NCBI GenBank assembly: GCA_013297875.1
Contig: JAAFIW010000006.1
Location: 1 to 64,000 of the forward strand
Length of the DNA stretch: 64,000 nucleotides
Direction of reading: 5' to 3'
DNA from: Comamonadaceae bacterium
GTDB lineage: Bacteria; Pseudomonadota; Gammaproteobacteria; Burkholderiales; Burkholderiaceae_C
The notes under the pieces were generated by a model. That model had not been told where the DNA came from. It did no database searches and saw nothing but the letters and a program-made list of their open reading frames with translations. Of this stretch, positions 1 through 64,000 are shown in pieces (within the stretch, counting starts at the first letter, position 1; each line of letters begins with the position of its first letter). A program made the position numbers and the translations under genes.

Positions 1-93
1 CTGTGGAGATAGACGGCCACCGAACAGGTGGCTCCAAGAGTTGGGGCCGCGTTAGCGTCCCCGTTTAGCCGCTTTGAGCGGCTCACAATATTG
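1..93. other. Non-coding sequence at the broken end of the aldehyde dehydrogenase gene
   Basis: No gene is visible here. It holds a 7-bp stem hairpin at 67-83 (AGCCGCT/AGCGGCT with a TTG loop) and a GC-rich stretch with short inverted repeats near 10-35. Because the neighbouring gene lacks its 3' third, this stretch may be the edge of an inserted element or a deletion junction. I cannot name an element from 93 bases. Confidence 0.4.
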
Positions 94-116
94 AAAACCC
101 CCGGCTTTGCCGGGGG
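94..116 (-). terminator. Rho-independent terminator for leftward transcription
   Basis: CCCCCGGC (98-105), TTT loop, GCCGGGGG (109-116). Read leftward, the stem is followed directly by a short T-run (TTTT, 94-97). It lies just past the stop codon of the truncated dehydrogenase, so it would end the polyamine operon transcript. Confidence 0.75.
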
Positions 117-120
117 ATGG

Positions 121-1029
121 TTATTTCTTGGGGCCTGCGTAGACCCGGCAGGCGGCTGTGCAGTCTTGCCCCGCGTTGTAGTAGCCAAAGGTGCGCAGGC
201 CGTTGACGACTTCGGCCAGGTCCGCATCGTCAAACACGATCACCGGCGCCTTGCCGCCCAGCTCCAGGTGCGTGCGCTTGAGCGTGCCCGAAGCCGCTTG
301 CAGAATTTTGCGGCCGGTGGACACATCACCCGTGACCGACACCATGCGAACCTGCGGATGCTCCACCAGAGGCTGACCCACACTGCCGCCGCGCCCGCAC
401 ACCACATTGAGCACGCCTTTGGGCAAGATGTTGGCCGCCAGCCGGGCAAACAGCAACGCTGTCAGTGGCGTTTGCTCGCTGGGTTTGAGCACCACGGTGT
501 TGCCCGCCGCCAGTGCGGGCGCGGTTTTCCAGGCCGCCATCATCAGCGGGTAGTTCCATGGCGCGATCGAGGCCACCACGCCCACCGGGTCGCGGCGGAT
601 CATGCTCGTGTGGCCGGCCAGATACTCGCCACCAATCGAGCCGGTCATGCAGCGCACGGCACCGGCAAAGTAGCGAAAGCAGTCGGCAATCGCGGGAATT
701 TCGTCGCCCAGTGCCCGTGCGTAGGGCTTGCCGCAATTCAGCGACTCCAGCCGCGCAAAACTCTCGGCGTTCGACTCAATCGCGTCGGCCAGTTTCAACA
801 GCAGGTTGGAGCGCTCGGCCGGCGTGGTTTGCGACCAACTGTCAAACGCGCGGCTGGCGGCTGACACGGCGCGGCTGACCTGCTCGGGCGTGGCCTCGGG
901 CACCTCGCACAGCACATCGCCGGTAGACGGGTTGATGATGGGCTCGGCCGGGCCTTCGCCCTTGACCAGTTGCTGGTCGATCAGCAGATCGGTGGGGAAG
1001 CTGATGGCGATGTCTTTGGAATGTCCCAT
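121..1029 (-). pseudogene. patD: Gamma-aminobutyraldehyde dehydrogenase (YdcW/PatD-like), C-terminally truncated
   Basis: NAD-dependent aldehyde dehydrogenase resembling E. coli PatD/YdcW, which oxidises 4-aminobutanal to GABA in putrescine degradation. Visible motifs: PWN at 157-159, SVTGD turn at 231-235, general base in ELGGK (E256) and the catalytic cysteine C290 in NAGQDCTAAC. The frame stops after 302 residues, 12 residues past the catalytic Cys, whereas the family is about 475 residues long. The C-terminal part of the catalytic domain and the oligomerisation strand are therefore absent, and the 120 bases to the left do not encode them. It is last in a leftward operon whose order matches E. 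coli ydcSTUVW. Family assignment is strong. Loss of activity is inferred from the truncation; a sequencing or assembly break is possible but the terminator right after the stop argues against it. Confidence 0.85.
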
Positions 1030-1049
1030 GGTGTGCTCCTTAAAAATGA

Positions 1050-1868
1050 CTAGCGGTTGTTGCTGTCTTCGTCTGCTCTCGTCAGCCAGTACGCAGCCAG
1101 GATGGGTATGAAGGTCAATGCAATGATGAATACGGCGACGACGTTGGTGACCGGTCGCTGGCGCGGGCGAATCAGCTCTTGCAGCATCCAGATCGGCAGC
1201 GTGGTTTGCTGGCCAGCGGTGAAGGTGGTCACGATCACTTCGTCAAAACTCAGCGCAAAGGCCAGCAGCGCACCGGCCAGCAGGGCGGTGCCCAGTTGCG
1301 GCAGCAGCACGTAGCGAAAGGTCTGAAACGCATTGGCCCCCAGATCCATCGACGCTTCGAGCAGCGAGGGGCTGATGCGCCGCAGCCGCGCCACCGCATT
1401 GTTGTAAACCACCACCACGCAGAACGTGGCGTGGCCAATCACGATGGTCCAGAAGCTGAACGGAATCTCTAGCGTGCCGTAGGCCGAGCGCAGCGCAATG
1501 CCGGTCACCACACCGGGCAGGGCAATCGGCAAAATCAGCAGCAATGACACGGCTTCGCGCCCAAAAAACTGCGTGCGAGCCAGCGCAGCAGCCGCCAGCG
1601 TGCCCAGCACCACGGCAATGGCCGTGGCCCACAGCGCCACCTGGGTGGACAGCTTGATGGCGGCCCACACGTCTTCCCGGCCCAGTGCAACGGCAAACCA
1701 CTTTGTGGTGAGGCCCGGCGGGGGAAACACATAGCTTTTGTCTTCGCTGCTGAAGGCATACAAAATGATCAGCGCCAGTGGAATGTGCAAGAACAGCACG
1801 CCTGCCCAGGTGGCCGCCTTCAGGCCCCACGAGGCTCCAAGGCGGGGCGTAGACACCTTAGAGCGCAT
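1050..1868 (-). CDS. ydcV: Polyamine ABC transporter permease (YdcV/PotC-like)
   Basis: Inner-membrane permease subunit of a spermidine/putrescine-type importer. About six hydrophobic segments are visible, beginning with a helix around [19 protein letters not shown]. The cytoplasmic EAA-type loop ([20 protein letters not shown]) that docks on the ATPase lies in the second half. The ATG at 1868 is preferred to an upstream in-frame ATG at 1910, because it overlaps the 3' end of the upstream permease gene by 11 bases, as in coupled permease pairs; the product is then 272 residues. It sits between the first permease and the dehydrogenase, in the ydcSTUVW order. Substrate (putrescine or a related amine) is inferred from this order. 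Confidence 0.88.
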
Positions 1869-2772
1869 CAAATGCCCCCTTGCGTTTGGCCAGCCATAAA
1901 TACACGCCAATGATCACGATGGGTACCAGCGAAAACGCGGCCGCAAACGGCACATTGCCCGCCACGCCCTGCTGGCGATACACCACCTGGCCGATGTACT
2001 GCGTGGAGTTGCCGATCACCTGCGGAATGATGTAGTCGCCCAAGGTGAGCGAAAACGAAAAGATGGAACCCGCTGCGATGCCCGGCATCGCCAGCGGCCA
2101 GATCACGTGGCTGAAGGTTTGCTGGGGGCTGGCACCCAAGTCTGCTGAGGCTTCGAGAAAAGAGCCTGGAATGCGCTCAATGGCCGCTTGAATCGGCAAG
2201 ATCACAAACGGCAGCCACATGTAGACAAACACGATAAAAGTGCCCATGGGTGAAAAGCTCAGCGAGTTGCCACCAATCACCGGCGTGGCCAGAAGAGCAT
2301 CCAGCAGCCACTGCATGTTCAGGCTTTGTAGTGTCCAGGAAATGGCACCTTCTTTGGCCAGCAACAGCTTCCAGGCATACAGGCGCACCAGGTAGCTGGA
2401 CCACAGCGGCAGCATCACCGCCACATACAGCAAGGCCTTTTGCGGCCCACGGGCGTAGCGGGCCATGTAGTAAGCAATGGGAAAGCCGATGGCCACGCAG
2501 GCCAGCGTGACCAGTGTGGCCATGGTGATGCTGCGAATAGCCACGTCCAGATTGGCCGGCGCAAAAATCTCGATGAAGTTTTGAAACCCGACCTCACGCA
2601 CCACCTGGCCCGAAAAATCATCCAGCCTGAAAAAGCTGTTGGCCAGCAAGGCCAGCAATGAACCCAGGTAGACCACGCCAAACCACAAAAGCGGCGGGGC
2701 CAGCAGCAGCGTGAGTAGCAGGCCCTTGCGGGTGTACAGCTGGGTGGAGAGCCGGTTGGCCAGCGTGGTCAT
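1858..2772 (-). CDS. ydcU: Polyamine ABC transporter permease (YdcU/PotB-like)
   Basis: First permease of the importer, 304 residues. A membrane segment near residues 18-45 is followed by a periplasmic stretch and then a block of helices. The EAA-like loop is [20 protein letters not shown] in the C-terminal third. The start ATG overlaps the stop of the ATPase gene by 4 bases (ATGA), and its own stop overlaps the next permease, so the three genes are translationally coupled. PotB/YdcU membership follows from the paired architecture and position; no substrate-specific residue can be read from the sequence. Confidence 0.88.
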
Positions 2773-3785
2773 GTGCTTGCTGAATTCAGGGCGTGCGCCG
2801 CATCGTCAGCCCAGTGCAAATAGGCGGTTTCACCCACGGAAGGCGGCGCACTGCCTGCGGCCACCGGCACTTCCACCAGCACGCTGGCCTGGCCCTCACG
2901 CGCCACGCGTACGCGCCAGAAGGTGCCGAAATACTGGGTCTCTTGCACCACGCCGCTGGTGCGTGCGCCGTCGCTGGCACCCAGGCGTATGCGCTCGGGG
3001 CGAATCATGGCCACTGGCGTGCCGCACAGCCGCGTGGCATCGTCGCCATCAAACACATTGGCCGCGCCGACAAACTCCGCCACAAAGCGGGTGCTGGGCG
3101 CGTCATACAGCGCCTGTGGCGTGGCCACCTGCTCCAGCCGGCCCTTGTTGAAAATACCAATGCGGTCGCTCATGGACAAAGCTTCATGCTGGTCGTGCGT
3201 GACGAAGATGAAGGTAATGCCCAGCTGGCGCTGTAAGGTTTTGAGCTCGCTTTGCATTTGCTCGCGCAGCTTCAAATCCAGTGCGCCCAAAGGCTCATCG
3301 AGCAGCAGCACCTGGGGCTCGCTGATCAAGGCACGCGCCAGGGCCACGCGCTGGCGCTGGCCGCCCGAGAGTTGGCCTGGCTTGCGCTGCGCAATCTCGG
3401 GCAGTTGCACCGTTTCCAGCAGCTGCATGGCTTTGGCCTCGCGCGCCGCTTTGGGCACGCCCTTGACCATCTGGCTGTAGGCCACGTTGTCCAGCACCGT
3501 CATGTGCGGAAACAACGCGTAGTCTTGAAACACCGTGTTCACCGGCCGCGCATACGGCGGCTGCTGGCTCACGTCTTGCCCGTTGATGGTGATGGTGCCC
3601 GCCGTGGGCAGCGTGAAGCCGCCAATCATGCGCAAACAGGTTGTTTTGCCCGAGCCGGAAGGCCCGAGCAAGGTGAAAAACTCACCGGCCTGCACGTCCA
3701 GGCTGACCCCGTCGACCGCCCGCACCTGGTTTTTGCCAGAAGCGAAGATGCAGGAGACGTGGCTGAGGCTGACGGCATGCGTCAT
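2769..3785 (-). CDS. ydcT: Polyamine ABC transporter ATP-binding protein (YdcT/PotA-like)
   Basis: ATPase that powers the importer, 338 residues. Visible: Walker A GPSGSGKT (41-48), Q-loop glutamine in VFQDYALFP (Q87), ABC signature LSGGQ (139-143), Walker B LLLDEP (160-165), H-loop His197 in VTHDQHEA, and a C-terminal TOBE-type region from about 270 with the usual MIRPERIRLG stretch. Length and domain order match the spermidine/putrescine/iron MalK-like class. It follows the binding-protein gene after a 200-bp gap that carries a large A-type hairpin, and overlaps the next gene by 4 bases. Confidence 0.9.
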   Translation of the reverse strand: MTHAVSLSHVSCIFASGKNQVRAVDGVSLDVQAGEFFTLLGPSGSGKTTCLRMIGGFTLPTAGTITINGQDVSQQPPYARPVNTVFQDYALFPHMTVLDNVAYSQMVKGVPKAAREAKAMQLLETVQLPEIAQRKPGQLSGGQRQRVALARALISEPQVLLLDEPLGALDLKLREQMQSELKTLQRQLGITFIFVTHDQHEALSMSDRIGIFNKGRLEQVATPQALYDAPSTRFVAEFVGAANVFDGDDATRLCGTPVAMIRPERIRLGASDGARTSGVVQETQYFGTFWRVRVAREGQASVLVEVPVAAGSAPPSVGETAYLHWADDAAHALNSAST

Positions 3786-3841
3786 GGTGTGGTGCTTCCC
3801 AGTGAAAAGTATGGAGGGCTAGCTGGGCTGAGGTCGGGGGC

Positions 3842-3961
3842 AAGGACGCGAAGGACGCAAAGGATTCGCGAAGGACGCGAAAGAAATTCAGAAAATGAAT
3901 TTCAATATCCGTGGCTGTTCTTTCGCGCACTTCGCGTGATCTTCGCGTCCTCTGCGTCCTG
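3842..3961. repeat. Family A inverted repeat (copy A1) between ydcS and ydcT
   Basis: Two arms of about 40 bases made of GGACGCGAAGG/GGACGCAAAGG units face each other across a short AT-rich centre (near 3885-3915). The transcript can fold into one long stem. It sits between two co-directional genes of one operon and lowers the sequence's link between binding-protein and ATPase translation. Confidence 0.85.
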
Positions 3962-3989
3962 TTTTTGGCCGTCGGCCTGAGAGGCTAAA

Positions 3990-5150
3990 TTACCGACCGC
4001 CCAACACCGCGATGTAGTCCGTGACCCACTTGTGGTACGGCACGCATTTGTTGTCTTGCGTTTTGCACTGGGTGGTGGGCGTGCGCCAGAAGGAGATTTT
4101 GTCGAACGAGTTAAAGCCTTGGCGGGCGCAGCCTTCGTCGGTCAGCAGTTTGTTGCCTTTGCAGGCGGCAGGCACTGCAGGTACCGAGCCAAACCAGGCT
4201 GACAGGTCGCCCTGCAGTTTCACGTTCAGCGAATGCTCCATCCACATGTAGGCGCAGTTGGGGTTTTTGGCTTCAGCATGCATCATGGTCGAATCAGCCC
4301 AGCCGGTGGCACCTTCAACCGGCACCACCGTGGCAATGGGCGCCTTCTTGGAGCCCAGAATGTTCGCCTGGAACTGCCATGAGCTGGAGGCCACCACGCC
4401 TTCGTTGGTGAAGTCATCAATCTGCACAAAGGCATCGTGCCAGTACTTGCCCACCAGCTTGCGCTGGGCGCGCAGCGAGTCCAGCGCGGCTTTGTATTGC
4501 GCGTCGTTCAGTTCATACGGGTCTTTGATGCCCAGCGCCGGGTTTTTCTTCATCAAATACAGCGCGGCGTCGGCAATGTAGATCGGGCCGTCAAACGCCT
4601 GAATGCGGCCTTTGTTGGACTTTCCGTCTGGCAGGATTTGCTCTTCAAACACCGTGGCCCATGAGGTGGGTTTTTTGTCGCCAAACACCTTGGTGTTGTA
4701 CATCAGCACGTTCCAGCCCCACTGATAGGGCACGCCGTAGTGGGTGTTGTTCTCAAAATGCCAGGGCGCTTTTTGTAGGCGCGCGTCGATGGTTTTGTAG
4801 CTGGGGATCAAGTCCACATTGATGGGCTGCACCTTTTTGCCGCGAATCAGGCGTGTGCTGGCGTCGCCCGAGGCGGTCACCAGATCAAAGCCGCCTTCGT
4901 TCATCAGCGCCACCATTTCGTCGGACGTGCCGGCGGTTTTCACATTCACCTTGCAACCGCTTTTCTTTTCAAAGTCGGTCACCCAGTCGAAGTTCTTGTC
5001 GGTTGCGCCGCGCTCGATGTAGCCAGGCCAGGCCACGATGTCGACCTGGCCTTCTGCTTTGCCGATTGATTTGACGGCTTGTTGCGCCACGCTCACGCTG
5101 CCCAGGGCCATGACGCCCATGGCCACCGCTACTATTTGTATAAGTTTCAT
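3990..5150 (-). CDS. ydcS: Polyamine-binding periplasmic protein (YdcS/PotD-like)
   Basis: Solute-binding protein of the importer, 386 residues from the ATG at 5150; an upstream in-frame start at 5195 would add 15 residues before the signal peptide. A signal peptide (MKLIQIVAVAMGVMALGSVS, cleaved near AQQA) precedes the mature domain, which starts with the VDIVAWPGYIERG strand and has the FDLVTASGD and YGVPYQWGWNVLMYN segments typical of the spermidine/putrescine-binding class. C-terminal cysteines (CKTQDNKC) may pair. First gene of the leftward operon and divergent from a LysR regulator. Class is clear; the exact amine is inferred from the downstream aminobutyraldehyde dehydrogenase remnant. 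Confidence 0.88.
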   Translation of the reverse strand: MKLIQIVAVAMGVMALGSVSVAQQAVKSIGKAEGQVDIVAWPGYIERGATDKNFDWVTDFEKKSGCKVNVKTAGTSDEMVALMNEGGFDLVTASGDASTRLIRGKKVQPINVDLIPSYKTIDARLQKAPWHFENNTHYGVPYQWGWNVLMYNTKVFGDKKPTSWATVFEEQILPDGKSNKGRIQAFDGPIYIADAALYLMKKNPALGIKDPYELNDAQYKAALDSLRAQRKLVGKYWHDAFVQIDDFTNEGVVASSSWQFQANILGSKKAPIATVVPVEGATGWADSTMMHAEAKNPNCAYMWMEHSLNVKLQGDLSAWFGSVPAVPAACKGNKLLTDEGCARQGFNSFDKISFWRTPTTQCKTQDNKCVPYHKWVTDYIAVLGGR

Positions 5151-5271
5151 TTGTGTTCCTTGCGAAGTGATCCAACACCAGCCCAACGGGGCCACCCGCT
5201 TTGTGAGTCAAAGCATGCGCACCTTACGCTTGACCGTTGCGGCACGAAAGTTCAATATTCGCAGCCAACGC

Positions 5272-5302
5272 TATCTGTTTTTTAGATATTCAGGGTTAAC
5301 CC
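5272..5302. promoter_or_regulatory. Candidate LysR-type operator in the ydcS/lysR divergent gap
   Basis: A dyad TATCT (5272-5276) and AGATA (5284-5288) separated by 7 bases fits the interrupted-palindrome style of LysR sites. A perfect 10-base palindrome GGGTTAACCC follows at 5293-5302. Both lie between the divergent start codons. Binding is inferred only. Confidence 0.4.
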
Positions 5303-5348
5303 CTCATATTTGCGACCGCCCGTTGGTGCAAACACAAGACCCAAAACC

Positions 5349-6272
5349 GTGCAACGCCACTTCACACTCAAACAATTTCGCTACTTTCTGGCGGTTTCCG
5401 AGACCGGCTCGGTGGCTGCTGCGGCCCGCATGATCAACATTGCGCAGTCGGCCATGACCAAAAGCGTGCAGGAGGTGGAAGACACCTTGGGCATGCGCCT
5501 GTTTGACCGCACGGCCAAGGGCATGGTGCTCACGCAGGAGGGCCACCGCTTTCAGGCCAGCGCCCGCAAGGTGATTGCGGCGGTGGCTGAAGCCGGGCAA
5601 ATTGACCGGGGCCGCCAGGAGGCCCTCACCGGCACGCTCACCATTGGCGTGACCACGCTGGTGGCTGGCTATTACCTGGCCGAGCTGTTTGCGCGGTTTC
5701 AGCGCTCGCACCCGTCGGTCAAGATCACGGTGGTGGAAGACGCGCCGCAGTTTTTAGAGCACCTGCTGATCAATGGCGAGATTGACCTGGCCATCATGGT
5801 CTCCAACGCCCTGGGCGACCCGCAGGCCCTGGTGGTGGAGGTGCTGACCAGCTCGCCCAACCGCGTGTGGCTGGCCGCCAGCCACCCGCTGGCTCAGCGC
5901 AGCGAGCTCACGCTGGCCGACTGCGCCGCCACGCCGCAAGTGGTGCTGGAGGCCGACCGCGTGGACGACGTGCTACGCGCCGTGTGGGCCCGCTACGGCC
6001 TGCGCCCCGAGGTGCTGCTGCGCACCTCGTCGCTGGAGGCGGCGCGCTCGCTGGTGGGCGTGGGTGCGGGCATCACGCTGCTGCCCGACTTTTTGTACCG
6101 CCCCTGGACGCTGGACGCCGACCACATTGAAGTGCGCAACCTGCGCGACGCGGTGCCCAGCATCGATGTGGGCCTGGTGTGGCGGCGCGGCGCGCGTACG
6201 CGCGAGGTGGTGGGTGAATTCATCGAGGTGGCGCGTGAGCAGTCGGTGGGTGGGCGCAGCCGGGGGCGGTAG
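5349..6272 (+). CDS. LysR-family transcriptional regulator, probable regulator of the polyamine operon
   Basis: N-terminal winged HTH (residues about 5-64 from the GTG at 5349: FRYFLAVSETGSVAAAARMINIAQSAMTKSVQEVE region), then a LysR substrate-binding domain with LTIGVTTLVAGYYLAELFARF. No ATG opens the frame; a TTG at 5310 would add 13 unconserved residues, so GTG 5349 (307 residues) is preferred, though its ribosome site is weak. Transcribed divergently from ydcS, the usual layout for a LysR protein and its target. The inducer is unknown; a polyamine or its breakdown product is the natural guess. Confidence 0.82.
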   Translation: MQRHFTLKQFRYFLAVSETGSVAAAARMINIAQSAMTKSVQEVEDTLGMRLFDRTAKGMVLTQEGHRFQASARKVIAAVAEAGQIDRGRQEALTGTLTIGVTTLVAGYYLAELFARFQRSHPSVKITVVEDAPQFLEHLLINGEIDLAIMVSNALGDPQALVVEVLTSSPNRVWLAASHPLAQRSELTLADCAATPQVVLEADRVDDVLRAVWARYGLRPEVLLRTSSLEAARSLVGVGAGITLLPDFLYRPWTLDADHIEVRNLRDAVPSIDVGLVWRRGARTREVVGEFIEVAREQSVGGRSRGR

Positions 6273-6320
6273 CTTGCGTTTCAGGCCGGAGACGATATGT
6301 GCCTTTGACACCACAACGCC

Positions 6321-6415
6321 GTCATTCCCGCGCAGGCGGGAATCCACCGACGAGCATCCAAAACCTTGGCAAGGTGTCGTCCTCGCGCCTGGATTCCCGC
6401 CTGCGCGGGAATGAC
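6321..6415. repeat. Family B inverted repeat (copy B1)
   Basis: Arms GTCATTCCCGCGCAGGCGGG (from 6321) and its complement ending at 6415; each arm also contains its own CCCGC-CAG-GCGGG mini-hairpin. Lies between the convergent 3' ends of lysR and the FAD oxidase gene, where it could act as a bidirectional terminator. Confidence 0.88.
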
Positions 6416-6465
6416 GGTCTGAGGTATGCATCAATTTCAATACTTCCAAGCCAAATCGGCCATCA

Positions 6466-6506
6466 GCCCAGAGATTCATTGCTCAAGCAGCTACATAATT
6501 GATAGC
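6466..6506 (-). repeat. Family C repeat (copy C1), overlapping the FAD oxidase stop codon
   Basis: Read on the minus strand it carries TAGCTGCTTGAGCAATGAAT and GGGCT, the C consensus. The TAG at its start is the stop codon of the FAD oxidase gene, and the last few codons lie in the repeat's variable upstream part. Confidence 0.8.
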
Positions 6507-7936
6507 GGTACTGCCATCTCGTCGGACCAGCCGCGTGTCTTTCCAGGGTTCATCAAGCCATGCGGGTCAGCGATTTTCTTGAAATCGATTTGTGCGCTGT
6601 CAATGGTTTTCATGCCGCCGTCTTCAATGGTGTAGACGTGGTTGTCCAGCACCACGCAACCGTCGGCTTCGTATTCGGCAATGATTTCGTACAGGCGGTC
6701 GCGGTCAAAGTAGGCCACCAGCGGCAGGCCAAACACCACCGGGCCCTGGCTGTCGCGGGCAAACTCGTGGTGCATCAGCACCTCGTCGCCCCAGCGCTGC
6801 ATTTGCGCCTGCACCTTGTCAATGTTCAGCGGCCACGAATCGATGGTTTGCAAATTGGTCCAGCTGCGGTCGTGGCGCAGCGCCATCAGGGTGGTGTGGT
6901 TCCAGCCGCATTCAAACGCGGGAATCAGGCCTTGCGCAGTCAACGCCTCTTCCGTCAGCGCCATGGTTTCCTGGCCACCGTGCGCGGCGACCAGCGCCCG
7001 CCAGGTGGCCAGGTGGTCGGGGGCAATCATGCTGAACACCGCATCTTTGTGGGCTGGAAAACGATCGCCAAAGGCTTGCGCATAAAACGGCGCAAAGCGG
7101 CGCTCCACGGCGGTGATCAAAAAAGCGTCCAGCGGCGGGTCAGCCGGCACGACCGGCTTCGCGTTGCCAATCGGCACCGTGCGCTCCACCGCGTCGGTGG
7201 CCTGCACACACAGGCGCAGGGCTTGTGGGTAGCTGTCAAACAAGGCAATGTGGTGCACCCAGTTCACCGCGGGTTTGAGGCTGACTGTCAGTTGGGTGAC
7301 GATGCCATTGGTGCCAAACGCGTGGTGCACCTTTTGAATGTCTGCATCCTGCAGCTCGATCACCCGGGGCTGCGCTTCCAACGTGACCACGCGCACCTGC
7401 GTAACGTTGCCGGGGTCTTTCAAAATGCCATTGCGAATCGACCCTGCGCCGCCATAGCCGCCGCCCACAAACCCGCCAATGGTGGCAATGTCGCGGGTAC
7501 TGGGGTACATCAGCAGCTCCTGGCCGCCCGGCACGCACGGGTCGGCGCGCACCGCCCGCTCCAGATCCATCATCAGCGCGCCCGCTTCGCAGTGCACAAA
7601 ACCGGGCGTGATGGCCAGCACCTTGTTCAAGCGCGAGGTGTCCAAAATGATGCCGCCTTGCAGTGGCACGCACTGGCCGTAGTTGCCGGTGCCGCCACCG
7701 CGCACGGTCAGTGGTAGCTGGTGCCGCGCTGCCGCACCAGCTACTTGAATCACTTCCTCTTCGCTGGCAGGCAGCACCAGTATCTGGCCCAGCTTGTCGC
7801 CCAGCGCCTCTTGCAGCAGCGGGCTGTACCAGAAATAGTCTTTGCTTTTCACGCTCAGCGTGTGGCTGTCCAGGCTGTGGGAAATGCCTGCAATGTCGGC
7901 CAGAAAAGCGGCCAGTTGGTGGGTGTTTGAGGTCAT
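6491..7936 (-). CDS. FAD-linked oxidase / FAD-binding dehydrogenase (GlcD-like)
   Basis: Predicted flavoprotein oxidase of the PCMH/vanillyl-alcohol oxidase fold, 481 residues from ATG 7936; an in-frame ATG at 7996 adds 20 residues without family character. FAD-binding segment VRGGGTGNYGQ (residues 78-88) and the second cofactor stretch ATIGGFVGGGYGGAGSIRNG are clear. The C-terminal half fits a substrate-cap domain of the lactate/glycolate oxidase class. No partner subunit or 4Fe-4S protein is adjacent, so a stand-alone hydroxyacid or aldehyde oxidase is likely but the substrate is open. Its stop codon falls inside a family C repeat. Confidence 0.8.
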   Translation of the reverse strand: MTSNTHQLAAFLADIAGISHSLDSHTLSVKSKDYFWYSPLLQEALGDKLGQILVLPASEEEVIQVAGAAARHQLPLTVRGGGTGNYGQCVPLQGGIILDTSRLNKVLAITPGFVHCEAGALMMDLERAVRADPCVPGGQELLMYPSTRDIATIGGFVGGGYGGAGSIRNGILKDPGNVTQVRVVTLEAQPRVIELQDADIQKVHHAFGTNGIVTQLTVSLKPAVNWVHHIALFDSYPQALRLCVQATDAVERTVPIGNAKPVVPADPPLDAFLITAVERRFAPFYAQAFGDRFPAHKDAVFSMIAPDHLATWRALVAAHGGQETMALTEEALTAQGLIPAFECGWNHTTLMALRHDRSWTNLQTIDSWPLNIDKVQAQMQRWGDEVLMHHEFARDSQGPVVFGLPLVAYFDRDRLYEIIAEYEADGCVVLDNHVYTIEDGGMKTIDSAQIDFKKIADPHGLMNPGKTRGWSDEMAVPLSIM

Positions 7937-8088
7937 GTCGCGCAATTCAGGGAAGGTGTGTACGGGTCGCAATACTTGTACCAGCGAACCGCGCATGCAC
8001 GAATTCGGGCCTTTTCAGCTTGGGCTTTTGGGCACAAGAGTTGCAATGGGGCAGGTCTTACACCCCAACTTCCGAAAAGGATAGCCAT

Positions 8089-9132
8089 ATGAAGAACGCT
8101 TTGACACGTCGCCTGTTGTCTCAATGGACCACTTCGCTGGGGCTTGCTGTGTTGACGGCCAGCCTGGTGGCTTGCGGGGGTGACGACGCAGCCGTACCGG
8201 CGGCTGTGGTGACGCCGCCGACCTTGCTGGTGGGCAATACGCGTGGTGCCAATGTGGTGGTGATCGACCGGCAAACAGGGGCGTATGTCAAAGACTTTAT
8301 TGCGGCTGGCAGCGGCGGCCTGGTCGATCCCGATGATTTGACCTTTGGGCCCGACGGCAACCTGTATGTGAGCAGTGGCACCAACACCACTGGGCAAATT
8401 CTTCGCTACAACGGCACCACCGGCGCGTTCATCGGCGTCTTTGCTCAGGGCAATGGTTTGATGCGGCCCTATGGCAATGCATTCGGGCCCGACGGGCACC
8501 TGTACGTGGCCAGCTTCCGTAGCGACAAGATTTTGAAATTCAACGGCACCACTGGCGCGTTCATGTCGGTGTTTGCGCAGGGCAACGGCACAGCGGCGGG
8601 CCTGCTCAACGGGCCCAACGATTTGTTGTTTGGTGCAGATGGCAAGCTGTATGTCACCACCCAAGGAAGCGTGGCCGACATGCTGGGCGGCATCAGCTAC
8701 AAGTTTGACAGCCAGGTTCTGCGCTATGACCTGGCCACCGGCGCTGGCGAGCTGTTTGCCCCTATGCCCACGCCCAGCACCGGTGGCGGTGGCTATGTGA
8801 GTTTGCTGGGCCTGATTTTTGGCCCCGACGGTCTGCTGTACACCAGTGATTTTGGCGGTGGAATCCGCAGCTACGACACCACCACCAAAGCCTTGAGGCA
8901 GACCATCGACACCGGCAAAGTGTTTGGCGGCACCGTGGCCACCAACGTAGGCGCGCTGGCGTTTGGCACCGACGGCAGTTTGTATGCACCCGTTTTCAAT
9001 TCCAACTCAACCGGCTTGCTGGCCAACGGCGTGATCAAGTGTTCGGTGGCCACGGCCACCGCCAGCTGCGCGCTGCTGTCTTCCACCACCACCAATCTGG
9101 TGCGACCTATCGGAATTGCCAACGCCAGATGA
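8089..9132 (+). CDS. Lipoprotein with NHL/SMP-30-like beta-propeller repeats
   Basis: 347 residues from ATG 8089, preceded by an AAAAGGA ribosome site. A lipoprotein signal ends in SLVACGGDD (lipidated C29). The rest is made of about six blades with recurring FGPDGNLYVSS, FGPDGHLYVAS, FGADGKLYVTT and FGPDGLLYTSD motifs and ILRYNGTTGAF / ILKFNGTTGAF spacers, as in NHL or gluconolactonase-type propellers. No catalytic residues of a lactonase can be assigned with confidence. It stands alone, divergent from the FAD oxidase and ending 6 bases before a convergent methyltransferase. Function unknown; a surface-binding propeller is the conservative view. Confidence 0.75.
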   Translation: MKNALTRRLLSQWTTSLGLAVLTASLVACGGDDAAVPAAVVTPPTLLVGNTRGANVVVIDRQTGAYVKDFIAAGSGGLVDPDDLTFGPDGNLYVSSGTNTTGQILRYNGTTGAFIGVFAQGNGLMRPYGNAFGPDGHLYVASFRSDKILKFNGTTGAFMSVFAQGNGTAAGLLNGPNDLLFGADGKLYVTTQGSVADMLGGISYKFDSQVLRYDLATGAGELFAPMPTPSTGGGGYVSLLGLIFGPDGLLYTSDFGGGIRSYDTTTKALRQTIDTGKVFGGTVATNVGALAFGTDGSLYAPVFNSNSTGLLANGVIKCSVATATASCALLSSTTTNLVRPIGIANAR

Positions 9133-9138
9133 TGCCGG

Positions 9139-9963
9139 TCACTGTTGCGGCTTGCGCGCCAAAATCACTATTTCGTTGGTCAGCAGCAAATCGGCGGGGT
9201 AGCGGTAGATCAGCTCGCGCGGAATGTCGTAGCCCTGAACCTGCTGGCGCACTTCTTTCTCGATGACGAAGCCGGCGTCTTGCAGCAGATCGACGAGCTC
9301 CTGTGCGCTGAGCTTGTTCAGCTCCAGGTAGCTCTGGTTGAGAAACTTGCGAATCGTATCGGCATCGCGCACGCGGGCCATCACGTCTTTCTGGTCTTCG
9401 TTGAAGTCCAGCGGGTGGGCGGCAATCAGCTCCCACATCTGCGCATCGCTGTTGAGCAGGTGCGCCCAGGGCTGATCGGTGAAGCGCTGCAGATGCGAGC
9501 CAAATGGCGAGAAATACAAGGGCTCAATTTGTGCAAAAAACAGGCCACCAGGCTTGAGCGCGGCAAACAGATCGGCAATCACGGTGGCGAGCATCGGGCG
9601 CACCACATGCTCAAACGTTGACCAGCTGATGATGGCGTCCGCCTGCAGCTTGCTGGCCATGGGTGTGCCCACCGCAATGGTCTCAAATGACAGGTTGGCA
9701 GGCAATGCGTCCAGCCCCAGCTGTGCGCTGGCCATGCCGGGCAGGTGCTGGTAGGCCTCGTACAAGTCCACGCCCAGCAGGCGGGCGGGTTGGTGGTTGA
9801 GCGCCAGCGACAGGTCGGTGATGCCGTCGCCGCAGCCAAAGTCCAAAATCGTGGCGGTTTCAAACACCAGGCCCGCATCGCGCAACCAGTCGGCCACCAC
9901 GCCGCCCGCAAAGCAATAGTGCGACCGAAACCAGTCGTCGGTGATGCGTGCTTCATTCCACAT
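9139..9963 (-). CDS. Class I SAM-dependent methyltransferase
   Basis: 274 residues from the ATG at 9963 (MWNEARITDD); an upstream in-frame start at 10113 adds a basic, non-family extension. SAM-binding motif I is ILDFGCGDG (39-47), with an acidic motif II region at LLGVDLYEA and an ISWSTFEHV post-motif; LKPGGLFF is the usual strand-5 lead. This fits the UbiE/Methyltransf_11-like fold. Substrate cannot be told from sequence. It lies downstream of dctM in the same direction but 268 bases away, so co-transcription is uncertain. Confidence 0.72.
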   Translation of the reverse strand: MWNEARITDDWFRSHYCFAGGVVADWLRDAGLVFETATILDFGCGDGITDLSLALNHQPARLLGVDLYEAYQHLPGMASAQLGLDALPANLSFETIAVGTPMASKLQADAIISWSTFEHVVRPMLATVIADLFAALKPGGLFFAQIEPLYFSPFGSHLQRFTDQPWAHLLNSDAQMWELIAAHPLDFNEDQKDVMARVRDADTIRKFLNQSYLELNKLSAQELVDLLQDAGFVIEKEVRQQVQGYDIPRELIYRYPADLLLTNEIVILARKPQQ

Positions 9964-10181
9964 GAGTTGATGCTTTTCAAGGTGTGAGGGCCGTGATCTT
10001 AGGCCTTGCCCGATGACCAATGACAGCAGCCGCCTGCGGCGTGCATGACGGAATGATGGGTACGGCACTTGCCAGCCGGGCAGCGGGTCATTTGTCATGT
10101 CGGTGCGCAGCACCGACAGTCATCTGTCATTGTTGTGAGTCGACCTGAGTCGCTACGTTTTTCCAAGCAAAAACAGACTCC

Positions 10182-10222
10182 AGCCCATGCATTATCTGCT
10201 CAAGCAGCTATACAAATGATAG
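10182..10222 (-). repeat. Family C repeat (copy C2)
   Basis: TGCTCAAGCAGCTA core, minus-strand orientation, 10 bases past the dctM stop codon. The rest of the 9964-10231 gap shows no other feature. Confidence 0.75.
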
Positions 10223-10231
10223 TGATTGAAT

Positions 10232-11506
10232 CTAGCGATACACCAGGTCCCGCAGACCCAGCGAGATCACTGGCACGTAGGTGATCACCAGCAGGCAGCC
10301 CAGAATCACCAGTACAAACGGAATCAGGTCTTTGATGATCCGATCCAGCGAAATGCGGGCCACCGTGCAGGCAGCAAACAGGTTCACACCAAACGGCGGC
10401 GTGATCATGCCCAGGGCCAGGTTCACCACCATGATCAGGCCAAAGTGCACCGGGTCAATGCCAAAGTGCACCGCCACGGGGGCCAGGATGGGGGCCAGCA
10501 CAATGATGGCGGCGCTGGTTTCAATGAACATGCCAATGAAAAACAGCGCGGCATTCACCCCCAGCAAAAACAGCGCCGGGCTTTGCAGCACATCCTGCAG
10601 CCAGTGGCCAATGGCGTCGGGCACACCGGCGCGGGTGATCAAAAACGCAAACAGGCCTGCGTTGGCAATGATGAACATGATGACCGCGCTGGACATGACC
10701 GATTTGCGCAAGATCACCACCAGGTCTTTGACGCGAATCTCGCGGTAAATCACAAGGCCCACCACCAGTGCATAAAACACCGCCACGGCCGAGGCCTCGG
10801 TGGGCGTGAAGATGCCGCCGTAAATGCCGCCCAGAATGATCACCGGCATCATCAGCGCCCAGCCGGCCTGCCAGGTGGCTTTCGGAACGCTCAGGCGGCC
10901 ATCGCCATCGTTTTTGCCCCAGCCTTTGAAGCGGCAATACAGGTGCACAAACAGCATCAAGGCCAGTCCAATCAGCAGACCCGGGCCAAAGCCGGCAATG
11001 AACAATTCGCCAATCGACACCTCGGCGCTCACGCCGTACAAAATCATCGGAATCGACGGCGGAATGATCACCCCCAGCTCGGCGCTGGTGGCCTGCAGTG
11101 CCGCCGCCCAGGTGACCGGGTAATGGTGCTTGATGAGCGCCGGAATCAGGATGGCACCAATAGCAAACGTGGTGGCCACCGACGAGCCGGAAACGGCTGC
11201 AAAAATCATGCAAGTCAGCACGCAGGTCATGGGCAGCCCGCCTTGCACGCCGCCCACCAGGCTTTTGGCAAATTCCACCAGGCGGCGCGAAATGCCACCG
11301 GTTTCCATCAGATTGCCTGCCAGGATGAAAAACGGGATCGCAGCCAGCGGAAACTTGTTGATCGACGAGAACATTTCCTTCACGGAAATCAGCATGTTCA
11401 GGTTGCCGATTTGTATGCCCAGCACCGAGGCCAGGCCGATGGACACGGCCACTGAAACGGTGAGTGCGAAGCACAGCACCATCGTCACCAGCATCACGGT
11501 GCTCAT
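10232..11506 (-). CDS. dctM: TRAP transporter large permease subunit (DctM)
   Basis: 424 residues from ATG 11506, which overlaps the stop of dctQ by 4 bases. About 12 hydrophobic segments. The family-typical MFSSINKFPLAAIPFFILAG and GSSVATTFAIGAILIPALIK stretches and the VNLALGMITPPFGVNLFAAC segment near the C-terminus are clear; the last is a hallmark of DctM proteins. It forms the sodium-driven translocation channel together with DctQ. The substrate (a C4-dicarboxylate, keto acid or sugar acid) cannot be read from this subunit. Confidence 0.93.
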   Translation of the reverse strand: MSTVMLVTMVLCFALTVSVAVSIGLASVLGIQIGNLNMLISVKEMFSSINKFPLAAIPFFILAGNLMETGGISRRLVEFAKSLVGGVQGGLPMTCVLTCMIFAAVSGSSVATTFAIGAILIPALIKHHYPVTWAAALQATSAELGVIIPPSIPMILYGVSAEVSIGELFIAGFGPGLLIGLALMLFVHLYCRFKGWGKNDGDGRLSVPKATWQAGWALMMPVIILGGIYGGIFTPTEASAVAVFYALVVGLVIYREIRVKDLVVILRKSVMSSAVIMFIIANAGLFAFLITRAGVPDAIGHWLQDVLQSPALFLLGVNAALFFIGMFIETSAAIIVLAPILAPVAVHFGIDPVHFGLIMVVNLALGMITPPFGVNLFAACTVARISLDRIIKDLIPFVLVILGCLLVITYVPVISLGLRDLVYR

Positions 11507-11997
11507 TGCGCGGTCTCCAATTCCAGCCGCTGTGGATCCAGCAGGTTCCCCAGAATGCCAATCACGCAAAACACCCCGCCTACTGGCATGGCCAGATAGG
11601 CCCAGAACATCGACACGTTTTCCAGACCAATCATGCTTTGCACCTTGCCGCGTTGCGCATAGTCCCAACCCCACCAGATGATCACCGCCACCAGCGCCAG
11701 CGCGGCGACGGTCACCAAATAGTCCAGCACCCGTTTGATGCGCGGCGGGCTCCAGCGGTACAGCACGTCCACGCTCACCATCGCACCCTGGCGAAACGCG
11801 GCCGGTATGCCCAGAAACACCATCCAGATCAGGCTGAAGCGAATCAACACCTCGGTCCACTCGGCGGGGCGCTCCAGCACAAAGCGGGTGATGATTTGAA
11901 ACATGCCCAAGCCGGCAGCCAAGGCCAGCATGGCGCAGGCGGCCAGCATGGTCAGGCCGGTGGTGGCGCGCTCGAATCGGAGGAAGGTTTGTTTCAT
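11503..11997 (-). CDS. dctQ: TRAP transporter small permease subunit (DctQ)
   Basis: 164 residues, four predicted membrane helices, with the family signature around WTEVLIRFSLIWMVFLGIPA between helices 2 and 3. ATG 11997 is chosen over an in-frame start at 12018 that would precede the conserved MKQTFLRFERA opening. It partners DctM. The 170-bp gap upstream to dctP carries a family B hairpin. Confidence 0.9.
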   Translation of the reverse strand: MKQTFLRFERATTGLTMLAACAMLALAAGLGMFQIITRFVLERPAEWTEVLIRFSLIWMVFLGIPAAFRQGAMVSVDVLYRWSPPRIKRVLDYLVTVAALALVAVIIWWGWDYAQRGKVQSMIGLENVSMFWAYLAMPVGGVFCVIGILGNLLDPQRLELETAQ

Positions 11998-12020
11998 GGG
12001 TGGTTCGTTGTTTTGCACCC

Positions 12021-12117
12021 GTCATCCCCGCGAAGGCGGGGATCCAGGCGCGACGACTGCGCGAACGGGGACTTTGAGCGCTTCTCCAAGGTGGATTCCC
12101 GCCTGCGCGGGAATGAC
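12021..12117. repeat. Family B inverted repeat (copy B2) between dctP and dctQ
   Basis: Arms GTCATCCCCGCGAAGGCGGG and GGATTCCCGCCTGCGCGGGA face each other; the arms have drifted from each other at a few positions. Position inside the TRAP operon suggests it sets the ratio of binding protein to permease mRNA. Confidence 0.85.
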
Positions 12118-12171
12118 GAAAACCGGCTGGCTCGCTTCAGCGATCACAAACGAAGCAATATTGAAGAAGCG

Positions 12172-13158
12172 TCACTTGTAGTTGCGGATGCGGTCAATAT
12201 TCGGCTTGCCAAACTGTTTGTCAAACTCCGCATATACCGGTGCCAGCGCCGCCACAAACTTGGCTTTGTCGACGTTTTCCACCACGCTCATGCCCTTGCC
12301 GCGCAGCTCGGCCACTCCTTTGGCATCGTCTTCGTCAACCCGTGCGCGGTTGAGTTTCACGGCTTCCTTGGCGGCTTCTACAAACGATTTCTGGTCGGCG
12401 GGGCTGAGCTTGTCGTAAGCGGCCTTGTTCATCAAAAAGATGGCCGGTGAATACACATGCCCGGTCAGCGACAGGTGTTTTTGCACCTGGTCAAACTTGG
12501 CCGACATGATGACCGACAACGGGTTTTCCTGGCCGTCTACCGTGCCCTGCTGCAGTGCGGTAAACACCTCGGGAAAGGCCATGGGCGTGGTCACAATGCC
12601 AAAGCCTTTGTAGGCAGCCACGTGCACCGGGTTTTCCATGGTGCGCATTTTCAGGCCCTTCAAATCGTCGGGCGCATTCACCGCGCGTTTGCTGTTGGTC
12701 ATGTGGCGCACGCCGTTTTCGCCCCAGGCCAGCGCCTTGAAACCCTTGGAGTCAAACTTGGTCAGCAGCTCTTCGCCAATCGGGCCATCGAGCACCGCGC
12801 GGGCATGGGCCTTGTCGCGAAACAGGAAGGGAATGTCCAGAATGCGCGCCTCGGGCACAAAGTTGGGCACCGGGCCGGTGGAGCTGAAGGTCAGCTCCTG
12901 CGTGCCCAGCTGCACCGCCTCTATCGACTCGCGCTCGCCGCCCAGAGCACCCGCATAAAACGGCTGCACCTTGATGCGGCCTGCGGTGCGCTTTTCCACC
13001 TCTTTGGCAAAGGTGTCGATCGCAATACCCTGGTGCGAGTTTTGCGCAATGGAAATGCTGATCTTCATGCTGGGTGCCTGGGCCAGAGCGTGGCCGGCCA
13101 GGCCAAGCGACAGTGCGCAGGCCAAACCTACAGCGGTGATGCGTCGGGTGAAATTCAT
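12172..13158 (-). CDS. dctP: TRAP transporter substrate-binding protein (DctP)
   Basis: 328 residues from ATG 13158; the frame is open further upstream without signal-peptide character. Signal peptide MNFTRRITAVGLACALSLGL ending near AHALAQA. The mature protein begins KISISIAQNSHQGIAIDTFA, has the GGERESIEAVQLGTQELT strand-helix and the substrate-clamping arginine in LKGLKMRTMENPVHV (the R of MRTMEN), all standard for DctP/TAXI-like TRAP receptors of the DctP class. Three-gene order dctP-dctQ-dctM. Confidence 0.92.
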   Translation of the reverse strand: MNFTRRITAVGLACALSLGLAGHALAQAPSMKISISIAQNSHQGIAIDTFAKEVEKRTAGRIKVQPFYAGALGGERESIEAVQLGTQELTFSSTGPVPNFVPEARILDIPFLFRDKAHARAVLDGPIGEELLTKFDSKGFKALAWGENGVRHMTNSKRAVNAPDDLKGLKMRTMENPVHVAAYKGFGIVTTPMAFPEVFTALQQGTVDGQENPLSVIMSAKFDQVQKHLSLTGHVYSPAIFLMNKAAYDKLSPADQKSFVEAAKEAVKLNRARVDEDDAKGVAELRGKGMSVVENVDKAKFVAALAPVYAEFDKQFGKPNIDRIRNYK

Positions 13159-13282
13159 CGGGTGTCTCCAAAAAAGGCGCGTGGCCGGGGTAAACAAAGC
13201 GCACCAGTGTGACGGGATCGCCTGGTCCGCAGTATTGGGGCTTTCGCGCACAAACGGCCGTTTTTTAGGCCAAAACCGCAGT

Positions 13283-13326
13283 CGGCCCAGAGATTTATTG
13301 CTCAGGCAGCTATTGAATCAGTAGCA
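13283..13326 (-). repeat. Family C repeat (copy C3)
   Basis: ATTGCTCAGGCAGCTATTGA core, one base off consensus, 64 bases past the stop of the LuxR-type gene and upstream of dctP. Confidence 0.7.
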
Positions 13327-13389
13327 ACATTCAGGGATACCGTTCGCCCGGCGGTGGCTGGTCGGTTCATCGCCGGGCGCCCTGAATCG

Positions 13390-14598
13390 CTAACTGGCCG
13401 CCACCACCCAGATCAACTCAGCCTGCCTTCGGGTGCCGGTCTTGGCAAAAATAGCCGCCATGTGCGTGCGCACCGTGGTGATTTTCAGGCCCAGGGCGTC
13501 GGCCACTTCTTGCGGCGTGCCGTCAATCAGGCCCGCTACCACGCGGCTTTCGGTGTCAGTCAGCCGGTAGCTGCGGGCGCAGCGCTGCACCTGTTGCGCC
13601 GGGTCCAGCTGCCCCGGTGCGCGCAGCAGCAGGTGAACTTTCGCGTCTGCCTCGTGCGGGCGTTCCCAGGCTATCTGCACTGCCAGCTCGCGGGTGTTGC
13701 CCGCACCACCCACATGGCCCACCGCAGACTTCCCGGTGTAGCGGGCACTTAGCGCCAGCTTCCACAGCGGCGGGTGAAACACGTCCAGACGCAAGCGCGG
13801 CGGTGCCAACAGTTGTGCCCAGCCACTGGGCGTGTCGCGCAACGGGGCCAGTGGTAGGGCCAAGTATTTGCAGGCGGCGGCGTTGGCGGTGAGCACGGCG
13901 CTGCTGGCGTCTGCCAGCAGCAAGCCGTCTTGCACGCGGTCCAGCGCCGCATGGGCATGGGCTATTGCGCCCACTTGCTGCTCGGCACGCAGCTGGGTTT
14001 GAATGAAGTCTTCCAGCGGTTGCTTGAACTGCTGCACCTGTGCCAAGTCGTCCATCGTGAATGCCCTCTGTTTGGCGCTGCGCATAAAGCCCAGCACATG
14101 GCCGCCGGCCAGAAGCGCGCACATCATGTGCTCCATGCCGCCCACGCTGCGCGTCAGGTAATCCGCGTGAAAGGCAGTGCGCCGAAGCGCTTGCACCGGT
14201 ATCAGGTCTTGACTCAACGCGCCGCCCTGCGCAGCAACCAGCGCCATGTTCTTTTGAAGCGCCAGCCGCCACACATCCACTTTCCATACCCAGGTGTTGT
14301 AGTTTGAAAAAAACGAGGCGGACGGGATGTTCTGCTCGCCAGCGTGGTACTCCAAACTGGCCACCGGCGCATGCCAGACGGGCGTTGCCACCGGCTCACC
14401 TACGCGGTGCGGGGCAAACACGCAGGCGGTAGCGGTACGCAGCTGCTCGCGTATGCGCTCCAGCACATGCTCCACCACGCCCGGGCTACCCGCCGCCTGC
14501 TCGCCTTCAGCAATGGCGTCCAGCGTTGCGCGAATGGCGCTGGGGCGGTGTGATGCGATGGGCAGCATATGGGGCAGTGGTTTGTGTTGTGTGCGCAC
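13390..14598 (-). CDS. LuxR-family regulator with N-terminal sensory region
   Basis: 402 residues. The C-terminal HTH (about 343-395: LTDTESRVVAGLIDGTPQEVADALGLK, then the recognition helix region TTVRTHMAAIFAKTGT) is a typical LuxR/GerE domain. The first 330 residues show no receiver Asp and look like a GAF/PAS-type ligand-sensing region. A similar protein is encoded at 44061-45224, with the same length, layout and TGT-R(Q/R)QELI end. It is upstream of and co-directional with dctPQM, so it may control the TRAP transporter. Signal unknown. Confidence 0.75.
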   Translation of the reverse strand: MRTQHKPLPHMLPIASHRPSAIRATLDAIAEGEQAAGSPGVVEHVLERIREQLRTATACVFAPHRVGEPVATPVWHAPVASLEYHAGEQNIPSASFFSNYNTWVWKVDVWRLALQKNMALVAAQGGALSQDLIPVQALRRTAFHADYLTRSVGGMEHMMCALLAGGHVLGFMRSAKQRAFTMDDLAQVQQFKQPLEDFIQTQLRAEQQVGAIAHAHAALDRVQDGLLLADASSAVLTANAAACKYLALPLAPLRDTPSGWAQLLAPPRLRLDVFHPPLWKLALSARYTGKSAVGHVGGAGNTRELAVQIAWERPHEADAKVHLLLRAPGQLDPAQQVQRCARSYRLTDTESRVVAGLIDGTPQEVADALGLKITTVRTHMAAIFAKTGTRRQAELIWVVAAS

Positions 14599-14640
14599 GC
14601 AAAATTTGTATGTAACGCAAGGCTAGCCATCAAACCCAGC

Positions 14641-14881
14641 TAGCCCGCATATTTCACCGGTGCAGCGTGGGCCGCGCGTTTTAGCGGGATGCAGGGGCGT
14701 GCAAGGTGACGACCCAATGGCACTTGCCATTGGGAAGGAGGCTTGTGCGTTCCTGCGCCCGCCAAAACGATGCGGCGCGCGCTGAGCCGTTTTGATGGAA
14801 TCCAGTTTGGATTTGAGGTCATGACGGACTTTCCCAGTGAAAACACTTCAAAACGGCGGCCCCGGTGAAATATGCGGGCTA
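14641..14881. mobile_element. MITE-like element or IS remnant with 20-bp perfect terminal inverted repeats
   Basis: TAGCCCGCATATTTCACCGG at 14641-14660 is repeated as its exact complement at 14862-14881. The 241-bp unit contains no convincing reading frame (a 68-codon frame inside has no family features). Flanks (CCCAGC left, AGCCCA right) show no clear target duplication. This is the structure of a non-autonomous transposon or the fused ends of a deleted insertion sequence; no matching transposase is in the window. Confidence 0.7.
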
Positions 14882-15084
14882 AGCCCAGTAACCAAAGTCA
14901 CTTTCAAATTGGGCACCCGCACGGCCTGAGCCGCACCGACGTACATGTAAGTTTTTGTCGTGTGAATTTCTCACGCAAACGCCCCGTTCAGCGTTCACTT
15001 TAGTTCATATGAATGAGTTCGTCCTCCTTCATATGAATGAGGGCATTGGCGCGGTCAGGGTCAACAATTTGTGCTGACGTTGAC
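14882..15084. promoter_or_regulatory. Long leader upstream of the collagen-like gene with a paired TTCATATGAATGAG motif
   Basis: No gene here. TTCATATGAATGAG occurs twice, at 15004-15017 and 15028-15041, starts 24 bases apart; its core TTCATATGAA is a perfect palindrome. A near-palindrome GTGTGAATTTCTCAC lies just upstream (about 14960-14974). These look like paired protein-binding sites controlling the downstream lipoprotein. No regulator can be assigned. Confidence 0.5.
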
Positions 15085-15125
15085 GCTATTAAATCAATAG
15101 CTGCTTGAGCAGTATTTACATGGGA
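15085..15125 (+). repeat. Family C repeat (copy C4)
   Basis: AATAGCTGCTTGAGCAGTAT followed by TTACATGGGA, near consensus, in the leader of the collagen-like gene. Confidence 0.75.
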
Positions 15126-15166
15126 TCACACCTGTTTTTTACCAATTGATGCCTGAAGGCCCCGCC

Positions 15167-17236
15167 ATGTACACCTCTGTTTTGACACACCTGAAAGCCA
15201 TCAGCTTGCTGTGCTTGGTGGCTGCTGTTTCGGCCTTGTCAGCCTGCGGCGGCGGTGGCAGCGACACCGTGACCAGCGTGACCACCAGCGACGGTAGCGT
15301 CTCGCTCATCAGCACCACGCCCGAGCCAGCCGGTACACGCTGCCCGGCCGGTGGCAGCCTGGTCAGTGCCGGGGTCGATGTCAACCGCAACGGGGTGCTG
15401 GAAGCTGGTGAGGTCACCACCACCGCCGTGGTGTGCAATGGCGCTGCGGGCTCCACTGGGGCAACAGGCCCGGCCGGTACGCCGGGGCCTGCGGGTGCGC
15501 CCGGCGCTGCTGGAACAGCGGGAGAAACCGGCCCCGCCGGACCTGCGGGCCCTGCCGGGCCAGCGGGTGCCAATGGTGTGGGTGGCGGCGGTACAGGGCC
15601 TGCAGGGCCTGTGGGTGCGACCGGCGCAACGGGAGCAACAGGAGCCGTGGGCCCCACCGGGGCAACCGGTGCCACCGGGACGATCGGCCCCATGGGGGCT
15701 ACAGGCCCCACAGGCCCCGCCGGCACGACCGGCACGACCGGCACGACCGGTGCAATCGGTGCAATCGGTGCAATCGGTGCAATCGGCCCAGCAGGCCCGA
15801 CCGGCCCCGCAGGCGCACAAGGTGCACCGGGCACGCCTGGCTCGCTGCTGCGCATCACGGACGAGCCTGCGGGGGCCAACTGCGCGACCGGTGGGCAGCG
15901 CATTCAGGCCGGGCCCGACACCAATCGCAACAACGTGCTGGACGACGCAGAGATCACCAGCACGGCTTATGTGTGCAATGGCGCCGTTGCACCCAAGGTT
16001 TGGGGTGCAGCTTTACCAGTGGAAAACAACGCAGGGGATGCAGGATTCGCACGGGTGGCTATCGACAACGACGGCAATGGCGTTGCAGTTTGGACGCAGC
16101 CTGCCGGAGGATTGCGCAGCGTTTGGGCCAACCGCTACACGGCAGGCATGGGCTGGGGCACGCCAGTCTTGATCGAAAACAACAATACGGAAAACGTCAA
16201 CAGTGGTGTTGAAATTGCCATGGATGCCGCTGGCAATGTGATGGCGGTGTGGGAGATGTTTGACGGCATCCGGGCCAACGTCTGGTCGAATCGTTTTACC
16301 CTCGCCACAGGTTGGGGCACGGCCGTGCTGTTGGAGACCGGCCCAGGCACTGCCGATAACACGCGGATTGCTTTTGATTCCAACGGCAATGCCACGGCTG
16401 TTTGGTCTCAATCAGACGGTACTCGCACCAACATATGGGCCAATCGCTACACCGCCGGGACGGGTTGGGGCTCGGCCACTTTGATAGAAACCGACAACGC
16501 GGGCGACGCCCAGTTGCCCGACATTGCTTTTGACACCAGTGGCAACGCGATGGCGGTCTGGAGTCAGTCGGATGGCACGCGCCCCAATATCTGGGCGAAT
16601 CGTTACGTCGTTGGCACCGGATGGGGCACGGCAGGTTTGATCGAAACCGACAACGCGGGTAACGCTGCAGCCCCGAGAGTCAAGCTGGATGCAAGCGGAA
16701 ATGCCATGGCTGTGTGGGTTCAGTCAGATGGCATACGTGGCAACGTCTGGGCGAACCGATTCGTGGTGGGTGTGGGTTGGGGTACCGCTCAGTTGATTGA
16801 GCGCGACAACGCTGGCAGCGCCGCGTTCCCAGAGATACAGCTGGACACCAGCGGCAACGCCTTGGCTGTCTGGCGGCAGTCAGACGGCACCCGCTTAAAC
16901 ATGTGGGCCAATCGTTACACAGTGGGTGTGGGTTGGGGCGTGGCTACGCTGATCGAGCTAGACAACGCGGGCGGTGTCGGTAGTTTTTCCAGCGCCATGA
17001 ATGCGGCAGGTAACGCGGTGGCCGTGTGGCAACAGTCCGATGGAACGCGCCTCAACATCTGGGCTGCGCGTTACGTTGTGGGCACTGGCTGGGGTACGCC
17101 AGAACTGTTGGAAACAGATAACGCCGACAACGCTGGTCGTCCCCGTGTGGCGATGAATGCCAGTGGCCAGGCCCTGGTCGCGTGGGAGCAGGGCGACGGT
17201 GCACGCGTTCGTATGAAAGCCACCAGTTTGCGCTGA
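15167..17236 (+). CDS. Collagen-like surface lipoprotein with C-terminal WANRY/GWG repeats
   Basis: 689 residues from ATG 15167, chosen because GAAGG lies 8 bases upstream and the lipoprotein signal starts there (lipobox LSAC, C27); ATG 15149 is an alternative. Order: lipobox; a roughly 45-residue module with [12 protein letters not shown]...DVNRNGVLE...VVCNG; about 130 residues of Gly-X-Y collagen-like triplets (95-226), including runs of GAI and GTT; a second copy of the cysteine module (DEPAGANC...DTNRNNVLD...YVCNG); then about eight repeats of roughly 50 residues with [18 protein letters not shown] and [16 protein letters not shown]. The repeats may form a propeller or solenoid. No enzyme motif. 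Role unknown; a stalked surface protein is the likely picture. Confidence 0.8.
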
Positions 17237-17247
17237 TTCACTACAAA

Positions 17248-17288
17248 AACAATAGCATTTTGAGCAGTATTTACCTGGGCTATCAGCC
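17248..17288 (+). repeat. Family C repeat (copy C5, diverged)
   Basis: AATAGCATTTTGAGCAGTAT followed by TTACCTGGGCT; two to three changes in the core. It lies 12 bases past the stop of the collagen-like gene. Confidence 0.65.
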
Positions 17289-17326
17289 ATTTTTGCTTCA
17301 CAACCACACACAAGAACGGAAACCGC

Positions 17327-17668
17327 ATGAACCACTACCTGACCGTCCTCAAAAAATACACCACCTTCACCGGCCGCGCCCGCCGCGCCGAGTACTGGAT
17401 GTTCACGCTGTTCAACATCATCATTGCCGTGGTGCTGGGCGTGCTGGATGCGGTGATTGGCAGCCCCGGCATCCTGGGCGGTATTTATGTGCTGGCCGTA
17501 TTGCTGCCCAGCATTGCGGTGAGCATTCGCCGCCTGCATGACACGGGGCGCAGCGGCTGGTGGCTGCTGATTGTGTTTGTGCCCTTTATTGGTGCCATCG
17601 TGTTCCTGGTGTTCTCGGTGCTGGACAGCCAGCCGGGTAACAACGCCTATGGCCCCAGCCCTAAATAG
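17327..17668 (+). CDS. DUF805 small membrane protein
   Basis: 113 residues with three to four hydrophobic segments. The family opening YTTFTGRARRAEYWMFTLFN and the conserved SIRRLHDTGRSGWWLLI loop identify DUF805 (YhaH-like). Inner-membrane protein of unknown function. First of a run of co-directional envelope-related genes to 22 kb. Confidence 0.9.
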   Translation: MNHYLTVLKKYTTFTGRARRAEYWMFTLFNIIIAVVLGVLDAVIGSPGILGGIYVLAVLLPSIAVSIRRLHDTGRSGWWLLIVFVPFIGAIVFLVFSVLDSQPGNNAYGPSPK

Positions 17669-17732
17669 TTCCTTGCGGGGCACGCCATGAGTTTTGAAAA
17701 TAGCCTACTTTTTAATTAACGAAGGAAACCGC

Positions 17733-18359
17733 ATGTTTAAACGAATTGCCAGTGAAGCCCTGGGCCTGAGCGATGTGGGCGTGATCGTGCCCGCCAGCGA
17801 CTTTGACAAGGTGGATGCCGACGACTACCTGTTTCACGAAGACAGCGAGCGCATCTTCTTTTTGATCAAGTCCAAGAAAGACGAGTACTGCTTCACCAAC
17901 CTGGGTGTGATCCATGTGGACGGCGATTCAGCCGTGTCCTCCAAGCGCACCATCAAGCGCTACGAGTTTGCAACCGACTATGTGGACAACGTGACGATTG
18001 AGACGGCCGGCACCATCGACATGGACATTGAATTGAAGTTCGCCATTGGCGGTGTGGGTTTTTCCATCGACATCCGCAAGAGCTTTTTGCCCCAGCTGCG
18101 CAGCATCTACAAGGCGCTGATCGGCGTCTCGCGCATTCAAGGCAAGCAGGAAACCGCCCGCCGCAACGCGGAGGTCTGTCTGCACGGTGTGACCAATATG
18201 TTCAAACTGGGCGCGGCAGAAAACGAAGAGGCCGTGATCAAGCACTACCAGTCGCTGCTGAGCAACTTGAACAACATGACGCTGAACGTCTATGCCAAGC
18301 GCGACTACAGCGACGTGTTTCAAAAGTACCTGGGCGAGGCGTCACCTGCAGCCAGGTAA
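17733..18359 (+). CDS. PH-domain-like cytosolic protein
   Basis: 208 residues from ATG 17733, preceded by GAAGGAAACC; an upstream alternative start at 17694 lacks this site. No signal peptide or membrane segment. The first 125 residues (ALGLSDVGVIVPASDF...EDSERIFFLIKSKKDEYCFTN...RYEFATDYV) resemble bacterial pleckstrin-homology domains of the YvbH type, followed by a helical tail (residues 130-205) that may oligomerise. The family assignment is by pattern and moderate. Function unknown. Confidence 0.6.
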   Translation: MFKRIASEALGLSDVGVIVPASDFDKVDADDYLFHEDSERIFFLIKSKKDEYCFTNLGVIHVDGDSAVSSKRTIKRYEFATDYVDNVTIETAGTIDMDIELKFAIGGVGFSIDIRKSFLPQLRSIYKALIGVSRIQGKQETARRNAEVCLHGVTNMFKLGAAENEEAVIKHYQSLLSNLNNMTLNVYAKRDYSDVFQKYLGEASPAAR

Positions 18360-18409
18360 GGCAGCCCCAAACCAAGTAGGCCCACTTTTATTCATCAAAG
18401 GAAATGATC

Positions 18410-19255
18410 ATGAAAACCTTGAGCGTTCTGTATCGGAATACCTGGGGCTTGGCAGCGATGGTTGTCCTGCTGTCAGCGGTTTTGCTGCCGCTGGGTGCGG
18501 CTGCGCAAAACACCGTGCAAGGCAGCATCACCGTCAACGGCAAGAAAACCGAGTTCCGTCATGCCTATGCCTATACACGCCCGCCGGGCGTGAAAGACAT
18601 GGTCAAGACCACTTTGATCCTGTCTGACAAGCCGCTGCCTGCCGCGGCGGTGACGGATTCGATGGAGCGGATGACCGCGCAGCAGCAGGGCGGTATCAAA
18701 TTGCTGGAGGTGGGTTTCAATGACAACAAAGACATCGTCAGCTTCAACCCCGAAGTGGACGCGCTGAAAGGTAGCCGAATCAACTCGGCGCACAAGGCCA
18801 AACTGGATACGTTTAGCGACCAGGCACTGAAAGGGCGCTTGTTCACCGAAAGCGAGCTGCAGATCAGAAATGCACCCGGCGCCTACAGTTTTGACGTGCA
18901 ATTCAACGTGGCCATGACCGCGCCCCGCGTTCCCGACGCAGCAGGTGCCAAGGCCTGGGAATCACCGCAGGGCAAGGTGCTGGCCGAGTACCTGCGCGCC
19001 GCGCGGGCAGGCGACAAGGCCGCCCTGAAGCGGGTGATCACCGCCGACACGGTCAAAGAGCTGGAAGGCCCGCAATCGGCCAGCATTTTGAAGAGTTTGA
19101 AGTCAGAGCCCGACCCGAAAAAGGCGGAGGTAGAAAGCCTGGTGGTTGACGGCAACGTGAGCAAGATCAAAGTGGTCGAGCGCTTCAAAGATGGAAAGGC
19201 GACATCGAACTACCAACTGCAGCGCGTGGGGGATGCCTGGTTGGTGGCACCTTAA
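18410..19255 (+). CDS. Secreted protein, paralogue of 19726-20559
   Basis: 281 residues from ATG 18410 (six bases after another ATG at 18404), with a clear signal peptide ending near GAAAQNT. The mature part has two regions: an N-terminal beta-rich part opening GSITVNGKKTEFRHAYAY, and a C-terminal part with PQGKVLAEYLRAARAGDKAA and a closing YQLQRVGDAWLVAP, which resembles the end of SnoaL/DUF4878-like folds. The same framework is in the second gene downstream. Family not recognised; periplasmic role unknown. Confidence 0.7.
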   Translation: MKTLSVLYRNTWGLAAMVVLLSAVLLPLGAAAQNTVQGSITVNGKKTEFRHAYAYTRPPGVKDMVKTTLILSDKPLPAAAVTDSMERMTAQQQGGIKLLEVGFNDNKDIVSFNPEVDALKGSRINSAHKAKLDTFSDQALKGRLFTESELQIRNAPGAYSFDVQFNVAMTAPRVPDAAGAKAWESPQGKVLAEYLRAARAGDKAALKRVITADTVKELEGPQSASILKSLKSEPDPKKAEVESLVVDGNVSKIKVVERFKDGKATSNYQLQRVGDAWLVAP

Positions 19256-19275
19256 CGTGCCAAGCTAGATTCGAA

Positions 19276-19640
19276 ATGAATTTTTCTGAATACGCTCCGA
19301 TAGACATCCTGGCTTTGTGCGGTGTGGCGGGGGCATTCGTCTTGTTTTGGGGGCTTGGGCGAATCGACAAAGGCAAACACCTCAGCCTGCGCATGGGCAA
19401 ACAACACAGGCGAGTGCGCTTGAAGCATCCAGTCCGCCGGTATGCGACTTTCTGCGCTGGCCCCTGAAGTTAGTCAAATTCGCCCAAACACCTGTCGTCA
19501 AAACCACCTGCTTTTATCTCGTCTTCGTGCTCATGTTCGGCGGCTTTGGTGGCCAGATTTTCTGGGGGCATTACAAAGAGCAGGCAGGCAAAGACCGGGT
19601 TCGCGCGGCATCTGGCCAAACGGAGCAGGCGGTGATGTGA
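19276..19640 (+). pseudogene. Small membrane protein gene interrupted by a frameshift
   Basis: From ATG 19276 one frame gives an N-terminal membrane helix (ILALCGVAGAFVLFWGLG) and runs to about 19400. A second frame from about 19400 to the stop at 19640 continues with a second helix (TTCFYLVFVLMFGGFGGQIF) and an acidic-basic tail. Joining them near 19397-19410 gives one two-helix protein of about 120 residues. The first frame otherwise ends in an unrelated arginine-rich stretch at 19467. A single-base indel, real or from sequencing, is the simplest reading. It lies between two paralogous secreted-protein genes. Confidence 0.5.
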
Positions 19641-19725
19641 AAACTGCATCCATCCCGCCTGAACACATTGAAAACGCATCACGCCAGTTGATGAAATCAC
19701 CACCCCAACCGCCAGGAGAAAACCG

Positions 19726-20559
19726 ATGACCTTGATCACTAGACACACACTTGTTCTCGCCACGGCGTGGCTACTGGCGGCGGGCGCTGCAACCCTTGCA
19801 TCGCCCGCTCACGCACAAAACCGGGGCGATGGCAGCATCACCTTCAACGGCACCCAGACCGTGTTTCGCCTGGCCTACGCCGTCAAGGTGCCCATTGGCG
19901 GCGGCAAGAGTGAAACCACCATCATCCTCACGGACAAGCCGCTGTCAGCCAGAGCCGTGACCGACAAGGGTGAGCGGTCTATCGAGGCTCAGGCGGAAAA
20001 CATCACCATGCTGGAGCTGGAGATTGATAGCGACAAGGAGGTGTTTAACGTCCGCGTGGTGGCCCAGCGCACCCGCGGCACCTTGAGCGTATCAAACGGT
20101 TTGAAAGCGTCGTTTGATGTGTGGTCTGACAAGTTGGTGCAAGGCCGGGTGACCGCCGCCGAGCAAGCGTTTGGCAGTCACCGAATCAGCTTTGATGCGC
20201 GCTTTGTGGTGGCGCCCACCGACCCGAAACAGGGCAAAACCGACAGCAAGGCCGCCTGGAGCACCCCACAAGGCAAGGTCCTGGCCGAGTACCTGCGCGC
20301 CGGGCGAGCTGGCGACAAAGCCGCCATCAGACGGGTGCTGATTGCAGACCGCGCCCAAACCCTGGACGGACCCAACGCAGCTGACTTTCTGGAATACCTG
20401 AAAACCGAATCGGTAGACCCGGCCACCGCCACGCTGGACAGTTTGACCATTGACGGCAATACCGCAGTGGCGAGCATCACAGGGCGCACCAAAGACATGG
20501 AGAGATCCAGAAAGTACCCGCTGCGCAAGGTGGGTGATGCGTGGTTTGTTGCACCTTGA
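19726..20559 (+). CDS. Secreted protein, paralogue of 18410-19255
   Basis: 277 residues with a signal peptide ending near SPAHAQN and a good ribosome site (CAGGAG). It shares with its neighbour the GSITFNGTQTVFRLAYAVKV opening, a TTIILTDKPL strand, the PQGKVLAEYLRAGRAGDKAA helix and the KVGDAWFVAP end. The pair arose by duplication, with the broken membrane gene left between the copies. Function unknown. Confidence 0.7.
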   Translation: MTLITRHTLVLATAWLLAAGAATLASPAHAQNRGDGSITFNGTQTVFRLAYAVKVPIGGGKSETTIILTDKPLSARAVTDKGERSIEAQAENITMLELEIDSDKEVFNVRVVAQRTRGTLSVSNGLKASFDVWSDKLVQGRVTAAEQAFGSHRISFDARFVVAPTDPKQGKTDSKAAWSTPQGKVLAEYLRAGRAGDKAAIRRVLIADRAQTLDGPNAADFLEYLKTESVDPATATLDSLTIDGNTAVASITGRTKDMERSRKYPLRKVGDAWFVAP

Positions 20560-20606
20560 CGGGGTGCAAACTTTTGCTCGCTACGTTTCATATTGGAGAT
20601 TGACCC

Positions 20607-21485
20607 ATGAAACCGCATGACAACAGCAACCAGAAACCCACAGCCGACCCGGCTGCGTCTGTATCGCCAGGTGGAAAAGCGTTTGCGGTGTTTGACTACG
20701 CGGTGAAAGTGATCAAGGTGAGCCTGGTCGTGCTGGGTGCCAGCATCGTCGTCACGGCGCTGTCGGGTGTGGACATGGCCTCTGCCGATGAGCACGAGAT
20801 TTTTCAGTACCGCTTTCATGCGGCGGCTGTGCTCATCGTGGGCTATTTGCTGGTGGACTGGCTGGTAGGCCGTCGCCGAGCGCGCCGCGCTGCCGATGCC
20901 GCCAGCACCGCAGCCCCCGATCTTCAGGTTCGGCCCAAACGGGGCTTTGCCGCCGAGTTCATGGCACTTGCTTTCGTGGCCGGTGGCACTGCCGCGTTCT
21001 GGCACGACCACACCACCCACGACATACCCAAACCGGTGGCGGTGGTCGGGAAATTTGTTAGTGCCACCTGTGTTGACCGCACGTACCGGCGCATCGGCGG
21101 CAGCATCAGCCCACACATGTCGATCGCTTACGAGTACCCCAGTCAATCGAGCCGTCTGCGAGATTCAGGGATGAAGTGTTTCGTGGACAACTGTGAGTTT
21201 CAAAAAGCACCAGCACCGCCGATGGCAACCGAAGCCAAACAAGTTTTCTACGAGTCGTTGGCGCAATGCCAGGCCGCACTGCCCAACGTGCTGGAGCTAA
21301 AAGCCCCCACCACCATATGGACCGGTGACAAAGACCCCAACGCGGCGGTGCGTGCCCGCTTCACGCCGCAGCGTGATGCACCACCGTACTTCTTGCTGTG
21401 GCTTCCTGGCGGGGTGGCAGCTGTGGTGTTGCTTGCATCGGGTTTCTTGCGGTTGCGGGATTGGCGTCTTCGAGCCAAGCGCTGA
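20607..21485 (+). CDS. Uncharacterised multi-pass membrane protein
   Basis: 292 residues. Hydrophobic segments near 35-53, 70-88, 113-131 and 266-283; the loop between the third and fourth (about 130 residues) carries three to four cysteines (ATCVDRTYRR, MKCFVDNCEF, AQCQAAL) and would be periplasmic if the N-terminus is inside. No known family recognised. A TATTGGAGA ribosome site precedes the ATG. Its neighbours are likewise uncharacterised. Confidence 0.65.
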   Translation: MKPHDNSNQKPTADPAASVSPGGKAFAVFDYAVKVIKVSLVVLGASIVVTALSGVDMASADEHEIFQYRFHAAAVLIVGYLLVDWLVGRRRARRAADAASTAAPDLQVRPKRGFAAEFMALAFVAGGTAAFWHDHTTHDIPKPVAVVGKFVSATCVDRTYRRIGGSISPHMSIAYEYPSQSSRLRDSGMKCFVDNCEFQKAPAPPMATEAKQVFYESLAQCQAALPNVLELKAPTTIWTGDKDPNAAVRARFTPQRDAPPYFLLWLPGGVAAVVLLASGFLRLRDWRLRAKR

Positions 21486-21511
21486 GTACACGGCGTGTTC
21501 TGGAAATCAAC

Positions 21512-22498
21512 ATGGACTTTGTCACCCAGCTCCTTGGCGCATTGGGAATGTTGCTGCTGATGATGTGCGGGGGTCTGCTGTATGACCGGCTTAAAGCAAC
21601 GGGGCGGTTGTTCAAATTTGGCGGGGGCAAAAAACACCAAAGATTTCTATCCCTGCACAGCTGGGGGCCACTGCTGGGCCTTGTGTTGGGTATGAGTGCG
21701 ATGGGCACATACCTTTACGTCGACAACCAACCCGACACAGCGGGACTTGCCCAGGCCCGTGGCAACTTTGCAGCAATGACCCTGCCGCAGGCCATTGCGT
21801 ACTGCCTGGCACTGCCCAGCGATGTACGTTATCAGCCGCCTCGCGCTTTTGCCTGGCAACCCGGCGCATTGGATTGGTATGTGCTGGAGGGTGCCGACAA
21901 CGCGGCCATGCGCCACTATGGGTGCGACGGTGTGAACGTGGTGCAAGCCAAACGCTACGAACGTGTGATGCTCAACTATTTCAATAGCACGCTCAGCGCA
22001 AATCCCCCGCCAGCGAGGCCAGCGCTTCCGGCGCGATCTGGGTATGGGCCGGGTAGTTGGTGTGGTCGCAGCCCAGCTTCACCTGGCCGCCCGCCTTCAC
22101 CGCCGCGCACATCGCAGGCGTTAGCTCAAAGCGCACAAAGTGCACGGCCGAGGTTTTCTCGTCGTTTTCGCGGTCCAGGTCTTCGTCGGCAATCGCGTAG
22201 ACGCGGGCATGGCCTTCGACTTCGACAAACATGCGGTCTTCCACGCCGATCAGGCGGGCCAGCTCGCGGCGGCGCTCGTTTTCGTCGGGGTACTCGATCA
22301 GCATCGTGGCCTTCCAGTTGCTGCCGGTGGGCAGCAGTGGCAGGTAGGCGTCCAGCTCCTGCTGGATGCCTTCTTCTTCAAACACTTTTTCAATGCGCAG
22401 CATTTCCTGAATCTGGTAGCGCAGCGTGGTTTCGCTTTCAAACTGCAAGGTCATGTGATCGCCCAGCGCCACGCTGCGCAGCTTGCGGTGCGCAATGA
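21512..22498 (+). CDS. Membrane protein whose frame runs antisense into the DUF3501 gene
   Basis: From ATG 21512 the first 161 codons look genuine: a helix at FVTQLLGALGMLLLMMCGGL, a second at LLGLVLGMSAMGTYLYV, then a soluble part ending RYERVMLNYFNS. No stop occurs where it would be expected. The frame continues for 168 more codons through the complement of the DUF3501 gene, yielding Arg/Pro/Ser-rich sequence with no family character. Either the native 3' end has been lost or the stop was mutated. Only 21512 to about 21994 should be trusted as protein. Confidence 0.5.
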   Translation: MDFVTQLLGALGMLLLMMCGGLLYDRLKATGRLFKFGGGKKHQRFLSLHSWGPLLGLVLGMSAMGTYLYVDNQPDTAGLAQARGNFAAMTLPQAIAYCLALPSDVRYQPPRAFAWQPGALDWYVLEGADNAAMRHYGCDGVNVVQAKRYERVMLNYFNSTLSANPPPARPALPARSGYGPGSWCGRSPASPGRPPSPPRTSQALAQSAQSARPRFSRRFRGPGLRRQSRRRGHGLRLRQTCGLPRRSGGPARGGARFRRGTRSASWPSSCCRWAAVAGRRPAPAGCLLLQTLFQCAAFPESGSAAWFRFQTARSCDRPAPRCAACGAQ

Positions 22499-22571
22499 TG
22501 TGGGGCAGGTTCAGCTTGCGGTACTTGGTGTAAGCCTCCAGGGTCATGAGGCTGTCGCGGGTGATGGTCAT
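21993..22571 (-). CDS. DUF3501 protein of the rubrerythrin operon
   Basis: 192 residues from ATG 22571, with CAGGAGAG upstream. The opening ITRDSLMTLEAYTKYRKLNLPHIIAHRKLRSVALGDHMTL and the RYQIQEMLRIEKVFEEEGIQ helix mark DUF3501. Cytosolic, no cofactor motif. It follows the Fe-S protein and rubrerythrin in the same direction, an association often seen for this family, so a role in peroxide or iron handling is likely but not shown. Its 3' end overlaps the convergent membrane-protein frame. Confidence 0.85.
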   Translation of the reverse strand: MTITRDSLMTLEAYTKYRKLNLPHIIAHRKLRSVALGDHMTLQFESETTLRYQIQEMLRIEKVFEEEGIQQELDAYLPLLPTGSNWKATMLIEYPDENERRRELARLIGVEDRMFVEVEGHARVYAIADEDLDRENDEKTSAVHFVRFELTPAMCAAVKAGGQVKLGCDHTNYPAHTQIAPEALASLAGDLR

Positions 22572-22607
22572 GGAGGGCTCTCCTGGGGGATTGGGATCGG
22601 GGATTTT

Positions 22608-22738
22608 TTGAACGCAGAGGACGCGAAGGTTTCGCGAAAGGACGCAAAAGAACAACCAAAAAAAGCATCCAAAAGTTTGAAACTCTCTTTTGAATTTTTT
22701 GCGTCCTCTGCGCGACCTTTGCGTCCTCTGCGTTCAAA
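22608..22738. repeat. Family A inverted repeat (copy A2)
   Basis: Arms start TTTGAACGCAGAGGACGCGA and end TCCTCTGCGTTCAAA, with two GGACGC-type units per arm. It lies between the Fe-S protein and DUF3501 genes, leaving 22 bases to the upstream stop codon. Confidence 0.88.
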
Positions 22739-22759
22739 GACTTGGTATTTTCAAAGGCC

Positions 22760-24109
22760 TCACTTCAACCCATACGCCTCGCGCACCAAGGTTAGCGGGT
22801 GCTTTTGCGCAGGCGCGCCGAGTTGGTTGACTTCGAAGCCTTGGGCGATGTGGTGGCCGCCCAGCGGGCAGTCGCTGCTGATGACGTCGGGCAGGCCGCC
22901 GTCTTTGTGGTTGGCCATGGCTTTGAACAGCGGTTTGCCGATTTTCATGGCTTGCTGGTGGGTGGCTTTTTTCACGCCAAAGGTGCCCGCGTGGCCGCTA
23001 CAGCGCTCGTGGGTGTGTACGCTGGTGCCAGGCACCATTTTCAGCATCTCTTCCGTCTTCTTGCCGATGTTTTGCACCCGGCCATGGCACGGAATCTGGT
23101 AGCTGATCTTGCCCAGGCTCACGGGAAATTCGGTCTTCAGCAAACCATCGCGCTTGCGCTGCATCAGGTATTCAAACGGGTCCCACATGGCTTCTTTCAC
23201 CAGCTGCACATCGGCATCCTGCGGGTACATCAGCGGAATTTCCTGCTTGAACATCAGGGTGCAACTGGGCACGGCGCTCAAGATGGCGTAGCCGTCTTTG
23301 GCGTAGGCCGCCAGCACCGGAATATTGGCCTCTTTGCTGGCGTTGACCGACTGCAAATCACCCAGCTCCAGCTTGGGCATGCCGCAGCATTTTTCCTTGT
23401 GCACCAGCACGTAGGGCACCTGGTTGTGGTCCAGAATTTTGAGCAGGTCATGCCCGATGCCGGGTTCGTTGTAATTGACGTAACAGGTGGCGTAAATGGC
23501 CACCTTGCCGGGCGTTTTTGCGCCATTGACCACCGGGTGCTCGGTGGACTTGGCGGCGCCCGAGCGGAACTTGCGGGTGGCCAAGGCGGGTAGCCAGGCG
23601 TCTTTGTCCAGGCCCAAGGTGCCCTCTATCATGCCGCGGGCCATTTTGGTTTTGTTCACCGCGTTCACGGTTTGCACCACCACCGGAATGCCGGCCAGGC
23701 TGCCATGCACATCGGTCGACGCGAGGAATTTCTCGCCCATGCCCACATCGCCTTTTTTGAATTTGATGGCCTTGGCCCGCAGCATGGTGTGCGGAAAATC
23801 CAGGTTGAATTCGTGCGGCGGCACGTAGGGGCATTTGGTCAGGTAGCACAGGTCGCACAGGTAGCACTGGTCGACCACTTTCCAGTAGTCTTTTTTGTCT
23901 ACGCCATCGACTTCCTGCGTCTTGCTCTCGTCGACCAGGTCAAACAGCGTGGGAAAGGAGCCGCACAGGCTCACGCAACGGCGGCAGCCGTGGCAAATAT
24001 CAAAGATGCGCTCCATCTCGTGGAAGGTGGCCTCTTCGTTGTAGTAATCGGGGTTTTGCCAGTCAATCGGATGGCGGGTGGGGGCTTGCAGGTTGCCTTC
24101 TCGTGACAT
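22760..24109 (-). CDS. Heterodisulfide-reductase-like Fe-S oxidoreductase
   Basis: 449 residues from ATG 24109; longer starts read through the hairpin A3. Two ferredoxin-like clusters: C39-x2-C42-x2-C45-x3-C49 (ICHGCRRCVSLCG) and C82-x2-C85-x2-C88-x4-C93 (CYLCDLCYLTKCP). The C-terminal part has CCG-domain signatures (HKEKCCGMPKLELG and CHGRVQNIG...HERCSGHAGTFG); the second CCG reads CSG. This layout is that of GlpC/HdrD-type electron-transfer proteins. In the operon it sits between rubrerythrin and DUF3501 and may pass electrons to the rubrerythrin. Electron donor unknown. Confidence 0.85.
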   Translation of the reverse strand: MSREGNLQAPTRHPIDWQNPDYYNEEATFHEMERIFDICHGCRRCVSLCGSFPTLFDLVDESKTQEVDGVDKKDYWKVVDQCYLCDLCYLTKCPYVPPHEFNLDFPHTMLRAKAIKFKKGDVGMGEKFLASTDVHGSLAGIPVVVQTVNAVNKTKMARGMIEGTLGLDKDAWLPALATRKFRSGAAKSTEHPVVNGAKTPGKVAIYATCYVNYNEPGIGHDLLKILDHNQVPYVLVHKEKCCGMPKLELGDLQSVNASKEANIPVLAAYAKDGYAILSAVPSCTLMFKQEIPLMYPQDADVQLVKEAMWDPFEYLMQRKRDGLLKTEFPVSLGKISYQIPCHGRVQNIGKKTEEMLKMVPGTSVHTHERCSGHAGTFGVKKATHQQAMKIGKPLFKAMANHKDGGLPDVISSDCPLGGHHIAQGFEVNQLGAPAQKHPLTLVREAYGLK

Positions 24110-24154
24110 GGCGTTTGTGTGTTGGTTGATGTGGGAATGCGGGGGGCGGGGAAA

Positions 24155-24271
24155 TTTGAACGCAGAGGTCGCAAAGGATTCGCAGAGGACGCGAAAGAAG
24201 ACAAGAAGATTTTTTCTTTCGGATGTTCTTCTGCGTCCTTTCGCGAATCCTTCGCGTTCTCTGCGTTCAAA
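24155..24271. repeat. Family A inverted repeat (copy A3)
   Basis: TTTGAACGCAGAGG at the left end and its complement ending CGTTCAAA at 24271; arms of about 45 bases. It occupies almost the whole gap between the rubrerythrin stop (24279) and the Fe-S protein start (24109). Confidence 0.88.
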
Positions 24272-24278
24272 ACTGACT

Positions 24279-24701
24279 TCAATCCACCAGTTCAGCCAAA
24301 GCCTTGGCGTAGCGGTTCGCGTGTGAACGCTCAGCCTTGGCCAGGGTTTCGAACCAGTCCGCCACTTCGTCATGGCCTTCGTCGCGAGCGGTTTTGGCCA
24401 TGCCGGGGTACATGTCGGTGTACTCGTGGGTTTCGCCGGCGACAGCTGACTTCAGGTTGTCGCGGCTGGAGCCGAAAGGCATGCCGGTGGCGGGGTCGCC
24501 GCACTGCTCCAGCCACTCCAGGTGACCGTGGGCATGGCCGGTTTCGCCTTCAGCGGTGGAGCGAAATAGCGCTGCCACATCGTTCTGGCCTTCAACGTCG
24601 GCCTTGTTTGCGAAATACAGGTAACGGCGGTTGGCCTGTGACTCGCCTGCAAAGGCGGCCTTCAGGTTTTCTTCCGTTTTAGAGCCTTTTAAAGCTGGCA
24701 T
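24279..24701 (-). CDS. Rubrerythrin (erythrin-type, no rubredoxin domain)
   Basis: 140-residue ferritin-like di-iron protein. Expected ligands are in place: E20 ([10 protein letters not shown]), E53 and H56 (EGETGH), E90 and E93 (AGETHEY), E124 and H127 (AERSH). The C-terminal rubredoxin domain of classical rubrerythrin is absent, so an outside electron donor is needed; the adjacent Fe-S oxidoreductase is the obvious candidate. Likely reduces hydrogen peroxide in the cytosol. First gene of the leftward three-gene operon. Confidence 0.9.
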
Positions 24702-24977
24702 GGAAATCTCCTAGGGTTAAAAAAACAGCGCGCTAATGCCCTGAGGCCCGCTAGCAGCTAGGGCCAGCAGATTCAGAGTGGTCGAAGATTAGCCCGTGTA
24801 GGGTGCCACGTCTAATTGGCAGCTTCAATACACAAAATTGCCTGAGGCTATTGGTGGGTGTCTGTTGATAACAGTTCTCAATTAAACAGCCCATGCTGAC
24901 GGCCTGCAGTGGCATTCAGAATTACGATATAGTAAATGCATTACGAATAGGTAAATCTTTTTGACCAGGAGTTGCCC
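24702..24977. promoter_or_regulatory. Divergent promoter region with a tandem ATTACGA direct repeat
   Basis: Gap between rubrerythrin and the VOC gene. ATTACGATATAGTAAAT (from 24921) and ATTACGAATAGGTAAAT (from 24940) are near-identical direct repeats with starts 19 bases apart, roughly two helical turns, ending 20 bases before the VOC start codon. A repressor or activator site for the VOC/monooxygenase genes is likely. TATAGT at 24928-24933 could be a -10 element overlapped by it. The rest of the gap shows nothing else. Confidence 0.5.
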
Positions 24978-25616
24978 ATGTCTGAGATCGTCTCCTCACC
25001 TCCTCACGCGCTGCCGCAAGCCACCCAGGCACTGCCTCCGCCCGCCCCCATTGCCCAGCTGCACCACTACGCCTACCGCGCCAAAGACGCTGAAGAAACC
25101 CGGCACTTTTATGAAGACATTCTGGGCCTGCCGCTGTACCACATCATTCAAAGCGACCATGTGCCCAGCACCGGCGAGTACTGCCCCTACACCCACTTTT
25201 TCTTCCGCCTGCAAGACGGCTCCTTCATCGCTTTTTTTGACCTGGGCGACGACGAGGCGGCCCTGCCCTCGCCCAACACGCCGCTGTGGGTGAACCACAT
25301 CTCGTTTCGGGTGGACAGTGTGCAGGCCCTGCTGGACATGAAGGCCCGGCTGGAAGCCGAGGGTTTTGAGGTGCTGGGCGTGACCGATCACCACATTTTC
25401 AACAGCATTTACGTGTTTGACCCCAACGGCGTGCGCCTGGAACTCACCGCGCAACTGGCCGATGAATTCCAGATGCTGCAAGAGAGCAAAACGGCGCATG
25501 CGCGGCTGAATGAGTGGACGGCGCGCAAGCAGCAGTGGCGGGCCGACCGCGCTGCTGGCAAAGCCGCGCAGGCGCTGAAGCCGCAGCAGAATGATCGGCC
25601 GGAAGTGCATGCTTGA
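24978..25616 (+). CDS. VOC-family (glyoxalase/dioxygenase fold) protein
   Basis: 212 residues from ATG 24978. Two beta-alpha-beta-beta-beta modules: IAQLHHYAYRAKDAEETRHFYEDILGLPLY and WVNHISFRVDSVQALLDMKARLE. Candidate metal ligands are the His of LHHYAYR, the His of VNHISFR and the Glu of RLELTAQL, the usual VOC set. Co-directional with a flavin monooxygenase and DUF2783, so an extradiol-dioxygenase-like or lyase step on an aromatic or hydroxylated ring is plausible. The C-terminal tail is rich in Ala/Lys. Substrate unknown. Confidence 0.8.
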   Translation: MSEIVSSPPHALPQATQALPPPAPIAQLHHYAYRAKDAEETRHFYEDILGLPLYHIIQSDHVPSTGEYCPYTHFFFRLQDGSFIAFFDLGDDEAALPSPNTPLWVNHISFRVDSVQALLDMKARLEAEGFEVLGVTDHHIFNSIYVFDPNGVRLELTAQLADEFQMLQESKTAHARLNEWTARKQQWRADRAAGKAAQALKPQQNDRPEVHA

Positions 25617-25642
25617 TATGTGTCGGATCCAAGACAACGCCC

Positions 25643-25738
25643 GTCATTCCCGCGCAGGCGGGAATCCAGCGGTCGGGCGAACGAACCTTCCCATTGGCGA
25701 TTGGCCCGCACCTGGATTCCCGCCTGCGCGGGAATGAC
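25643..25738. repeat. Family B inverted repeat (copy B3)
   Basis: Near-perfect arms GTCATTCCCGCGCAGGCGGG (25643 on) and its complement ending 25738. Between the VOC gene and the monooxygenase, in the same transcriptional direction, with a family C unit immediately after. Confidence 0.88.
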
Positions 25739-25744
25739 GGGTGA

Positions 25745-25790
25745 TTGCTATTTTTTTATAGCTGCTTGAGCAACAAATACCTGGGCTAGA
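25745..25790 (+). repeat. Family C repeat (copy C6)
   Basis: TATAGCTGCTTGAGCAACAA followed by ATACCTGGGCT. It directly abuts the B3 hairpin, making a composite B-C unit. Confidence 0.75.
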
Positions 25791-25829
25791 GGCCCAAAAC
25801 ACTCATAAACCTGCCTGCCGGAGCCCTCC

Positions 25830-27539
25830 ATGTCAGAGCGTGATTTCACCGCCCCCGCCTTCACCAACGGCTACCAGTTCACCTCGGGCACCGGCTACCA
25901 ACTCCCCGAGTACCCCTTCGTCGAACCCCCCGAAATCGCCTCCGGCCACATCGCCCAACACCCCATCGTCATCGTCGGCGGCGGCATCACTGGCCTCACC
26001 CTGGCCTGCTCGCTGGCCCGCCTGGGCGTGGCCGCGGTGCTGCTGGATGAAGACAACACCGTCGGCGTCAAAGGCGCGTCGTCGCGCGGCATCTGCTACA
26101 CCCAAAAATCGCTGGAAATCTTCCACCGGCTGGGCATTTACGAGCGCATCGCCGCCAAAGGCATTCAGTGGAGCGTGGGCCGCACCTTTGCCGGTGTTGA
26201 CGAGGTCTACAGCTTCAACCTGCTCGACAACGCCGCCTACAACCTGTCCACCCAGCCGCCGTTCATCAACATCCAGCAGTTCTACATCGAGGGCTTTCTG
26301 GTCGAGCGCGTGCTGGAGCTGGGCCATGTGGACATCCGCTGGAAAAGCCGCGTCACCGCGTTTGAGCAAAACGACCAGCACGCCCGGCTTTCCATCGAAA
26401 CCCCCGCGGGCAGCTACCAAATTGAAGCGCAGCACGTGATCGACGCCACCGGCTCGCACAGCCCGTTTCGCGCCTGGTGCCAGGCCAGCATCACTGCCAA
26501 AAAAGGCGACGACCGCTGGTGCATTGCCGACGTGCGCTTTTCCACCCGCCCACCCACCGAGCGCCACACCTGGATCGAAGCGCCCTTTAACGACAACCGC
26601 GCCGTGTGGCAGCACCTGATGGCCGACGACGTCTGGCGTATCGACTACCAGATGGCCCCCGACGCCGACCCGGCGTATGTGAGCCGTGAAGATGTGGTGC
26701 GCGAGCGCCTGGCCCGCCAGTTTGGCCCTGATGTGCAGGTTGACATCGTCTGGGTTGGGCCCTATGCCTACCGCAGCGAATGCATCGACCAGATGCGCCA
26801 CGGCCGCGTGTTTTTCATTGGCGATTCAGCCAAAGTCGTCAGCCCTTTCGGCGCGCGCGGCGGCAACACGGGCATTGGTGACGCCGACAACCTGGCCTGC
26901 AAACTCGCCGCCGTGCAGCGCGGCTGGGCCACGCCGCAATTGCTTTCCAGCTACCATCACGAGCGCCACGAAGCAGCCAAACAAAACGTGCAGGTCACCA
27001 ACCGCACCGCCCGCTTCCTGCGCCCCGCCGACGGCATGGAGCGAGTGTTTCGCAGCGCCGCCATTGCCCTGGCCAAGCGCCACGCCTTTGCCCGCGCGCT
27101 GGTCAACACGGGCCGCATGGCCGTGGCCAACACCTATACGCAGTCACCGGTTTGCACACACGGTGGCGGTTTGTCGGTGCAAAACGTGGCCTTTGAATGG
27201 GCCGATGGCAGCCCTGGCGTGGTCAACGACCTGCTGCGCTGGGCCGATGGGCGCTTGCTGCTGCTGGTGTTTGGCGAGCACAGCGCCAAAACCCTGGCCC
27301 ACTTGCGTGCCCTGGCCCGCACTGCGCCCGTGTGCTGCGTGCAGGTGCTGGACGACTGCGAGCAACCCGGCGCGCGCGAGCATGTGCGCGACCCGCAAGA
27401 CGCCTTGATGAACGCCTGCCACGCCCATGGTTGCGCCTGGAGCCTGCTGCGCCCCGACAGCTACGTGGCTGCCACGGGCAAGACCCTGGACGCCGACCTG
27501 CTCCATGCCCTCTCCCAAGCCATCGGAGTCGCCGCATGA
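25830..27539 (+). CDS. FAD-dependent aromatic hydroxylase (MhpA/PheA-like)
   Basis: 569-residue flavoprotein monooxygenase. Rossmann dinucleotide motif GGGITG (50-55), a DG-like stretch DATGSHSPFRAW after the middle domain, and the second FAD motif FFIGDSAKVVSPFGARGGNTG near 330 (GD-x-A is conserved, though the usual His after it is Lys). A C-terminal thioredoxin-like extension of about 140 residues (DLLRWADGRLLLLVFGE) is as in 3-hydroxyphenylpropionate and phenol hydroxylases. NAD(P)H-dependent ring hydroxylation is expected. Its stop overlaps the DUF2783 start (ATGA), so the two are coupled. Confidence 0.85.
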   Translation: MSERDFTAPAFTNGYQFTSGTGYQLPEYPFVEPPEIASGHIAQHPIVIVGGGITGLTLACSLARLGVAAVLLDEDNTVGVKGASSRGICYTQKSLEIFHRLGIYERIAAKGIQWSVGRTFAGVDEVYSFNLLDNAAYNLSTQPPFINIQQFYIEGFLVERVLELGHVDIRWKSRVTAFEQNDQHARLSIETPAGSYQIEAQHVIDATGSHSPFRAWCQASITAKKGDDRWCIADVRFSTRPPTERHTWIEAPFNDNRAVWQHLMADDVWRIDYQMAPDADPAYVSREDVVRERLARQFGPDVQVDIVWVGPYAYRSECIDQMRHGRVFFIGDSAKVVSPFGARGGNTGIGDADNLACKLAAVQRGWATPQLLSSYHHERHEAAKQNVQVTNRTARFLRPADGMERVFRSAAIALAKRHAFARALVNTGRMAVANTYTQSPVCTHGGGLSVQNVAFEWADGSPGVVNDLLRWADGRLLLLVFGEHSAKTLAHLRALARTAPVCCVQVLDDCEQPGAREHVRDPQDALMNACHAHGCAWSLLRPDSYVAATGKTLDADLLHALSQAIGVAA

Positions 27540-27721
27540 ACACCCAACCCAACTTCCCGGATGCCGATGGTTTTTACGAGCTGCTGCTGGATGCCCACGC
27601 CGGCCTGTCACGCGATCAATCAGAAGCGCTGAACGCGCGCCTCATCCTGCTGCTGGCCAACCAGGTGGGCGATGCGCAGGTGCTGGCGGCGTGCGTGGCA
27701 GCGGCTCGCGAGTCGGTTTAG
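27536..27721 (+). CDS. DUF2783 small protein, coupled to the monooxygenase
   Basis: 61 residues (MNTQPNFPDADGFYELLLDA onward), mostly helical, with the conserved NARLILLLANQVGD core. The ATG overlaps the monooxygenase stop by 4 bases. No membrane segment or metal site. DUF2783 genes often accompany FAD monooxygenases of this type in Burkholderiales, which points to a subunit, chaperone or effector of the hydroxylase; no function is established. Confidence 0.85.
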   Translation: MNTQPNFPDADGFYELLLDAHAGLSRDQSEALNARLILLLANQVGDAQVLAACVAAARESV

Positions 27722-27723
27722 CT

Positions 27724-27764
27724 GCTATTGTTTATATAGCTGCTTGAGCAGTATTCGTATGGGC
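27724..27764 (+). repeat. Family C repeat (copy C7)
   Basis: Perfect-looking TATAGCTGCTTGAGCAGTAT with TCGTATGGGCT after it, starting just past the DUF2783 stop codon. Confidence 0.78.
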
Positions 27765-27800
27765 TGGTGGGCATTTAACCCTTGAAACTGCGGGCTTTAC

Positions 27801-27940
27801 TCCTTCCCCTCCCGGGGGAAGGCAGGGATGGGGGCGTGCGCGTGGAGCGGCCTGTCGAGTGGGCATACCGTCCGTGCGGTTTTCTTGCCTGGTGTGTGCC
27901 GCATGCCCCCATCCCAACCTTCCCCCAGCAGGGGAAGGGG
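27801..27940. repeat. Family D inverted repeat (copy D1)
   Basis: TCCTTCCCCTCCCGGGGGAA...GGGATGGGGGC on the left is mirrored by GCCCCCATCCC...TTCCCCCAGCAGGGGAAGGGG on the right. The inner 60 bases differ from the other copy at 34896-35010. The 27722-28122 gap holds only this and C7. Confidence 0.8.
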
Positions 27941-28122
27941 CCTGATCTGTTTCCCCCAGGAGGGCGGGGCCAAGACCCGCCCTGCGGAGTTCCATTCAGC
28001 CACTGCGACTTCCTGCACCCAGCTTCTTTCTTGCCAAAGTAACCAAATGCGAGTTCTAATTCAAAAGACGGCGTGCAACACAGCAATTGCCGCCATTTCA
28101 ATTTTTTACAGGAGTGCATCAA

Positions 28123-29835
28123 ATGAAAAAAAACCTGGCTGCCGCTTGCGCAGTACTGGCCGTGGGTGGTTTGGGCTTGGCGGGTGGGGCGCTGGCCAAC
28201 TCGCTGGATGACAACGGCGTGGGCGCAGCTGCCGCGAACTTGAACTCCGGCATCAATTTCGCTTATATCAATGTGCGAGGCATCGGCCATACCGTCCTCA
28301 TCCCGTATTACAACGTTCAGGCGGGCAATGCCACGCTGATTAATCTGGTGAATACCGACACCGTCAACGGCAAAGCCGTCAAAGTGCGGTTTCGGGGGGC
28401 TTCTAACTCTGATGACGTGTATGACTTTCAGGTCTATATGTCGCCTGGTGATGTGTGGACGGCCAATGTGACCCGGGGCACGGATGGCCGTGCCGTGCTG
28501 ACCACCAACGACAAGTCCTGCACTATTCCTCAAAACGTCAACGGCTCGTTTGTCACGGCCCGTTTGAACCCTCGGCTAACCGGCGATGCGCTAGCCGCCG
28601 AGACCCGTGAAGGCTATGTCGAAATCTTCAACATGGCCGATATCCCGCCTGCAGCCATTGACACAACGGGCGGCCCAGTAGGCCCAGGGGCTGGCACCTT
28701 CGGTGCGGTGTTGGCCACTGCCAATGCTTTGTTTACCACCATCAAGCACGTCAATGGCGTTGCGCCCTGCTTTAGCACCACAGCCGGTCAAGCCGCGCTG
28801 AATGCCTTGCAAAACGACCCGGCCGATCTAGGCGCTGCCTACACCTTGGGCTTACGCGCAGCATCCACAGGCCTATATGCCAACTGGACCATCATCAACG
28901 TGCCCAAGTCAGGTGCTGCCAGCGGAGAAGCTATCGCCCTGGAGCAACGAACCGGGTTCGCCAATCCGAACACCCCGGCCACTCGAAGCCGCATTAACTT
29001 CTTCCCGCAAACAGGGGCGGCAGTGGCCACACCGAACCTGTTCACCGCAGACCCGGCGTTGCGCACGGCAGTTGCGCCGTTGATTGAAGCCGTTCAAAAC
29101 GGCTCGGGCGGCCTGTTTGCTGGCACATTGCCATTGGTAGTCGCCTCCAGCTTTGACTTTCCTGATCTGTCAACCGTCACCAATACGGGTGTGCTGGATC
29201 CCCTGCGCCCGCTGAGCCGCGCGGGCGACATCACCGGTCAATTGGCCACCAAGAACATCATCAACGAGTACCTCACGGACTCGACCATTGGCGCATTCAC
29301 CGACTGGGTGTTTTCTATGCCCACCCGCCGCTACAGCGTGGCGCTGGACTATCGGCCTGTCGCGCCTGCGCCGTTTGTCATGGCCTATTCCAATTTGGGC
29401 ACATCCTTAACCAATCCCCGTGACTATTTCACGGCTGCCAATACCACCGTGGTGGGCGGTCAAATCTGCACGGCTACGTCTGGTCTTGTGTACTACGACC
29501 GCGAAGAAACCACGCTGGTGGGCAACAACTTCGTGATCTCGCCCAATCCACCGGCGGCCGGTTTCCGCCTGTGCGGCGAGGTGAGCGTTCTGACCTTTAA
29601 CGCCCCTGGCGGCCAATCGGTGTTGGGTGCAGAAATCGCCCGCACCGACTTTGCCACCGGCACCATCCGCGACGGCTGGACCAATGTGAGCATGCCGGGC
29701 TTGACAACGGGCAACAGCGGCCTGGCCACCGGCAATGGCCTGCCCATCATTGGCGGGGCTTTTGTGCGGGCGGGCAATGGCAGCGTATCAGCCAACTTTG
29801 GCGCGGTGTGGAAGCACCGTTACGTTCGGCCTTAA
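28123..29835 (+). CDS. Large secreted protein, probable cell-surface protein
   Basis: 570 residues from ATG 28123 with CAGGAG 8 bases upstream. Signal peptide (MKKNLAAACAVLAVGGLGLA, cleaved near ALANS). The mature protein is beta-rich, Gly/Ala/Asn/Thr-rich, with no membrane segment, lipobox or anchor; it opens FAYINVRGIGHTVLIPYYNV and has four cysteines spread over the length. Similar proteins appear in related genomes annotated only as cell-surface protein; I recognise no catalytic motif. A strong terminator follows, so it is transcribed alone. Confidence 0.7.
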   Translation: MKKNLAAACAVLAVGGLGLAGGALANSLDDNGVGAAAANLNSGINFAYINVRGIGHTVLIPYYNVQAGNATLINLVNTDTVNGKAVKVRFRGASNSDDVYDFQVYMSPGDVWTANVTRGTDGRAVLTTNDKSCTIPQNVNGSFVTARLNPRLTGDALAAETREGYVEIFNMADIPPAAIDTTGGPVGPGAGTFGAVLATANALFTTIKHVNGVAPCFSTTAGQAALNALQNDPADLGAAYTLGLRAASTGLYANWTIINVPKSGAASGEAIALEQRTGFANPNTPATRSRINFFPQTGAAVATPNLFTADPALRTAVAPLIEAVQNGSGGLFAGTLPLVVASSFDFPDLSTVTNTGVLDPLRPLSRAGDITGQLATKNIINEYLTDSTIGAFTDWVFSMPTRRYSVALDYRPVAPAPFVMAYSNLGTSLTNPRDYFTAANTTVVGGQICTATSGLVYYDREETTLVGNNFVISPNPPAAGFRLCGEVSVLTFNAPGGQSVLGAEIARTDFATGTIRDGWTNVSMPGLTTGNSGLATGNGLPIIGGAFVRAGNGSVSANFGAVWKHRYVRP

Positions 29836-29880
29836 ATCGAGGGTTGATGAAGAAGCGATAGTTGGTGAGTGAAATTTGAC

Positions 29881-29907
29881 AAGGCGGGGAGCGATCCCCG
29901 CCTTTTT
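29881..29907 (+). terminator. Rho-independent terminator after the secreted-protein gene
   Basis: AAGGCGGGGA (29881-29890), loop GCGA, TCCCCGCCTT (29895-29904), then T-run to 29907. The strongest terminator in the window. Confidence 0.9.
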
Positions 29908-29919
29908 TGCGCTTGAATT

Positions 29920-29961
29920 GCTATTATTTGTATAGCTGCTTGAGCAGTATTCGTATGGGCG
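29920..29961 (+). repeat. Family C repeat (copy C8)
   Basis: TATAGCTGCTTGAGCAGTAT then TCGTATGGGC, in the convergent gap between the secreted-protein gene and tetR. Confidence 0.78.
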
Positions 29962-29978
29962 GCTGGGCTTTTTCGCCC

Positions 29979-30521
29979 TTAAGTGATGACCCCAGGCATC
30001 TGCTGCGCCACCCAGCCCGGCTGATGCGCGGTGGGGTCGATCTGGGCGCGCACGATCAGGCCGTCTACCCATAGGGCCCAGCGCTGGGCTCGTTGGCCTG
30101 CGGGCAGCAAGGCCTCGATCACTGCTTGCATGTCGGCCTTGTGTTGGTGGGCCAGGGCCAATACCTCGGGCAATGAGCCGCCCAGCTCGGCCACCGTGTT
30201 GATGAAGGCGCAGCCGCGAAAGCCGGGTTGTGAAAACCACTCTTGCAGCGCCAGCGCCAGCGGTGCCACGCCGCCGCCCACGCGCGCGCCGTGGCGGCCC
30301 AGGGCGTCGATGAACCAGGCCATCCAGCGCTCGTGGCGGTAGGCCAAAAACGCGCGAACCAGCGCGTCTTTGGACGCAAAGTGTCGGTAAAACGTGAGCT
30401 TGGCCACGCCTGATTCGGCGATCAAGCGGTCCACCCCCGTGGCGCGGATGCCGTCGCGGTAAAACAGCTCATGGGCTGTGCTGAGGATGCGCTCGCGGGC
30501 TGACAGGGTAGGTTCAGTCAT
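29979..30521 (-). CDS. TetR-family repressor
   Basis: 180 residues from ATG 30521; the earlier in-frame start at 30566 would place the operators inside the gene. N-terminal HTH (about 14-58, with GVAKLTFYRHFASKDALVRA as recognition region), then a ligand-binding domain ending in a WALWVDGLIVRAQID helix. Divergent from the DUF1348 gene with two 18-bp palindromes in between, so it most likely represses both genes. Ligand unknown. Confidence 0.85.
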   Translation of the reverse strand: MTEPTLSARERILSTAHELFYRDGIRATGVDRLIAESGVAKLTFYRHFASKDALVRAFLAYRHERWMAWFIDALGRHGARVGGGVAPLALALQEWFSQPGFRGCAFINTVAELGGSLPEVLALAHQHKADMQAVIEALLPAGQRAQRWALWVDGLIVRAQIDPTAHQPGWVAQQMPGVIT

Positions 30522-30530
30522 CTGCACAGT

Positions 30531-30548
30531 GTAGACAGATTTGTCTAC
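30531..30548. promoter_or_regulatory. TetR-type operator, site 1
   Basis: GTAGACAGATTTGTCTAC: perfect 7-bp arms around a 4-base centre. It starts 10 bases upstream of the tetR start codon. Confidence 0.8.
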
Positions 30549-30558
30549 CTGTGGCAAA

Positions 30559-30576
30559 GTAGACAAACCTGTCTAC
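30559..30576. promoter_or_regulatory. TetR-type operator, site 2
   Basis: GTAGACAAACCTGTCTAC: same GTAGACA/TGTCTAC arms as site 1, centre to centre 28 bases away, ending 12 bases before the DUF1348 start. Occupancy would block both promoters. Confidence 0.8.
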
Positions 30577-30588
30577 TTCTGGAATACC

Positions 30589-31056
30589 ATGGAAACCAAA
30601 CCACCTCTGCCACCCTTCACCCAGGAGTCAGCCATCCAAAAAGTGCGCATGGCCGAAGACGCCTGGAATACCCGTGACCCCGACCGTGTGGTGCAGGTCT
30701 ACACACCCGACACCGTGTGGCGCAACCGCGCCGAGTTTCCCAAGGGGCGCGAGCAGGTGCACCAGTTTTTGCAGCGCAAATGGGCCAAAGAGCTGGACTA
30801 CCGGCTGATCAAAGAGCTGTGGGCTTTTACCGGCAGCCGCATCGCCGTGCGCTTTGCCTACGAGTGGCATGACGATTCGGGCCATTGGTACCGCAGCTAT
30901 GGCAATGAAAACTGGGAATTCAACGAGCAGGGCTTCATGCAGCGGCGCTTTGCCAGCATCAATGACATGCCGATGAGAGAGGCTGACCGCCAGTTTTTCT
31001 GGCCGTTGGGCCGCAGACCTGATGAGCATGCGAGTTTGAGCGATCTGGGGCTGTAG
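30589..31056 (+). CDS. DUF1348 (NTF2/SnoaL-like) protein
   Basis: 155 residues from ATG 30589. The stretches [41 protein letters not shown] and the terminal [12 protein letters not shown] match the DUF1348 family, which has an NTF2-like cone fold. Such proteins are often under TetR control and suspected in detoxification of small organics; the reaction is not known. Short, cytosolic, single gene. Confidence 0.88.
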
Positions 31057-31083
31057 CGCATCTCGGTGTTGGGCCTGGATTGA

Positions 31084-32712
31084 TCAACATCCCCACAGGT
31101 GCACGCCGCTGACCAGCGGCCTGTCATACACCTTCTCGTCCCAGCGCTTGTCGTTTGCGCTGTCAAACACCACCAGATGTGCCTGCGTGGCCGCGCAGCG
31201 CTGCATGTATTCGAGCGTTTGTGTCGTGCCTTTTTCTATCAGCGTCTCCAGGCTGTCTTTGGCGCGTTTGACCTTGATCTCGATCACCAGGCGTTGCCGG
31301 GGCTCAGGGCAGGCGGGCCAGGTGATGTACAGATCGGTACGGCCCCGGCCCAGGCCATATTCGCGCTCGATGCGGCCACCGCCGTTGACGATGCGCTGCA
31401 AGTAGGCTTGCAGCAAGAGCTGAGGGCCGGCTTCACGGTATTGCATGCCTTTGAGCCAATGCTCGGAATGCTCGCGGTAAAACTGCTGGAAGGCGGTGAG
31501 CAGGCGGGGCAGGTTTAGCGCGCCTTCGGGCGTGCCGTCGGCGTCGATGTACCAGGCTTGCGGTGCCTGGGTGCTGGCGAAGATGGTTTGGGCGATTTCG
31601 GTCAGTTCGCGGGGGATGACCTCGCGGTAAATGTCGTTGGCAATTTCAATACGTTTGCCCGTCAGGCCGCGCCGGATCAGCCCCAGGTCAATGCAGTACT
31701 CGGTGTCGTCGTTGGCAAACTGCGCTTCATCACCCTCGCTTTGCAGCAAAGGCGCAATCACCCGGTAAACCCGTGGCTCCTGCAGTTTGTCGATGAGTTG
31801 ATCCAGGTGCGTGGCGCGCGACAGCACCATGCGCTCTTTGGCCTGACGCATGATTTCACCGGTGATGGGAATGGTTCGGTCGCGCATCTCGCGCATGCGA
31901 AAGGTCACGTCATAGGCCAGCGCATTCACCAACCAGGGCTGGCCCTGCGTGTAGGCCCAGGCCAGCTCGCGGGCCTCGGGCGTGAACACCTGCCCGGTCT
32001 CGACGGTGTGCTGTTGATACAGCTCATTCATCTCATCCTGGCTGAAGTTGCCCAGGCGAATCGAGTCGGCCTTGATGTTGAAAGCGCTACCGCCGGTGAT
32101 GATTTCTTTGGTGGCGCTGGAGTGAATGCGGTAGTCGCGCACATCGCGCACGCCGCAAAGGATCACGCTTTGGGGGAAGGCTCCGGGCCGGTCGGCATAA
32201 CCCGCGCGAATCTGGCGCAGCACGCTGATCAGGGTGTCGCCGATCAGGGCATCTATCTCGTCGATCATCAAAATCAGCGGGCGGGGGTTGTCGGGCTGTT
32301 GGAAATCATGTGTTGCCAGATGCGCCATCATGATTTGCAGCGCGTCTGACCAGGCTTGGTCTGCCACGATTTTTTGTACCACCGCATCGGTGCTGCTGTC
32401 TTTCAAATGCAGCTTGGCCGCTTGCGAGAAGCTGCTGACCATGCCTTTCATGGCCAGGCTTACATCCTCTCGCGCCGCCTGCCCCGCTTCAATGTTCACA
32501 TACAGCGCCCGGTACTGCGTGCCTGCGTTGAAGTGGCGCATCAGCGCGTACAGCGAGGTGGTTTTGCCAGTCTGGCGCGGGGCGTGCAGCACGAAATAAC
32601 GCTGCTGGTCAATCAGCTCCTGCAGCTCGGGCAGCTTGATGCGCCGCAGCGGGTCTATCGTGTAGTTGTTGCCCGGCTGCTGCGGGCCAGCGTTGTTAAA
32701 GAATTTTTCCAT
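31084..32712 (-). CDS. AAA ATPase fused to a PD-(D/E)XK nuclease-like domain
   Basis: 542 residues from ATG 32712 (MEKFFNNAGPQQPGN). ATPase part: Walker A APRQTGKTT (44-52), Walker B LILMIDEID (146-154), like the AAA_35 / archaeal-type single ATPases. The C-terminal quarter has GRGRTDLYITW and RLVIEIKVKR (about 455-485), the D...ExK core of PDDEXK_9 nuclease-like domains, then helices (TLEYMQRCA) and a VFD strand. The family is common in bacteria and archaea with no settled role; defence or mobile-element association has been suggested for relatives. It stands alone, convergent to DUF1348. Frames further upstream add nothing conserved. Confidence 0.75.
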   Translation of the reverse strand: MEKFFNNAGPQQPGNNYTIDPLRRIKLPELQELIDQQRYFVLHAPRQTGKTTSLYALMRHFNAGTQYRALYVNIEAGQAAREDVSLAMKGMVSSFSQAAKLHLKDSSTDAVVQKIVADQAWSDALQIMMAHLATHDFQQPDNPRPLILMIDEIDALIGDTLISVLRQIRAGYADRPGAFPQSVILCGVRDVRDYRIHSSATKEIITGGSAFNIKADSIRLGNFSQDEMNELYQQHTVETGQVFTPEARELAWAYTQGQPWLVNALAYDVTFRMREMRDRTIPITGEIMRQAKERMVLSRATHLDQLIDKLQEPRVYRVIAPLLQSEGDEAQFANDDTEYCIDLGLIRRGLTGKRIEIANDIYREVIPRELTEIAQTIFASTQAPQAWYIDADGTPEGALNLPRLLTAFQQFYREHSEHWLKGMQYREAGPQLLLQAYLQRIVNGGGRIEREYGLGRGRTDLYITWPACPEPRQRLVIEIKVKRAKDSLETLIEKGTTQTLEYMQRCAATQAHLVVFDSANDKRWDEKVYDRPLVSGVHLWGC

Positions 32713-32857
32713 GGCGGGGGCCTTGTGTTGAAGCAGGCAGGCTTGGCGTAAAAGCCTGGCCACAAGGCGAACTGTAGGCCACTGGCCGGGCCATGCGGCC
32801 AGATGTGCGGTGAAAAACGCTGGGGAATCGGCGATTACAAGCCAAAAGTGCCATCCG

Positions 32858-32898
32858 CCCAGGTAAAACCTGCTTAAGCAGCTACGCAATTCATAGCA
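32858..32898 (-). repeat. Family C repeat (copy C9)
   Basis: CTGCTTAAGCAGCTA core on the minus strand, one substitution that makes TGCTTAAGCA a palindrome. In the leader of the histidine kinase gene. Confidence 0.65.
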
Positions 32899-32950
32899 AA
32901 CTCAGCCAGATACTTTTTCGCATCTCCCGCCGCGCTCTAACATCTGGGGC

Positions 32951-34150
32951 ATGCAAGCCGACCAGATTCAAGCCCAAATTCAAACGAGTGGGCCCCCCAG
33001 CCTGACCACCGACCCGCTGTGGCAAAACCAGCTGGGTTTGCTGCTGGAGTCCACCGGCGAGGGTATTTTTGGCATTGACCTGGGCGGCCATTGCATGTTC
33101 ATCAACCGCTCGGGTGCGCAGATGCTGGGCTATGAGCCCGCTGCGGTGCTGGGCAGCAACATGCACGAGTTGACGCACCACTCGCATGCCGACGGCAGCC
33201 ACTACCCCGACACGGCCTGCCCCATCTTCAACGCCTTTCGACGCGGCCTGCCCTGCCGCATTGACACCGAGGTGTTCTGGCGGCGCGACCGCACGGCGTT
33301 TGCGGTGGAGTATTCCAGCTACCCCATTCTTGACGGCAGCCAGGTGCGCGGCGCGGTGATCACCTTTGTGGACATCACCGAGCGCAAGCGGGCGCAGCAC
33401 GAGTTGCAGCGCGCCAAAGACGAGCTGGAGCAGCGCGTGGCCGGGCGCACGCAGGAGCTGTCGCAGGCGCTGGCGCGGCTGCGTGAGCTGTCGGCTTACT
33501 CCGAGCAGGTGCGCGAAGAGGAGCGCACCCGCATTGCCCGCGAGGTGCACGACGAGCTGGGCAGCTTGCTGGTGGCGCTGAAGATGGATGTGAACTGGCT
33601 GGAGCGGCGCCTGTCGGAGCCAGCTTCAGCCGACAGCGCGCCGCGTGACGCCATGCGCAGCAAATGCCAGCACATGAGCGCCTTGATTGAAGGTGCGGTG
33701 GACAACGTGGGCCGCATCATCACCGACCTGCGCCCCAGCATCCTGGACCACCAGGGCCTGTGGGCTGCGCTGGACTGGCAGGCCCACGAATTTGCCCGCA
33801 CAGCCGAGCTGGCACTCGACTGGCAGATGGATGTGGCGCAGGCCGCCGAGCTGCCCGAGCCGCAGGCCATGGCGGTGTTTCGCATCTTTCAGGAAATGCT
33901 GTCCAACGTGGGCCGCCACGCCCGCGCCAGCCGCTTGACGGTGCGCATCAGCGCCGACGCGCACACGCTGGCACTGACCGTGGCCGACAACGGCTGCGGC
34001 GCACCCCCGCAAGCCTTTGAAGCGGCTCATGCCTATGGTGTGATGGGTATGCGCGAAAGAGCACGCCTGCTGGGTGGAAACATCGAGATTTCAAGCCAGA
34101 TCGGGCAAGGGTGCACATTCAGCCTGCTGGGGCAGCTATCAAAACCGTAG
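32951..34150 (+). CDS. PAS-domain histidine kinase (NarX/DegS class, HisKA_3)
   Basis: 399 residues without membrane segments, so a soluble kinase. PAS domain about 24-145 (LLLESTGEGIFGIDLGGHCM to GAVITFVDITERKRAQ), coiled coil, dimerisation domain with phospho-acceptor H200 in AREVHDELGSLL, and a compact ATPase domain with EMLSNVGRHARA (N-box), VADNGCGAP (G1) and GVMGMRERARLLGG. The receiver gene starts 11 bases after. The PAS domain likely senses a small ligand or redox state; Cys in TACPIFNAFRRGLPC could take part. Confidence 0.88.
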   Translation: MQADQIQAQIQTSGPPSLTTDPLWQNQLGLLLESTGEGIFGIDLGGHCMFINRSGAQMLGYEPAAVLGSNMHELTHHSHADGSHYPDTACPIFNAFRRGLPCRIDTEVFWRRDRTAFAVEYSSYPILDGSQVRGAVITFVDITERKRAQHELQRAKDELEQRVAGRTQELSQALARLRELSAYSEQVREEERTRIAREVHDELGSLLVALKMDVNWLERRLSEPASADSAPRDAMRSKCQHMSALIEGAVDNVGRIITDLRPSILDHQGLWAALDWQAHEFARTAELALDWQMDVAQAAELPEPQAMAVFRIFQEMLSNVGRHARASRLTVRISADAHTLALTVADNGCGAPPQAFEAAHAYGVMGMRERARLLGGNIEISSQIGQGCTFSLLGQLSKP

Positions 34151-34161
34151 TGAAATAAAGC

Positions 34162-34839
34162 ATGAACTCCATCCGTGTGTTGCTGGGCGACGACCACCGC
34201 ATCGTGCGCGAAGGCCTGAAACAGGTGCTGGCCGACCCCGCCAATGGCGCGCCCGAGATTGAAGTGGTGGCCGAGGCCGCCACCGGGCCGCAGGTGCTCA
34301 CGCAGGTCGCCGAGCTGCAGAGCCAACCCGGCAAGCTGCACCTGGTGCTGCTGGACATTGCCCTGCCCGAGCGCGATGGCCTGGACGTGTTGCAGGCGCT
34401 GCGCCAAGCCTGGCCGCAGCTGCCGGTGCTGATGCTCAGCACCTACCCCGAGCGGCAGTACGCGGTGCGTTGCATTCAACTGGGCGCATCCGGTTACCTG
34501 AACAAAGGTGCCGACCCGCTGGACATGGTGGCGGCGGTGCGCAAAGTGGCCGGCGGCGGCCTGTACGTCACGCCCAGCACCGCAGAAGCCCTGGCAGCGG
34601 CGGCCGGGCAAGCAGCGGGTAAAACCGGCGTTCAAGCCCTGTCGCACCGCGAGCATCAGGTGTTTCGGCTCCTCATTGCGGGGCATGCCGTGAGCGAAAT
34701 TGGTGCACAACTGAATCTGGCGGCCAACACGGTGAGCACCTACCGCGCCCGCATTCTGGAAAAAACCGGCACCCGCAACGACGTGGAGCTGGCTTTGTAT
34801 GCCCAGCAACACACCAAACCAGGTGTGCCCGGTGTTTGA
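34162..34839 (+). CDS. NarL/FixJ-family response regulator
   Basis: 225 residues. Receiver with acidic pocket D10-D11, phosphorylated D65 (LVLLDIALPERDG), T in LSTYPE, and K in YLNKGAD. C-terminal LuxR HTH from about 157 to 217 (ALSHREHQVFRLLIAGHAVSEI...NTVSTYRARILEKTGT). Partner of the upstream kinase. A decayed copy of its last 54 codons lies at 38701-38862 next to the cyanate operon, which suggests that the system once sat beside, and may still control, cynABDS. Confidence 0.88.
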   Translation: MNSIRVLLGDDHRIVREGLKQVLADPANGAPEIEVVAEAATGPQVLTQVAELQSQPGKLHLVLLDIALPERDGLDVLQALRQAWPQLPVLMLSTYPERQYAVRCIQLGASGYLNKGADPLDMVAAVRKVAGGGLYVTPSTAEALAAAAGQAAGKTGVQALSHREHQVFRLLIAGHAVSEIGAQLNLAANTVSTYRARILEKTGTRNDVELALYAQQHTKPGVPGV

Positions 34840-34895
34840 TGGCACCATGCATCAGGCTTTCTTTTTTTGCCCAGGCTTACGCAAATTGGCGTTTG

Positions 34896-35010
34896 GCTCC
34901 TTCCCCCGCTGGGGGAAGGTTGGGATGGGGGCATGCGGCGTGATAACGCTGGCAAACCGTTGTAGCGCTCATGCCCCCATCCCCGCCTTTCCCCGGAAGG
35001 GGAAGGAGCT
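34896..35010. repeat. Family D inverted repeat (copy D2)
   Basis: GCTCCTTCCCCCGCTGGGGG...GGGATGGGGGC and its mirrored GCCCCCATCCCC...GGAAGGGGAAGGAGC. It fills most of the 220-bp gap between the response regulator and gor. Confidence 0.82.
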
Positions 35011-35061
35011 AAGACAGCTGTCGTGCGTAAGTCCTATTACCTTCACTTTGATTGAACACCT

Positions 35062-36435
35062 ATGACCGATTTGTCCCGTTTTGACCTGGTCGTCATCGGT
35101 GGTGGCTCGGGTGGCGTGCGCGCTGCCCGGGTTGCCGCCGGGCACGGCGCGAAGGTCGCGCTGATTGAGGAATACCGTCTGGGCGGCACCTGTGTCATTC
35201 GCGGGTGTGTTCCAAAAAAACTCATGGTCTATGCGTCGCGCTATGCCCAGGAATTTTCGGAGGCAGCCGGCTTCGGCTGGCAGGTGGACGGGGCACGTTT
35301 TGACTGGCCCACCCTCAAGGCGCGGCGTGATGCGGAAGTGGCGCGCCTGGAGGGGGTTTACCGCGCCAACCTGCTGGGGTCCGGCGTGAGCGTCATCGAG
35401 GGCCGCGCGCAGATGCTGGACGCGCATACCGTGCAGGTTGGCGACGCGCAGCGTGTCTACGGCGACCACGTGTTAATTGCAACCGGCGCCCAGCCCTCAC
35501 AAGGCCCGCCCATTCCAGGCTATGCCCTGGCCATCAACTCCAACGGTTTTTTTGACCTGGAAGCGCTGCCCGCGCGCGTGGTGGTGCAGGGTGCTGGCTA
35601 CATCGCGCTGGAGCTGGCCTGCGTGTTCAAACTCCTGGGCGCTGAGGTGGATATCGTGGTGCGGGGCGACGCCATTCTGCGTGGTTTTGATGCGGACATT
35701 CAGACGCACCTCTTGCAGGAGCTGCAGGCGCAGGGTGTGCGTTTCCATTTCCACCGGCACGTCACCGCGATCGAGCAGCATGAGCAGGCGCTGCAGGTGG
35801 CACTGGACGACGGCACGACCCTGGCAGGCGACTGCGTGCTTGGCGCATTGGGGCGCAAGCCCAACACCACGGGCCTGGGCCTGGAGCGGCTGGGGCTGCA
35901 CCTGGATGCGCATGGTGCCATTGCGGTCGACGACTACGCGCGCACAGCGGTGCCCGGCGTTTATGCCGTGGGCGATGTGACCAACCGCGTCAACCTCACA
36001 CCCATGGCCATTCGCGAAGGGCACGCCATGGCCGACACGGTTTTTGGCAACACACCCCGCACCGTGGACCATGTGCTCGTGCCCACGGCGGTGTTCACCA
36101 CGCCGGAAGCAGGCGTGGTCGGCCTGACCGAAGCGCAGGCGCTGGCCGTGTGCCCGCGCCTGGATGTGTACCGCAGCCAGTTTCGGCCCATGAAGGCCAC
36201 ACTGTCGGGCCACCACGGCAAGATGCTGCTCAAGCTGCTGGTCGATCGCGACAGTGACCGGGTGCTGGGCTTTCACGCCATCGGGCCCGACAGCGGCGAG
36301 ATGGCCCAACTCATGGGCGTGGCCCTGCAACTGCAAGCCACCAAGGCCGCGCTGAACGCCACCCTGGCCGTGCACCCCACCGCAGCCGAAGAAATTGTGA
36401 CGATGCGCACGCCGAGCGTCCGCCACAACCACTAG
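35062..36435 (+). CDS. gor: Glutathione-disulfide reductase
   Basis: 457 residues, NADPH-dependent reduction of GSSG in the cytosol. FAD motif GGGSGG (13-18), redox-active C44 and C49 in GGTCVIRGCVPKK, NADPH-binding VVQGAGYIALELA (about 174-186), a third motif YAVGDVTNRVNLTP, and the dimer-interface pair H438/E443 in HPTAAEE. The RGCVPKK form is typical of bacterial glutathione reductase rather than dihydrolipoyl dehydrogenase. Its stop overlaps the convergent LysR stop by 4 bases (CTAG). Confidence 0.93.
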   Translation: MTDLSRFDLVVIGGGSGGVRAARVAAGHGAKVALIEEYRLGGTCVIRGCVPKKLMVYASRYAQEFSEAAGFGWQVDGARFDWPTLKARRDAEVARLEGVYRANLLGSGVSVIEGRAQMLDAHTVQVGDAQRVYGDHVLIATGAQPSQGPPIPGYALAINSNGFFDLEALPARVVVQGAGYIALELACVFKLLGAEVDIVVRGDAILRGFDADIQTHLLQELQAQGVRFHFHRHVTAIEQHEQALQVALDDGTTLAGDCVLGALGRKPNTTGLGLERLGLHLDAHGAIAVDDYARTAVPGVYAVGDVTNRVNLTPMAIREGHAMADTVFGNTPRTVDHVLVPTAVFTTPEAGVVGLTEAQALAVCPRLDVYRSQFRPMKATLSGHHGKMLLKLLVDRDSDRVLGFHAIGPDSGEMAQLMGVALQLQATKAALNATLAVHPTAAEEIVTMRTPSVRHNH

Positions 36436-37373
36436 CGGTCCAGGGTGGCAGAGCCAAAGACATCGCGGTCCCAGTGGGGGCGTGGCAAGCACTTGGCAGC
36501 AAGATAATCCACAAAGACTTTGACTTTTGCCGGAACCAGCTTGCGTGATGGGTAGACCACATGAAGCTCGGTCGGTACCTTTTCGTACGGAAGCATGACG
36601 GGCACCAAGCTCCCAGCGACAACAGCCTTGTGTACGATAAAAGTTGGCAAAACAACAACTCCCGCTCCAGCCAGCGCCGCCTCGCAAAGGGCATCTCCAG
36701 TGTTCACATGCAGTCGAGCGTGCACGCTCACACTTTGCTCCTTGCCAGTGCGCGGATCTACGAAGCGCCAGAACTTCCTGTCGTCCACGTTCGTGTAAGA
36801 AATTCCACGATGTTTCGTCAAATCAGACGGCTGCTTGGGAGCCCCGAAACGGGCGATGTAGGCTGGACTTGCACACGCCACGCGCCGAATGGCGCCTAGC
36901 GAGCGAGCGGACAGGTTTGAATCCTGCAGCTCTCCAATGCGTACGGCCATGTCGAAGCCTTCAGAGACGAGGTCCACAAAATCGTCACTCAGAGAAAGCT
37001 CGACCGACAGGCGACTATGTTGTTCCATGAAGCTGCAGACCATCGATACCAGCTGGAGTCGGCCAAAGGAGGAGGGCGCAAGGATGCGCAGACTTCCTGC
37101 CGGCTCAGTCGCACCATGAGAAGCAAGTCCTTCGGCTTCTTCCAGGCCAGCAAGCAGCGCCGTGGCTTTCTCAAAGAAGATGCGTCCCGCGTCCGTCAAA
37201 CTCAAATTTCGAGTTGACCGATTGATGAGATGTGCCCCCAGGCGCTCCTCGAGCTCTTGAACACGTCGACTGACCGCCGACTTGACCACCCCCAAACGCC
37301 TGGCAGCAGCGGCGAAACTTCGACTTTGAGCGACCGCGACGAATGTTCTGAGGTCTTCAAATCGGTCTTGCAT
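36432..37373 (-). CDS. LysR-family regulator, divergent from the MBL-fold gene
   Basis: 313 residues from ATG 37373. HTH about 3-60 (FEDLRTFVAVAQSRSFAAAARRLG, VVKSAVSRRVQELEERLG), then a substrate-binding domain of the CrgA/DmlR type (DLVSEGFDMAVRIGELQDS). Codon choice is less GC-extreme than in the flanking genes, and the same holds for the MBL-fold gene, consistent with joint acquisition. Probable regulator of the MBL gene 239 bases away. Effector unknown. Confidence 0.83.
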   Translation of the reverse strand: MQDRFEDLRTFVAVAQSRSFAAAARRLGVVKSAVSRRVQELEERLGAHLINRSTRNLSLTDAGRIFFEKATALLAGLEEAEGLASHGATEPAGSLRILAPSSFGRLQLVSMVCSFMEQHSRLSVELSLSDDFVDLVSEGFDMAVRIGELQDSNLSARSLGAIRRVACASPAYIARFGAPKQPSDLTKHRGISYTNVDDRKFWRFVDPRTGKEQSVSVHARLHVNTGDALCEAALAGAGVVVLPTFIVHKAVVAGSLVPVMLPYEKVPTELHVVYPSRKLVPAKVKVFVDYLAAKCLPRPHWDRDVFGSATLDR

Positions 37374-37612
37374 CTGTCTATCCCTCCTTGGATGGCTGCT
37401 GTTTGAGGCCATTGAGGCGCCAATTCGTATCTGATTGTCTGGTACAGCGAATACGCCGCCCAGTCGCTACGTTCATCCCAACAGAACAGAGAGTTCTGCG
37501 CTGGGGCATTTTCCGCAGCCCTGCACCGCTAGCCTACTGGTTGCCTGGCAAGTCCCTCTCTGGTGTTCCAGTAGAGGGCTGTCGGCAACCAATTCAACTC
37601 ACAGGAACATGC

Positions 37613-38581
37613 ATGAAATCTAAATTGGCTGCAGCATTCACTGCACTGGCCTGCTTGGCCTGCCCTGCCGCGTGGGCGAATGAACCCGTATGGGACGCGA
37701 ACAAGGTCGTTTTAAAGTCTGAGAAACTCCGTGATGGGGTCTACGCAATGGTTCCGGCCAATGCCGACCAGCTCTCACCGAAGGGGGTTCCGTTGGCTAC
37801 GACGAGCGGAATCATCATCGGCAGTCGCGGTTCCTTGGTCGTGGACACGATGTTGAACAAGCGGTTGGCCGACATGGTCCTGAACGAAGTCCGCCGACTC
37901 ACCAAGGGCTCGCCTACGTACGCCATGAACACCAGTTACCACGGTGATCACTCGTACGGGAACATGTACTTCCCCAAGTCGACCGTCATCATCCAGCACG
38001 AAGAGACCAAGAAGTACATCTCGACCAACTTCGAGGCGGACACCAAGTTCATGATGGGTGCCTTTGGCAAGGGAAGGGGCATTGAGCAAATCAAGCCCAG
38101 AACAGGAGATGTGCTGATTCCCAAGGGAGGGATGCTGCAGGTGGACCTGGGAGGCCGAGTCGTCGAGATTCGCGACTTCGGATTCGCTCAGACGGGTGGC
38201 GACTTGTGGGTGTGGGTTCCTGACGCAAAGGTCATCTTCGCCGGCAATCCTGTGGTGACCGAGAAGCCTGGCATACCTTGGCTGCTCGACGGCCGCGTCC
38301 AAGAGACTCTGGACTCCCTGTCGCGGGTACGTGACTTCCTGCCCGCGGACGCCATCATCGTGCCTGGCCACGGCCGCCCAATGCCCAAGGCTGGCTTGGA
38401 CTGGCACATCGGCTACCTTACCGCGTTGCGCGATGAGACGAAGGCTGCGGTCGCCAAGGGAGCCACCGTTGAGCAAGCGGTAAGCCAGGTGACATTGCCC
38501 AACTATCAGGGCTACGCAATATTCGACTGGATTCACAAGCAGGTGAACGTTCCGGCTGCGTACAAAGAGCTAAAGAAATAA
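37613..38581 (+). CDS. Secreted metallo-beta-lactamase-fold protein with a degenerate metal site
   Basis: 322 residues from ATG 37613, with an ACAGGAAC ribosome site; signal peptide ending near AAWANEP. The MBL fold is clear (TTSGIIIGSRGSLVVDT, NTSYHGDHSYGN, FAQTGGDLWVWVPDAKVIFAG, IIVPGHGRP). The metal-binding set is incomplete: HxHxDH reads S108-Y-H110-G-D112-H113, the second metal-site His is Q193 (FAQTGGD in place of xHTxGD), and the bridging Asp is N212 (AGN in place of AGD); only H253 of GHG is kept with H110, D112 and H113. Related to periplasmic SoxH/quinoprotein-type MBL proteins. Either a different catalytic site or a non-enzymatic role. Codon use differs from neighbours. Confidence 0.82.
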   Translation: MKSKLAAAFTALACLACPAAWANEPVWDANKVVLKSEKLRDGVYAMVPANADQLSPKGVPLATTSGIIIGSRGSLVVDTMLNKRLADMVLNEVRRLTKGSPTYAMNTSYHGDHSYGNMYFPKSTVIIQHEETKKYISTNFEADTKFMMGAFGKGRGIEQIKPRTGDVLIPKGGMLQVDLGGRVVEIRDFGFAQTGGDLWVWVPDAKVIFAGNPVVTEKPGIPWLLDGRVQETLDSLSRVRDFLPADAIIVPGHGRPMPKAGLDWHIGYLTALRDETKAAVAKGATVEQAVSQVTLPNYQGYAIFDWIHKQVNVPAAYKELKK

Positions 38582-38586
38582 GTGCA

Positions 38587-38618
38587 GCGCCACGAGGGGG
38601 TCATTCCCTCTGCGGCGC
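38587..38618 (+). terminator. Hairpin after the MBL-fold gene
   Basis: GCGCC-ac-GAGGG pairs with CCCTC-tgc-GGCGC around a 7-base loop, 6 bases past the stop. No T-run follows, so it may stabilise the mRNA end or act with Rho. Confidence 0.5.
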
Positions 38619-38700
38619 GCATCAAAGCGTTCAGCGGTCTCTTTCCGGCACCGTCTGGAAGGCTTCAGAGAACCTCTCTAACTGCGGTGCCTCCGCAATG

Positions 38701-38862
38701 CTCCTCATTTCGGGGCATGCCGCGAGCGAAATTGGTGCGCGGCTAGATCTGGTAGCCGACACGGTCAGCACCTAACTCGCCCGCATTCTGGAAAAAACCG
38801 GTGCGCGCAACGATGTGGTGCTGGCTTTGTACGCCCAGCAGCTGGCAAAAACCCAGGGCTAA
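38701..38862 (+). pseudogene. Remnant of a NarL-type response regulator (HTH end only)
   Basis: 54 codons in one frame match the last codons of the intact regulator gene ending at 34839, with roughly 85% nucleotide identity by eye (both start CTCCTCATT, both read GGGCATGCC, AGCGAAATTGGTGC, CGCATTCTGGAAAAAACCGG). One codon is now a stop: ACC TAA CTC against ACC TAC CGC. It starts abruptly at 38701 and keeps its own stop at 38862. It is a partial copy left upstream of cynA, either from an ancient second two-component system or from a duplication that brought in gor-lysR-MBL. Confidence 0.85.
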
Positions 38863-38873
38863 CCCGCATTTTT

Positions 38874-38889
38874 GTAGGGCTGGCCCTAC
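38874..38889. promoter_or_regulatory. Palindrome upstream of cynA, candidate response-regulator site
   Basis: GTAGGGCTGGCCCTAC: two perfect 7-base arms with a 2-base centre, the 7-2-7 geometry used by NarL/FixJ-type dimers. It lies about 105 bases before the cynA start and just after the regulator remnant. Function is inferred. Confidence 0.55.
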
Positions 38890-38993
38890 ACGGTATCGAC
38901 ACTTCCTCTGCGACTTGCGCGCCAGGGCCATACAAACCGCCCGGCGGGCCCAGGCCTTGCACCGTATCGGTTATCTAACCAAAGAGGTGCACC

Positions 38994-40355
38994 ATGTCCA
39001 ACCGTTTTGATGCTTACCACCCAGCCTACGACAGTGACCGCCCCTTGATGCTGCGCTGCGCCTGCGGCGAGAACCACGCCCCCGGCGAACATGCCGCCAG
39101 CGAACAAGACCTGGGTCACAGCTTCATGGAAGCCAGCCTGGTCAAAGCCCTGTTTCCGGTTGACAGCGTGCGCCGGGGTTTTTTGCGGGCCGTGGGCACC
39201 AACACCGCCCGCGCGGCCATTGCGTCGGTGCTGCCGCTGGGCGCGCTACAGGCCATGGCGCAAGACAAAGGCCCGCTGGAAAAGAAAGACCTGAAGATCG
39301 GCTTCATTGCGATCACCTGCGCCAGCCCGCTCATCATGGCCGACCCGTTGGGCATGTACAAAAAAGAGGGTTTGAATGTTCAGTTGAACAAGACGGCGGG
39401 CTGGGCGCTGATTCGCGACAAGATGATCAACAAGGAGCATGACGCCAGCCATTTCCTGTCGCCCATGCCGCTGGCCATGACCATGGGCCTGGGCTCCAAC
39501 CAGGTGAACATGAATGTGGCCAGCATTCAAAACACCAACGGCCAGGCCATCACCCTGCATGTGAAGCACAAAAACAACCGCGACCCCAAGAGCTGGAAAG
39601 GCTTCAAGTTTGCGGTGCCGTTTGAGTACAGCATGCACAACTTTCTGCTGCGCTACTACCTGGCCGAAAACGGCGTGAACCCCGACACCGATGTGCAGAT
39701 CCGCGTCACGCCGCCGCCCGAGATGGTGGCCAACCTGCGCGCCGGCAACATCGATGGTTTTCTGGGCCCTGACCCGTTCAACCAGCGCGCGGTCTACGAC
39801 GAAGTGGGCTTCATCCACATCCTGTCCAAAGAAATCTGGGACGGCCACCCCTGCTGCGCATTTGGCGTGAGTGACGACTTCATCAAGCAAAACCCCAACA
39901 CATTTGCCGCGCTGTACCGCGCCGTGCTCAGTGCCAGCTACATGGCCAGCCAGCCCAAAGACCGCGAGCTGATTGCCCGGGTGATTGCGCCCACCCAGTA
40001 CCTGAACCAGCCCGAAGCGGTGCTGCAGCAGGTGCTCACCGGCAAGTTTGCCGATGGCCTGGGCAACATCAAAAACGTGCCCGATCGCGCCAACTTTGAC
40101 CCCGTGCCCTGGCAAAGCATGGCGGTGTGGATGCTCACGCAAATGAAGCGCTGGGGCTATGTGAAGGGCGACATTAACTACAAGCAGATTGCCGAAAAAG
40201 TCTTCTTGCTGACCGACGCGAAAAAGCAGATGAAGCTGGCCGGCTTCACGCCGCCCGAAGGCGCGTACAAAAAATTCAAGGTGATGGGCAAGGAGTTTGA
40301 CCCGGCCAAACCCGATGAGTATGTGAAGAGCTTTGCCATCAACAAGATGGGCTGA
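38994..40355 (+). CDS. cynA: Cyanate ABC transporter substrate-binding protein, Tat-type leader
   Basis: 453 residues, NrtA/CmpA/CynA family, with KIGFIAITCASPLIMADPLGMY as the first mature strand, and the EMVANLRAGNIDGFLGPDPF and HPCCAFGV segments of this group. Assignment to cyanate rests on the downstream cynB-cynD-cynS genes. The leader is unusual: a 58-residue hydrophilic stretch with CACGENHAPGEH (C22, C24, H28, H33) precedes a twin-arginine motif (V-R60-R61-G-F-L-R-A) and a modest hydrophobic run to AMAQ (90). Export by Tat, folded, is likely. Confidence 0.85.
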   Translation: MSNRFDAYHPAYDSDRPLMLRCACGENHAPGEHAASEQDLGHSFMEASLVKALFPVDSVRRGFLRAVGTNTARAAIASVLPLGALQAMAQDKGPLEKKDLKIGFIAITCASPLIMADPLGMYKKEGLNVQLNKTAGWALIRDKMINKEHDASHFLSPMPLAMTMGLGSNQVNMNVASIQNTNGQAITLHVKHKNNRDPKSWKGFKFAVPFEYSMHNFLLRYYLAENGVNPDTDVQIRVTPPPEMVANLRAGNIDGFLGPDPFNQRAVYDEVGFIHILSKEIWDGHPCCAFGVSDDFIKQNPNTFAALYRAVLSASYMASQPKDRELIARVIAPTQYLNQPEAVLQQVLTGKFADGLGNIKNVPDRANFDPVPWQSMAVWMLTQMKRWGYVKGDINYKQIAEKVFLLTDAKKQMKLAGFTPPEGAYKKFKVMGKEFDPAKPDEYVKSFAINKMG

Positions 40356-40382
40356 CCCAAACTTGCGAAAACATGAACTTGC

Positions 40383-40477
40383 GTCATTCCCGCGCAGGCG
40401 GGAATCCATCCCAGCGCCTGCAAACGCTAGCTACCGCAACGTCTTCGCGCCTGGATCCCCGCCTGCGCGGGGATGAC
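40383..40477. repeat. Family B inverted repeat (copy B4) between cynA and cynB
   Basis: Left arm GTCATTCCCGCGCAGGCGGG, right arm TCCCCGCCTGCGCGGGGATG to 40477. Fills most of the 157-bp gap; likely separates high cynA mRNA from lower permease mRNA. Confidence 0.87.
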
Positions 40478-40512
40478 GGGTTCCTTGTGCCGAACGTATT
40501 GAAAAAATACCG

Positions 40513-41373
40513 ATGAAATCCCTGAACACCAAAGCGGGCCTGCTCTCGCTGCTGATTTTTCTGAGCTTTCTGGGCCTGTGGTTTCTTGCCACCCTGCCCA
40601 GCGGCGGCACACCGGCTATGGCGGCTGCCCAGAGCGCCGAGCAGGCCGAATACAACAAGATGATGGGCAAAGACGCGGGCAGCACCAAGACCACTGGCTT
40701 TCCCACCCTGGGGCAAATGGGTGCCACCGTGGTCAAGCAGTTGTCTGACCCGTTTTACGACAACGGGCCCAACGACAAAGGCATTGCGATTCAGCTGGCC
40801 CACTCACTGGGCCGCGTGGGGCTGGGCTTTCTGCTGGCTTGCCTGGTGGCGATTCCGCTGGGTTTTGTGATTGGCATGAGCCCGCTGTTGCAGCGCGCGT
40901 TTGACCCGTTTATTCAGGTGCTCAAACCCATCAGCCCGCTGGCCTGGATGCCGCTGGCGCTGTACACCATCAAAGATTCGTCGATCTCCGGCGTGTTCGT
41001 GATCTTTATCTGCTCGGTGTGGCCGATGCTGCTGAACACGGCCTTTGGTGTGGCCTCGGTCAAGCGCGAGTGGCTGAACGTGGCCAGCACGCTGGAGGTC
41101 AAGCCTCTGCGCAAAGCCTTTCAGGTGATCTTGCCCGCCGCCGCCCCCACGATTTTGACCGGCATGCGCATCAGCATGGGCATTGCGTGGCTGGTGATCG
41201 TGGCCGCCGAGATGCTGGTGGGCGGCACTGGCATTGGCTACTTTGTCTGGAACGAGTGGAACAACCTGTCACTGACCAATGTGATCTTTGCCATTGTGGT
41301 GATCGGCATCGTGGGCATGTTGCTGGACTTGATGTTTGCGCAACTGCAAAAGGCGGTGACGTATGTGGAGTGA
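40513..41373 (+). CDS. cynB: Cyanate ABC transporter permease
   Basis: 286 residues, five to six membrane helices (first at LLSLLIFLSFLGLWFLAT). A long periplasmic stretch of about 65 residues follows helix 1, then the binding-protein-dependent permease core with the EAA-type loop (VASTLEVKPLRKAFQVILPA). NrtB/CynB class. The ATPase gene follows after 46 bases. Confidence 0.87.
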   Translation: MKSLNTKAGLLSLLIFLSFLGLWFLATLPSGGTPAMAAAQSAEQAEYNKMMGKDAGSTKTTGFPTLGQMGATVVKQLSDPFYDNGPNDKGIAIQLAHSLGRVGLGFLLACLVAIPLGFVIGMSPLLQRAFDPFIQVLKPISPLAWMPLALYTIKDSSISGVFVIFICSVWPMLLNTAFGVASVKREWLNVASTLEVKPLRKAFQVILPAAAPTILTGMRISMGIAWLVIVAAEMLVGGTGIGYFVWNEWNNLSLTNVIFAIVVIGIVGMLLDLMFAQLQKAVTYVE

Positions 41374-41419
41374 TGCTGACGCACGCAGCGCCCCTGTCCT
41401 TCAAAAGAAAGAACCCAGC

Positions 41420-42250
41420 ATGCAAGGTTTCCTGCGAATCGAAGGCTTGTCCAAGGCATTTGCAGCCGACAAGCCTGTGTTTTCAAACGTCTCGTTCACC
41501 TTGGACAAGGGCGAGTTCGTCTGCATCATCGGCCACTCGGGCTGCGGCAAAACCACCATTTTGAATGTGCTGGCCGGGCTGGACACAGCCACCAGCGGCA
41601 ACGTGTTCATGGACGGCCGCGAGGTCGCAGGCCCCAGCCTGGAGCGCGGCGTGGTGTTTCAAAGCCATGCGCTGATGCCCTGGCTGAGCGTGCGCAAAAA
41701 CATTGCGTTTACCGTGGTCTCGCGCTGGCCAGACTGGAGCGCCGCACAGGTCAATGCGCATGTGGAAAAGTTTGTGGGTCTGGTCGGCCTGCTGCCCGCC
41801 ATCGACAAAAAACCCGCGCAACTCTCAGGCGGCATGAAGCAGCGCGTGGGCATTGCCCGGGCCTTTGCGATTCAACCCAAGATGCTGCTGCTGGATGAGC
41901 CCTTTGGCGCGCTGGACGCGCTGACCCGCGGCACGATTCAAGACGAGTTGATGACCATCGTGCGCCAGACCCAGCAAACAGTTTTCATGATCACCCACGA
42001 CGTGGACGAAGCCATATTGCTGGCCGACCGCATCATCTTGATGACGAATGGGCAAGAGCTGCCCTCGGGTGCGAACAGCGATGCGCCTGGCGGCTACGTG
42101 CCCGGCGGCATCGCCGAAACCGTCACCAACACCTTGCCCCGCCAGCGCACCCGCGCCGGCCTGCACCACCTGCCCGGCTACTACGAGCTGCGCAACCACA
42201 TCGTTGATTTCCTGGTCACCCGCGCCAAGGCCGAACACAAGACGACCTAA
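41420..42250 (+). CDS. cynD: Cyanate ABC transporter ATP-binding protein
   Basis: 276 residues from ATG 41420; the frame is open upstream through the end of cynB without conserved residues. Walker A GHSGCGKT (38-45), Q-loop VVFQSHALMPW, signature LSGGMKQR (about 138-145), Walker B LLLDEPFGALD, switch His in ITHDVDEA. The fused C-terminal sensor domain of NrtC is absent, as in NrtD/CynD. Energises cyanate uptake with CynA and CynB. Confidence 0.88.
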   Translation: MQGFLRIEGLSKAFAADKPVFSNVSFTLDKGEFVCIIGHSGCGKTTILNVLAGLDTATSGNVFMDGREVAGPSLERGVVFQSHALMPWLSVRKNIAFTVVSRWPDWSAAQVNAHVEKFVGLVGLLPAIDKKPAQLSGGMKQRVGIARAFAIQPKMLLLDEPFGALDALTRGTIQDELMTIVRQTQQTVFMITHDVDEAILLADRIILMTNGQELPSGANSDAPGGYVPGGIAETVTNTLPRQRTRAGLHHLPGYYELRNHIVDFLVTRAKAEHKTT

Positions 42251-42256
42251 ACAGCC

Positions 42257-42362
42257 GAACGCAGAGGACGCCAAGGGTACGCAGAGGACGCAAAAGTAAA
42301 GCCAAAAATGTTGCTGCTTCCCTTCTGCGTCTTCTGCGGAATCTTCGCGTCCTCTGCGTTCA
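42257..42362. repeat. Family A inverted repeat (copy A4) between cynD and cynS
   Basis: GAACGCAGAGGACGCC on the left and GTCCTCTGCGTTC-type arm on the right, each with two units. It starts 7 bases past the cynD stop. Confidence 0.85.
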
Positions 42363-42419
42363 AATTTTCCCCGATTGCTTTCCCGTTTTTCAAACCACCC
42401 ACCCTCAAAGGAGACCCTC

Positions 42420-42863
42420 ATGAACCGCAACGACATCACCGAAAAAATCATCACCGTCAAGGTGGCCAAAGGCATCAAATGGGAAGACGTGGCCAAGAAA
42501 GTTGGCCACAGCAAAGAGTGGACAACCGCGCTGTGCCTGGGGCAAATGACGGCGACAGCCGAGCAGGCCAAGGTGCTGGGCGAGATTTTTGGCCTCAGCG
42601 CCGACGAGCAAAAGTGGCTGCAAGTGGTGCCCTACAAAGGCTCACTGCCCACCCCCGTGCCCACCGATCCATTGATCTACCGCTGGTATGAAATCGTCAG
42701 CGTCTACGGCACCACCATCAAAGAGCTGATTCACGAAGAATTTGGCGACGGCATCATGAGCGCCATCGACTTTTCGATGGACATCGTGCGCCAGCCCGAC
42801 CCCAAGGGCGACCGGGTGAATGTGGTGTTGTCGGGCAAGTTTTTGCCGTACAAAACCTACTGA
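42420..42863 (+). CDS. cynS: Cyanate hydratase (cyanase)
   Basis: 147 residues; converts cyanate and bicarbonate to carbamate and CO2, which gives ammonia. N-terminal helix bundle (ITEKIITVKVAKGIKWEDVA), C-terminal catalytic domain with R88, E91 and S114 (YRWYEIV, GIMSAIDF); the spacing (3 and 23) equals that of R96, E99, S122 in E. coli CynS. Start ATG 42420 with AAAGGAGA upstream. Last gene of the cyanate operon and immediately followed by an IS30-type element. It allows cyanate to be used as nitrogen source or detoxified. Confidence 0.96.
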   Translation: MNRNDITEKIITVKVAKGIKWEDVAKKVGHSKEWTTALCLGQMTATAEQAKVLGEIFGLSADEQKWLQVVPYKGSLPTPVPTDPLIYRWYEIVSVYGTTIKELIHEEFGDGIMSAIDFSMDIVRQPDPKGDRVNVVLSGKFLPYKTY

Positions 42864-42887
42864 AGTGTTGAAGTCTTTACTACTAAT

Positions 42888-43998
42888 TGGCGAGTTCAAG
42901 TACGAACCGCGTGAAGGGTGAGGTCATAGTGTAAGTTTGGTCATGGGCAGGTTGAAGAACACCTCATGCGGAGTTCGCCAGCCCAGGCACTTTCGAGGTC
43001 TGTGATTCAGGCGATCTACGGCGTACTGGACTTGTTCAGGCGTGACGTGGCGCAGACATGAGCCTTTTGGAAAGTATTGGCGCAACAAGCCGTTGGTGTT
43101 CTCGTTCAAGCCGCGCTGCCAGGGGCTGTGCGGCTTGGCAAAGAAGACTTGCGCCTGTAGCGACACGGCAAACTGCTCATGCAGCGCGAACTCCGAGCCG
43201 TTGTCCAGCGTGATGGTGTGGCAACGCTGCGTGTGGGGCCCCAGCAATTCGATGATCGCCAGGCTGGTTGGTGTTGCGCAACGCCGCGCCAGCGGTCGGG
43301 CCAGCGTGTAGCGCGAACACCGATCCACCAGCGTGAGCAGGCCACCCAGGTGGCGTTTGCCCACCACCGTATCGCCCTCCCAGTCGCCGACGCGGCTCTT
43401 GCTATCCACGATGGCCGGGCGCAGCTCGATACCAACACGGTTGTTAATCGCACCGCGCTGGGCGCGCTTGGCGCTGCCAGAGCCTCTGCGACGGCGGCGC
43501 TTCTTATGGTTGCAGCGCAGCGTGACCGCACCCAGCTCAGGATGAGCGTACACATACAAGTAGATCGACTCGGTACTGACGCGCACGTTGGCCTCAGCAA
43601 ACAAGCGCGCAGACACCTGCTGAGGCGACAACTGCAAAGCCAAATAGGCACCAACAAGCACCCAGATATCGTGCGTAATACGCCGGGCGTTTCGACTGGA
43701 TGCTTTGCGTTGAGTACTTAGCTGCTGGGCGTGCTGCGCACAGTAGTGCTGACCGACACAGCCCACACGAAGTTCTCGTTTGATGGTGTCTACGTGACGG
43801 CTCAGTTGGCTGGCAATTGCAGCCACGGGGATGGCTTGCCTGTCCAGCGCCTGTATCTGATATCTTTCCTCTTGGCTCAGGTGACGGTAGTTTTTCATGG
43901 TTTGCGTAAATGACTGGCTGGTCTTTAAGGCAATCATGGCATCGCCTCCTGAGCCAACCGATTTTTTGGCTTCACGCACTTCGTACTTGAACTCGCCA
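42888..43998. mobile_element. IS30-family insertion sequence
   Basis: About 1.1 kb, with one transposase gene and terminal inverted repeats. Left end TGGCGAGTTCAAGTACGAA (42888 on) and right end its complement (to 43998); 26 of 28 bases match, with the differences at positions 20-21 of the left end (CC against GT). No clear target duplication; the bases outside are AAT and TTT. The right end abuts a family C repeat (C10), so it probably inserted in or beside that repeat. Inserted 25 bases past cynS. Confidence 0.88.
42924..43898 (-). CDS. IS30-family transposase
   Basis: 324 residues from ATG 43898 (MKNYRHLSQEERYQIQALDR); upstream in-frame starts up to 44018 lie across the element end. An HTH_38-type N-terminus (IPVAAIASQLSRHVDTIKREL) is followed by a DDE integrase core: D in GDWEGDTVVGK, D in TLDNGSEFA, E in NENTNGLLRQYFP, with the RPRKCLGWRTPHEVF end typical of IS30. 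All appear intact, so the element may be active. Confidence 0.92.
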   Translation of the reverse strand: MKNYRHLSQEERYQIQALDRQAIPVAAIASQLSRHVDTIKRELRVGCVGQHYCAQHAQQLSTQRKASSRNARRITHDIWVLVGAYLALQLSPQQVSARLFAEANVRVSTESIYLYVYAHPELGAVTLRCNHKKRRRRRGSGSAKRAQRGAINNRVGIELRPAIVDSKSRVGDWEGDTVVGKRHLGGLLTLVDRCSRYTLARPLARRCATPTSLAIIELLGPHTQRCHTITLDNGSEFALHEQFAVSLQAQVFFAKPHSPWQRGLNENTNGLLRQYFPKGSCLRHVTPEQVQYAVDRLNHRPRKCLGWRTPHEVFFNLPMTKLTL

Positions 43999-44030
43999 TT
44001 TGATAGCTGTTTGAGCAATCAATTCCTGGG
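43999..44030 (+). repeat. Family C repeat (copy C10), split by or next to the IS30 element
   Basis: TTTGATAGCTGTTTGAGCAA then TCAATTCCTGGGC. The left part of a normal C copy (AT-rich bases before TAGCTG) is cut by the IS right end; TACTACTAAT on the other side of the element could be its other half. Confidence 0.65.
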
Positions 44031-44060
44031 CGGGAGGCGCTTTTCCCTAAAAAATGGCCG

Positions 44061-45224
44061 CTACGTAGGCAGGCTTTGCGGGCTGCGAATGGCGGGCAGG
44101 GCTCCCAGCAGGCGAATCAATTCCTGCTGCCGGCCAGTGCCGGTTTTGGTGTAGATCGCCGACAGTTGGCTGCGCACCGTGGGCAGCGACACATTCAGGC
44201 GCTGCGCCATTTGGGCGGGTGTGCAGTTTTCCAGCAGCAAGGGAATCAAGCGCGTTTGCGCGGGGCTCAGGCCAAAGGCCCGCATTAAAAAGTCAATGGC
44301 GGCACCGGGCTGCTGGGCCGGGTCGACCAGCAACAAAATCACCGAGGCGCGCGTGTGGCCAGCCACGTTGCGGCTGGGCGTGGCCAGGGGCAGCGTGAGT
44401 GCCAGCAGGTGTGCGCTGGTTGCGCTTGCCGGGTCGCCAGGCTGCAGCACCAGCGCGCCACCTTGCCCGAGCGCGCAGGCTTGCAGCAAGTCGGCCAGCT
44501 CGCCGGTTTGCGGCACCGTTTGCGGCAGGCCTTTGAGCAGGGCGGCCATGCCCGCGTGCTCGCCCAGGCGGCGGGCGCGGGCATTGGCGTAGCGCACGCG
44601 CTGGGCACCGTCGATGAACAGCAGGCCAAAGTCCAGCTCGTCCAGGCTGTGGTGAAACACCGCAATCTGCTCCTGAGCATGGCGCATTTGCCAGTGCAGC
44701 TCAAACGCGCGGTGAAGGTGCGGCAGCAAAGACTTCATATCGTCCACCTGCGCCCGCGAAAAATCGGGTTCACCGGGGTGGCGAAACAGGCTCAGGTGCA
44801 TGGGCGGCGCCAGCAGGGGGTCGCTGCCGTCAGACAGCACGCAGGCCAGTACATATTCGGCCGGCATGGTCAGCATGAACTCGCGAAAGTAGGCGGTCTG
44901 GCGCAGTTGCTCGGGTGGCACGATGTCGCTGCCCCGCATCACCGCACCCGAGACAAACAGCTTGCGCTCAATGACGGTGTGCAGCATCACATCGTGCTGC
45001 CACCAATGGTCTGAGTAGGCGCGGGCCACCGACTCGCTGTGATTAAAGGCCGCATAAAAACTCTGGTCGCGCTGGCCCTTGCCCGCCACCACCAGCATGC
45101 CAATCTGCGCCCCAAAGTACTCGGTGAGCGTCTGCACCACCCCGGGCCAGGCGGCATCGTTGCCCACGGCGGCATACAGGCACTGAATCAGCTGGTCGCG
45201 CAGGGGTTGTGCGGAGGGTGTCAT
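44061..45224 (-). CDS. LuxR-family regulator, paralogue of 13390-14598
   Basis: 387 residues. C-terminal LuxR HTH (about 318-370: LSPAQTRLIPLLLENCTPAQMAQRLNVS, TVRSQLSAIYTKTGTGRQQE). N-terminal 300 residues have no receiver and resemble sensory GAF/PAS modules, with FGLLFIDGAQRVRYANARAR as a PAS-like strand. Same plan as the protein at 13390-14598. Divergent from the DUF3617 gene. Signal and targets unknown. Confidence 0.76.
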   Translation of the reverse strand: MTPSAQPLRDQLIQCLYAAVGNDAAWPGVVQTLTEYFGAQIGMLVVAGKGQRDQSFYAAFNHSESVARAYSDHWWQHDVMLHTVIERKLFVSGAVMRGSDIVPPEQLRQTAYFREFMLTMPAEYVLACVLSDGSDPLLAPPMHLSLFRHPGEPDFSRAQVDDMKSLLPHLHRAFELHWQMRHAQEQIAVFHHSLDELDFGLLFIDGAQRVRYANARARRLGEHAGMAALLKGLPQTVPQTGELADLLQACALGQGGALVLQPGDPASATSAHLLALTLPLATPSRNVAGHTRASVILLLVDPAQQPGAAIDFLMRAFGLSPAQTRLIPLLLENCTPAQMAQRLNVSLPTVRSQLSAIYTKTGTGRQQELIRLLGALPAIRSPQSLPT

Positions 45225-45362
45225 GGTTGGTCGTTTTGTTAACTATTGTGTGGTTTTTCTGACTGTAAGCCCAAGCTTTTCATTCATGTGACGGATGCGG
45301 GCGGTGACGGAGACAGGCAAAAATCTGCCATACCTACCTGAGCCCATGAAATCGGAGTCCCC

Positions 45363-45785
45363 ATGAATTGCAGACCGTACACATTGCTAACCCTTGCCTG
45401 GATGGCTATCTTCGGGCTGGGCGCTGCCCTGCCCGCCCAAGCCCAAAACATGAAACCCGGCAACTACGAATACACCACCGTGACCGAAATGATGGGCATG
45501 AAAATTCCGGTGGCGTTCAAGCAGTGCGTGACGCAAAAAGACATAGACAGCAACAAGGCCTACGCCAGCCAGCAAGGCGCTGAGGGCTGCACGCCGCCTG
45601 AGGTCAAGCGCAACGGCGCGGCCATCGCCATCACGTTTGCCTGCAGCAAGCCCAAAATGACCGGCGAGGGCACCGGCACGGTCAGCGACACGCAGTTTTC
45701 CATGAACATGAAAGTCATCCAGCATGAGATGAACAACGCTGTGCTGACGACGCAACTCACCGCCAAACGCCTGGGAGACTGCTGA
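45363..45785 (+). CDS. DUF3617 secreted protein
   Basis: 140 residues with a signal peptide ending near PAQAQN. The mature part opens MKPGNYEYTTVTEMMGMKIP and holds four cysteines (FKQCVT, EGCTPP, FACSKP, and the C-terminal GDC), the DUF3617 pattern. Periplasmic, function unknown. The stop overlaps the next start by one base (TGATG), so it is coupled to the OmpA-like gene. Confidence 0.87.
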   Translation: MNCRPYTLLTLAWMAIFGLGAALPAQAQNMKPGNYEYTTVTEMMGMKIPVAFKQCVTQKDIDSNKAYASQQGAEGCTPPEVKRNGAAIAITFACSKPKMTGEGTGTVSDTQFSMNMKVIQHEMNNAVLTTQLTAKRLGDC

Positions 45786-46843
45786 TGCGCCGCCTGATTT
45801 CACTCGCTTGGCTTGCGCTGCTCACTGCGCTTGCGCTGCTCAGCCTGCCCGTGCTGGCCATAGACACGGTGCCGACCAAGGACTTGCCCAAATTTCAGGA
45901 TCTGCCTGGCATCAAGCGCTTTGCCGGTTCGGTGCTGGTGTTTCGCGACGATGTGGCTTATGACGAGGTATCTTTTCCGACGGGCAAAGTGACTTTTGCA
46001 GACGGAAAAATAAGCGTTGCCAAAACCCAGGCCAAAGCCGGGCAGCGAAGCATGCTGGTGTACGTGGCACCCCCGGGTCGCTCACCGCTGGAAGTGCTGC
46101 GCAACTACCAGGCCGACTTGAAAAGTACGGGTTTTGCGCCGGTGTTCGAGTGCGAGGGCGAGGCCTGCGGCATGGAAAGCACGTTGACCGATGGCAACAA
46201 CTTTGGTTTTGGCAACACCTTGTTTAAAGACGCCAGCTTTTCAACCGAGCGTGGCACGGCCCACGTGTGCGCAGGGGGTGCGCAAATCACTGGCCTTCGC
46301 TACGCGCTGGCAGGCAATGCGGCCGCCGGCGAAACCGTGGCGGTGCTGACCTGGCGGCCGCTGGTCAAGGGCTATGCCTATTCCTGCCCCGATGCGCAGG
46401 AGAACCACACCTCGGTGATCGTGTTCAGGGTGCAAGCCAAGGCGATGGAACAACAAATGACCACGGTGAGCGCCAGCGAAATGACCTCGCAGCTCACGGC
46501 CAACGGCAAAGTGGCGATTTACGGCATATTGTTTGACAGCGGCAAAGCCGACATCAAGCCGGAGTCCAAGGCCTCGCTGGACGAGATTGGCAAGCTGATG
46601 AAGGCCTCGTCAGCCCTGAAGCTGCATGTGGTGGGCCACACCGACAACGCGGGCGGCCTGGAAGGCAACTTTGACCTGTCCAAGCGCCGGGCGGGCGCTG
46701 TGAAAGACGCGTTAGTCAAGCAATACGGCATTGCCGCTGACAGGCTCACGGCCAACGGCGTGTCGTATCTGGCACCCGTGTCCACCAACGGCACGGACGC
46801 GGGCCGAGCCAAAAACCGGCGCGTGGAACTGGTGCTGTTTTAA
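45785..46843 (+). CDS. OmpA-family protein with DUF4892-like N-terminal part
   Basis: 352 residues, signal peptide ending near VLAIDT. N-terminal 210 residues (FAGSVLVFRDDVAYDEV, MLVYVAPPGRSPLEVLRNYQ, ECEGEACGMES) resemble DUF4892. The C-terminal OmpA domain (about 240-352) has the peptidoglycan-binding set GILFDSGKADIKPES, VVGHTDNAGG, FDLSKRRAGAV and RAKNRRVEL. It would link the outer layer or periplasm to peptidoglycan. It is the middle gene of a three-gene operon. Confidence 0.87.
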   Translation: MRRLISLAWLALLTALALLSLPVLAIDTVPTKDLPKFQDLPGIKRFAGSVLVFRDDVAYDEVSFPTGKVTFADGKISVAKTQAKAGQRSMLVYVAPPGRSPLEVLRNYQADLKSTGFAPVFECEGEACGMESTLTDGNNFGFGNTLFKDASFSTERGTAHVCAGGAQITGLRYALAGNAAAGETVAVLTWRPLVKGYAYSCPDAQENHTSVIVFRVQAKAMEQQMTTVSASEMTSQLTANGKVAIYGILFDSGKADIKPESKASLDEIGKLMKASSALKLHVVGHTDNAGGLEGNFDLSKRRAGAVKDALVKQYGIAADRLTANGVSYLAPVSTNGTDAGRAKNRRVELVLF

Positions 46844-46858
46844 ATAGGAGCTGTTTGC

Positions 46859-47449
46859 ATGAAGACACGACCCTCACACCCCCAACTGACCCACGCACTG
46901 CAGCTGGCCTGCGCCGTACTGGCACTGGCCGCCGCTTGCGCCCAGGCCCAGCCCAGCGACACCTGGTCTAACGTGCCACAAGCCAGCGACGACCGCTACA
47001 CCAACCCCAAAAGCAAGGTCTACGCAGGCCCCAACGGCTGGTGGAACTTTGGCCAGACACGGGCGTTGCTGGGCGGCAAGCCGCTGCACGACTTCAAGGG
47101 TGGGCTCAATTCCAACAGCGACGTACTCATGAATGTGTCGCAGGCCAACAAATTGCATGTGACCACGCTGGACTTTGGCTCAGCGCGTCCACCACCCGGT
47201 CAATACACAGCCAGCGCCAAGGCTGATCTGGCGCAAAAGAAAGTGCGCGTGAGTTTTTCAGACGTCAATAACAACAAGATTCTGGACTGGGCCAGCGCCG
47301 ACAAGGCGGGCGTGGTCACAGTTGCACTGGTCAACGGCTTTACCTACATCACGCTGCGCCAGGTACGGCTGGAGCCGTCGGCGGTCTACAACACGGGTGA
47401 CAACAAGCAGGTCATGACGATTGGGTTTGAAGGGGCGCTGGCACCTTGA
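46859..47449 (+). CDS. Unrecognised secreted protein, third gene of the OmpA-like operon
   Basis: 196 residues, with a TAGGAG ribosome site and a signal peptide ending near ACAQAQP. The mature part is soluble, Asn/Lys/Ala-rich, with a tryptophan-rich NGWWNFGQTRALLGG and a DVNNNKILDW segment that resembles a short Ca-binding-like loop. No cysteines in the mature part. I recognise no family. Confidence 0.65.
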   Translation: MKTRPSHPQLTHALQLACAVLALAAACAQAQPSDTWSNVPQASDDRYTNPKSKVYAGPNGWWNFGQTRALLGGKPLHDFKGGLNSNSDVLMNVSQANKLHVTTLDFGSARPPPGQYTASAKADLAQKKVRVSFSDVNNNKILDWASADKAGVVTVALVNGFTYITLRQVRLEPSAVYNTGDNKQVMTIGFEGALAP

Positions 47450-47503
47450 GTCTGACCTCGATTTTTCTGGTGTGTGGGGCGGTTTTGAAGTCAAAACAGC
47501 CAC

Positions 47504-47547
47504 ACGCCCAGGTGTTTATTGCTCAAGCAGCTATCAAAAGCATAGTG
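47504..47547 (-). repeat. Family C repeat (copy C11)
   Basis: ATTGCTCAAGCAGCTATCAA core, minus orientation, 28 bases before the convergent hslR 3' end region. Confidence 0.75.
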
Positions 47548-47574
47548 ATTGAGCCGCTTGAACTCATTCCCTCT

Positions 47575-48012
47575 TCAATCCCCATCCACACTCGCACTCC
47601 ACCGATCCCCCCAATCCTGCACCTGCCCTAGCTCCCGTCGGTCGCGTTTGGTGGGGCGGCCGCTGGGGTAGTCCAGGGCGGGTTCGGGGGCCAGGCGGCG
47701 GTGTTCGGCGGCGGCTTCTCGGGTGGTTTTGGAGCTTTCCGTTTCTTCGTACAGCAAAGCGGCCTGGGGCGCGCCGCCGCGTGAGGCGCTGATGCCTTTC
47801 ACATCCACGGTGCGAATCACCGGGCCCACGCGCACCGAAACCTGGTCGCCGGGCTTGACTTCGCGGGCGGGTTTGACGGTGGCGTCGTTCACGCGTACCT
47901 GGCCTTTGTCGATGGCCTCGCTGGCCAGGCTGCGGGTTTTATAAAAGCGCGCGGCCCACAGCCATTTGTCGATGCGTTGTTTGTCGGGCGGCAGTTTGTT
48001 CGGTGGGTTCAT
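47575..48012 (-). CDS. hslR: Hsp15-like S4-domain RNA-binding protein
   Basis: 145 residues. S4 domain in the first 90 (QRIDKWLWAARFYKTRSLAS, GQVRVNDATVKPAREVKPGD), then a basic tail (RPTKRDRRELGQ). Hsp15 rescues stalled 50S subunits with attached tRNA. Start overlaps the tctE stop by 4 bases, so it is the third gene of the tctD-tctE-hslR transcription unit, an odd functional mix. Confidence 0.9.
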   Translation of the reverse strand: MNPPNKLPPDKQRIDKWLWAARFYKTRSLASEAIDKGQVRVNDATVKPAREVKPGDQVSVRVGPVIRTVDVKGISASRGGAPQAALLYEETESSKTTREAAAEHRRLAPEPALDYPSGRPTKRDRRELGQVQDWGDRWSASVDGD

Positions 48013-49424
48013 GCGGTGGGATTGTCCAACGGTAAGTTGGCCCGCGCATCCAGGCCGTTGACGACTCCATGCAGCTCGCGGTTGTCCAACGCCAGGCTGC
48101 CGCCGAGCGCCGCCACAATTTCATGGCAAATCGCCAGGCCCAGGCCGGACCCTTGATGGCCATCCCCCGGCACCCTGCCAGACGAAAACGGCTGGAACAG
48201 GCGCGGGCGCAGCTCCTCGCTGATGCCAGGCCCACAGTCGGCCACCGTCAGCGTGGCATGTGAGCCCTCGTGCGTCAGCCGCACCGACAGCGCGCTGCCT
48301 GCCGGCGAGTGGGCGATCGCGTTGTGCAGCAGGTTGCGGGAGAGCTCGCGCAGCATCCAGTCGTGGGCGCGCACAGGAGCCGCTTGCGTGGTGATGTCAA
48401 AGTCCAGGTCTTTGTCGGCAATCAGCGGCGACAGGTCGAGCGCCACTTCGCGCAGCACCACAGCCCAATCGGTCACCAGCCCAGGCATTTGCTGGCGCAG
48501 TTGCTCTACTTTTGCGAGCGACAGCATCTGGTTGGCCAGCACGGTGGCGCGTTGCACGGTGCCTTCAATTTCCTCTAAAGCCTGGTCGGCGGGCACGTCG
48601 CCGCGCCGGGCCGATTGCACCTGGGTGGTGAGCACGGCCAGCGGTGTGCGCAGCTGATGGGCGGTGTCGCGCACAAAGCGTTTCTGGTGCTCCAGCAGGT
48701 GTTTCAGGCGGGCCATCACGCCATTGGTGGCCTCCAGCAGCGGCAGCAGTTCGCGCGGCGCGTCGGGCGCGGCAATCGGTGTGAGCTGGCCTTCGGGGCG
48801 GTCTTGCAGCTCACGGCTGATGCGGCGCACCGGGCGGGTGGCGCGCTGCACCACCCAGACCACCACGCCCGCAATCACCACAATCAACACCGCCTGGCGA
48901 ACCAGCGTGGCCTGCAAGAGGCTTTGGGCCAGGGCCTGGCGCAGCTCCAGCGTTTCGGCCACCTGAATCACGGCCATGCCGCGTCCGTTCTGGCTGGCCA
49001 CGGGTTGCAGCAGCACGGCCACGCGCACCGGGCGGCCCTGGTACTGGTCGTCGTAAAAATCAACCAGCGCGGCATACAGGCCCCGGTCGGGAATGCGGCC
49101 GGTCCAGCGCGGCAGGTCGGCAAAGCCCGAGACGGTGTCGCCCTTCAAATTGCCCACGCGGTAATACAACTGGCTCTGGTTGTCGGCCTCAAACGCCTCC
49201 AGCGCGGCGTAAGGCAGGTTGGGCTTGATGGTGGCGCGCTCGTCAAAACCCTCAATCTCCAGCAGCTCGCCGATGGATTTGGCCGACGCCAGCAAGGTGC
49301 GGTCATAGGCGGTGTTGACCGCGTCCAGCGTTTGCTGATGGGCGCTGTAGGTGTTGAAGGCCAGCAGCGCCACCACCGGCAGCAGGATGCCCAGCAACAG
49401 GCGGCGGCGCAGGGACAAGTTCAA
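48009..49424 (-). CDS. tctE: Sensor histidine kinase of the tricarboxylate transporter (TctE-like)
   Basis: 471 residues. N-terminal helix (LLLGILLPVVALLAFNTYSA), a periplasmic 2CSK-type domain of about 140 residues, second helix (VLIVVIAGVVVWVV, about 178-193), HAMP-like linker, phospho-acceptor H256 in FVRDTAHQLRTPL, N-box LLHNAIAHSP, G1 VADCGPGIS and G2 GHQGSGLGLAI. The gene overlaps tctD by 4 bases. Divergent from the tctC pair, so it likely senses the transported carboxylate. Confidence 0.9.
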   Translation of the reverse strand: MNLSLRRRLLLGILLPVVALLAFNTYSAHQQTLDAVNTAYDRTLLASAKSIGELLEIEGFDERATIKPNLPYAALEAFEADNQSQLYYRVGNLKGDTVSGFADLPRWTGRIPDRGLYAALVDFYDDQYQGRPVRVAVLLQPVASQNGRGMAVIQVAETLELRQALAQSLLQATLVRQAVLIVVIAGVVVWVVQRATRPVRRISRELQDRPEGQLTPIAAPDAPRELLPLLEATNGVMARLKHLLEHQKRFVRDTAHQLRTPLAVLTTQVQSARRGDVPADQALEEIEGTVQRATVLANQMLSLAKVEQLRQQMPGLVTDWAVVLREVALDLSPLIADKDLDFDITTQAAPVRAHDWMLRELSRNLLHNAIAHSPAGSALSVRLTHEGSHATLTVADCGPGISEELRPRLFQPFSSGRVPGDGHQGSGLGLAICHEIVAALGGSLALDNRELHGVVNGLDARANLPLDNPTA

Positions 49425-50113
49425 GCCAGTGCTTTCAGTAAATAACCCAGCCCGCGCAAGGTCACCAGGCTCACCCCCGTGCCCACGAGCTTTTTGCGCA
49501 GCCGGTAGGCCACCACTTCAAGCGCTTGCGGAGCCACATCGGCCTCGCCGGCAAACACGCGCTCAAACAGCGCTTCTTTGGCCACCGCGTGGCCGGGGCG
49601 GGCCATCAGCGCCTGCATCAGCGCCAGCTCGCGCGGGGGCAGCTCCAGGGGCTGGTCGCCGTGGTAAATCGCACCGCTCTCTTTTTCATAGCTGATTGAG
49701 CAGATTTTGCTTGGGGTAGTGGCCGATCTGGTTTGATTTTCGGCCTTCACCCCGTTGTGGCGCCGGTGCAGCGCCCGCAGCCGTGCCTCCAGCTCGTCCA
49801 GGTCAAAGGGCTTGGGCAGGTAGTCGTCAGCGCCTGCGTTCAAGCCGCCAATGCGGTCACCCACCGTGCCCCGCGCCGTCAGGATCAGCACCGGTGTGGC
49901 CAGGCCCTGGGCGCGGGCATGGGCCAGCACCTCCAGACCGTCCATGCCGGGCAGGGTCAAGTCCAGCAGCACCAGCTCGGGCTGGGTTGAGCGCCAGAGG
50001 TCTAGCGCCTGTTTGCCATCGCGGCAGCCCGTGACCTGCATGCCACGGCGGCGCAGGGTGCGGGCCAGCGTGGTTTGCATGGCCTCGTCGTCTTCAACCA
50101 GCAATACGTTCAT
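49421..50113 (-). CDS. tctD: OmpR-family response regulator (TctD-like) with a repeat-encoded linker
   Basis: 230 residues. Receiver: E7/D8/D9, phosphorylated D51 (LLDLTLPGMDG), K101. C-terminal winged helix from about 150 (IYHGDQPLELPPRELALMQAL to VVAYRLRKKLVG). Between the two the linker holds about 25 residues with no counterpart in ordinary OmpR proteins (GVKAENQTRSATTPSKICSI, then SYEKE), and a family C repeat lies in the DNA of this part. The open frame is kept, so the protein probably works. Divergent from the first tctC. Confidence 0.88.
   Translation of the reverse strand: MNVLLVEDDEAMQTTLARTLRRRGMQVTGCRDGKQALDLWRSTQPELVLLDLTLPGMDGLEVLAHARAQGLATPVLILTARGTVGDRIGGLNAGADDYLPKPFDLDELEARLRALHRRHNGVKAENQTRSATTPSKICSISYEKESGAIYHGDQPLELPPRELALMQALMARPGHAVAKEALFERVFAGEADVAPQALEVVAYRLRKKLVGTGVSLVTLRGLGYLLKALA
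49688..49718 (+). repeat. Family C repeat (copy C12) inside the tctD coding sequence
   Basis: CATAGCTGATTGAGCAGATT then TTGCTTGGGGT, matching the consensus at TAGCTG, TTGAGCAG, TT and TGGG. It encodes, on the minus strand, residues about 132-142 of TctD. Confidence 0.7.
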
Positions 50114-50172
50114 GGATTTGAGTATGCAGGGTGACGGCTACGCAGTTTCCCTAGTCTGCCCGGACAGCCAAT

Positions 50173-50202
50173 TGACAGCCAGAGCTCGCAACATCGCTGT
50201 CA
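50173..50202. promoter_or_regulatory. Inverted repeat in the tctD/tctC divergent gap
   Basis: TGACAGC (50173-50179) and GCTGTCA (50196-50202) with 16 bases between, just ahead of the first tctC ribosome site (GGAG near 50209). A TctD site or hairpin in the leader are both possible. Confidence 0.45.
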
Positions 50203-50220
50203 GAACGATGGAGACCCAAC

Positions 50221-51177
50221 ATGCAACGCAACACTTTCTTGAAGTCGCTGGCCGCCCTGGCTGCGGTGGGCTGCTTGCCACAGGCCCATGCCGCACCGAG
50301 CCTGAAGCTGATGATTCCGGCCAACCCGGGCGGCGGCTGGGACACCACGGGGCGTGCGCTGGGCCAAGCCTTGCAAGAGGCCAAGCTGGTCGATGCCGTG
50401 ACCTACGAGAACAAGGGCGGGGCGGCCGGTGCTATCGGGCTGGCGCAGTTTGTCAACGCCAGCAAAGGCGACCCCAACGCGCTGATGCTGATGGGCGCGG
50501 TGATGTTGGGCGGCATCATCACGGGCAAGCCACCGGTCACGCTGAGCCAGGCCACGCCCGTTGCGCGGCTGACCAGTGAATACAACGTGTTTGTGGTGCC
50601 CGCCGGGTCGCCGCTTAAAAACATGAAAGACGTGGTCGCACAGCTGAGAAAAGACCCGGCCAGCGTGAAGTGGGGCGGCGGCTCGCGGGGCTCCACCGAG
50701 CACATTGCCGCCTGCATGCTGGCGCGCGGCGCAGGCGTGGATCCCAAGCAGGTGAACTATGTGCCGTTTCGCGGCGGTGGCGAAGCGGCAGCGGCCATTC
50801 TGGGGGGCAACGTCACCATGGGCGGCAGCGGCTACAGCGAGTTTGCGCCCTTCATCGACAGCGGCAAGATGCGCATGGTGGGCGTGACCTCGCAAAAGCG
50901 CTTGCCGGGCATTGATGCGCCGACGCTGAAAGAGCAGGGCTTTGATGTGATTTTGGGCAACTGGCGCGGCGTGTATGCGGCCCCCGGCATCAGCGCCGGT
51001 GAGCGCGATGCGCTGACGCAACGGGTGGTGGCCGCCACCCGCCACAAATCGTGGGCAGACGCCGTACAAAAAAACAAATGGACGCCCTCGCTGCTCACGG
51101 GCAAGGAGTTTGATGAGTTTGTGGACTACGAGTTTTCGGCGCTGCGGGCCATCATGTACCTGTCGGGCATGGTGTGA
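50221..51177 (+). CDS. tctC: Tricarboxylate-binding protein (TctC, first copy)
   Basis: 318 residues. Signal peptide MQRNTFLKSLAALAAVGCLP, cleaved near AHAAP. The mature protein has LKLMIPANPGGGWDTTGRAL, the ENKGGAAGAIGLAQ loop and KWGGGSRGSTEHIA, the BugT/TctC receptor pattern with ligand-binding loops intact. Close relative of the next gene, with most residues identical by eye. Periplasmic receptor of the tripartite tricarboxylate transporter. Confidence 0.92.
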   Translation: MQRNTFLKSLAALAAVGCLPQAHAAPSLKLMIPANPGGGWDTTGRALGQALQEAKLVDAVTYENKGGAAGAIGLAQFVNASKGDPNALMLMGAVMLGGIITGKPPVTLSQATPVARLTSEYNVFVVPAGSPLKNMKDVVAQLRKDPASVKWGGGSRGSTEHIAACMLARGAGVDPKQVNYVPFRGGGEAAAAILGGNVTMGGSGYSEFAPFIDSGKMRMVGVTSQKRLPGIDAPTLKEQGFDVILGNWRGVYAAPGISAGERDALTQRVVAATRHKSWADAVQKNKWTPSLLTGKEFDEFVDYEFSALRAIMYLSGMV

Positions 51178-51298
51178 GTACAAAAGAAGGCCGTACGCGA
51201 ATACCCTGGTTTTTTAGCCCGTAGCCACACGCCACCGCGCGGCAATACGCGCAAAAATCAAGTCACCCGTTTTTGTTGAAACCCCCAAGGAAATTGAT

Positions 51299-52258
51299 AT
51301 GCGTAGAGACCAATTCTTAAAGTCCATGGCCGCTTTGGCGGCAGCCGGTGTGTTGCCCATGTCGGCCCGCGCCGCAGCCAATCTGAAAATGATGATTCCG
51401 GCCAACCCCGGCGGCGGCTGGGACACGACGGGCCGCGCTTTAGGCAAGGCCCTGACCGACGGCAAACTGGCCGATTCGATTCAGTACGACAACAAAGGTG
51501 GCGCGGCCGGTGCCATTGGCCTGGCGCAGTTTGTGAACTCGGCCAAGGGCGACGGCAACTCGCTGATGATGATGGGCGCGGTCATGCTGGGCGGCATCAT
51601 CACCGGCAAGCCGCCGGTCAGCATCACGCAGGCCACGCCGATTGCGCGCATCACCAGCGAATTCAATGTGTTTGTTCTGCCCGCTGAATCACCACTGAAA
51701 AGCATGAAAGACGTGGTCGAGCAGCTGAAAAAAGACCCCGGCAGCGTGAAGTGGGGGGGCGGCTCGCGCGGCTCCACCGAGCACATTGCGGCCTGCATGC
51801 TGGCGCGCGACGTGGGCGTGGACCCCAAAAAAATCAACTACGTGGCCTTTCGCGGCGGCGGTGAGGCCACGGCGGCGATTCTGGGCGGCAACGTCACCGT
51901 GGGCGGCAGCGGCTACAGCGAGTTTGCCGAGTACATCACCACCAAGAAAATGCGCCCGATTGGCGTCACATCCGAAAAACGGCTGGCCGGCATCAACGTG
52001 CCGACGATGAAAGAGCAGGGCTACAACGTGGTGCTGGGTAACTGGCGGGGTGTGTATGGCGCGCCGGGCATCACGCCCGAGCAGCGTGCGGCGCTGACCG
52101 ACCTGGTCGTGAAAGCCACGCAAACCAAAACCTGGAGCGAGGCGCTGGAGAAAAACAACTGGACGCCTGCTGTGCTCACGGGCAAAGCCTTTGACGAGTT
52201 TGTTGATAGTGAGTTTGCCTCGCTGCGCGCGGTGATGCACCTGTCGGGAATGATTTGA
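51299..52258 (+). CDS. tctC: Tricarboxylate-binding protein (TctC, second copy)
   Basis: 319 residues, signal peptide MRRDQFLKSMAALAAAGVLP ending near ARAA. Shares the GGGWDTTGRAL, NKGGAAGAIGLAQFVN, WGGGSRGSTEHIAACMLAR and GGNVT(V/M)GGSGYSEFA segments with the first copy; variable segments cluster at loop positions, e.g. residues around 150-190 and the C-terminal third. The next gene, tctB, starts 1 base after its stop. Two receptors for one permease could widen the ligand range. Confidence 0.92.
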   Translation: MRRDQFLKSMAALAAAGVLPMSARAAANLKMMIPANPGGGWDTTGRALGKALTDGKLADSIQYDNKGGAAGAIGLAQFVNSAKGDGNSLMMMGAVMLGGIITGKPPVSITQATPIARITSEFNVFVLPAESPLKSMKDVVEQLKKDPGSVKWGGGSRGSTEHIAACMLARDVGVDPKKINYVAFRGGGEATAAILGGNVTVGGSGYSEFAEYITTKKMRPIGVTSEKRLAGINVPTMKEQGYNVVLGNWRGVYGAPGITPEQRAALTDLVVKATQTKTWSEALEKNNWTPAVLTGKAFDEFVDSEFASLRAVMHLSGMI

Positions 52259-52259
52259 C

Positions 52260-52793
52260 ATGAGCGACACCACGCCAACGCCCGACGCCTACCGCGCCGC
52301 GCCGTGCAACGAGATTGCGCTGGGCCTGGGCATCCTGGCCGTGGGCGCGGGCCTGGCCGTCGGTGCCGTCACGATCTCGTCAGACGCAGGCTACGGCGGC
52401 GTCGGCCCCAACTTTTTCCCCTGGGTGATTGCGGTGGTGCTGGTGCTGTGTGGTGCCTTGCTGATTTATGAAAGCCGTACCGGCGGCTTTCGAAGCATGG
52501 AAGAGCCCTCGGGCTCGGCCAGCGGCCACTGGGTGGGTTTTGCCTGGGTGTCGGCTGGCATTCTGGCCAACGCCGCCGTGATCACGACCCTGGGTTTTAT
52601 CTTGAGCTGCACCCTGTGCTTTGTGCTGGCCGTGCGCGGCTTCAAAGCTGCCAGCGGCACACCCGAGCGCGGCATCAAATCATGGCTGCGCGACAGCTTC
52701 ATCGGCTTTTGCATTGCAGGGCCGGTGTACTGGATGTTCACCAAATTGCTGGCCATCAACTTGCCGGGGCTCACCAGCACGGGGTGGTTGTAG
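52260..52793 (+). CDS. tctB: Tripartite tricarboxylate transporter small membrane subunit (TctB)
   Basis: 177 residues with four hydrophobic segments (EIALGLGILAVGAGLAVGAV first), the YGGVGPNFFPWVIAVVLVL stretch of the TctB family, and a C-terminal membrane pair. Fits in the order tctC-tctB-tctA. No separate promoter visible in the 1-base gap to tctC. Confidence 0.9.
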   Translation: MSDTTPTPDAYRAAPCNEIALGLGILAVGAGLAVGAVTISSDAGYGGVGPNFFPWVIAVVLVLCGALLIYESRTGGFRSMEEPSGSASGHWVGFAWVSAGILANAAVITTLGFILSCTLCFVLAVRGFKAASGTPERGIKSWLRDSFIGFCIAGPVYWMFTKLLAINLPGLTSTGWL

Positions 52794-52824
52794 GTTGCTC
52801 AAGCAAAAATGTTCCGAATGACCG

Positions 52825-52964
52825 TTGAACGCAGAGGACGCAGAGGGTTCGCAGAGGACGCAAAAAAACAGCCGGGGCCGCTGCATCTGACTTCTTCAAC
52901 CTGATTGCAGGTTGGCTTATTCCTCTGCGAACTCTGCGCATCCTTTGCGTCCTCTGCGTTCAAA
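52825..52964. repeat. Family A inverted repeat (copy A5) between tctB and tctA
   Basis: TTGAACGCAGAGGACGCAGA to CTGCGTTCAAA (52964), with an asymmetric loop of about 40 bases. Occupies the centre of the 236-bp gap. Confidence 0.86.
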
Positions 52965-53029
52965 TTTGTCCCTGACTTCTCTCTGACTTTTGCATCGCAC
53001 TTAAAAAATCACAACAACGAAACAACACC

Positions 53030-54520
53030 ATGGACACCTTGAACCTTTTGATGACGGGCTTTGCCACGGCCATCACGCCCTATAACCTGATGTGGTGCTT
53101 TATCGGCTGCGTCATCGGCACGGCGGTTGGCGTGTTGCCGGGCATTGGTCCGGCGGTGGCGGTCGCCATGTTGTTGCCGATCACCACCAAGGTCGATGTG
53201 ACGGCGTCGATGATCTTTTTTGCGGGCATCTACTACGGCGCGATGTATGGCGGCTCCACCACTTCCATTTTGTTGAACACACCGGGTGAATCGGGCTCCA
53301 TGGTCACGGCAATGGAAGGTAACAAAATGGCCAAAAACGGCCGGGCGGGCGCGGCGCTGGCCACGGCGGCCATTGGCTCTTTTGTGGCCGGCACCATTGC
53401 CACCATCGGCGTCACGTTTTTTGCCCCGCTGGTCGCGCAATACGCCGTCAAACTCGGTCCACCGGAGTATTTTTTGCTGATGGTGCTGGCCTTTACCACC
53501 GTGAGCGCGGTGCTGGGCAAGAGCACCCTGCGCGGCATGACGGCGCTGTTCATCGGCCTGGCCATTGGCCTGATTGGCATTGACCAGATATCGGCCCAGC
53601 CGCGCTACACCGGCGGCGTGCCCGAGCTGCTGGACGGCATTGAAGTGGTGCTGATTGCCGTGGGCCTGTTTGCCGTGGGCGAGGCGCTATACCACGTGCT
53701 CTACGAAGGCAAAGCCGCCGAAACCCGCAACCCCATGAGCAAGGTGCACATGACCGGCGCCGAGTGGCGCCGCTCCTGGCCCGCCTGGCTGCGCGCCACC
53801 GCTATTGGTTTTCCGTTTGGCACCATTCCGGCAGGCGGCAGCGAAATACCCACGTTTTTAAGCTATGCCACCGAGAAAAAACTCTCCAAGCACCCCGAAG
53901 AATTTGGCACCACTGGCGCGATTGAAGGCGTTGCAGGCCCTGAGGCGGCCAACAACGCCGCGATTACCGCCACCCTGATTCCGCTGCTCACCCTGGGCAT
54001 TCCAACGTCTAACACCACGGCCATCTTGTTGGGTGCGTTTCAAAACTACGGCATCCAACCCGGCCCCCAGCTGTTTCAAACCTCGGCGGCTTTGGTGTGG
54101 GCGCTGATTGCCTCGCTGTACATCGGCAACGTGATGCTGCTGATCTTGAACCTGCCGCTGGTAGGCCTGTGGGTCAAGCTGCTGAAGATTCCCAAACCGC
54201 ATCTGTACGCCGGCATCCTGATTTTTGCCACCGTCGGCGTCTACGGCATGCGCCAAAGCGCTTTCGACCTGGTGCTGCTCTACGCCATTGGCCTGCTGGG
54301 CGTGGTGATGCGGCGCTTCGACTTTCCCACCGCGCCCGTGGTGGTCGGCATGATTTTGGGCCCCCTGGCCGAGGCACAAATGCGCAATGCGCTGTCGATT
54401 GGCGAAGGCAAGTGGACGGTGTTTTTGCAGCGCCCCGGCTCGGTGACGCTGCTGGTGGTGATCGTGGCGGTGCTGCTGTTGCCGCGGGCGATCAAAATGT
54501 GGCAGGCGCGCAGGGCTTAG
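53030..54520 (+). CDS. tctA: Tripartite tricarboxylate transporter large membrane subunit (TctA)
   Basis: 496 residues, about 12 hydrophobic segments. Family hallmarks: [20 protein letters not shown] near the start, [20 protein letters not shown], and later [15 protein letters not shown]. These make the two halves of the transport domain. Terminal gene of the operon and the most conserved. Transports a tri- or dicarboxylate with H+ or Na+. Confidence 0.94.
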
Positions 54521-54583
54521 CGCCATGACGGCATGTCAAGAAGCCTCAGCAGAGGTTCCTGAAGTGTCGTAGGTTAGTGATTA

Positions 54584-54630
54584 GCACTATGAAAATAATA
54601 GCTGCTTGAGCCCTATCTATATGGGCTGGT
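54584..54630 (+). repeat. Family C repeat (copy C13)
   Basis: AATAGCTGCTTGAGCCCTAT then CTATATGGGCT, one to two core changes. Confidence 0.72.
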
Positions 54631-54665
54631 ACCCGAATTGACCTGAAAAGGCGCAGGCCTCAGGC

Positions 54666-54742
54666 CGTCATTCCCGCGCAGGCGGGAATCTAGTGCTTGC
54701 GTCCCCCGATCAGCTCTAGGGCAGGCTCTGTGCCGGAATGAC
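54666..54742. repeat. Family B inverted repeat (copy B5, decayed right arm)
   Basis: Left arm GTCATTCCCGCGCAGGCGGG intact; the right arm survives only as CCGGAATGAC at 54733-54742 and the interior is unrelated. Upstream of the NHL lipoprotein, following C13. Confidence 0.75.
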
Positions 54743-54802
54743 GGCTTGCTTGTGTCACGGGCATGTGTCTAATCAGGTCATTTCACCTCAAGGGAGTCCC
54801 GC

Positions 54803-57079
54803 ATGACACAAGGCACAAACACCCCAAAACGCAGAGTCTGGCTGGCCACTTGGCTCGGCACCGCCGTGCTGCTGACGGCCTGTGGCGGTGGTGGTAGCGA
54901 CGCGCCGATTGCGCCAGCACCACCCATTGCCGGGCAGGGCGCAGCGCCCTCCCCAGCGCCTTTGCCGCAACCGGCAGCATCCCAACCGTCAGCGGCAACG
55001 GCACCACCACCCGCCGCAAGCCCGTCTGTTGCGCCCGCACCGGCCCCCGGGCTCGCACCAACGCCTACCCCCACACCGGCACCGCTGCCAGCACCAGCAC
55101 CAGCACCAGCACCAGCACCCGCACCCGCACCCGCACCCGCACCCGCACCCGCACCCGCACCCGCCGAAGCTCCGGGCATACGCCTGATGCTGGGCACCAC
55201 AGCAGGTGCCGGCAATCTGGATGGAACCGGCGCTGTTGCGCGGTTTTCCTCACCCAGCGGTTTGGTTCGTGATGCGGCGGGTAACGTTTACGTGGCTGAT
55301 TCCGGTAATTTCACCGTGCGCAAAATCAGTCCGTCGGGCCAGGTCAGCACGCTGGCGGGTTCGGCGGGTGTGTCGGGTTTTGCCGACGGTGCTGGCAGTC
55401 AGGCGCGCTTTTCCAAGCTGGTGGGCATGGCGCTGGATCGGGCAGGCAATGTGTTTGTGACCGATGCAGGACGGATTCGCAAAGTAACACCTACGGGCTT
55501 GGTCAGCACACTGCAAGTCTCACCCACTAGCGATTTTGCGTTGGATGGCATCTACAACACCCTGGCGCTAGACGGTCAAGACAATTTCTACGCCACTTCG
55601 GGCAACAACATTCGCCGCGTCACGTCGGCAGGACGAACGTCGGTTTTTCCCCTGACGGGCAGCACGTATGTCCCCGATCGTGGCGTGTCTGACGATGGTC
55701 GCGCCGACCTGGCCAGCTTCAACTCGCCCTATGGAATAGCCGTGGCTGCCGACGGCTCGGTGTTCGTCTCGGAGCCGCCTAGCTGTGTGGTGCGAAAAAT
55801 CAGCATCCTGGGTTTTGTGAGCACGCTGGCGGGTACGGCCCTAGCGTGCGGCTCAACCGACGGCGTAGGCAACGCCGCGCGCCTGTCGTACCCCACAGGC
55901 ATGACGCTGGACGCTTCTGGTAACGTGGTGGTAGCCGAATCGGGCACGGCCCGGCTGCGCCAGATCAGCCCGCAAGGCGTCGTCACTACGCGGTCTGCCG
56001 CCTACCCTGTGGCCCAGCAGCCCAAATCCTTGGGCTACGTAGGTCTGGCACTGGATGCGCAAGGCGTCGCCTATGTGGCCGACACCGTGAACTCGCACAT
56101 TTTGAAAATAGAGCCAGACGGTGCGACAGCCATCTGGGCCGGATCCTCTGATAGTCGATCAGGACACGCCTCACTGGGCTTGTCTGCCGATGTGAAAGGC
56201 AACCTGTATGCCCTGCGAATCAGCCAAAATCCGTTGAGTCCACCGCCGCCTCCCTTTATGGGTGTTTGGGAGATCGTTCCCACCACTTACGATATTGTGA
56301 AAATCACGCCCGTCGGGGAGCTTGTGCCGCAACTCCGGTTTGAAGCCTGGATGCTTGACCCTCGTGTTGCTATTGACCGCCAGGGCAGTTTTTATTGGTT
56401 AAGCAACAGTACGGTTCGTCCGACAGGTACCGCAGTCATCAAGTCAACGCCCGCCGGCGTGACCAGCACCGTATGGTCTACCACCGCTTTTTCTCCCACT
56501 CGGGTGGAGGTGGACGGCAGCGGCAGCGTCTATGTGGCGGGCCTTGATGCAGAAAAGCCCAATCCGCTTTCGGGTATTGCCCACAGGGCTGTTCGCCTGG
56601 TCAAAATTTCACCTACGGGGGAAGTCCTGGATTTGCTGAAGGACGGGTTGCTCACCGTTCCTGCTGCAGCAAGCCGTATTGAGATTGCCTCGATCGGCAG
56701 TGGCAATCTGGTTATGGCCTCGGCTAACGCCGTTCGACTGGTCAGCCCGACTGGTTTGATTCAGCGTCTGGCGGGGCGCGACGGGCAGGTCGGGTCAACC
56801 GATGGCGCTGGCATGGCTGCTCTGTTCGGAGAAATCCGCAGTTTGGTGGCTGATCTGAACGGTAACCTCTATGCAGCAGACACCACCGCCAACACGGTGC
56901 GCAAAATTACCCCTCAGGGCGTGGTGACCACGGTGGTGGGCAAATCCGGCTCCATCGGCATGTCCCTGGGTGACTTGCCCGGCAGTCTGGCGCAACTCAA
57001 GGGGCTGGCACTAGGCCCTAACGGAAATACTTTGTATATCGATACGGATCAAGCCGTGTTGCGGGTGACGCTACCCTAA
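54803..57079 (+). CDS. NHL-repeat lipoprotein with an Ala-Pro linker
   Basis: 758 residues. Signal with lipobox LLTAC (C27). Residues about 33-125 form a Pro/Ala-rich linker, the last part of it (about 95-121) being a perfect PA repeat encoded by a GCACCC/GCACCA hexamer run. The rest is a propeller-type domain with recurring NVYVADSGNFTVRKISPSGQ, NLYAADTTANTVRKITPQG, STLAGSAG and (V/L)RLVSPTG-type motifs, as in NHL repeat proteins. Like the 8089-9132 protein it is a lipid-anchored propeller, but with a long spacer. Function unknown. Confidence 0.83.
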   Translation: MTQGTNTPKRRVWLATWLGTAVLLTACGGGGSDAPIAPAPPIAGQGAAPSPAPLPQPAASQPSAATAPPPAASPSVAPAPAPGLAPTPTPTPAPLPAPAPAPAPAPAPAPAPAPAPAPAPAEAPGIRLMLGTTAGAGNLDGTGAVARFSSPSGLVRDAAGNVYVADSGNFTVRKISPSGQVSTLAGSAGVSGFADGAGSQARFSKLVGMALDRAGNVFVTDAGRIRKVTPTGLVSTLQVSPTSDFALDGIYNTLALDGQDNFYATSGNNIRRVTSAGRTSVFPLTGSTYVPDRGVSDDGRADLASFNSPYGIAVAADGSVFVSEPPSCVVRKISILGFVSTLAGTALACGSTDGVGNAARLSYPTGMTLDASGNVVVAESGTARLRQISPQGVVTTRSAAYPVAQQPKSLGYVGLALDAQGVAYVADTVNSHILKIEPDGATAIWAGSSDSRSGHASLGLSADVKGNLYALRISQNPLSPPPPPFMGVWEIVPTTYDIVKITPVGELVPQLRFEAWMLDPRVAIDRQGSFYWLSNSTVRPTGTAVIKSTPAGVTSTVWSTTAFSPTRVEVDGSGSVYVAGLDAEKPNPLSGIAHRAVRLVKISPTGEVLDLLKDGLLTVPAAASRIEIASIGSGNLVMASANAVRLVSPTGLIQRLAGRDGQVGSTDGAGMAALFGEIRSLVADLNGNLYAADTTANTVRKITPQGVVTTVVGKSGSIGMSLGDLPGSLAQLKGLALGPNGNTLYIDTDQAVLRVTLP
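55088..55165 (+). repeat. In-frame hexanucleotide repeat in the NHL lipoprotein gene
   Basis: About 13 units of GCACCA then GCACCC, with few exceptions, coding Ala-Pro pairs. Such runs are prone to slippage in steps that preserve the frame, so linker length may vary between strains. Confidence 0.8.
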
Positions 57080-57134
57080 AGAGCAAAACCGCTTTGCGTA
57101 TGCTGCGCCGACGTTTCTACAGAATCTGCACACC

Positions 57135-57761
57135 ATGCCCCCACCCACCCCCAAAAAACCCTTCGCGATGATTCGCGAATTTCACCTGGCCGACTGGTTC
57201 ACCCTGGGCAATGCGGCGTGCGGTACCTGGGCGCTGTTTTCAGTGATGGCCTATCTGGAGCGGCGTGACGTCTGGCACGTTTACATGGCGTGCACCCTGG
57301 TGCTGGTGGCCCTGGTGTTTGATGTGCTGGATGGCCGCATTGCGCGCTGGCGGCAAAAGTCGTCGGCCCTGGGCCGCGAGCTGGATTCGCTGGCCGATGT
57401 GATCTCGTTTGGCGTGGCCCCGGCAGTGATTGCCTACGGCTGCGGCATGCAAGGCTTGTATGACTGCATCGTGCTGGTGTTTTTCGTGGCCTGCGGCGTC
57501 TCGCGTCTGGCGCGCTACAACGTGACGGCCGAAGCCATGGCCGACGACACGGGCAAGGTCAGTCACTTCGAGGGCACGCCCATTCCCACTTCCATCGTGC
57601 TGGTGGGCCTGCTGGCCTGGGCCGCCGCGGCAGGCGCGATAGGCACCAACCTGTGGCTGGGCCACATCACCTTGCTGGGCTATAAATTCCACCCGCTGGT
57701 GGTGCTGTTTGCCATCTCCGGCTCGCTGATGATCAGCCGCTTGCGGATTCCCAAGCCTTGA
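57135..57761 (+). CDS. pssA: CDP-diacylglycerol-serine O-phosphatidyltransferase
   Basis: 208 residues with about six membrane helices. The CDP-alcohol phosphotransferase motif D66-G-x2-A70-R71-x8-G80-x3-D84-x3-D88 is complete (VLDGRIARWRQKSSALGREL, then DSLAD). Makes phosphatidylserine, the precursor of phosphatidylethanolamine, at the inner membrane. Type II PssA of the short class. Followed 6 bases later by nikR, without apparent functional link. Confidence 0.9.
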   Translation: MPPPTPKKPFAMIREFHLADWFTLGNAACGTWALFSVMAYLERRDVWHVYMACTLVLVALVFDVLDGRIARWRQKSSALGRELDSLADVISFGVAPAVIAYGCGMQGLYDCIVLVFFVACGVSRLARYNVTAEAMADDTGKVSHFEGTPIPTSIVLVGLLAWAAAAGAIGTNLWLGHITLLGYKFHPLVVLFAISGSLMISRLRIPKP

Positions 57762-57767
57762 GGGCCT

Positions 57768-58265
57768 ATGCAACGCTTCACCATATCCCTTGACGCCACT
57801 CTGGCTGAGCAATTTGACCAGTTGATCGCCCAACGCAGCTATGGCAACCGGTCCGAAGCTGTGCGCGACTTGATCCGGGCCGAGCTGGGCACCGCCAGCT
57901 TGGGGGGCAGCGCCAGCTTGCAAGGCCAGGCCGCACGGCAGGTGGCCAAGTGGTGTGTGGCCACGGTGACCTATGTGTACGACCACCACGACCACACGGC
58001 AGCCCGGCGCGTGTTGAGCCTTCAACACGACCACCACGACCTGGTGGTCACCTGTAGCCATGTTCACCTGGATCACCACGACTGCCTGGAAACCGTGGTG
58101 CTGCGCGGCTCGCTGAAGGCTGTACAAGCCCTGGCTGAACAACTGGTTGCCTTGCGCGGCGTGCGCCATGGCAGCATCCATGTGGTGCCGTTGGATCAGG
58201 ATCAACCGCACAGACACGGCGCACCTGCAAGCGCCGCCCACACCCACCTGAAACCCCTGACTTAG
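57768..58265 (+). CDS. nikR: Nickel-responsive regulator NikR
   Basis: 165 residues. N-terminal ribbon-helix-helix (QRFTISLDATLAEQFDQLIA, SYGNRSEAVRDLIR), C-terminal ACT-like nickel domain. Expected nickel ligands H87, H98, H100, C106 (QHDHHD, SHVHLDHHDC) have the spacing of E. coli H76, H87, H89, C95. An extra His-rich tail (PHRHGAPASAAHTH) extends beyond the usual length. Neighbours: TonB-dependent receptor and an RND pump, so nickel homeostasis is likely. Confidence 0.92.
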   Translation: MQRFTISLDATLAEQFDQLIAQRSYGNRSEAVRDLIRAELGTASLGGSASLQGQAARQVAKWCVATVTYVYDHHDHTAARRVLSLQHDHHDLVVTCSHVHLDHHDCLETVVLRGSLKAVQALAEQLVALRGVRHGSIHVVPLDQDQPHRHGAPASAAHTHLKPLT

Positions 58266-58386
58266 CCGAGGTTTTTCGGGTTGCATCCAGTTGATGTGAT
58301 CGTGCGTAAGAAGTATGAATAATCCAGATTACGTCTTAAAGTCCCACCATTTCCAACCCGCTGCTGCGCAACAACCCGGTTCGCTG

Positions 58387-60456
58387 ATGACATTCCAACT
58401 CACACCCCTCACCGCACTCCTGGCCAGCATGGGCCTGTTGACCCCTTGTGCATTTGCACAGTCAGCCCCGGACGCTGCACCCGACAAGGTGCTCAATACC
58501 GTCACCGTCGAAGGCTCGCGCAACAGCCAGCTGGGTGTGGCCGATTCGGCCAATGGCGGTGTCATCACGCAGCAGCAGCTGGAGGCGCGCACCGTGTACC
58601 GCGCCGGTGAAATGCTGGAAGCCGTGCCGGGCCTGGTGGTCAGCCAGCACAGTGGCGAAGGCAAGGCCAACCAGTTTTATTTGCGTGGCTTCAACCTGGA
58701 CCATGGCACCGACTTGCGTACCACCATCGATGGCATGCCGGTCAATCAGCGCAGCCACGGCCACGGCCAGGGCTGGACCGATCTGAATTTTCTGATTCCC
58801 GAGCTGACGACCCGGCTCGATTACCGCAAAGGCCCGTTTTATGCGGCCGAAGGCGACTTTGCCTCGGCTGGTGCCGTCAGCGCCGTGTACGCCAACACGC
58901 TGGCCAAAGGCATTGCCAGCCTGGGCCTGGGGCAAAACGGTTTTCGGCGGGTGCTGCTGGCTGACTCACCCAAAGTGGGCAATGGCAACCTGCTGTATGC
59001 CATTGAGCTGTTTGGCAACGACGGGCCTTATCTGCGGCCCGACAACTACCGCAAATTCAACAGCGTGCTGCGCTACAGCCAGGGCACCGAAAAAGACGGC
59101 TTCAACATCACCGGAATGGCCTACAGCGCCAAATGGAACGCCACCGACCAGATTCCCAAGCGCGCGGTAGACGACGGCAGCCTGAACCGCTTTGGTTTGA
59201 TCGACCCCACCGACGGCGGCAAGGCCGAGCGCTTCAGCCTGTCGGGCGCCTGGGCACAGTCGAGCGCCAACAGCGCCACCAAAATCAATGCCTACGCCAT
59301 CTATAACAAGCTGGATCTGTTTTCCAACTTCACCTATTTTCTGGACGACCCGGTCAATGGCGACCAGTTTGCCCAGCCCGACAAGCGCTACACCACCGGC
59401 TTGAACGCCAGCCACACCTGGCTGACGACGCTGTTGGGCCGCGAATCGGAAACCACCGTGGGTCTGCAACTGCAAAACGACAACATCTACAACGGCCTGT
59501 ACAGCACCGCAGCCCGCCAGCGCATCAGCACCACGCGGCAGGACCACATCGTGGAAAGCAACCTGGGCCTCTACGCCGAAAACACCACCTTCTGGAGCGA
59601 CAAAGTGCGCACCGTGGCGGGCTTGCGGGCCGACAGCTACCGCATGAACGTGCGCAGCGACAACGCTTTGAACTCAGGCTCGGTCAACGGCAGCCTGGGC
59701 AGCCCCAAGCTGGCGTTGATCCTGGGCCCGTGGAACAAAACCGAGTTTTACGTCAACTGGGGACGCGGCTTTCACAGCAACGATGCGCGCGGTGCCACCA
59801 TTCGCGTCGACCCCAAAACCGGCGACCCAGCTGACCGCGTGCCGCCACTGGTGCGCTCCAAGGGCTTTGAGCTGGGCGTGCGCAGCGAAATCATTCCCGG
59901 CCTGCAAAGCGCACTGTCGCTGTACCAGCTGGACTTTGCCTCCGAGCTGCTGTTTGTCGGCGACGCCGGCACAACCGAAGCCAGCCGCCCCAGCCGCCGC
60001 ACCGGCATTGAATTTTCCAACTACTACCGCGCCACGAAATGGCTCACGGTGGACGCCGACATTGCGTTTGCCCGCGCCCGCTTTCGCGATGCCAACCCGG
60101 TGGGCAACCGCATTCCTGGCGCGGTAGAAGGCGTCGCCTCAGTGGCGCTGGCGGTGGACAAGCTGGGGCCTTACTACGGCGCGCTGCAACTGCGCTACTT
60201 TGGTCCCCGGCCTTTGGTTGAAGACAACTCAGTGCGCAGTAAAAAAACCGTCACGCTGAACGGCCGTATCGGCTACAAATTCAGCCCCAGCCTTCGCGTG
60301 GAGCTGGAAGGCTTCAACCTGACGAATCGCAAAGATTCCGCCATCGACTACTACTACACCTCACGCCTGGCCAATGAGGCAGCTGCGGTGGATGACATTC
60401 ACTTTCACCCGATTGAATCGCGCTCATTCCGGTTGACCTTGATTGCCAATTTTTGA
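58387..60456 (+). CDS. TonB-dependent outer-membrane receptor, probably for nickel or a metal complex
   Basis: 689 residues from ATG 58387, the start of the signal peptide (MTFQLTPLTALLASMGLLTP, cleaved near AFAQS); the upstream start 58315 is less likely. A plug domain starts around 35-150 with VTVEGSRNSQ as a TonB-box-like start and RGFNLDHGTDLRTTIDGMPV. A beta-barrel follows, with the C-terminal F (LIANF) of outer-membrane proteins. The plug has HGHGQG near the extracellular side. Downstream of nikR in the same direction; related receptors next to nikR are thought to import nickel. Specificity inferred. Confidence 0.82.
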   Translation: MTFQLTPLTALLASMGLLTPCAFAQSAPDAAPDKVLNTVTVEGSRNSQLGVADSANGGVITQQQLEARTVYRAGEMLEAVPGLVVSQHSGEGKANQFYLRGFNLDHGTDLRTTIDGMPVNQRSHGHGQGWTDLNFLIPELTTRLDYRKGPFYAAEGDFASAGAVSAVYANTLAKGIASLGLGQNGFRRVLLADSPKVGNGNLLYAIELFGNDGPYLRPDNYRKFNSVLRYSQGTEKDGFNITGMAYSAKWNATDQIPKRAVDDGSLNRFGLIDPTDGGKAERFSLSGAWAQSSANSATKINAYAIYNKLDLFSNFTYFLDDPVNGDQFAQPDKRYTTGLNASHTWLTTLLGRESETTVGLQLQNDNIYNGLYSTAARQRISTTRQDHIVESNLGLYAENTTFWSDKVRTVAGLRADSYRMNVRSDNALNSGSVNGSLGSPKLALILGPWNKTEFYVNWGRGFHSNDARGATIRVDPKTGDPADRVPPLVRSKGFELGVRSEIIPGLQSALSLYQLDFASELLFVGDAGTTEASRPSRRTGIEFSNYYRATKWLTVDADIAFARARFRDANPVGNRIPGAVEGVASVALAVDKLGPYYGALQLRYFGPRPLVEDNSVRSKKTVTLNGRIGYKFSPSLRVELEGFNLTNRKDSAIDYYYTSRLANEAAAVDDIHFHPIESRSFRLTLIANF

Positions 60457-60500
60457 GGCTATCGGCGCAAGCGACAGCCAGCAAGGCTTGAGCAAAGTGA

Positions 60501-60884
60501 TCACTTCACCTCGAAGCGGGCGGTAGCAGCGGGCTTGCCCGCAAGGGTCACCACGGCAATGCCCTTGGTGCCTTTGGCTACTTTGAAGCTGCCCTTGGCT
60601 TCGAATTTGTCACCCGAGGGGGCCAGTTCCACATCAGACTTTTCTGTGCCATTGAGTAAGGTGACTTTGGCCTTGCCACCGTCCAGCTTGACAGCCTTGC
60701 CGTGGTCATTGACGTAGACCTGAATCAGGTCAGGCTTGGCCACGATTTCAAAGTCCAGCGCCTTGGTTTCGACAAAGATGCCACCGTGCTTGGCGGTGTG
60801 ATCGTCTTTGGCCAGCGCGGCAGACGCGCCGATGGCGAACGATGCCAGGGTTGCGATGGAGATAGCGACGATTTTCAGTTTCAT
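60501..60884 (-). CDS. Small periplasmic protein of the RND operon
   Basis: 127 residues, signal peptide ending near AALAKDD. Mature part is beta-rich, with DHTAKHGG and a conserved-looking KPDLIQVYVNDHGKAVKLDG. It has His residues near the N-terminus but no full metal site. The RND pump gene ends 39 bases upstream, in the same direction. A periplasmic metal chaperone or adaptor accessory is likely; no family name is recognised. Confidence 0.65.
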   Translation of the reverse strand: MKLKIVAISIATLASFAIGASAALAKDDHTAKHGGIFVETKALDFEIVAKPDLIQVYVNDHGKAVKLDGGKAKVTLLNGTEKSDVELAPSGDKFEAKGSFKVAKGTKGIAVVTLAGKPAATARFEVK

Positions 60885-60923
60885 GGTGAGTGCCTTTCTT
60901 GGGTTGGCGGTTGAGGGAACAGG

Positions 60924-63900
60924 TTAAAACGACTCAGAGCCTGAATCGGCCACCAGCGCTTCAATCGGCTTGCGGCCGAATAGCGCCACCATGGCGGGTG
61001 TGAGAAAAGAGTCCAGCAGCGTGGAGGTGATGAGGCCCGAAAAAATCACCACTGCCACCGGGTGCAAGATTTCAGTGCCCGGCATGTCGGCCTCAAATAG
61101 CAGCGGTGCCAGCGCCAGCGCGGCGACCAGCGCGGTCATCAGCACAGGCGTCAGCCGCTCTTTTGAGCCCCGCAGCAGCATCTGGGTGTCGAAGTTCTCG
61201 CCTTCGAATGCACACAGGTTGATGTAGTGCGACACCTTCAAGATGCCGTTGCGAATGGCGATGCCCGCCAGCGTGATGAAGCCCACCAGCGCTGCCACGG
61301 AGAGTGGCTGGCCCGATAGCCACAGCCCCACCACCGCGCCGACGAGCGCCAGCGGAATATTGGCCATGATGATGGCGGCCAGCACGCCCGAGCGGTAGCG
61401 TGAGTACAGGATGAGAAAGATCATCGCCACCGAGGCCAGCGACAAGAGGCCAATCAAACGTGAAGCCTCTTCCTGCGCTTGAAACTGCCCACCGATGGTG
61501 ATGAAGTAGCCCTCGGGTAGCTTGGTCTCGGCAATGGCGGCGCGCATGTCGGCCACTACTTCACTGAGCGCCCGGCCCTGCGCATTGGCCGACAGCACAA
61601 TGCGGCGGCGGCCATCGTCGCGGCTGACCTGGTTGGGGCCGTCGGCTTCCTGCACGCTGGCCAGCTGGCTTAAGGGCACGCGGCCTGCGGGCGTGTCGAT
61701 CATCAAGTTGCGCAGGCCTTCGATGCCGCGTGAGGCCTCGGGCAGGCGCAGCACCAGGTTGAAGCGGCGGCTGCCTTCCACCACTTGCGTCACCTTTTCG
61801 CCGTCAATCAGCACCTGCAACTCTTGCAGCAGCTTGGCCGGCGCTATGCCCAGCCCCAGCGCACGGTCGTAGTCCACCTGCACGCGAATTTGCGGCGTGA
61901 GCACCTGCTTCTCCACCTCCAGGTCTACCACGCCGGGCAGCGCCGACAGCTTCAGGCGCAGCGCTTCGGCCTGCCCGCGCAAATTGTCCAGGTCGTCGCC
62001 GTAAATCTTGATGGCAATTTGCGAGCGCACGCCCGACAGCATGTGGTCAATGCGGTGGCTGATGGGCTGGCCGATGCCAATGGCTGCAGGCAAGCTGGCC
62101 AGACGCGCCCGAATGTCGGCATACACCTGCTCCACGCTGCGCTCGCTGCGTTTGAGCTTGATATCCAGCTCGGATACATGTACCCCTTCGGCATGTTCAT
62201 CCAACTCGGCGCGGCCCGAGCGGCGGCCCACATGCTCGGCCTCGGGCACACCTTTCAATGCGCTTTCGGCAATGGCACCGATGCGGGTGGATTCGGTCAG
62301 GGTGGTGCCGGGGTTCAGGCGTATGCCCACCAAAGCCACGCCTTCGTTGAACGGCGGCAAAAACGTGGTGGGGAAAAACGGCACCGCCGCCATCGCCGCC
62401 AGCGCAGCAATGACACCAGCGCCCAGCCAACGGCGCGGGTGGCGCAGCACTGCTGCCAGCATACGCGTGTACCGCGCTTTCACCCACACCTGGGCGCGCG
62501 TGTCGCCGTGGTGCAGGCTTTTCATGTTGGGCAGCAGGTAGTAAGCCAGTACCGGCGTGACGGTGACGGACACCACCATGGAGGCCAGCATGGCCACGAT
62601 GTAGGCAACCGCCAGGGGCTGCATCAAGCGGCCTTCAATGCCGGGCAAAAAGAACAGCGGAATCAGCACCAGCACCACAATCACCGTGGCAATCACGATG
62701 CCCGAGCGCACTTCTAAAGTGGCTTTGGCAATCAACTCCAGCGGCCCCAAGCGTTTCTCGGGGTGCGCCGCCCTGTCCAGCTTCAATCGGCGCAGCACGT
62801 TTTCCACCCCCACCACCGCATCGTCGACCAGCTCGCCAATGGCAATCGTCAAGCCGCCCAAGGTCATGGTGTTGATGGAAAAACCAAAGTACTTGAACAC
62901 CAGCACCGTGGCCATGAACGACAGCGGAATGGCCACCAGCGAAATCGCTGTGGTGCGCACATTGGCCAGAAAAAAGTACAGCACCACGGCCACTACCGCA
63001 AAGGCCAGCATCAACTTGCCTTTGAGCGTGTCAATTGACGACTCAATAAAGCTGGCTTGCCGCATGGTCACCTGCGGTTGGCCCATGCCTGCCGGCATGC
63101 CTTTGGCCATTTCTTGCAAGGCCGATTCAATCTGCTGCGTCAGCTTGACGGTGTCGGCGTCCGGTTGTTTCTGGATGCCCAGAATCACCGCTGGCTGACC
63201 GTTCAAGCCCGCGTCTCCGCGCTTGATGGCGGCGGCAAACTTCACATCAGCCACCTGGCTGAGCTGAATCGGCTTGCCGTTTTGAAAGGCCACCGGCAAG
63301 CGCTGCAGGTCTTCCAGCCGCGTCGTGCGACCAATATTGCGAATCAAATATTCACGCGAATTGAGCTCCAGAAAACCGCCACTGGTGTTGCTGGAAAAGC
63401 CCTTGAGCGCCGCTTCAATCGCTTCCAGATCAACCTTCAGCGCCGCCATGCGCGCCGTATCGGGCTGCACCTGGTACTGCCGCACCTCGCCACCAATGGG
63501 CACCACCTGGGCCACGCCAGGCAAGGTCAGCAAGCGCGGGCGCATCACAAAGTCGGCATATTCGCGCACCGCCATCGGGCTGATTTTGGCCGTATCAATC
63601 GGCAACGCCAGCAGCATGATCTCGCCCATGATGGAGCTGATCGGCCCCATGCCCACATGCTGCACGCCCTGGGGTAACTGCTCGCGCACGTTTTGCAGCC
63701 GCTCGCCCACCATTTGCCGGGCGCGGTAGATGTCGGTTTTCCAGTCAAACGTCACGTAGACGAAAGACAGGCCCACGCTGGAGACCGAGCGAATCGATTC
63801 CACACCGGGGATGCCGCCCATCGCAATTTCCAGCGGCGCAGTGATGAGTTGCTCCACCTCTTCCGGGGCCATGCCGCCGGCTTCGGCTTGCAGGGTCACG

Positions 63901-64000
63901 GTGGGTTTGTTCAGGTCGGGGAACACATCGACCGGCATCTTGACCAGCGTGAGCGCACCCACCACCAGCAACACCACCGACAGCACGATCACCATCAGCC
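60924..64000 (-). CDS. Heavy-metal RND efflux pump (CzcA/CusA class), runs off the right edge
   Basis: At least 1,023 residues visible; only about 15 N-terminal residues are missing at the window edge. Inner-membrane proton-driven pump of a tripartite system. The charged helix-4 motif is AIGELVDDAVVGVENVLRR, close to but different from DFGxxxDGAxxxVEN of the Zn/Co/Cd pumps and from the Cu/Ag CusA form; a distinct metal specificity is likely. Twelve membrane helices and two large periplasmic loops, and the typical GIAIRNGILKVSHYI stretch near the end. The nikR neighbourhood suggests nickel or cobalt. Periplasmic adaptor and outer-membrane factor genes should lie to the right. Confidence 0.9.
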   Translation of the reverse strand, partial: LMVIVLSVVLLVVGALTLVKMPVDVFPDLNKPTVTLQAEAGGMAPEEVEQLITAPLEIAMGGIPGVESIRSVSSVGLSFVYVTFDWKTDIYRARQMVGERLQNVREQLPQGVQHVGMGPISSIMGEIMLLALPIDTAKISPMAVREYADFVMRPRLLTLPGVAQVVPIGGEVRQYQVQPDTARMAALKVDLEAIEAALKGFSSNTSGGFLELNSREYLIRNIGRTTRLEDLQRLPVAFQNGKPIQLSQVADVKFAAAIKRGDAGLNGQPAVILGIQKQPDADTVKLTQQIESALQEMAKGMPAGMGQPQVTMRQASFIESSIDTLKGKLMLAFAVVAVVLYFFLANVRTTAISLVAIPLSFMATVLVFKYFGFSINTMTLGGLTIAIGELVDDAVVGVENVLRRLKLDRAAHPEKRLGPLELIAKATLEVRSGIVIATVIVVLVLIPLFFLPGIEGRLMQPLAVAYIVAMLASMVVSVTVTPVLAYYLLPNMKSLHHGDTRAQVWVKARYTRMLAAVLRHPRRWLGAGVIAALAAMAAVPFFPTTFLPPFNEGVALVGIRLNPGTTLTESTRIGAIAESALKGVPEAEHVGRRSGRAELDEHAEGVHVSELDIKLKRSERSVEQVYADIRARLASLPAAIGIGQPISHRIDHMLSGVRSQIAIKIYGDDLDNLRGQAEALRLKLSALPGVVDLEVEKQVLTPQIRVQVDYDRALGLGIAPAKLLQELQVLIDGEKVTQVVEGSRRFNLVLRLPEASRGIEGLRNLMIDTPAGRVPLSQLASVQEADGPNQVSRDDGRRRIVLSANAQGRALSEVVADMRAAIAETKLPEGYFITIGGQFQAQEEASRLIGLLSLASVAMIFLILYSRYRSGVLAAIIMANIPLALVGAVVGLWLSGQPLSVAALVGFITLAGIAIRNGILKVSHYINLCAFEGENFDTQMLLRGSKERLTPVLMTALVAALALAPLLFEADMPGTEILHPVAVVIFSGLITSTLLDSFLTPAMVALFGRKPIEALVADSGSESF

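Follow-up and report, generated by a model that had tools for sequence, protein, structure and literature searches.

The locus

The window is a stretch of 64,000 nucleotides from a Comamonadaceae bacterium (contig JAAFIW010000006.1, positions 1 to 64,000). The four genes named in a first-pass annotation, nikR, a TonB receptor gene, a gene for a 127-residue protein and a pump gene, are open reading frames as described there (Table 1). The nikR gene starts six bases past the stop codon of a pssA-like gene. NikR is assigned by NF002815 (153.6 bits against a cut-off of 83) and by the Pfam domains NikR_C and RHH_1; the TIGR02793 score, 123.5, is below the cut-off of 175. The start of the receptor gene was shifted to the ATG that precedes TFQLTPLTALLAS, a segment that, judged by eye, resembles a signal peptide. 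The pump matches ACR_tran and the CusA/CzcA family TIGR00914 (712 bits, cut-off 701). The sequence to the right of the pump, which that annotation had indicated as the place for adaptor and outer-membrane genes, contains an adaptor gene and an outer-membrane efflux gene, and also a small DUF2946 gene.

Table 1. Features of the locus (L007 is G000:C6:57001-77000)
Feature	Position	Strand	Remarks
nikR, nickel-responsive repressor, 165 aa	57768..58265	+	NF002815 and NikR_C above cut-off
Degenerate NikR box, GTATGA-N15-TCTTAA	58313..58339	+	10/12 half-site bases; overlaps the ATG listed as the receptor gene start
TonB-dependent outer-membrane receptor	listed 58315..60456, probable true start 58387	+	Pfam Plug and barrel
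Small exported protein, 127 aa, predicted beta-sandwich	60501..60884	-	Final nie operon gene; homologue, by profile, of the CzcB N-terminal domain
nieA, HME-RND permease, 1037 aa	60924..64000, continuing past the window	-	Gene starts at contig position 64037
Adaptor (a 569-aa frame uniting cep and nieB), nieC, nieI-position gene	L007 7050-10535		Pump operon, beyond nieA

The nikR gene and its TonB receptor

The nikR and receptor genes look like a nickel-uptake pair, as had been proposed; gene pairing and the boxes found in relatives both support this. A receptor match adjoins nikR in nine of 20 related NikR loci, and four of these matches are strong (of 27 non-own matches the 20 best were taken, and four of the 20 loci are less than 11 kb long). 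The NikR-linked TonB nickel receptors, FecA3, FrpB4, Rgel01002199 and others in the available text of PMC11247825, likewise have NikR adjoining a TonB receptor. A literature search on Rubrivivax or betaproteobacteria found no description of NikR together with TonB receptors.

The NikR box of the relatives reads GTATGA-N15-TCATAC. Its half-sites are also those of the site before E. coli nikA, where the spacing is 16 rather than 15. With at most one mismatch allowed, ten boxes are found at spacing 15, in 8 of the 20 NikR loci, against 0 to 2 at each spacing of 10-14 and 16-20. Six boxes in the NikR loci are free of mismatches, and each of 60 permuted half-sites gave none. An initial guess at the box, a GTGTNAC pattern, had no match across 245 loci. 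The candidate box in the window carries two mismatches and has the place and spacing of the relatives' boxes; sites of this kind number three in L007 with 1.82 expected, which is no excess. An AT-rich box-like site on contig C35 precedes an integrase-like frame and was put down to chance.

A pump of the NieA type

The helix-4 motif of the pump, AIGELVDDAVVGVEN, is present and lies outside the best-known Czc and Cus forms, as first described; it differs from DFGIIIDGAVVIVEN of CzcA, DFGLIIDGAVIIVEN of CnrA and AVGAMVDAAIVMIEN of CusA. A literature search for the string VDDAVV found no record. The signature DFGxxxDGAxxxVEN of CzcA (HME1) and CnrA (HME2) is absent from the window pump, whose identity with these proteins is 31-32% (32% with CzcA, from which NieA also differs in having no DFG/DGA motif). 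In an alignment with CusA (HME4; 3t51/3k07), the positions opposite Met 573, 623 and 672, which we take to be the three copper-binding methionines, hold a glycine, a valine and the final histidine of HRIDH, and none holds a methionine. Among the best pump loci, of at least 569, HAEGVH is found in 81 of 82 pump copies and H[RK]xDH in 79; the window pump has both. A tree of 18 of the 80 NieA loci, together with 11 of the 13 loci in which the small protein lies by another pump, places NieA in a clade of its own (support 100/100) apart from CzcA, CnrA and CusA, with long branches for CusA, CnrA and other RND pumps.

The pump is not a new type: the operon and the HAEGVH and HRxDH motifs are those of NieA as given in the available text of PMC7060636. 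Judged by these two features, the pump is of the NieA type. This source describes the operon nieIC-cep-nieBA of Cupriavidus neocaledonicus STM 6070 and places the pump in RND-HME5, the proposed 'class 6'; the distance of NieA from the cyanobacterial NrsA rests on the same text. The order nieI-nieC-cep-nieB-nieA, with cep between nieC and nieB, is common to STM 6070 and the window genome, where the nieI gene is assigned by its place and DUF2946 only. The window genome differs from the STM 6070 operon as described there in that cep and nieB form one frame, a fusion also found in two Polaromonas loci and in locus L172. It differs further in the small protein gene that follows nieA; section 18 of PMC7060636 gives no gene name 3′ of nieA. 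CzcCBA of C. metallidurans pMOL30 (L254) is, as here, a tripartite HME-RND pump, and its CzcB has an N-terminal domain homologous to the small protein.

The small protein and cep

By HMM search, the small protein is encoded within 1.6 kb 3′ of nieA, as the last operon gene, in 71 of the best 80 of at least 569 confirmed pump loci. The other nine of these best 80 are without it (two of the nine have fewer than 900 bases after the pump), so the protein is not indispensable. Of 74 copies, 13 adjoin another HME/RND pump, mostly CzcA-like, and six adjoin none; in relatives, the small protein also comes after pumps that share 77-79% identity with CzcA. The proposed co-occurrence with this pump is supported by the 71 loci; copies of the small protein away from this pump, named in the first-pass annotation as evidence against its reading, count against it in part. 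The protein has no match in Pfam or NCBIfam at E 0.001. Among 50 members of its family and 33 cep sequences, Pfam likewise found no credible match. The small protein family is unnamed and widespread.

By profile comparison, the small protein is a homologue of the N-terminal domain of CzcB adaptors. An alignment of the window copy and 49 of 63 extracted sequences, set against this domain of 11 CzcB-type adaptors, gave an hhalign probability of 94.4 and a score of 44.6 over 47 columns; the maximum in 60 column-shuffled controls was 24.8. Against cep (33 of 62 sequences aligned), with signal regions removed, the score was 27.7 and 40 shuffles reached at most 17.7. The match of cep to the CzcB domain is weak (23.0, shuffles up to 18.4). 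Searches of solved chains gave no match for the cep profile and no credible one for the small protein by sequence; the small protein's profile matched two immune proteins and, across about 23 residues, designed 'Pizza' propellers, all of which was judged chance.

The predicted model of the small protein (pLDDT 86.2) is nearest in fold to the periplasmic metal binders CrdA (Z 10.8, rmsd 2.4, 92 residues) and FetP (Z 9.9, tied by the rule of the tool), followed by HftA (9.5); CopC is outside the top 50 fold matches listed. Foldseek on its own places a carbohydrate-binding module ahead of CrdA. For cep the predicted fold again ties CrdA (11.8) with FetP (11.2), with CopC at Z 6.4-6.8, and the top Foldseek match is an oligosaccharyltransferase subunit. 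In the small protein alignment E46 is found in 50 of 50 members and H61 in 49, and 44 have at least two histidines ahead of GG. There is no conserved Met or Cys, and no Met column but the start is filled in 44 or more of the 50. CrdA of Helicobacter pylori, part of the copper system CrdA-CrdB-CzcB-CzcA (available text of PMC9182242), is similarly a small secreted beta-sandwich of an RND metal-pump system. It is, however, Met-rich, without His and copper-binding, and the small protein is His-rich; the Met-rich copper site of CrdA is absent from the 50 members. Metal binding is not established by these matches, since fold alone is insufficient and CrdA binds through methionines that the small protein does not conserve.

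Probably two neighbouring units

The first-pass annotation had placed import, sensing and export in a single module, which the related loci do not support. nikR and the receptor gene lie on the plus strand, the small protein and pump genes on the minus strand, and the two units converge. No NikR or receptor match lies beside the pump in any of the best 80 of at least 569 pump loci, 63 of which extend 5 kb or more on that side, nor does a pump lie beside NikR in any of the best 20 of 27 non-own NikR loci. Of the 80 loci, 70 were searched before nieC over 600 to 1300 bases apiece: none has a NikR box with one mismatch or fewer, and one locus has a box with two; none with up to three mismatches precedes the nie operon of the window genome. 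Joint control of pump and receptor by NikR was rejected on the missing boxes and the missing common neighbourhood. A nickel-buffering module in which NikR controls both, with the small protein as nickel buffer between the two, is very improbable, and the presence of the small protein with CzcA also speaks against it. In its favor are the physical adjacency of nikR, receptor and pump, the nickel export put forward for the NieA type in the available text of PMC7060636 (a proposal, not demonstrated there), and a CnrT-like gene by the nie operon in 7 of the best 80 of at least 569 loci. The gene arrangement argues for two separate neighbouring units and lends no support to one module for import, sensing and export. 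The case illustrates how gene neighbourhood alone can mislead, with a nickel sensor and a pump seemingly just side by side.

Proposed roles and the metal

With fair confidence, the locus is viewed as a nickel-uptake unit beside a tripartite heavy-metal exporter that has the small protein as periplasmic metal carrier; urease and HupE/UreJ, encoded in this genome, count in favor of this view. NikR control in this genome, metal binding, hand-over, export and the identity of the metal are what we infer in the following scheme. Nickel-loaded NikR would repress the TonB receptor gene through the box directly before its start. In the exporter, nieI-nieC-(cep-nieB)-nieA-small, a His-containing site of NieA (HAEGVH, HRIDH) would take up a divalent cation from the periplasm, be it nickel, cobalt, zinc or cadmium. 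Proton antiport on the acidic helix-4 residues would then drive the ion out via NieB and NieC. The secreted single-domain protein may hold metal with its His-rich N-terminal stretch and the conserved E46 and H61, and pass it on, either straight to NieA or to cep, the related domain within the adaptor, much as CusF does to CusBA.

How copper is delivered via CusF is better settled than how divalent cations get to CzcA-type pumps in the periplasm. By analogy, the small protein is best read as a His-type carrier that would bring periplasmic metal to HME pumps in a CusF-like manner. CusF is a small periplasmic metal carrier for an HME pump (available text of PMC8277102); the likeness lies in the proposed role only, and the metal class differs. 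That the small protein is instead a metal sponge or periplasmic signalling factor, without docking to a pump, is unlikely: its gene closes HME operons of two distinct kinds, and the protein is homologous to a domain within the CzcB adaptor, even if the His-rich N-terminus, the CrdA/FetP-like predicted fold and the six of 74 copies with no pump found nearby would suit such roles. As a carrier, a widespread unnamed single-domain protein of this kind would offer a simple handle on metal hand-over. A broader proposal, tentative and somewhat short of an even chance, is that one metal-handling beta-sandwich domain is used interchangeably, built into CzcB, as membrane-anchored cep, fused to NieB, or as the free 127-residue protein serving two pump classes. 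It would form a modular divalent-cation relay, corresponding to CusF of the copper pumps; a literature search for such a modular relay domain found no description.

A divalent cation is the probable pump substrate, with nickel as a possible but unproved candidate. A doubtful but serious competitor is that, as with CzcCBA, the main substrate of the pump is zinc, cadmium, lead or cobalt rather than nickel and that the adjacency of nikR is chance. Among the best 80 of at least 569 pump loci, a CadR-like regulator match is found in 32 and a P1B-ATPase in 28, neighbours that hint at cadmium, lead or zinc. CzcA operons also have the small protein, and the nieI-position gene of the relative L107 is CzcI-like (NF045614, 75 bits, below the cut-off of 100). 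NieA is moreover the only HME-type RND pump found in this genome. The CnrT-like genes mentioned above hint at nickel and count against this alternative, as does the status of neighbour genes as unproved partners. A CnrT-like gene also lies beside the operon in L172; the NieA encoded there shares 88% identity with that of the window.

Gene organization

The genes around the right end of the window are best read, with fair though not high confidence, as two adjacent units: a NikR/TonB receptor unit for nickel uptake, and an exporter of the NieA type accompanied by a 127-amino-acid protein that is a predicted metal carrier. Confidence is slightly reduced because CrdA and FetP tie as the closest fold of this small protein and the match of Cep to CzcB is weak. 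The first-pass annotation had observed the genes correctly, and inspection of the sequence to the right of the window (locus L007) reveals the adaptor and outer membrane protein (nieC) genes on the minus strand. The two gene groups converge, with the TonB receptor and small-protein genes lying end to end.

Features at the right end of the window (W; positions 1-64000 of contig 6) and in L007, positions 57001-77000 of the same contig
Feature	Position	Strand	Remarks
758-aa frame	W 54803-57079		precedes pssA-like gene
pssA-like gene		+	followed by nikR
nikR		+	followed by TonB receptor gene
Candidate NikR box	W 58313-58339		GTATGA-N15-TCTTAA
TonB receptor gene		+
Small-protein gene	W 60501-60884	-	127 aa; last when read right to left
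nieA	W 60924 to beyond 64000	-	1037 aa
Adaptor gene	L007 7050-8759	-	569 aa; cep and nieB in one frame
nieC	L007	-	418 aa; OEP
Gene in nieI position	L007	-	149 aa; DUF2946
Two alike stretches	L007 10536-10703		upstream of nie operon
His-rich frame and ZnuD-like TonB receptor	L007 10703-13481	+	divergent from nie operon

NikR and the adjacent TonB receptor

NikR scores above the curated equivalog cut-off. Among 150 genomes of the family, including that of the window, NikR matches (E 0.001 or better) are found in 28, the weakest being doubtful. In the best 20 neighbourhoods other than the window's own, nikR is adjoined by a match to the window's TonB receptor in nine; four exceed 300 bits (L147, L159, L160 and L166) and five are weak (52-72 bits). 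An additional strong match lies ∼6 kb from nikR in L158.

Six perfect copies of the palindrome GTATGA-N15-TCATAC are spread over 6 of these 20 loci; allowing one mismatch raises this to 10 sites in eight loci. With the same tolerance, spacings of 16, 17 and 18 give two, one and one sites, and spacings of 10-14, 19 and 20 give none; perfect matches to any of 60 permuted half-sites at spacing 15 are likewise absent. Seven of the eight box-bearing loci have the site between nikR and the receptor match; in the eighth (L154) no receptor match was found. Identical half-sites, at spacing 16, are found upstream of E. coli nikA. The window's candidate box has two mismatches and is positioned as in the relatives; it is supported by place and spacing, since the site count in L007 (three found versus 1.82 expected) shows no excess. 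Because this box-like site overlaps the listed start codon of the receptor (58315), translation probably begins at the ATG at 58387, which yields a signal-peptide-like N-terminus.

Urease is a likely use of nickel in this genome, as urease and HupE/UreJ proteins are encoded and NiFe hydrogenase, NicO and CbiM give no match at E 0.001.

The NieA pump

Judged by sequence, the window's pump belongs to the NieA type, first named in Cupriavidus neocaledonicus STM 6070. Its authors counted NieA as HME5 and proposed, untested, a class 6 for nickel (PMC7060636). The pump had been described as non-canonical; its type already has a name. In a tree of 39 pumps, the 19 NieA sequences form a single clade (100/100) that excludes CzcA, CnrA and CusA, a separation to which the program's long-branch warning applies. 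Helix 4 reads AIG[GE]LVDDAVV in 78 of 82 pump copies, and the motifs HAEGVH and H[RK]xDH are present in 81 and 79. NieA appears to be the sole HME-type pump found in the genome, as the remaining five RND pumps are 23-27% identical to it and do not carry its motifs.

In the eighty related loci compared (the best 80 of at least 569), the order nieC-cep-nieB-nieA-small protein is recurrent. With the window counted, 73 of 81 loci have cep and nieB as separate genes, five show no cep, and in three, namely the window and the Polaromonas loci L039 and L040, the two share one frame. Such a single frame is also present in L172 (NieA identity 88%). The fused protein shares the domain order of CzcB and has a hydrophobic stretch between its domains (helix 164-198 of the Cep model).

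The small protein

The small protein lies within 1.6 kb 3′ of nieA in 71 of the best 80 pump loci (profile search) and is missing from nine, two of which have fewer than 900 bases past the pump. It is present in 51 of the 150 genomes, the window's included. The expected co-occurrence with this pump thus stands from the side of the pump and holds only in part from that of the protein: of 74 other copies, 55 follow a NieA-type pump, 13 accompany another HME/RND pump (one 2.8 kb distant) and six have none, one being at a contig end and five weak matches (36-55 bits). Nine of the 13 other pumps are 77-79% identical to CzcA of C. metallidurans CH34, two are 42-43% identical to CzcA, and two partial sequences carry the DFG motif. 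On an Enterobacter cloacae plasmid the protein follows CzcA and a CDF gene. Because it is also found after CzcA-type pumps, it accompanies more than one HME pump class; this accessory family is real and widespread, and has no name.

The AlphaFold model is a β-sandwich (mean pLDDT 86.2). With VIA-align the closest solved fold is Helicobacter pylori CrdA (Z 10.8, rmsd 2.4, 92 residues), tied under the program's rule with FetP (9.9); HftA (9.5) and a DUF4426 protein (9.4) follow, and unrelated folds reach 8.8. Foldseek alone ranks a carbohydrate-binding module above CrdA. The separate Cep model (pLDDT 84.4) gives CrdA 11.8 and FetP 11.2, with CrdA fifth by Foldseek.

Profile comparison relates the small protein to the N-terminal domain of CzcB-type adaptors (score 44.6 over 47 columns with probability 94.4, the highest of 60 shuffles reaching 24.8), a homology for which no description was found in the open-access literature searched. 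Its match to Cep with the signal region removed is weaker (27.7; best of 40 shuffles 17.7), and Cep itself aligns weakly with the CzcB domain (23.0, with 60 shuffles reaching at most 18.4). The small-protein HMM also detects cep frames in 8 of 80 pump loci (E <0.001); CzcB of CH34 is reached at no better than E 0.004. Residues G34, G35 and E46 are conserved in 50 of 50 sequences, H61 in 49 and H33 in 39, and 44 have a His-rich start (at least two His); no Met or Cys column, the start excepted, reaches 44 of 50. Such conservation would suit a divalent ion of borderline type better than copper(I).

Relation of the two units and the metal

The first-pass annotation proposed one module for import, sensing and export of probably the same metal. 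Adjacency in the window is its appeal, and comparison does not support it: neither NikR nor the window's TonB receptor is found in any of the best 80 pump loci, 63 of which offer at least 5 kb on the nikR-equivalent side, or in the 74 small-protein loci, and no NieA-type pump occurs in the 20 NikR loci. The other two receptors of L007 give weak matches in 3 of the 80 pump loci (L041, L063 and L064). In 70 nie loci, the 600 to 1300 bases preceding nieC were scanned for NikR boxes: no locus has one at a tolerance of one mismatch, and a single locus has one with two. The window's operon has none upstream even at three. A single module of the two units is thus supported neither by gene neighbourhoods nor by NikR boxes, and two adjacent units remain the preferred reading.

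As to the metal exported, alignment of NieA to CusA shows substitution of all three Met at what we take to be the copper-site positions. The neighbours of the nie operon disagree, pointing to differing metals. CadR-like regulators are matched in 32 and P1B-ATPases in 28 of the best 80 pump loci (BLAST matches that may include related regulators and pumps, the labels coming from NCBIfam naming of one representative of each). A metal-sensing repressor with an MFS pump is present in six loci, all with closely related operon copies. Seven carry a CnrT-like gene, 49-59% identical over the main stretch to a pMOL28 gene labelled nickel diffusion facilitator. Nickel is a possible substrate of NieA; zinc, cadmium or cobalt is as possible.

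Other features near the operon

The ZnuD-like receptor of L007 scores 271.7 bits against a cut-off of 950. None of the other 80 pump loci matches it at E 1e-15, and L064 has one weak match. The two alike stretches upstream of the nie operon, GTCATTTGTCAT and GTCATCTGTCAT, are a possible regulator site.

The 758-aa frame looks by eye like a lipoprotein having a long Ala-Pro linker and putative NHL-like repeats.

The nie operon is 99.9-100% identical across 6.6 kb in L096, L097, L101 and L109 (5991-12600), from records named Stutzerimonas, Xenophilus, a gammaproteobacterial MAG and Comamonas, which may reflect either recent transfer or contamination.
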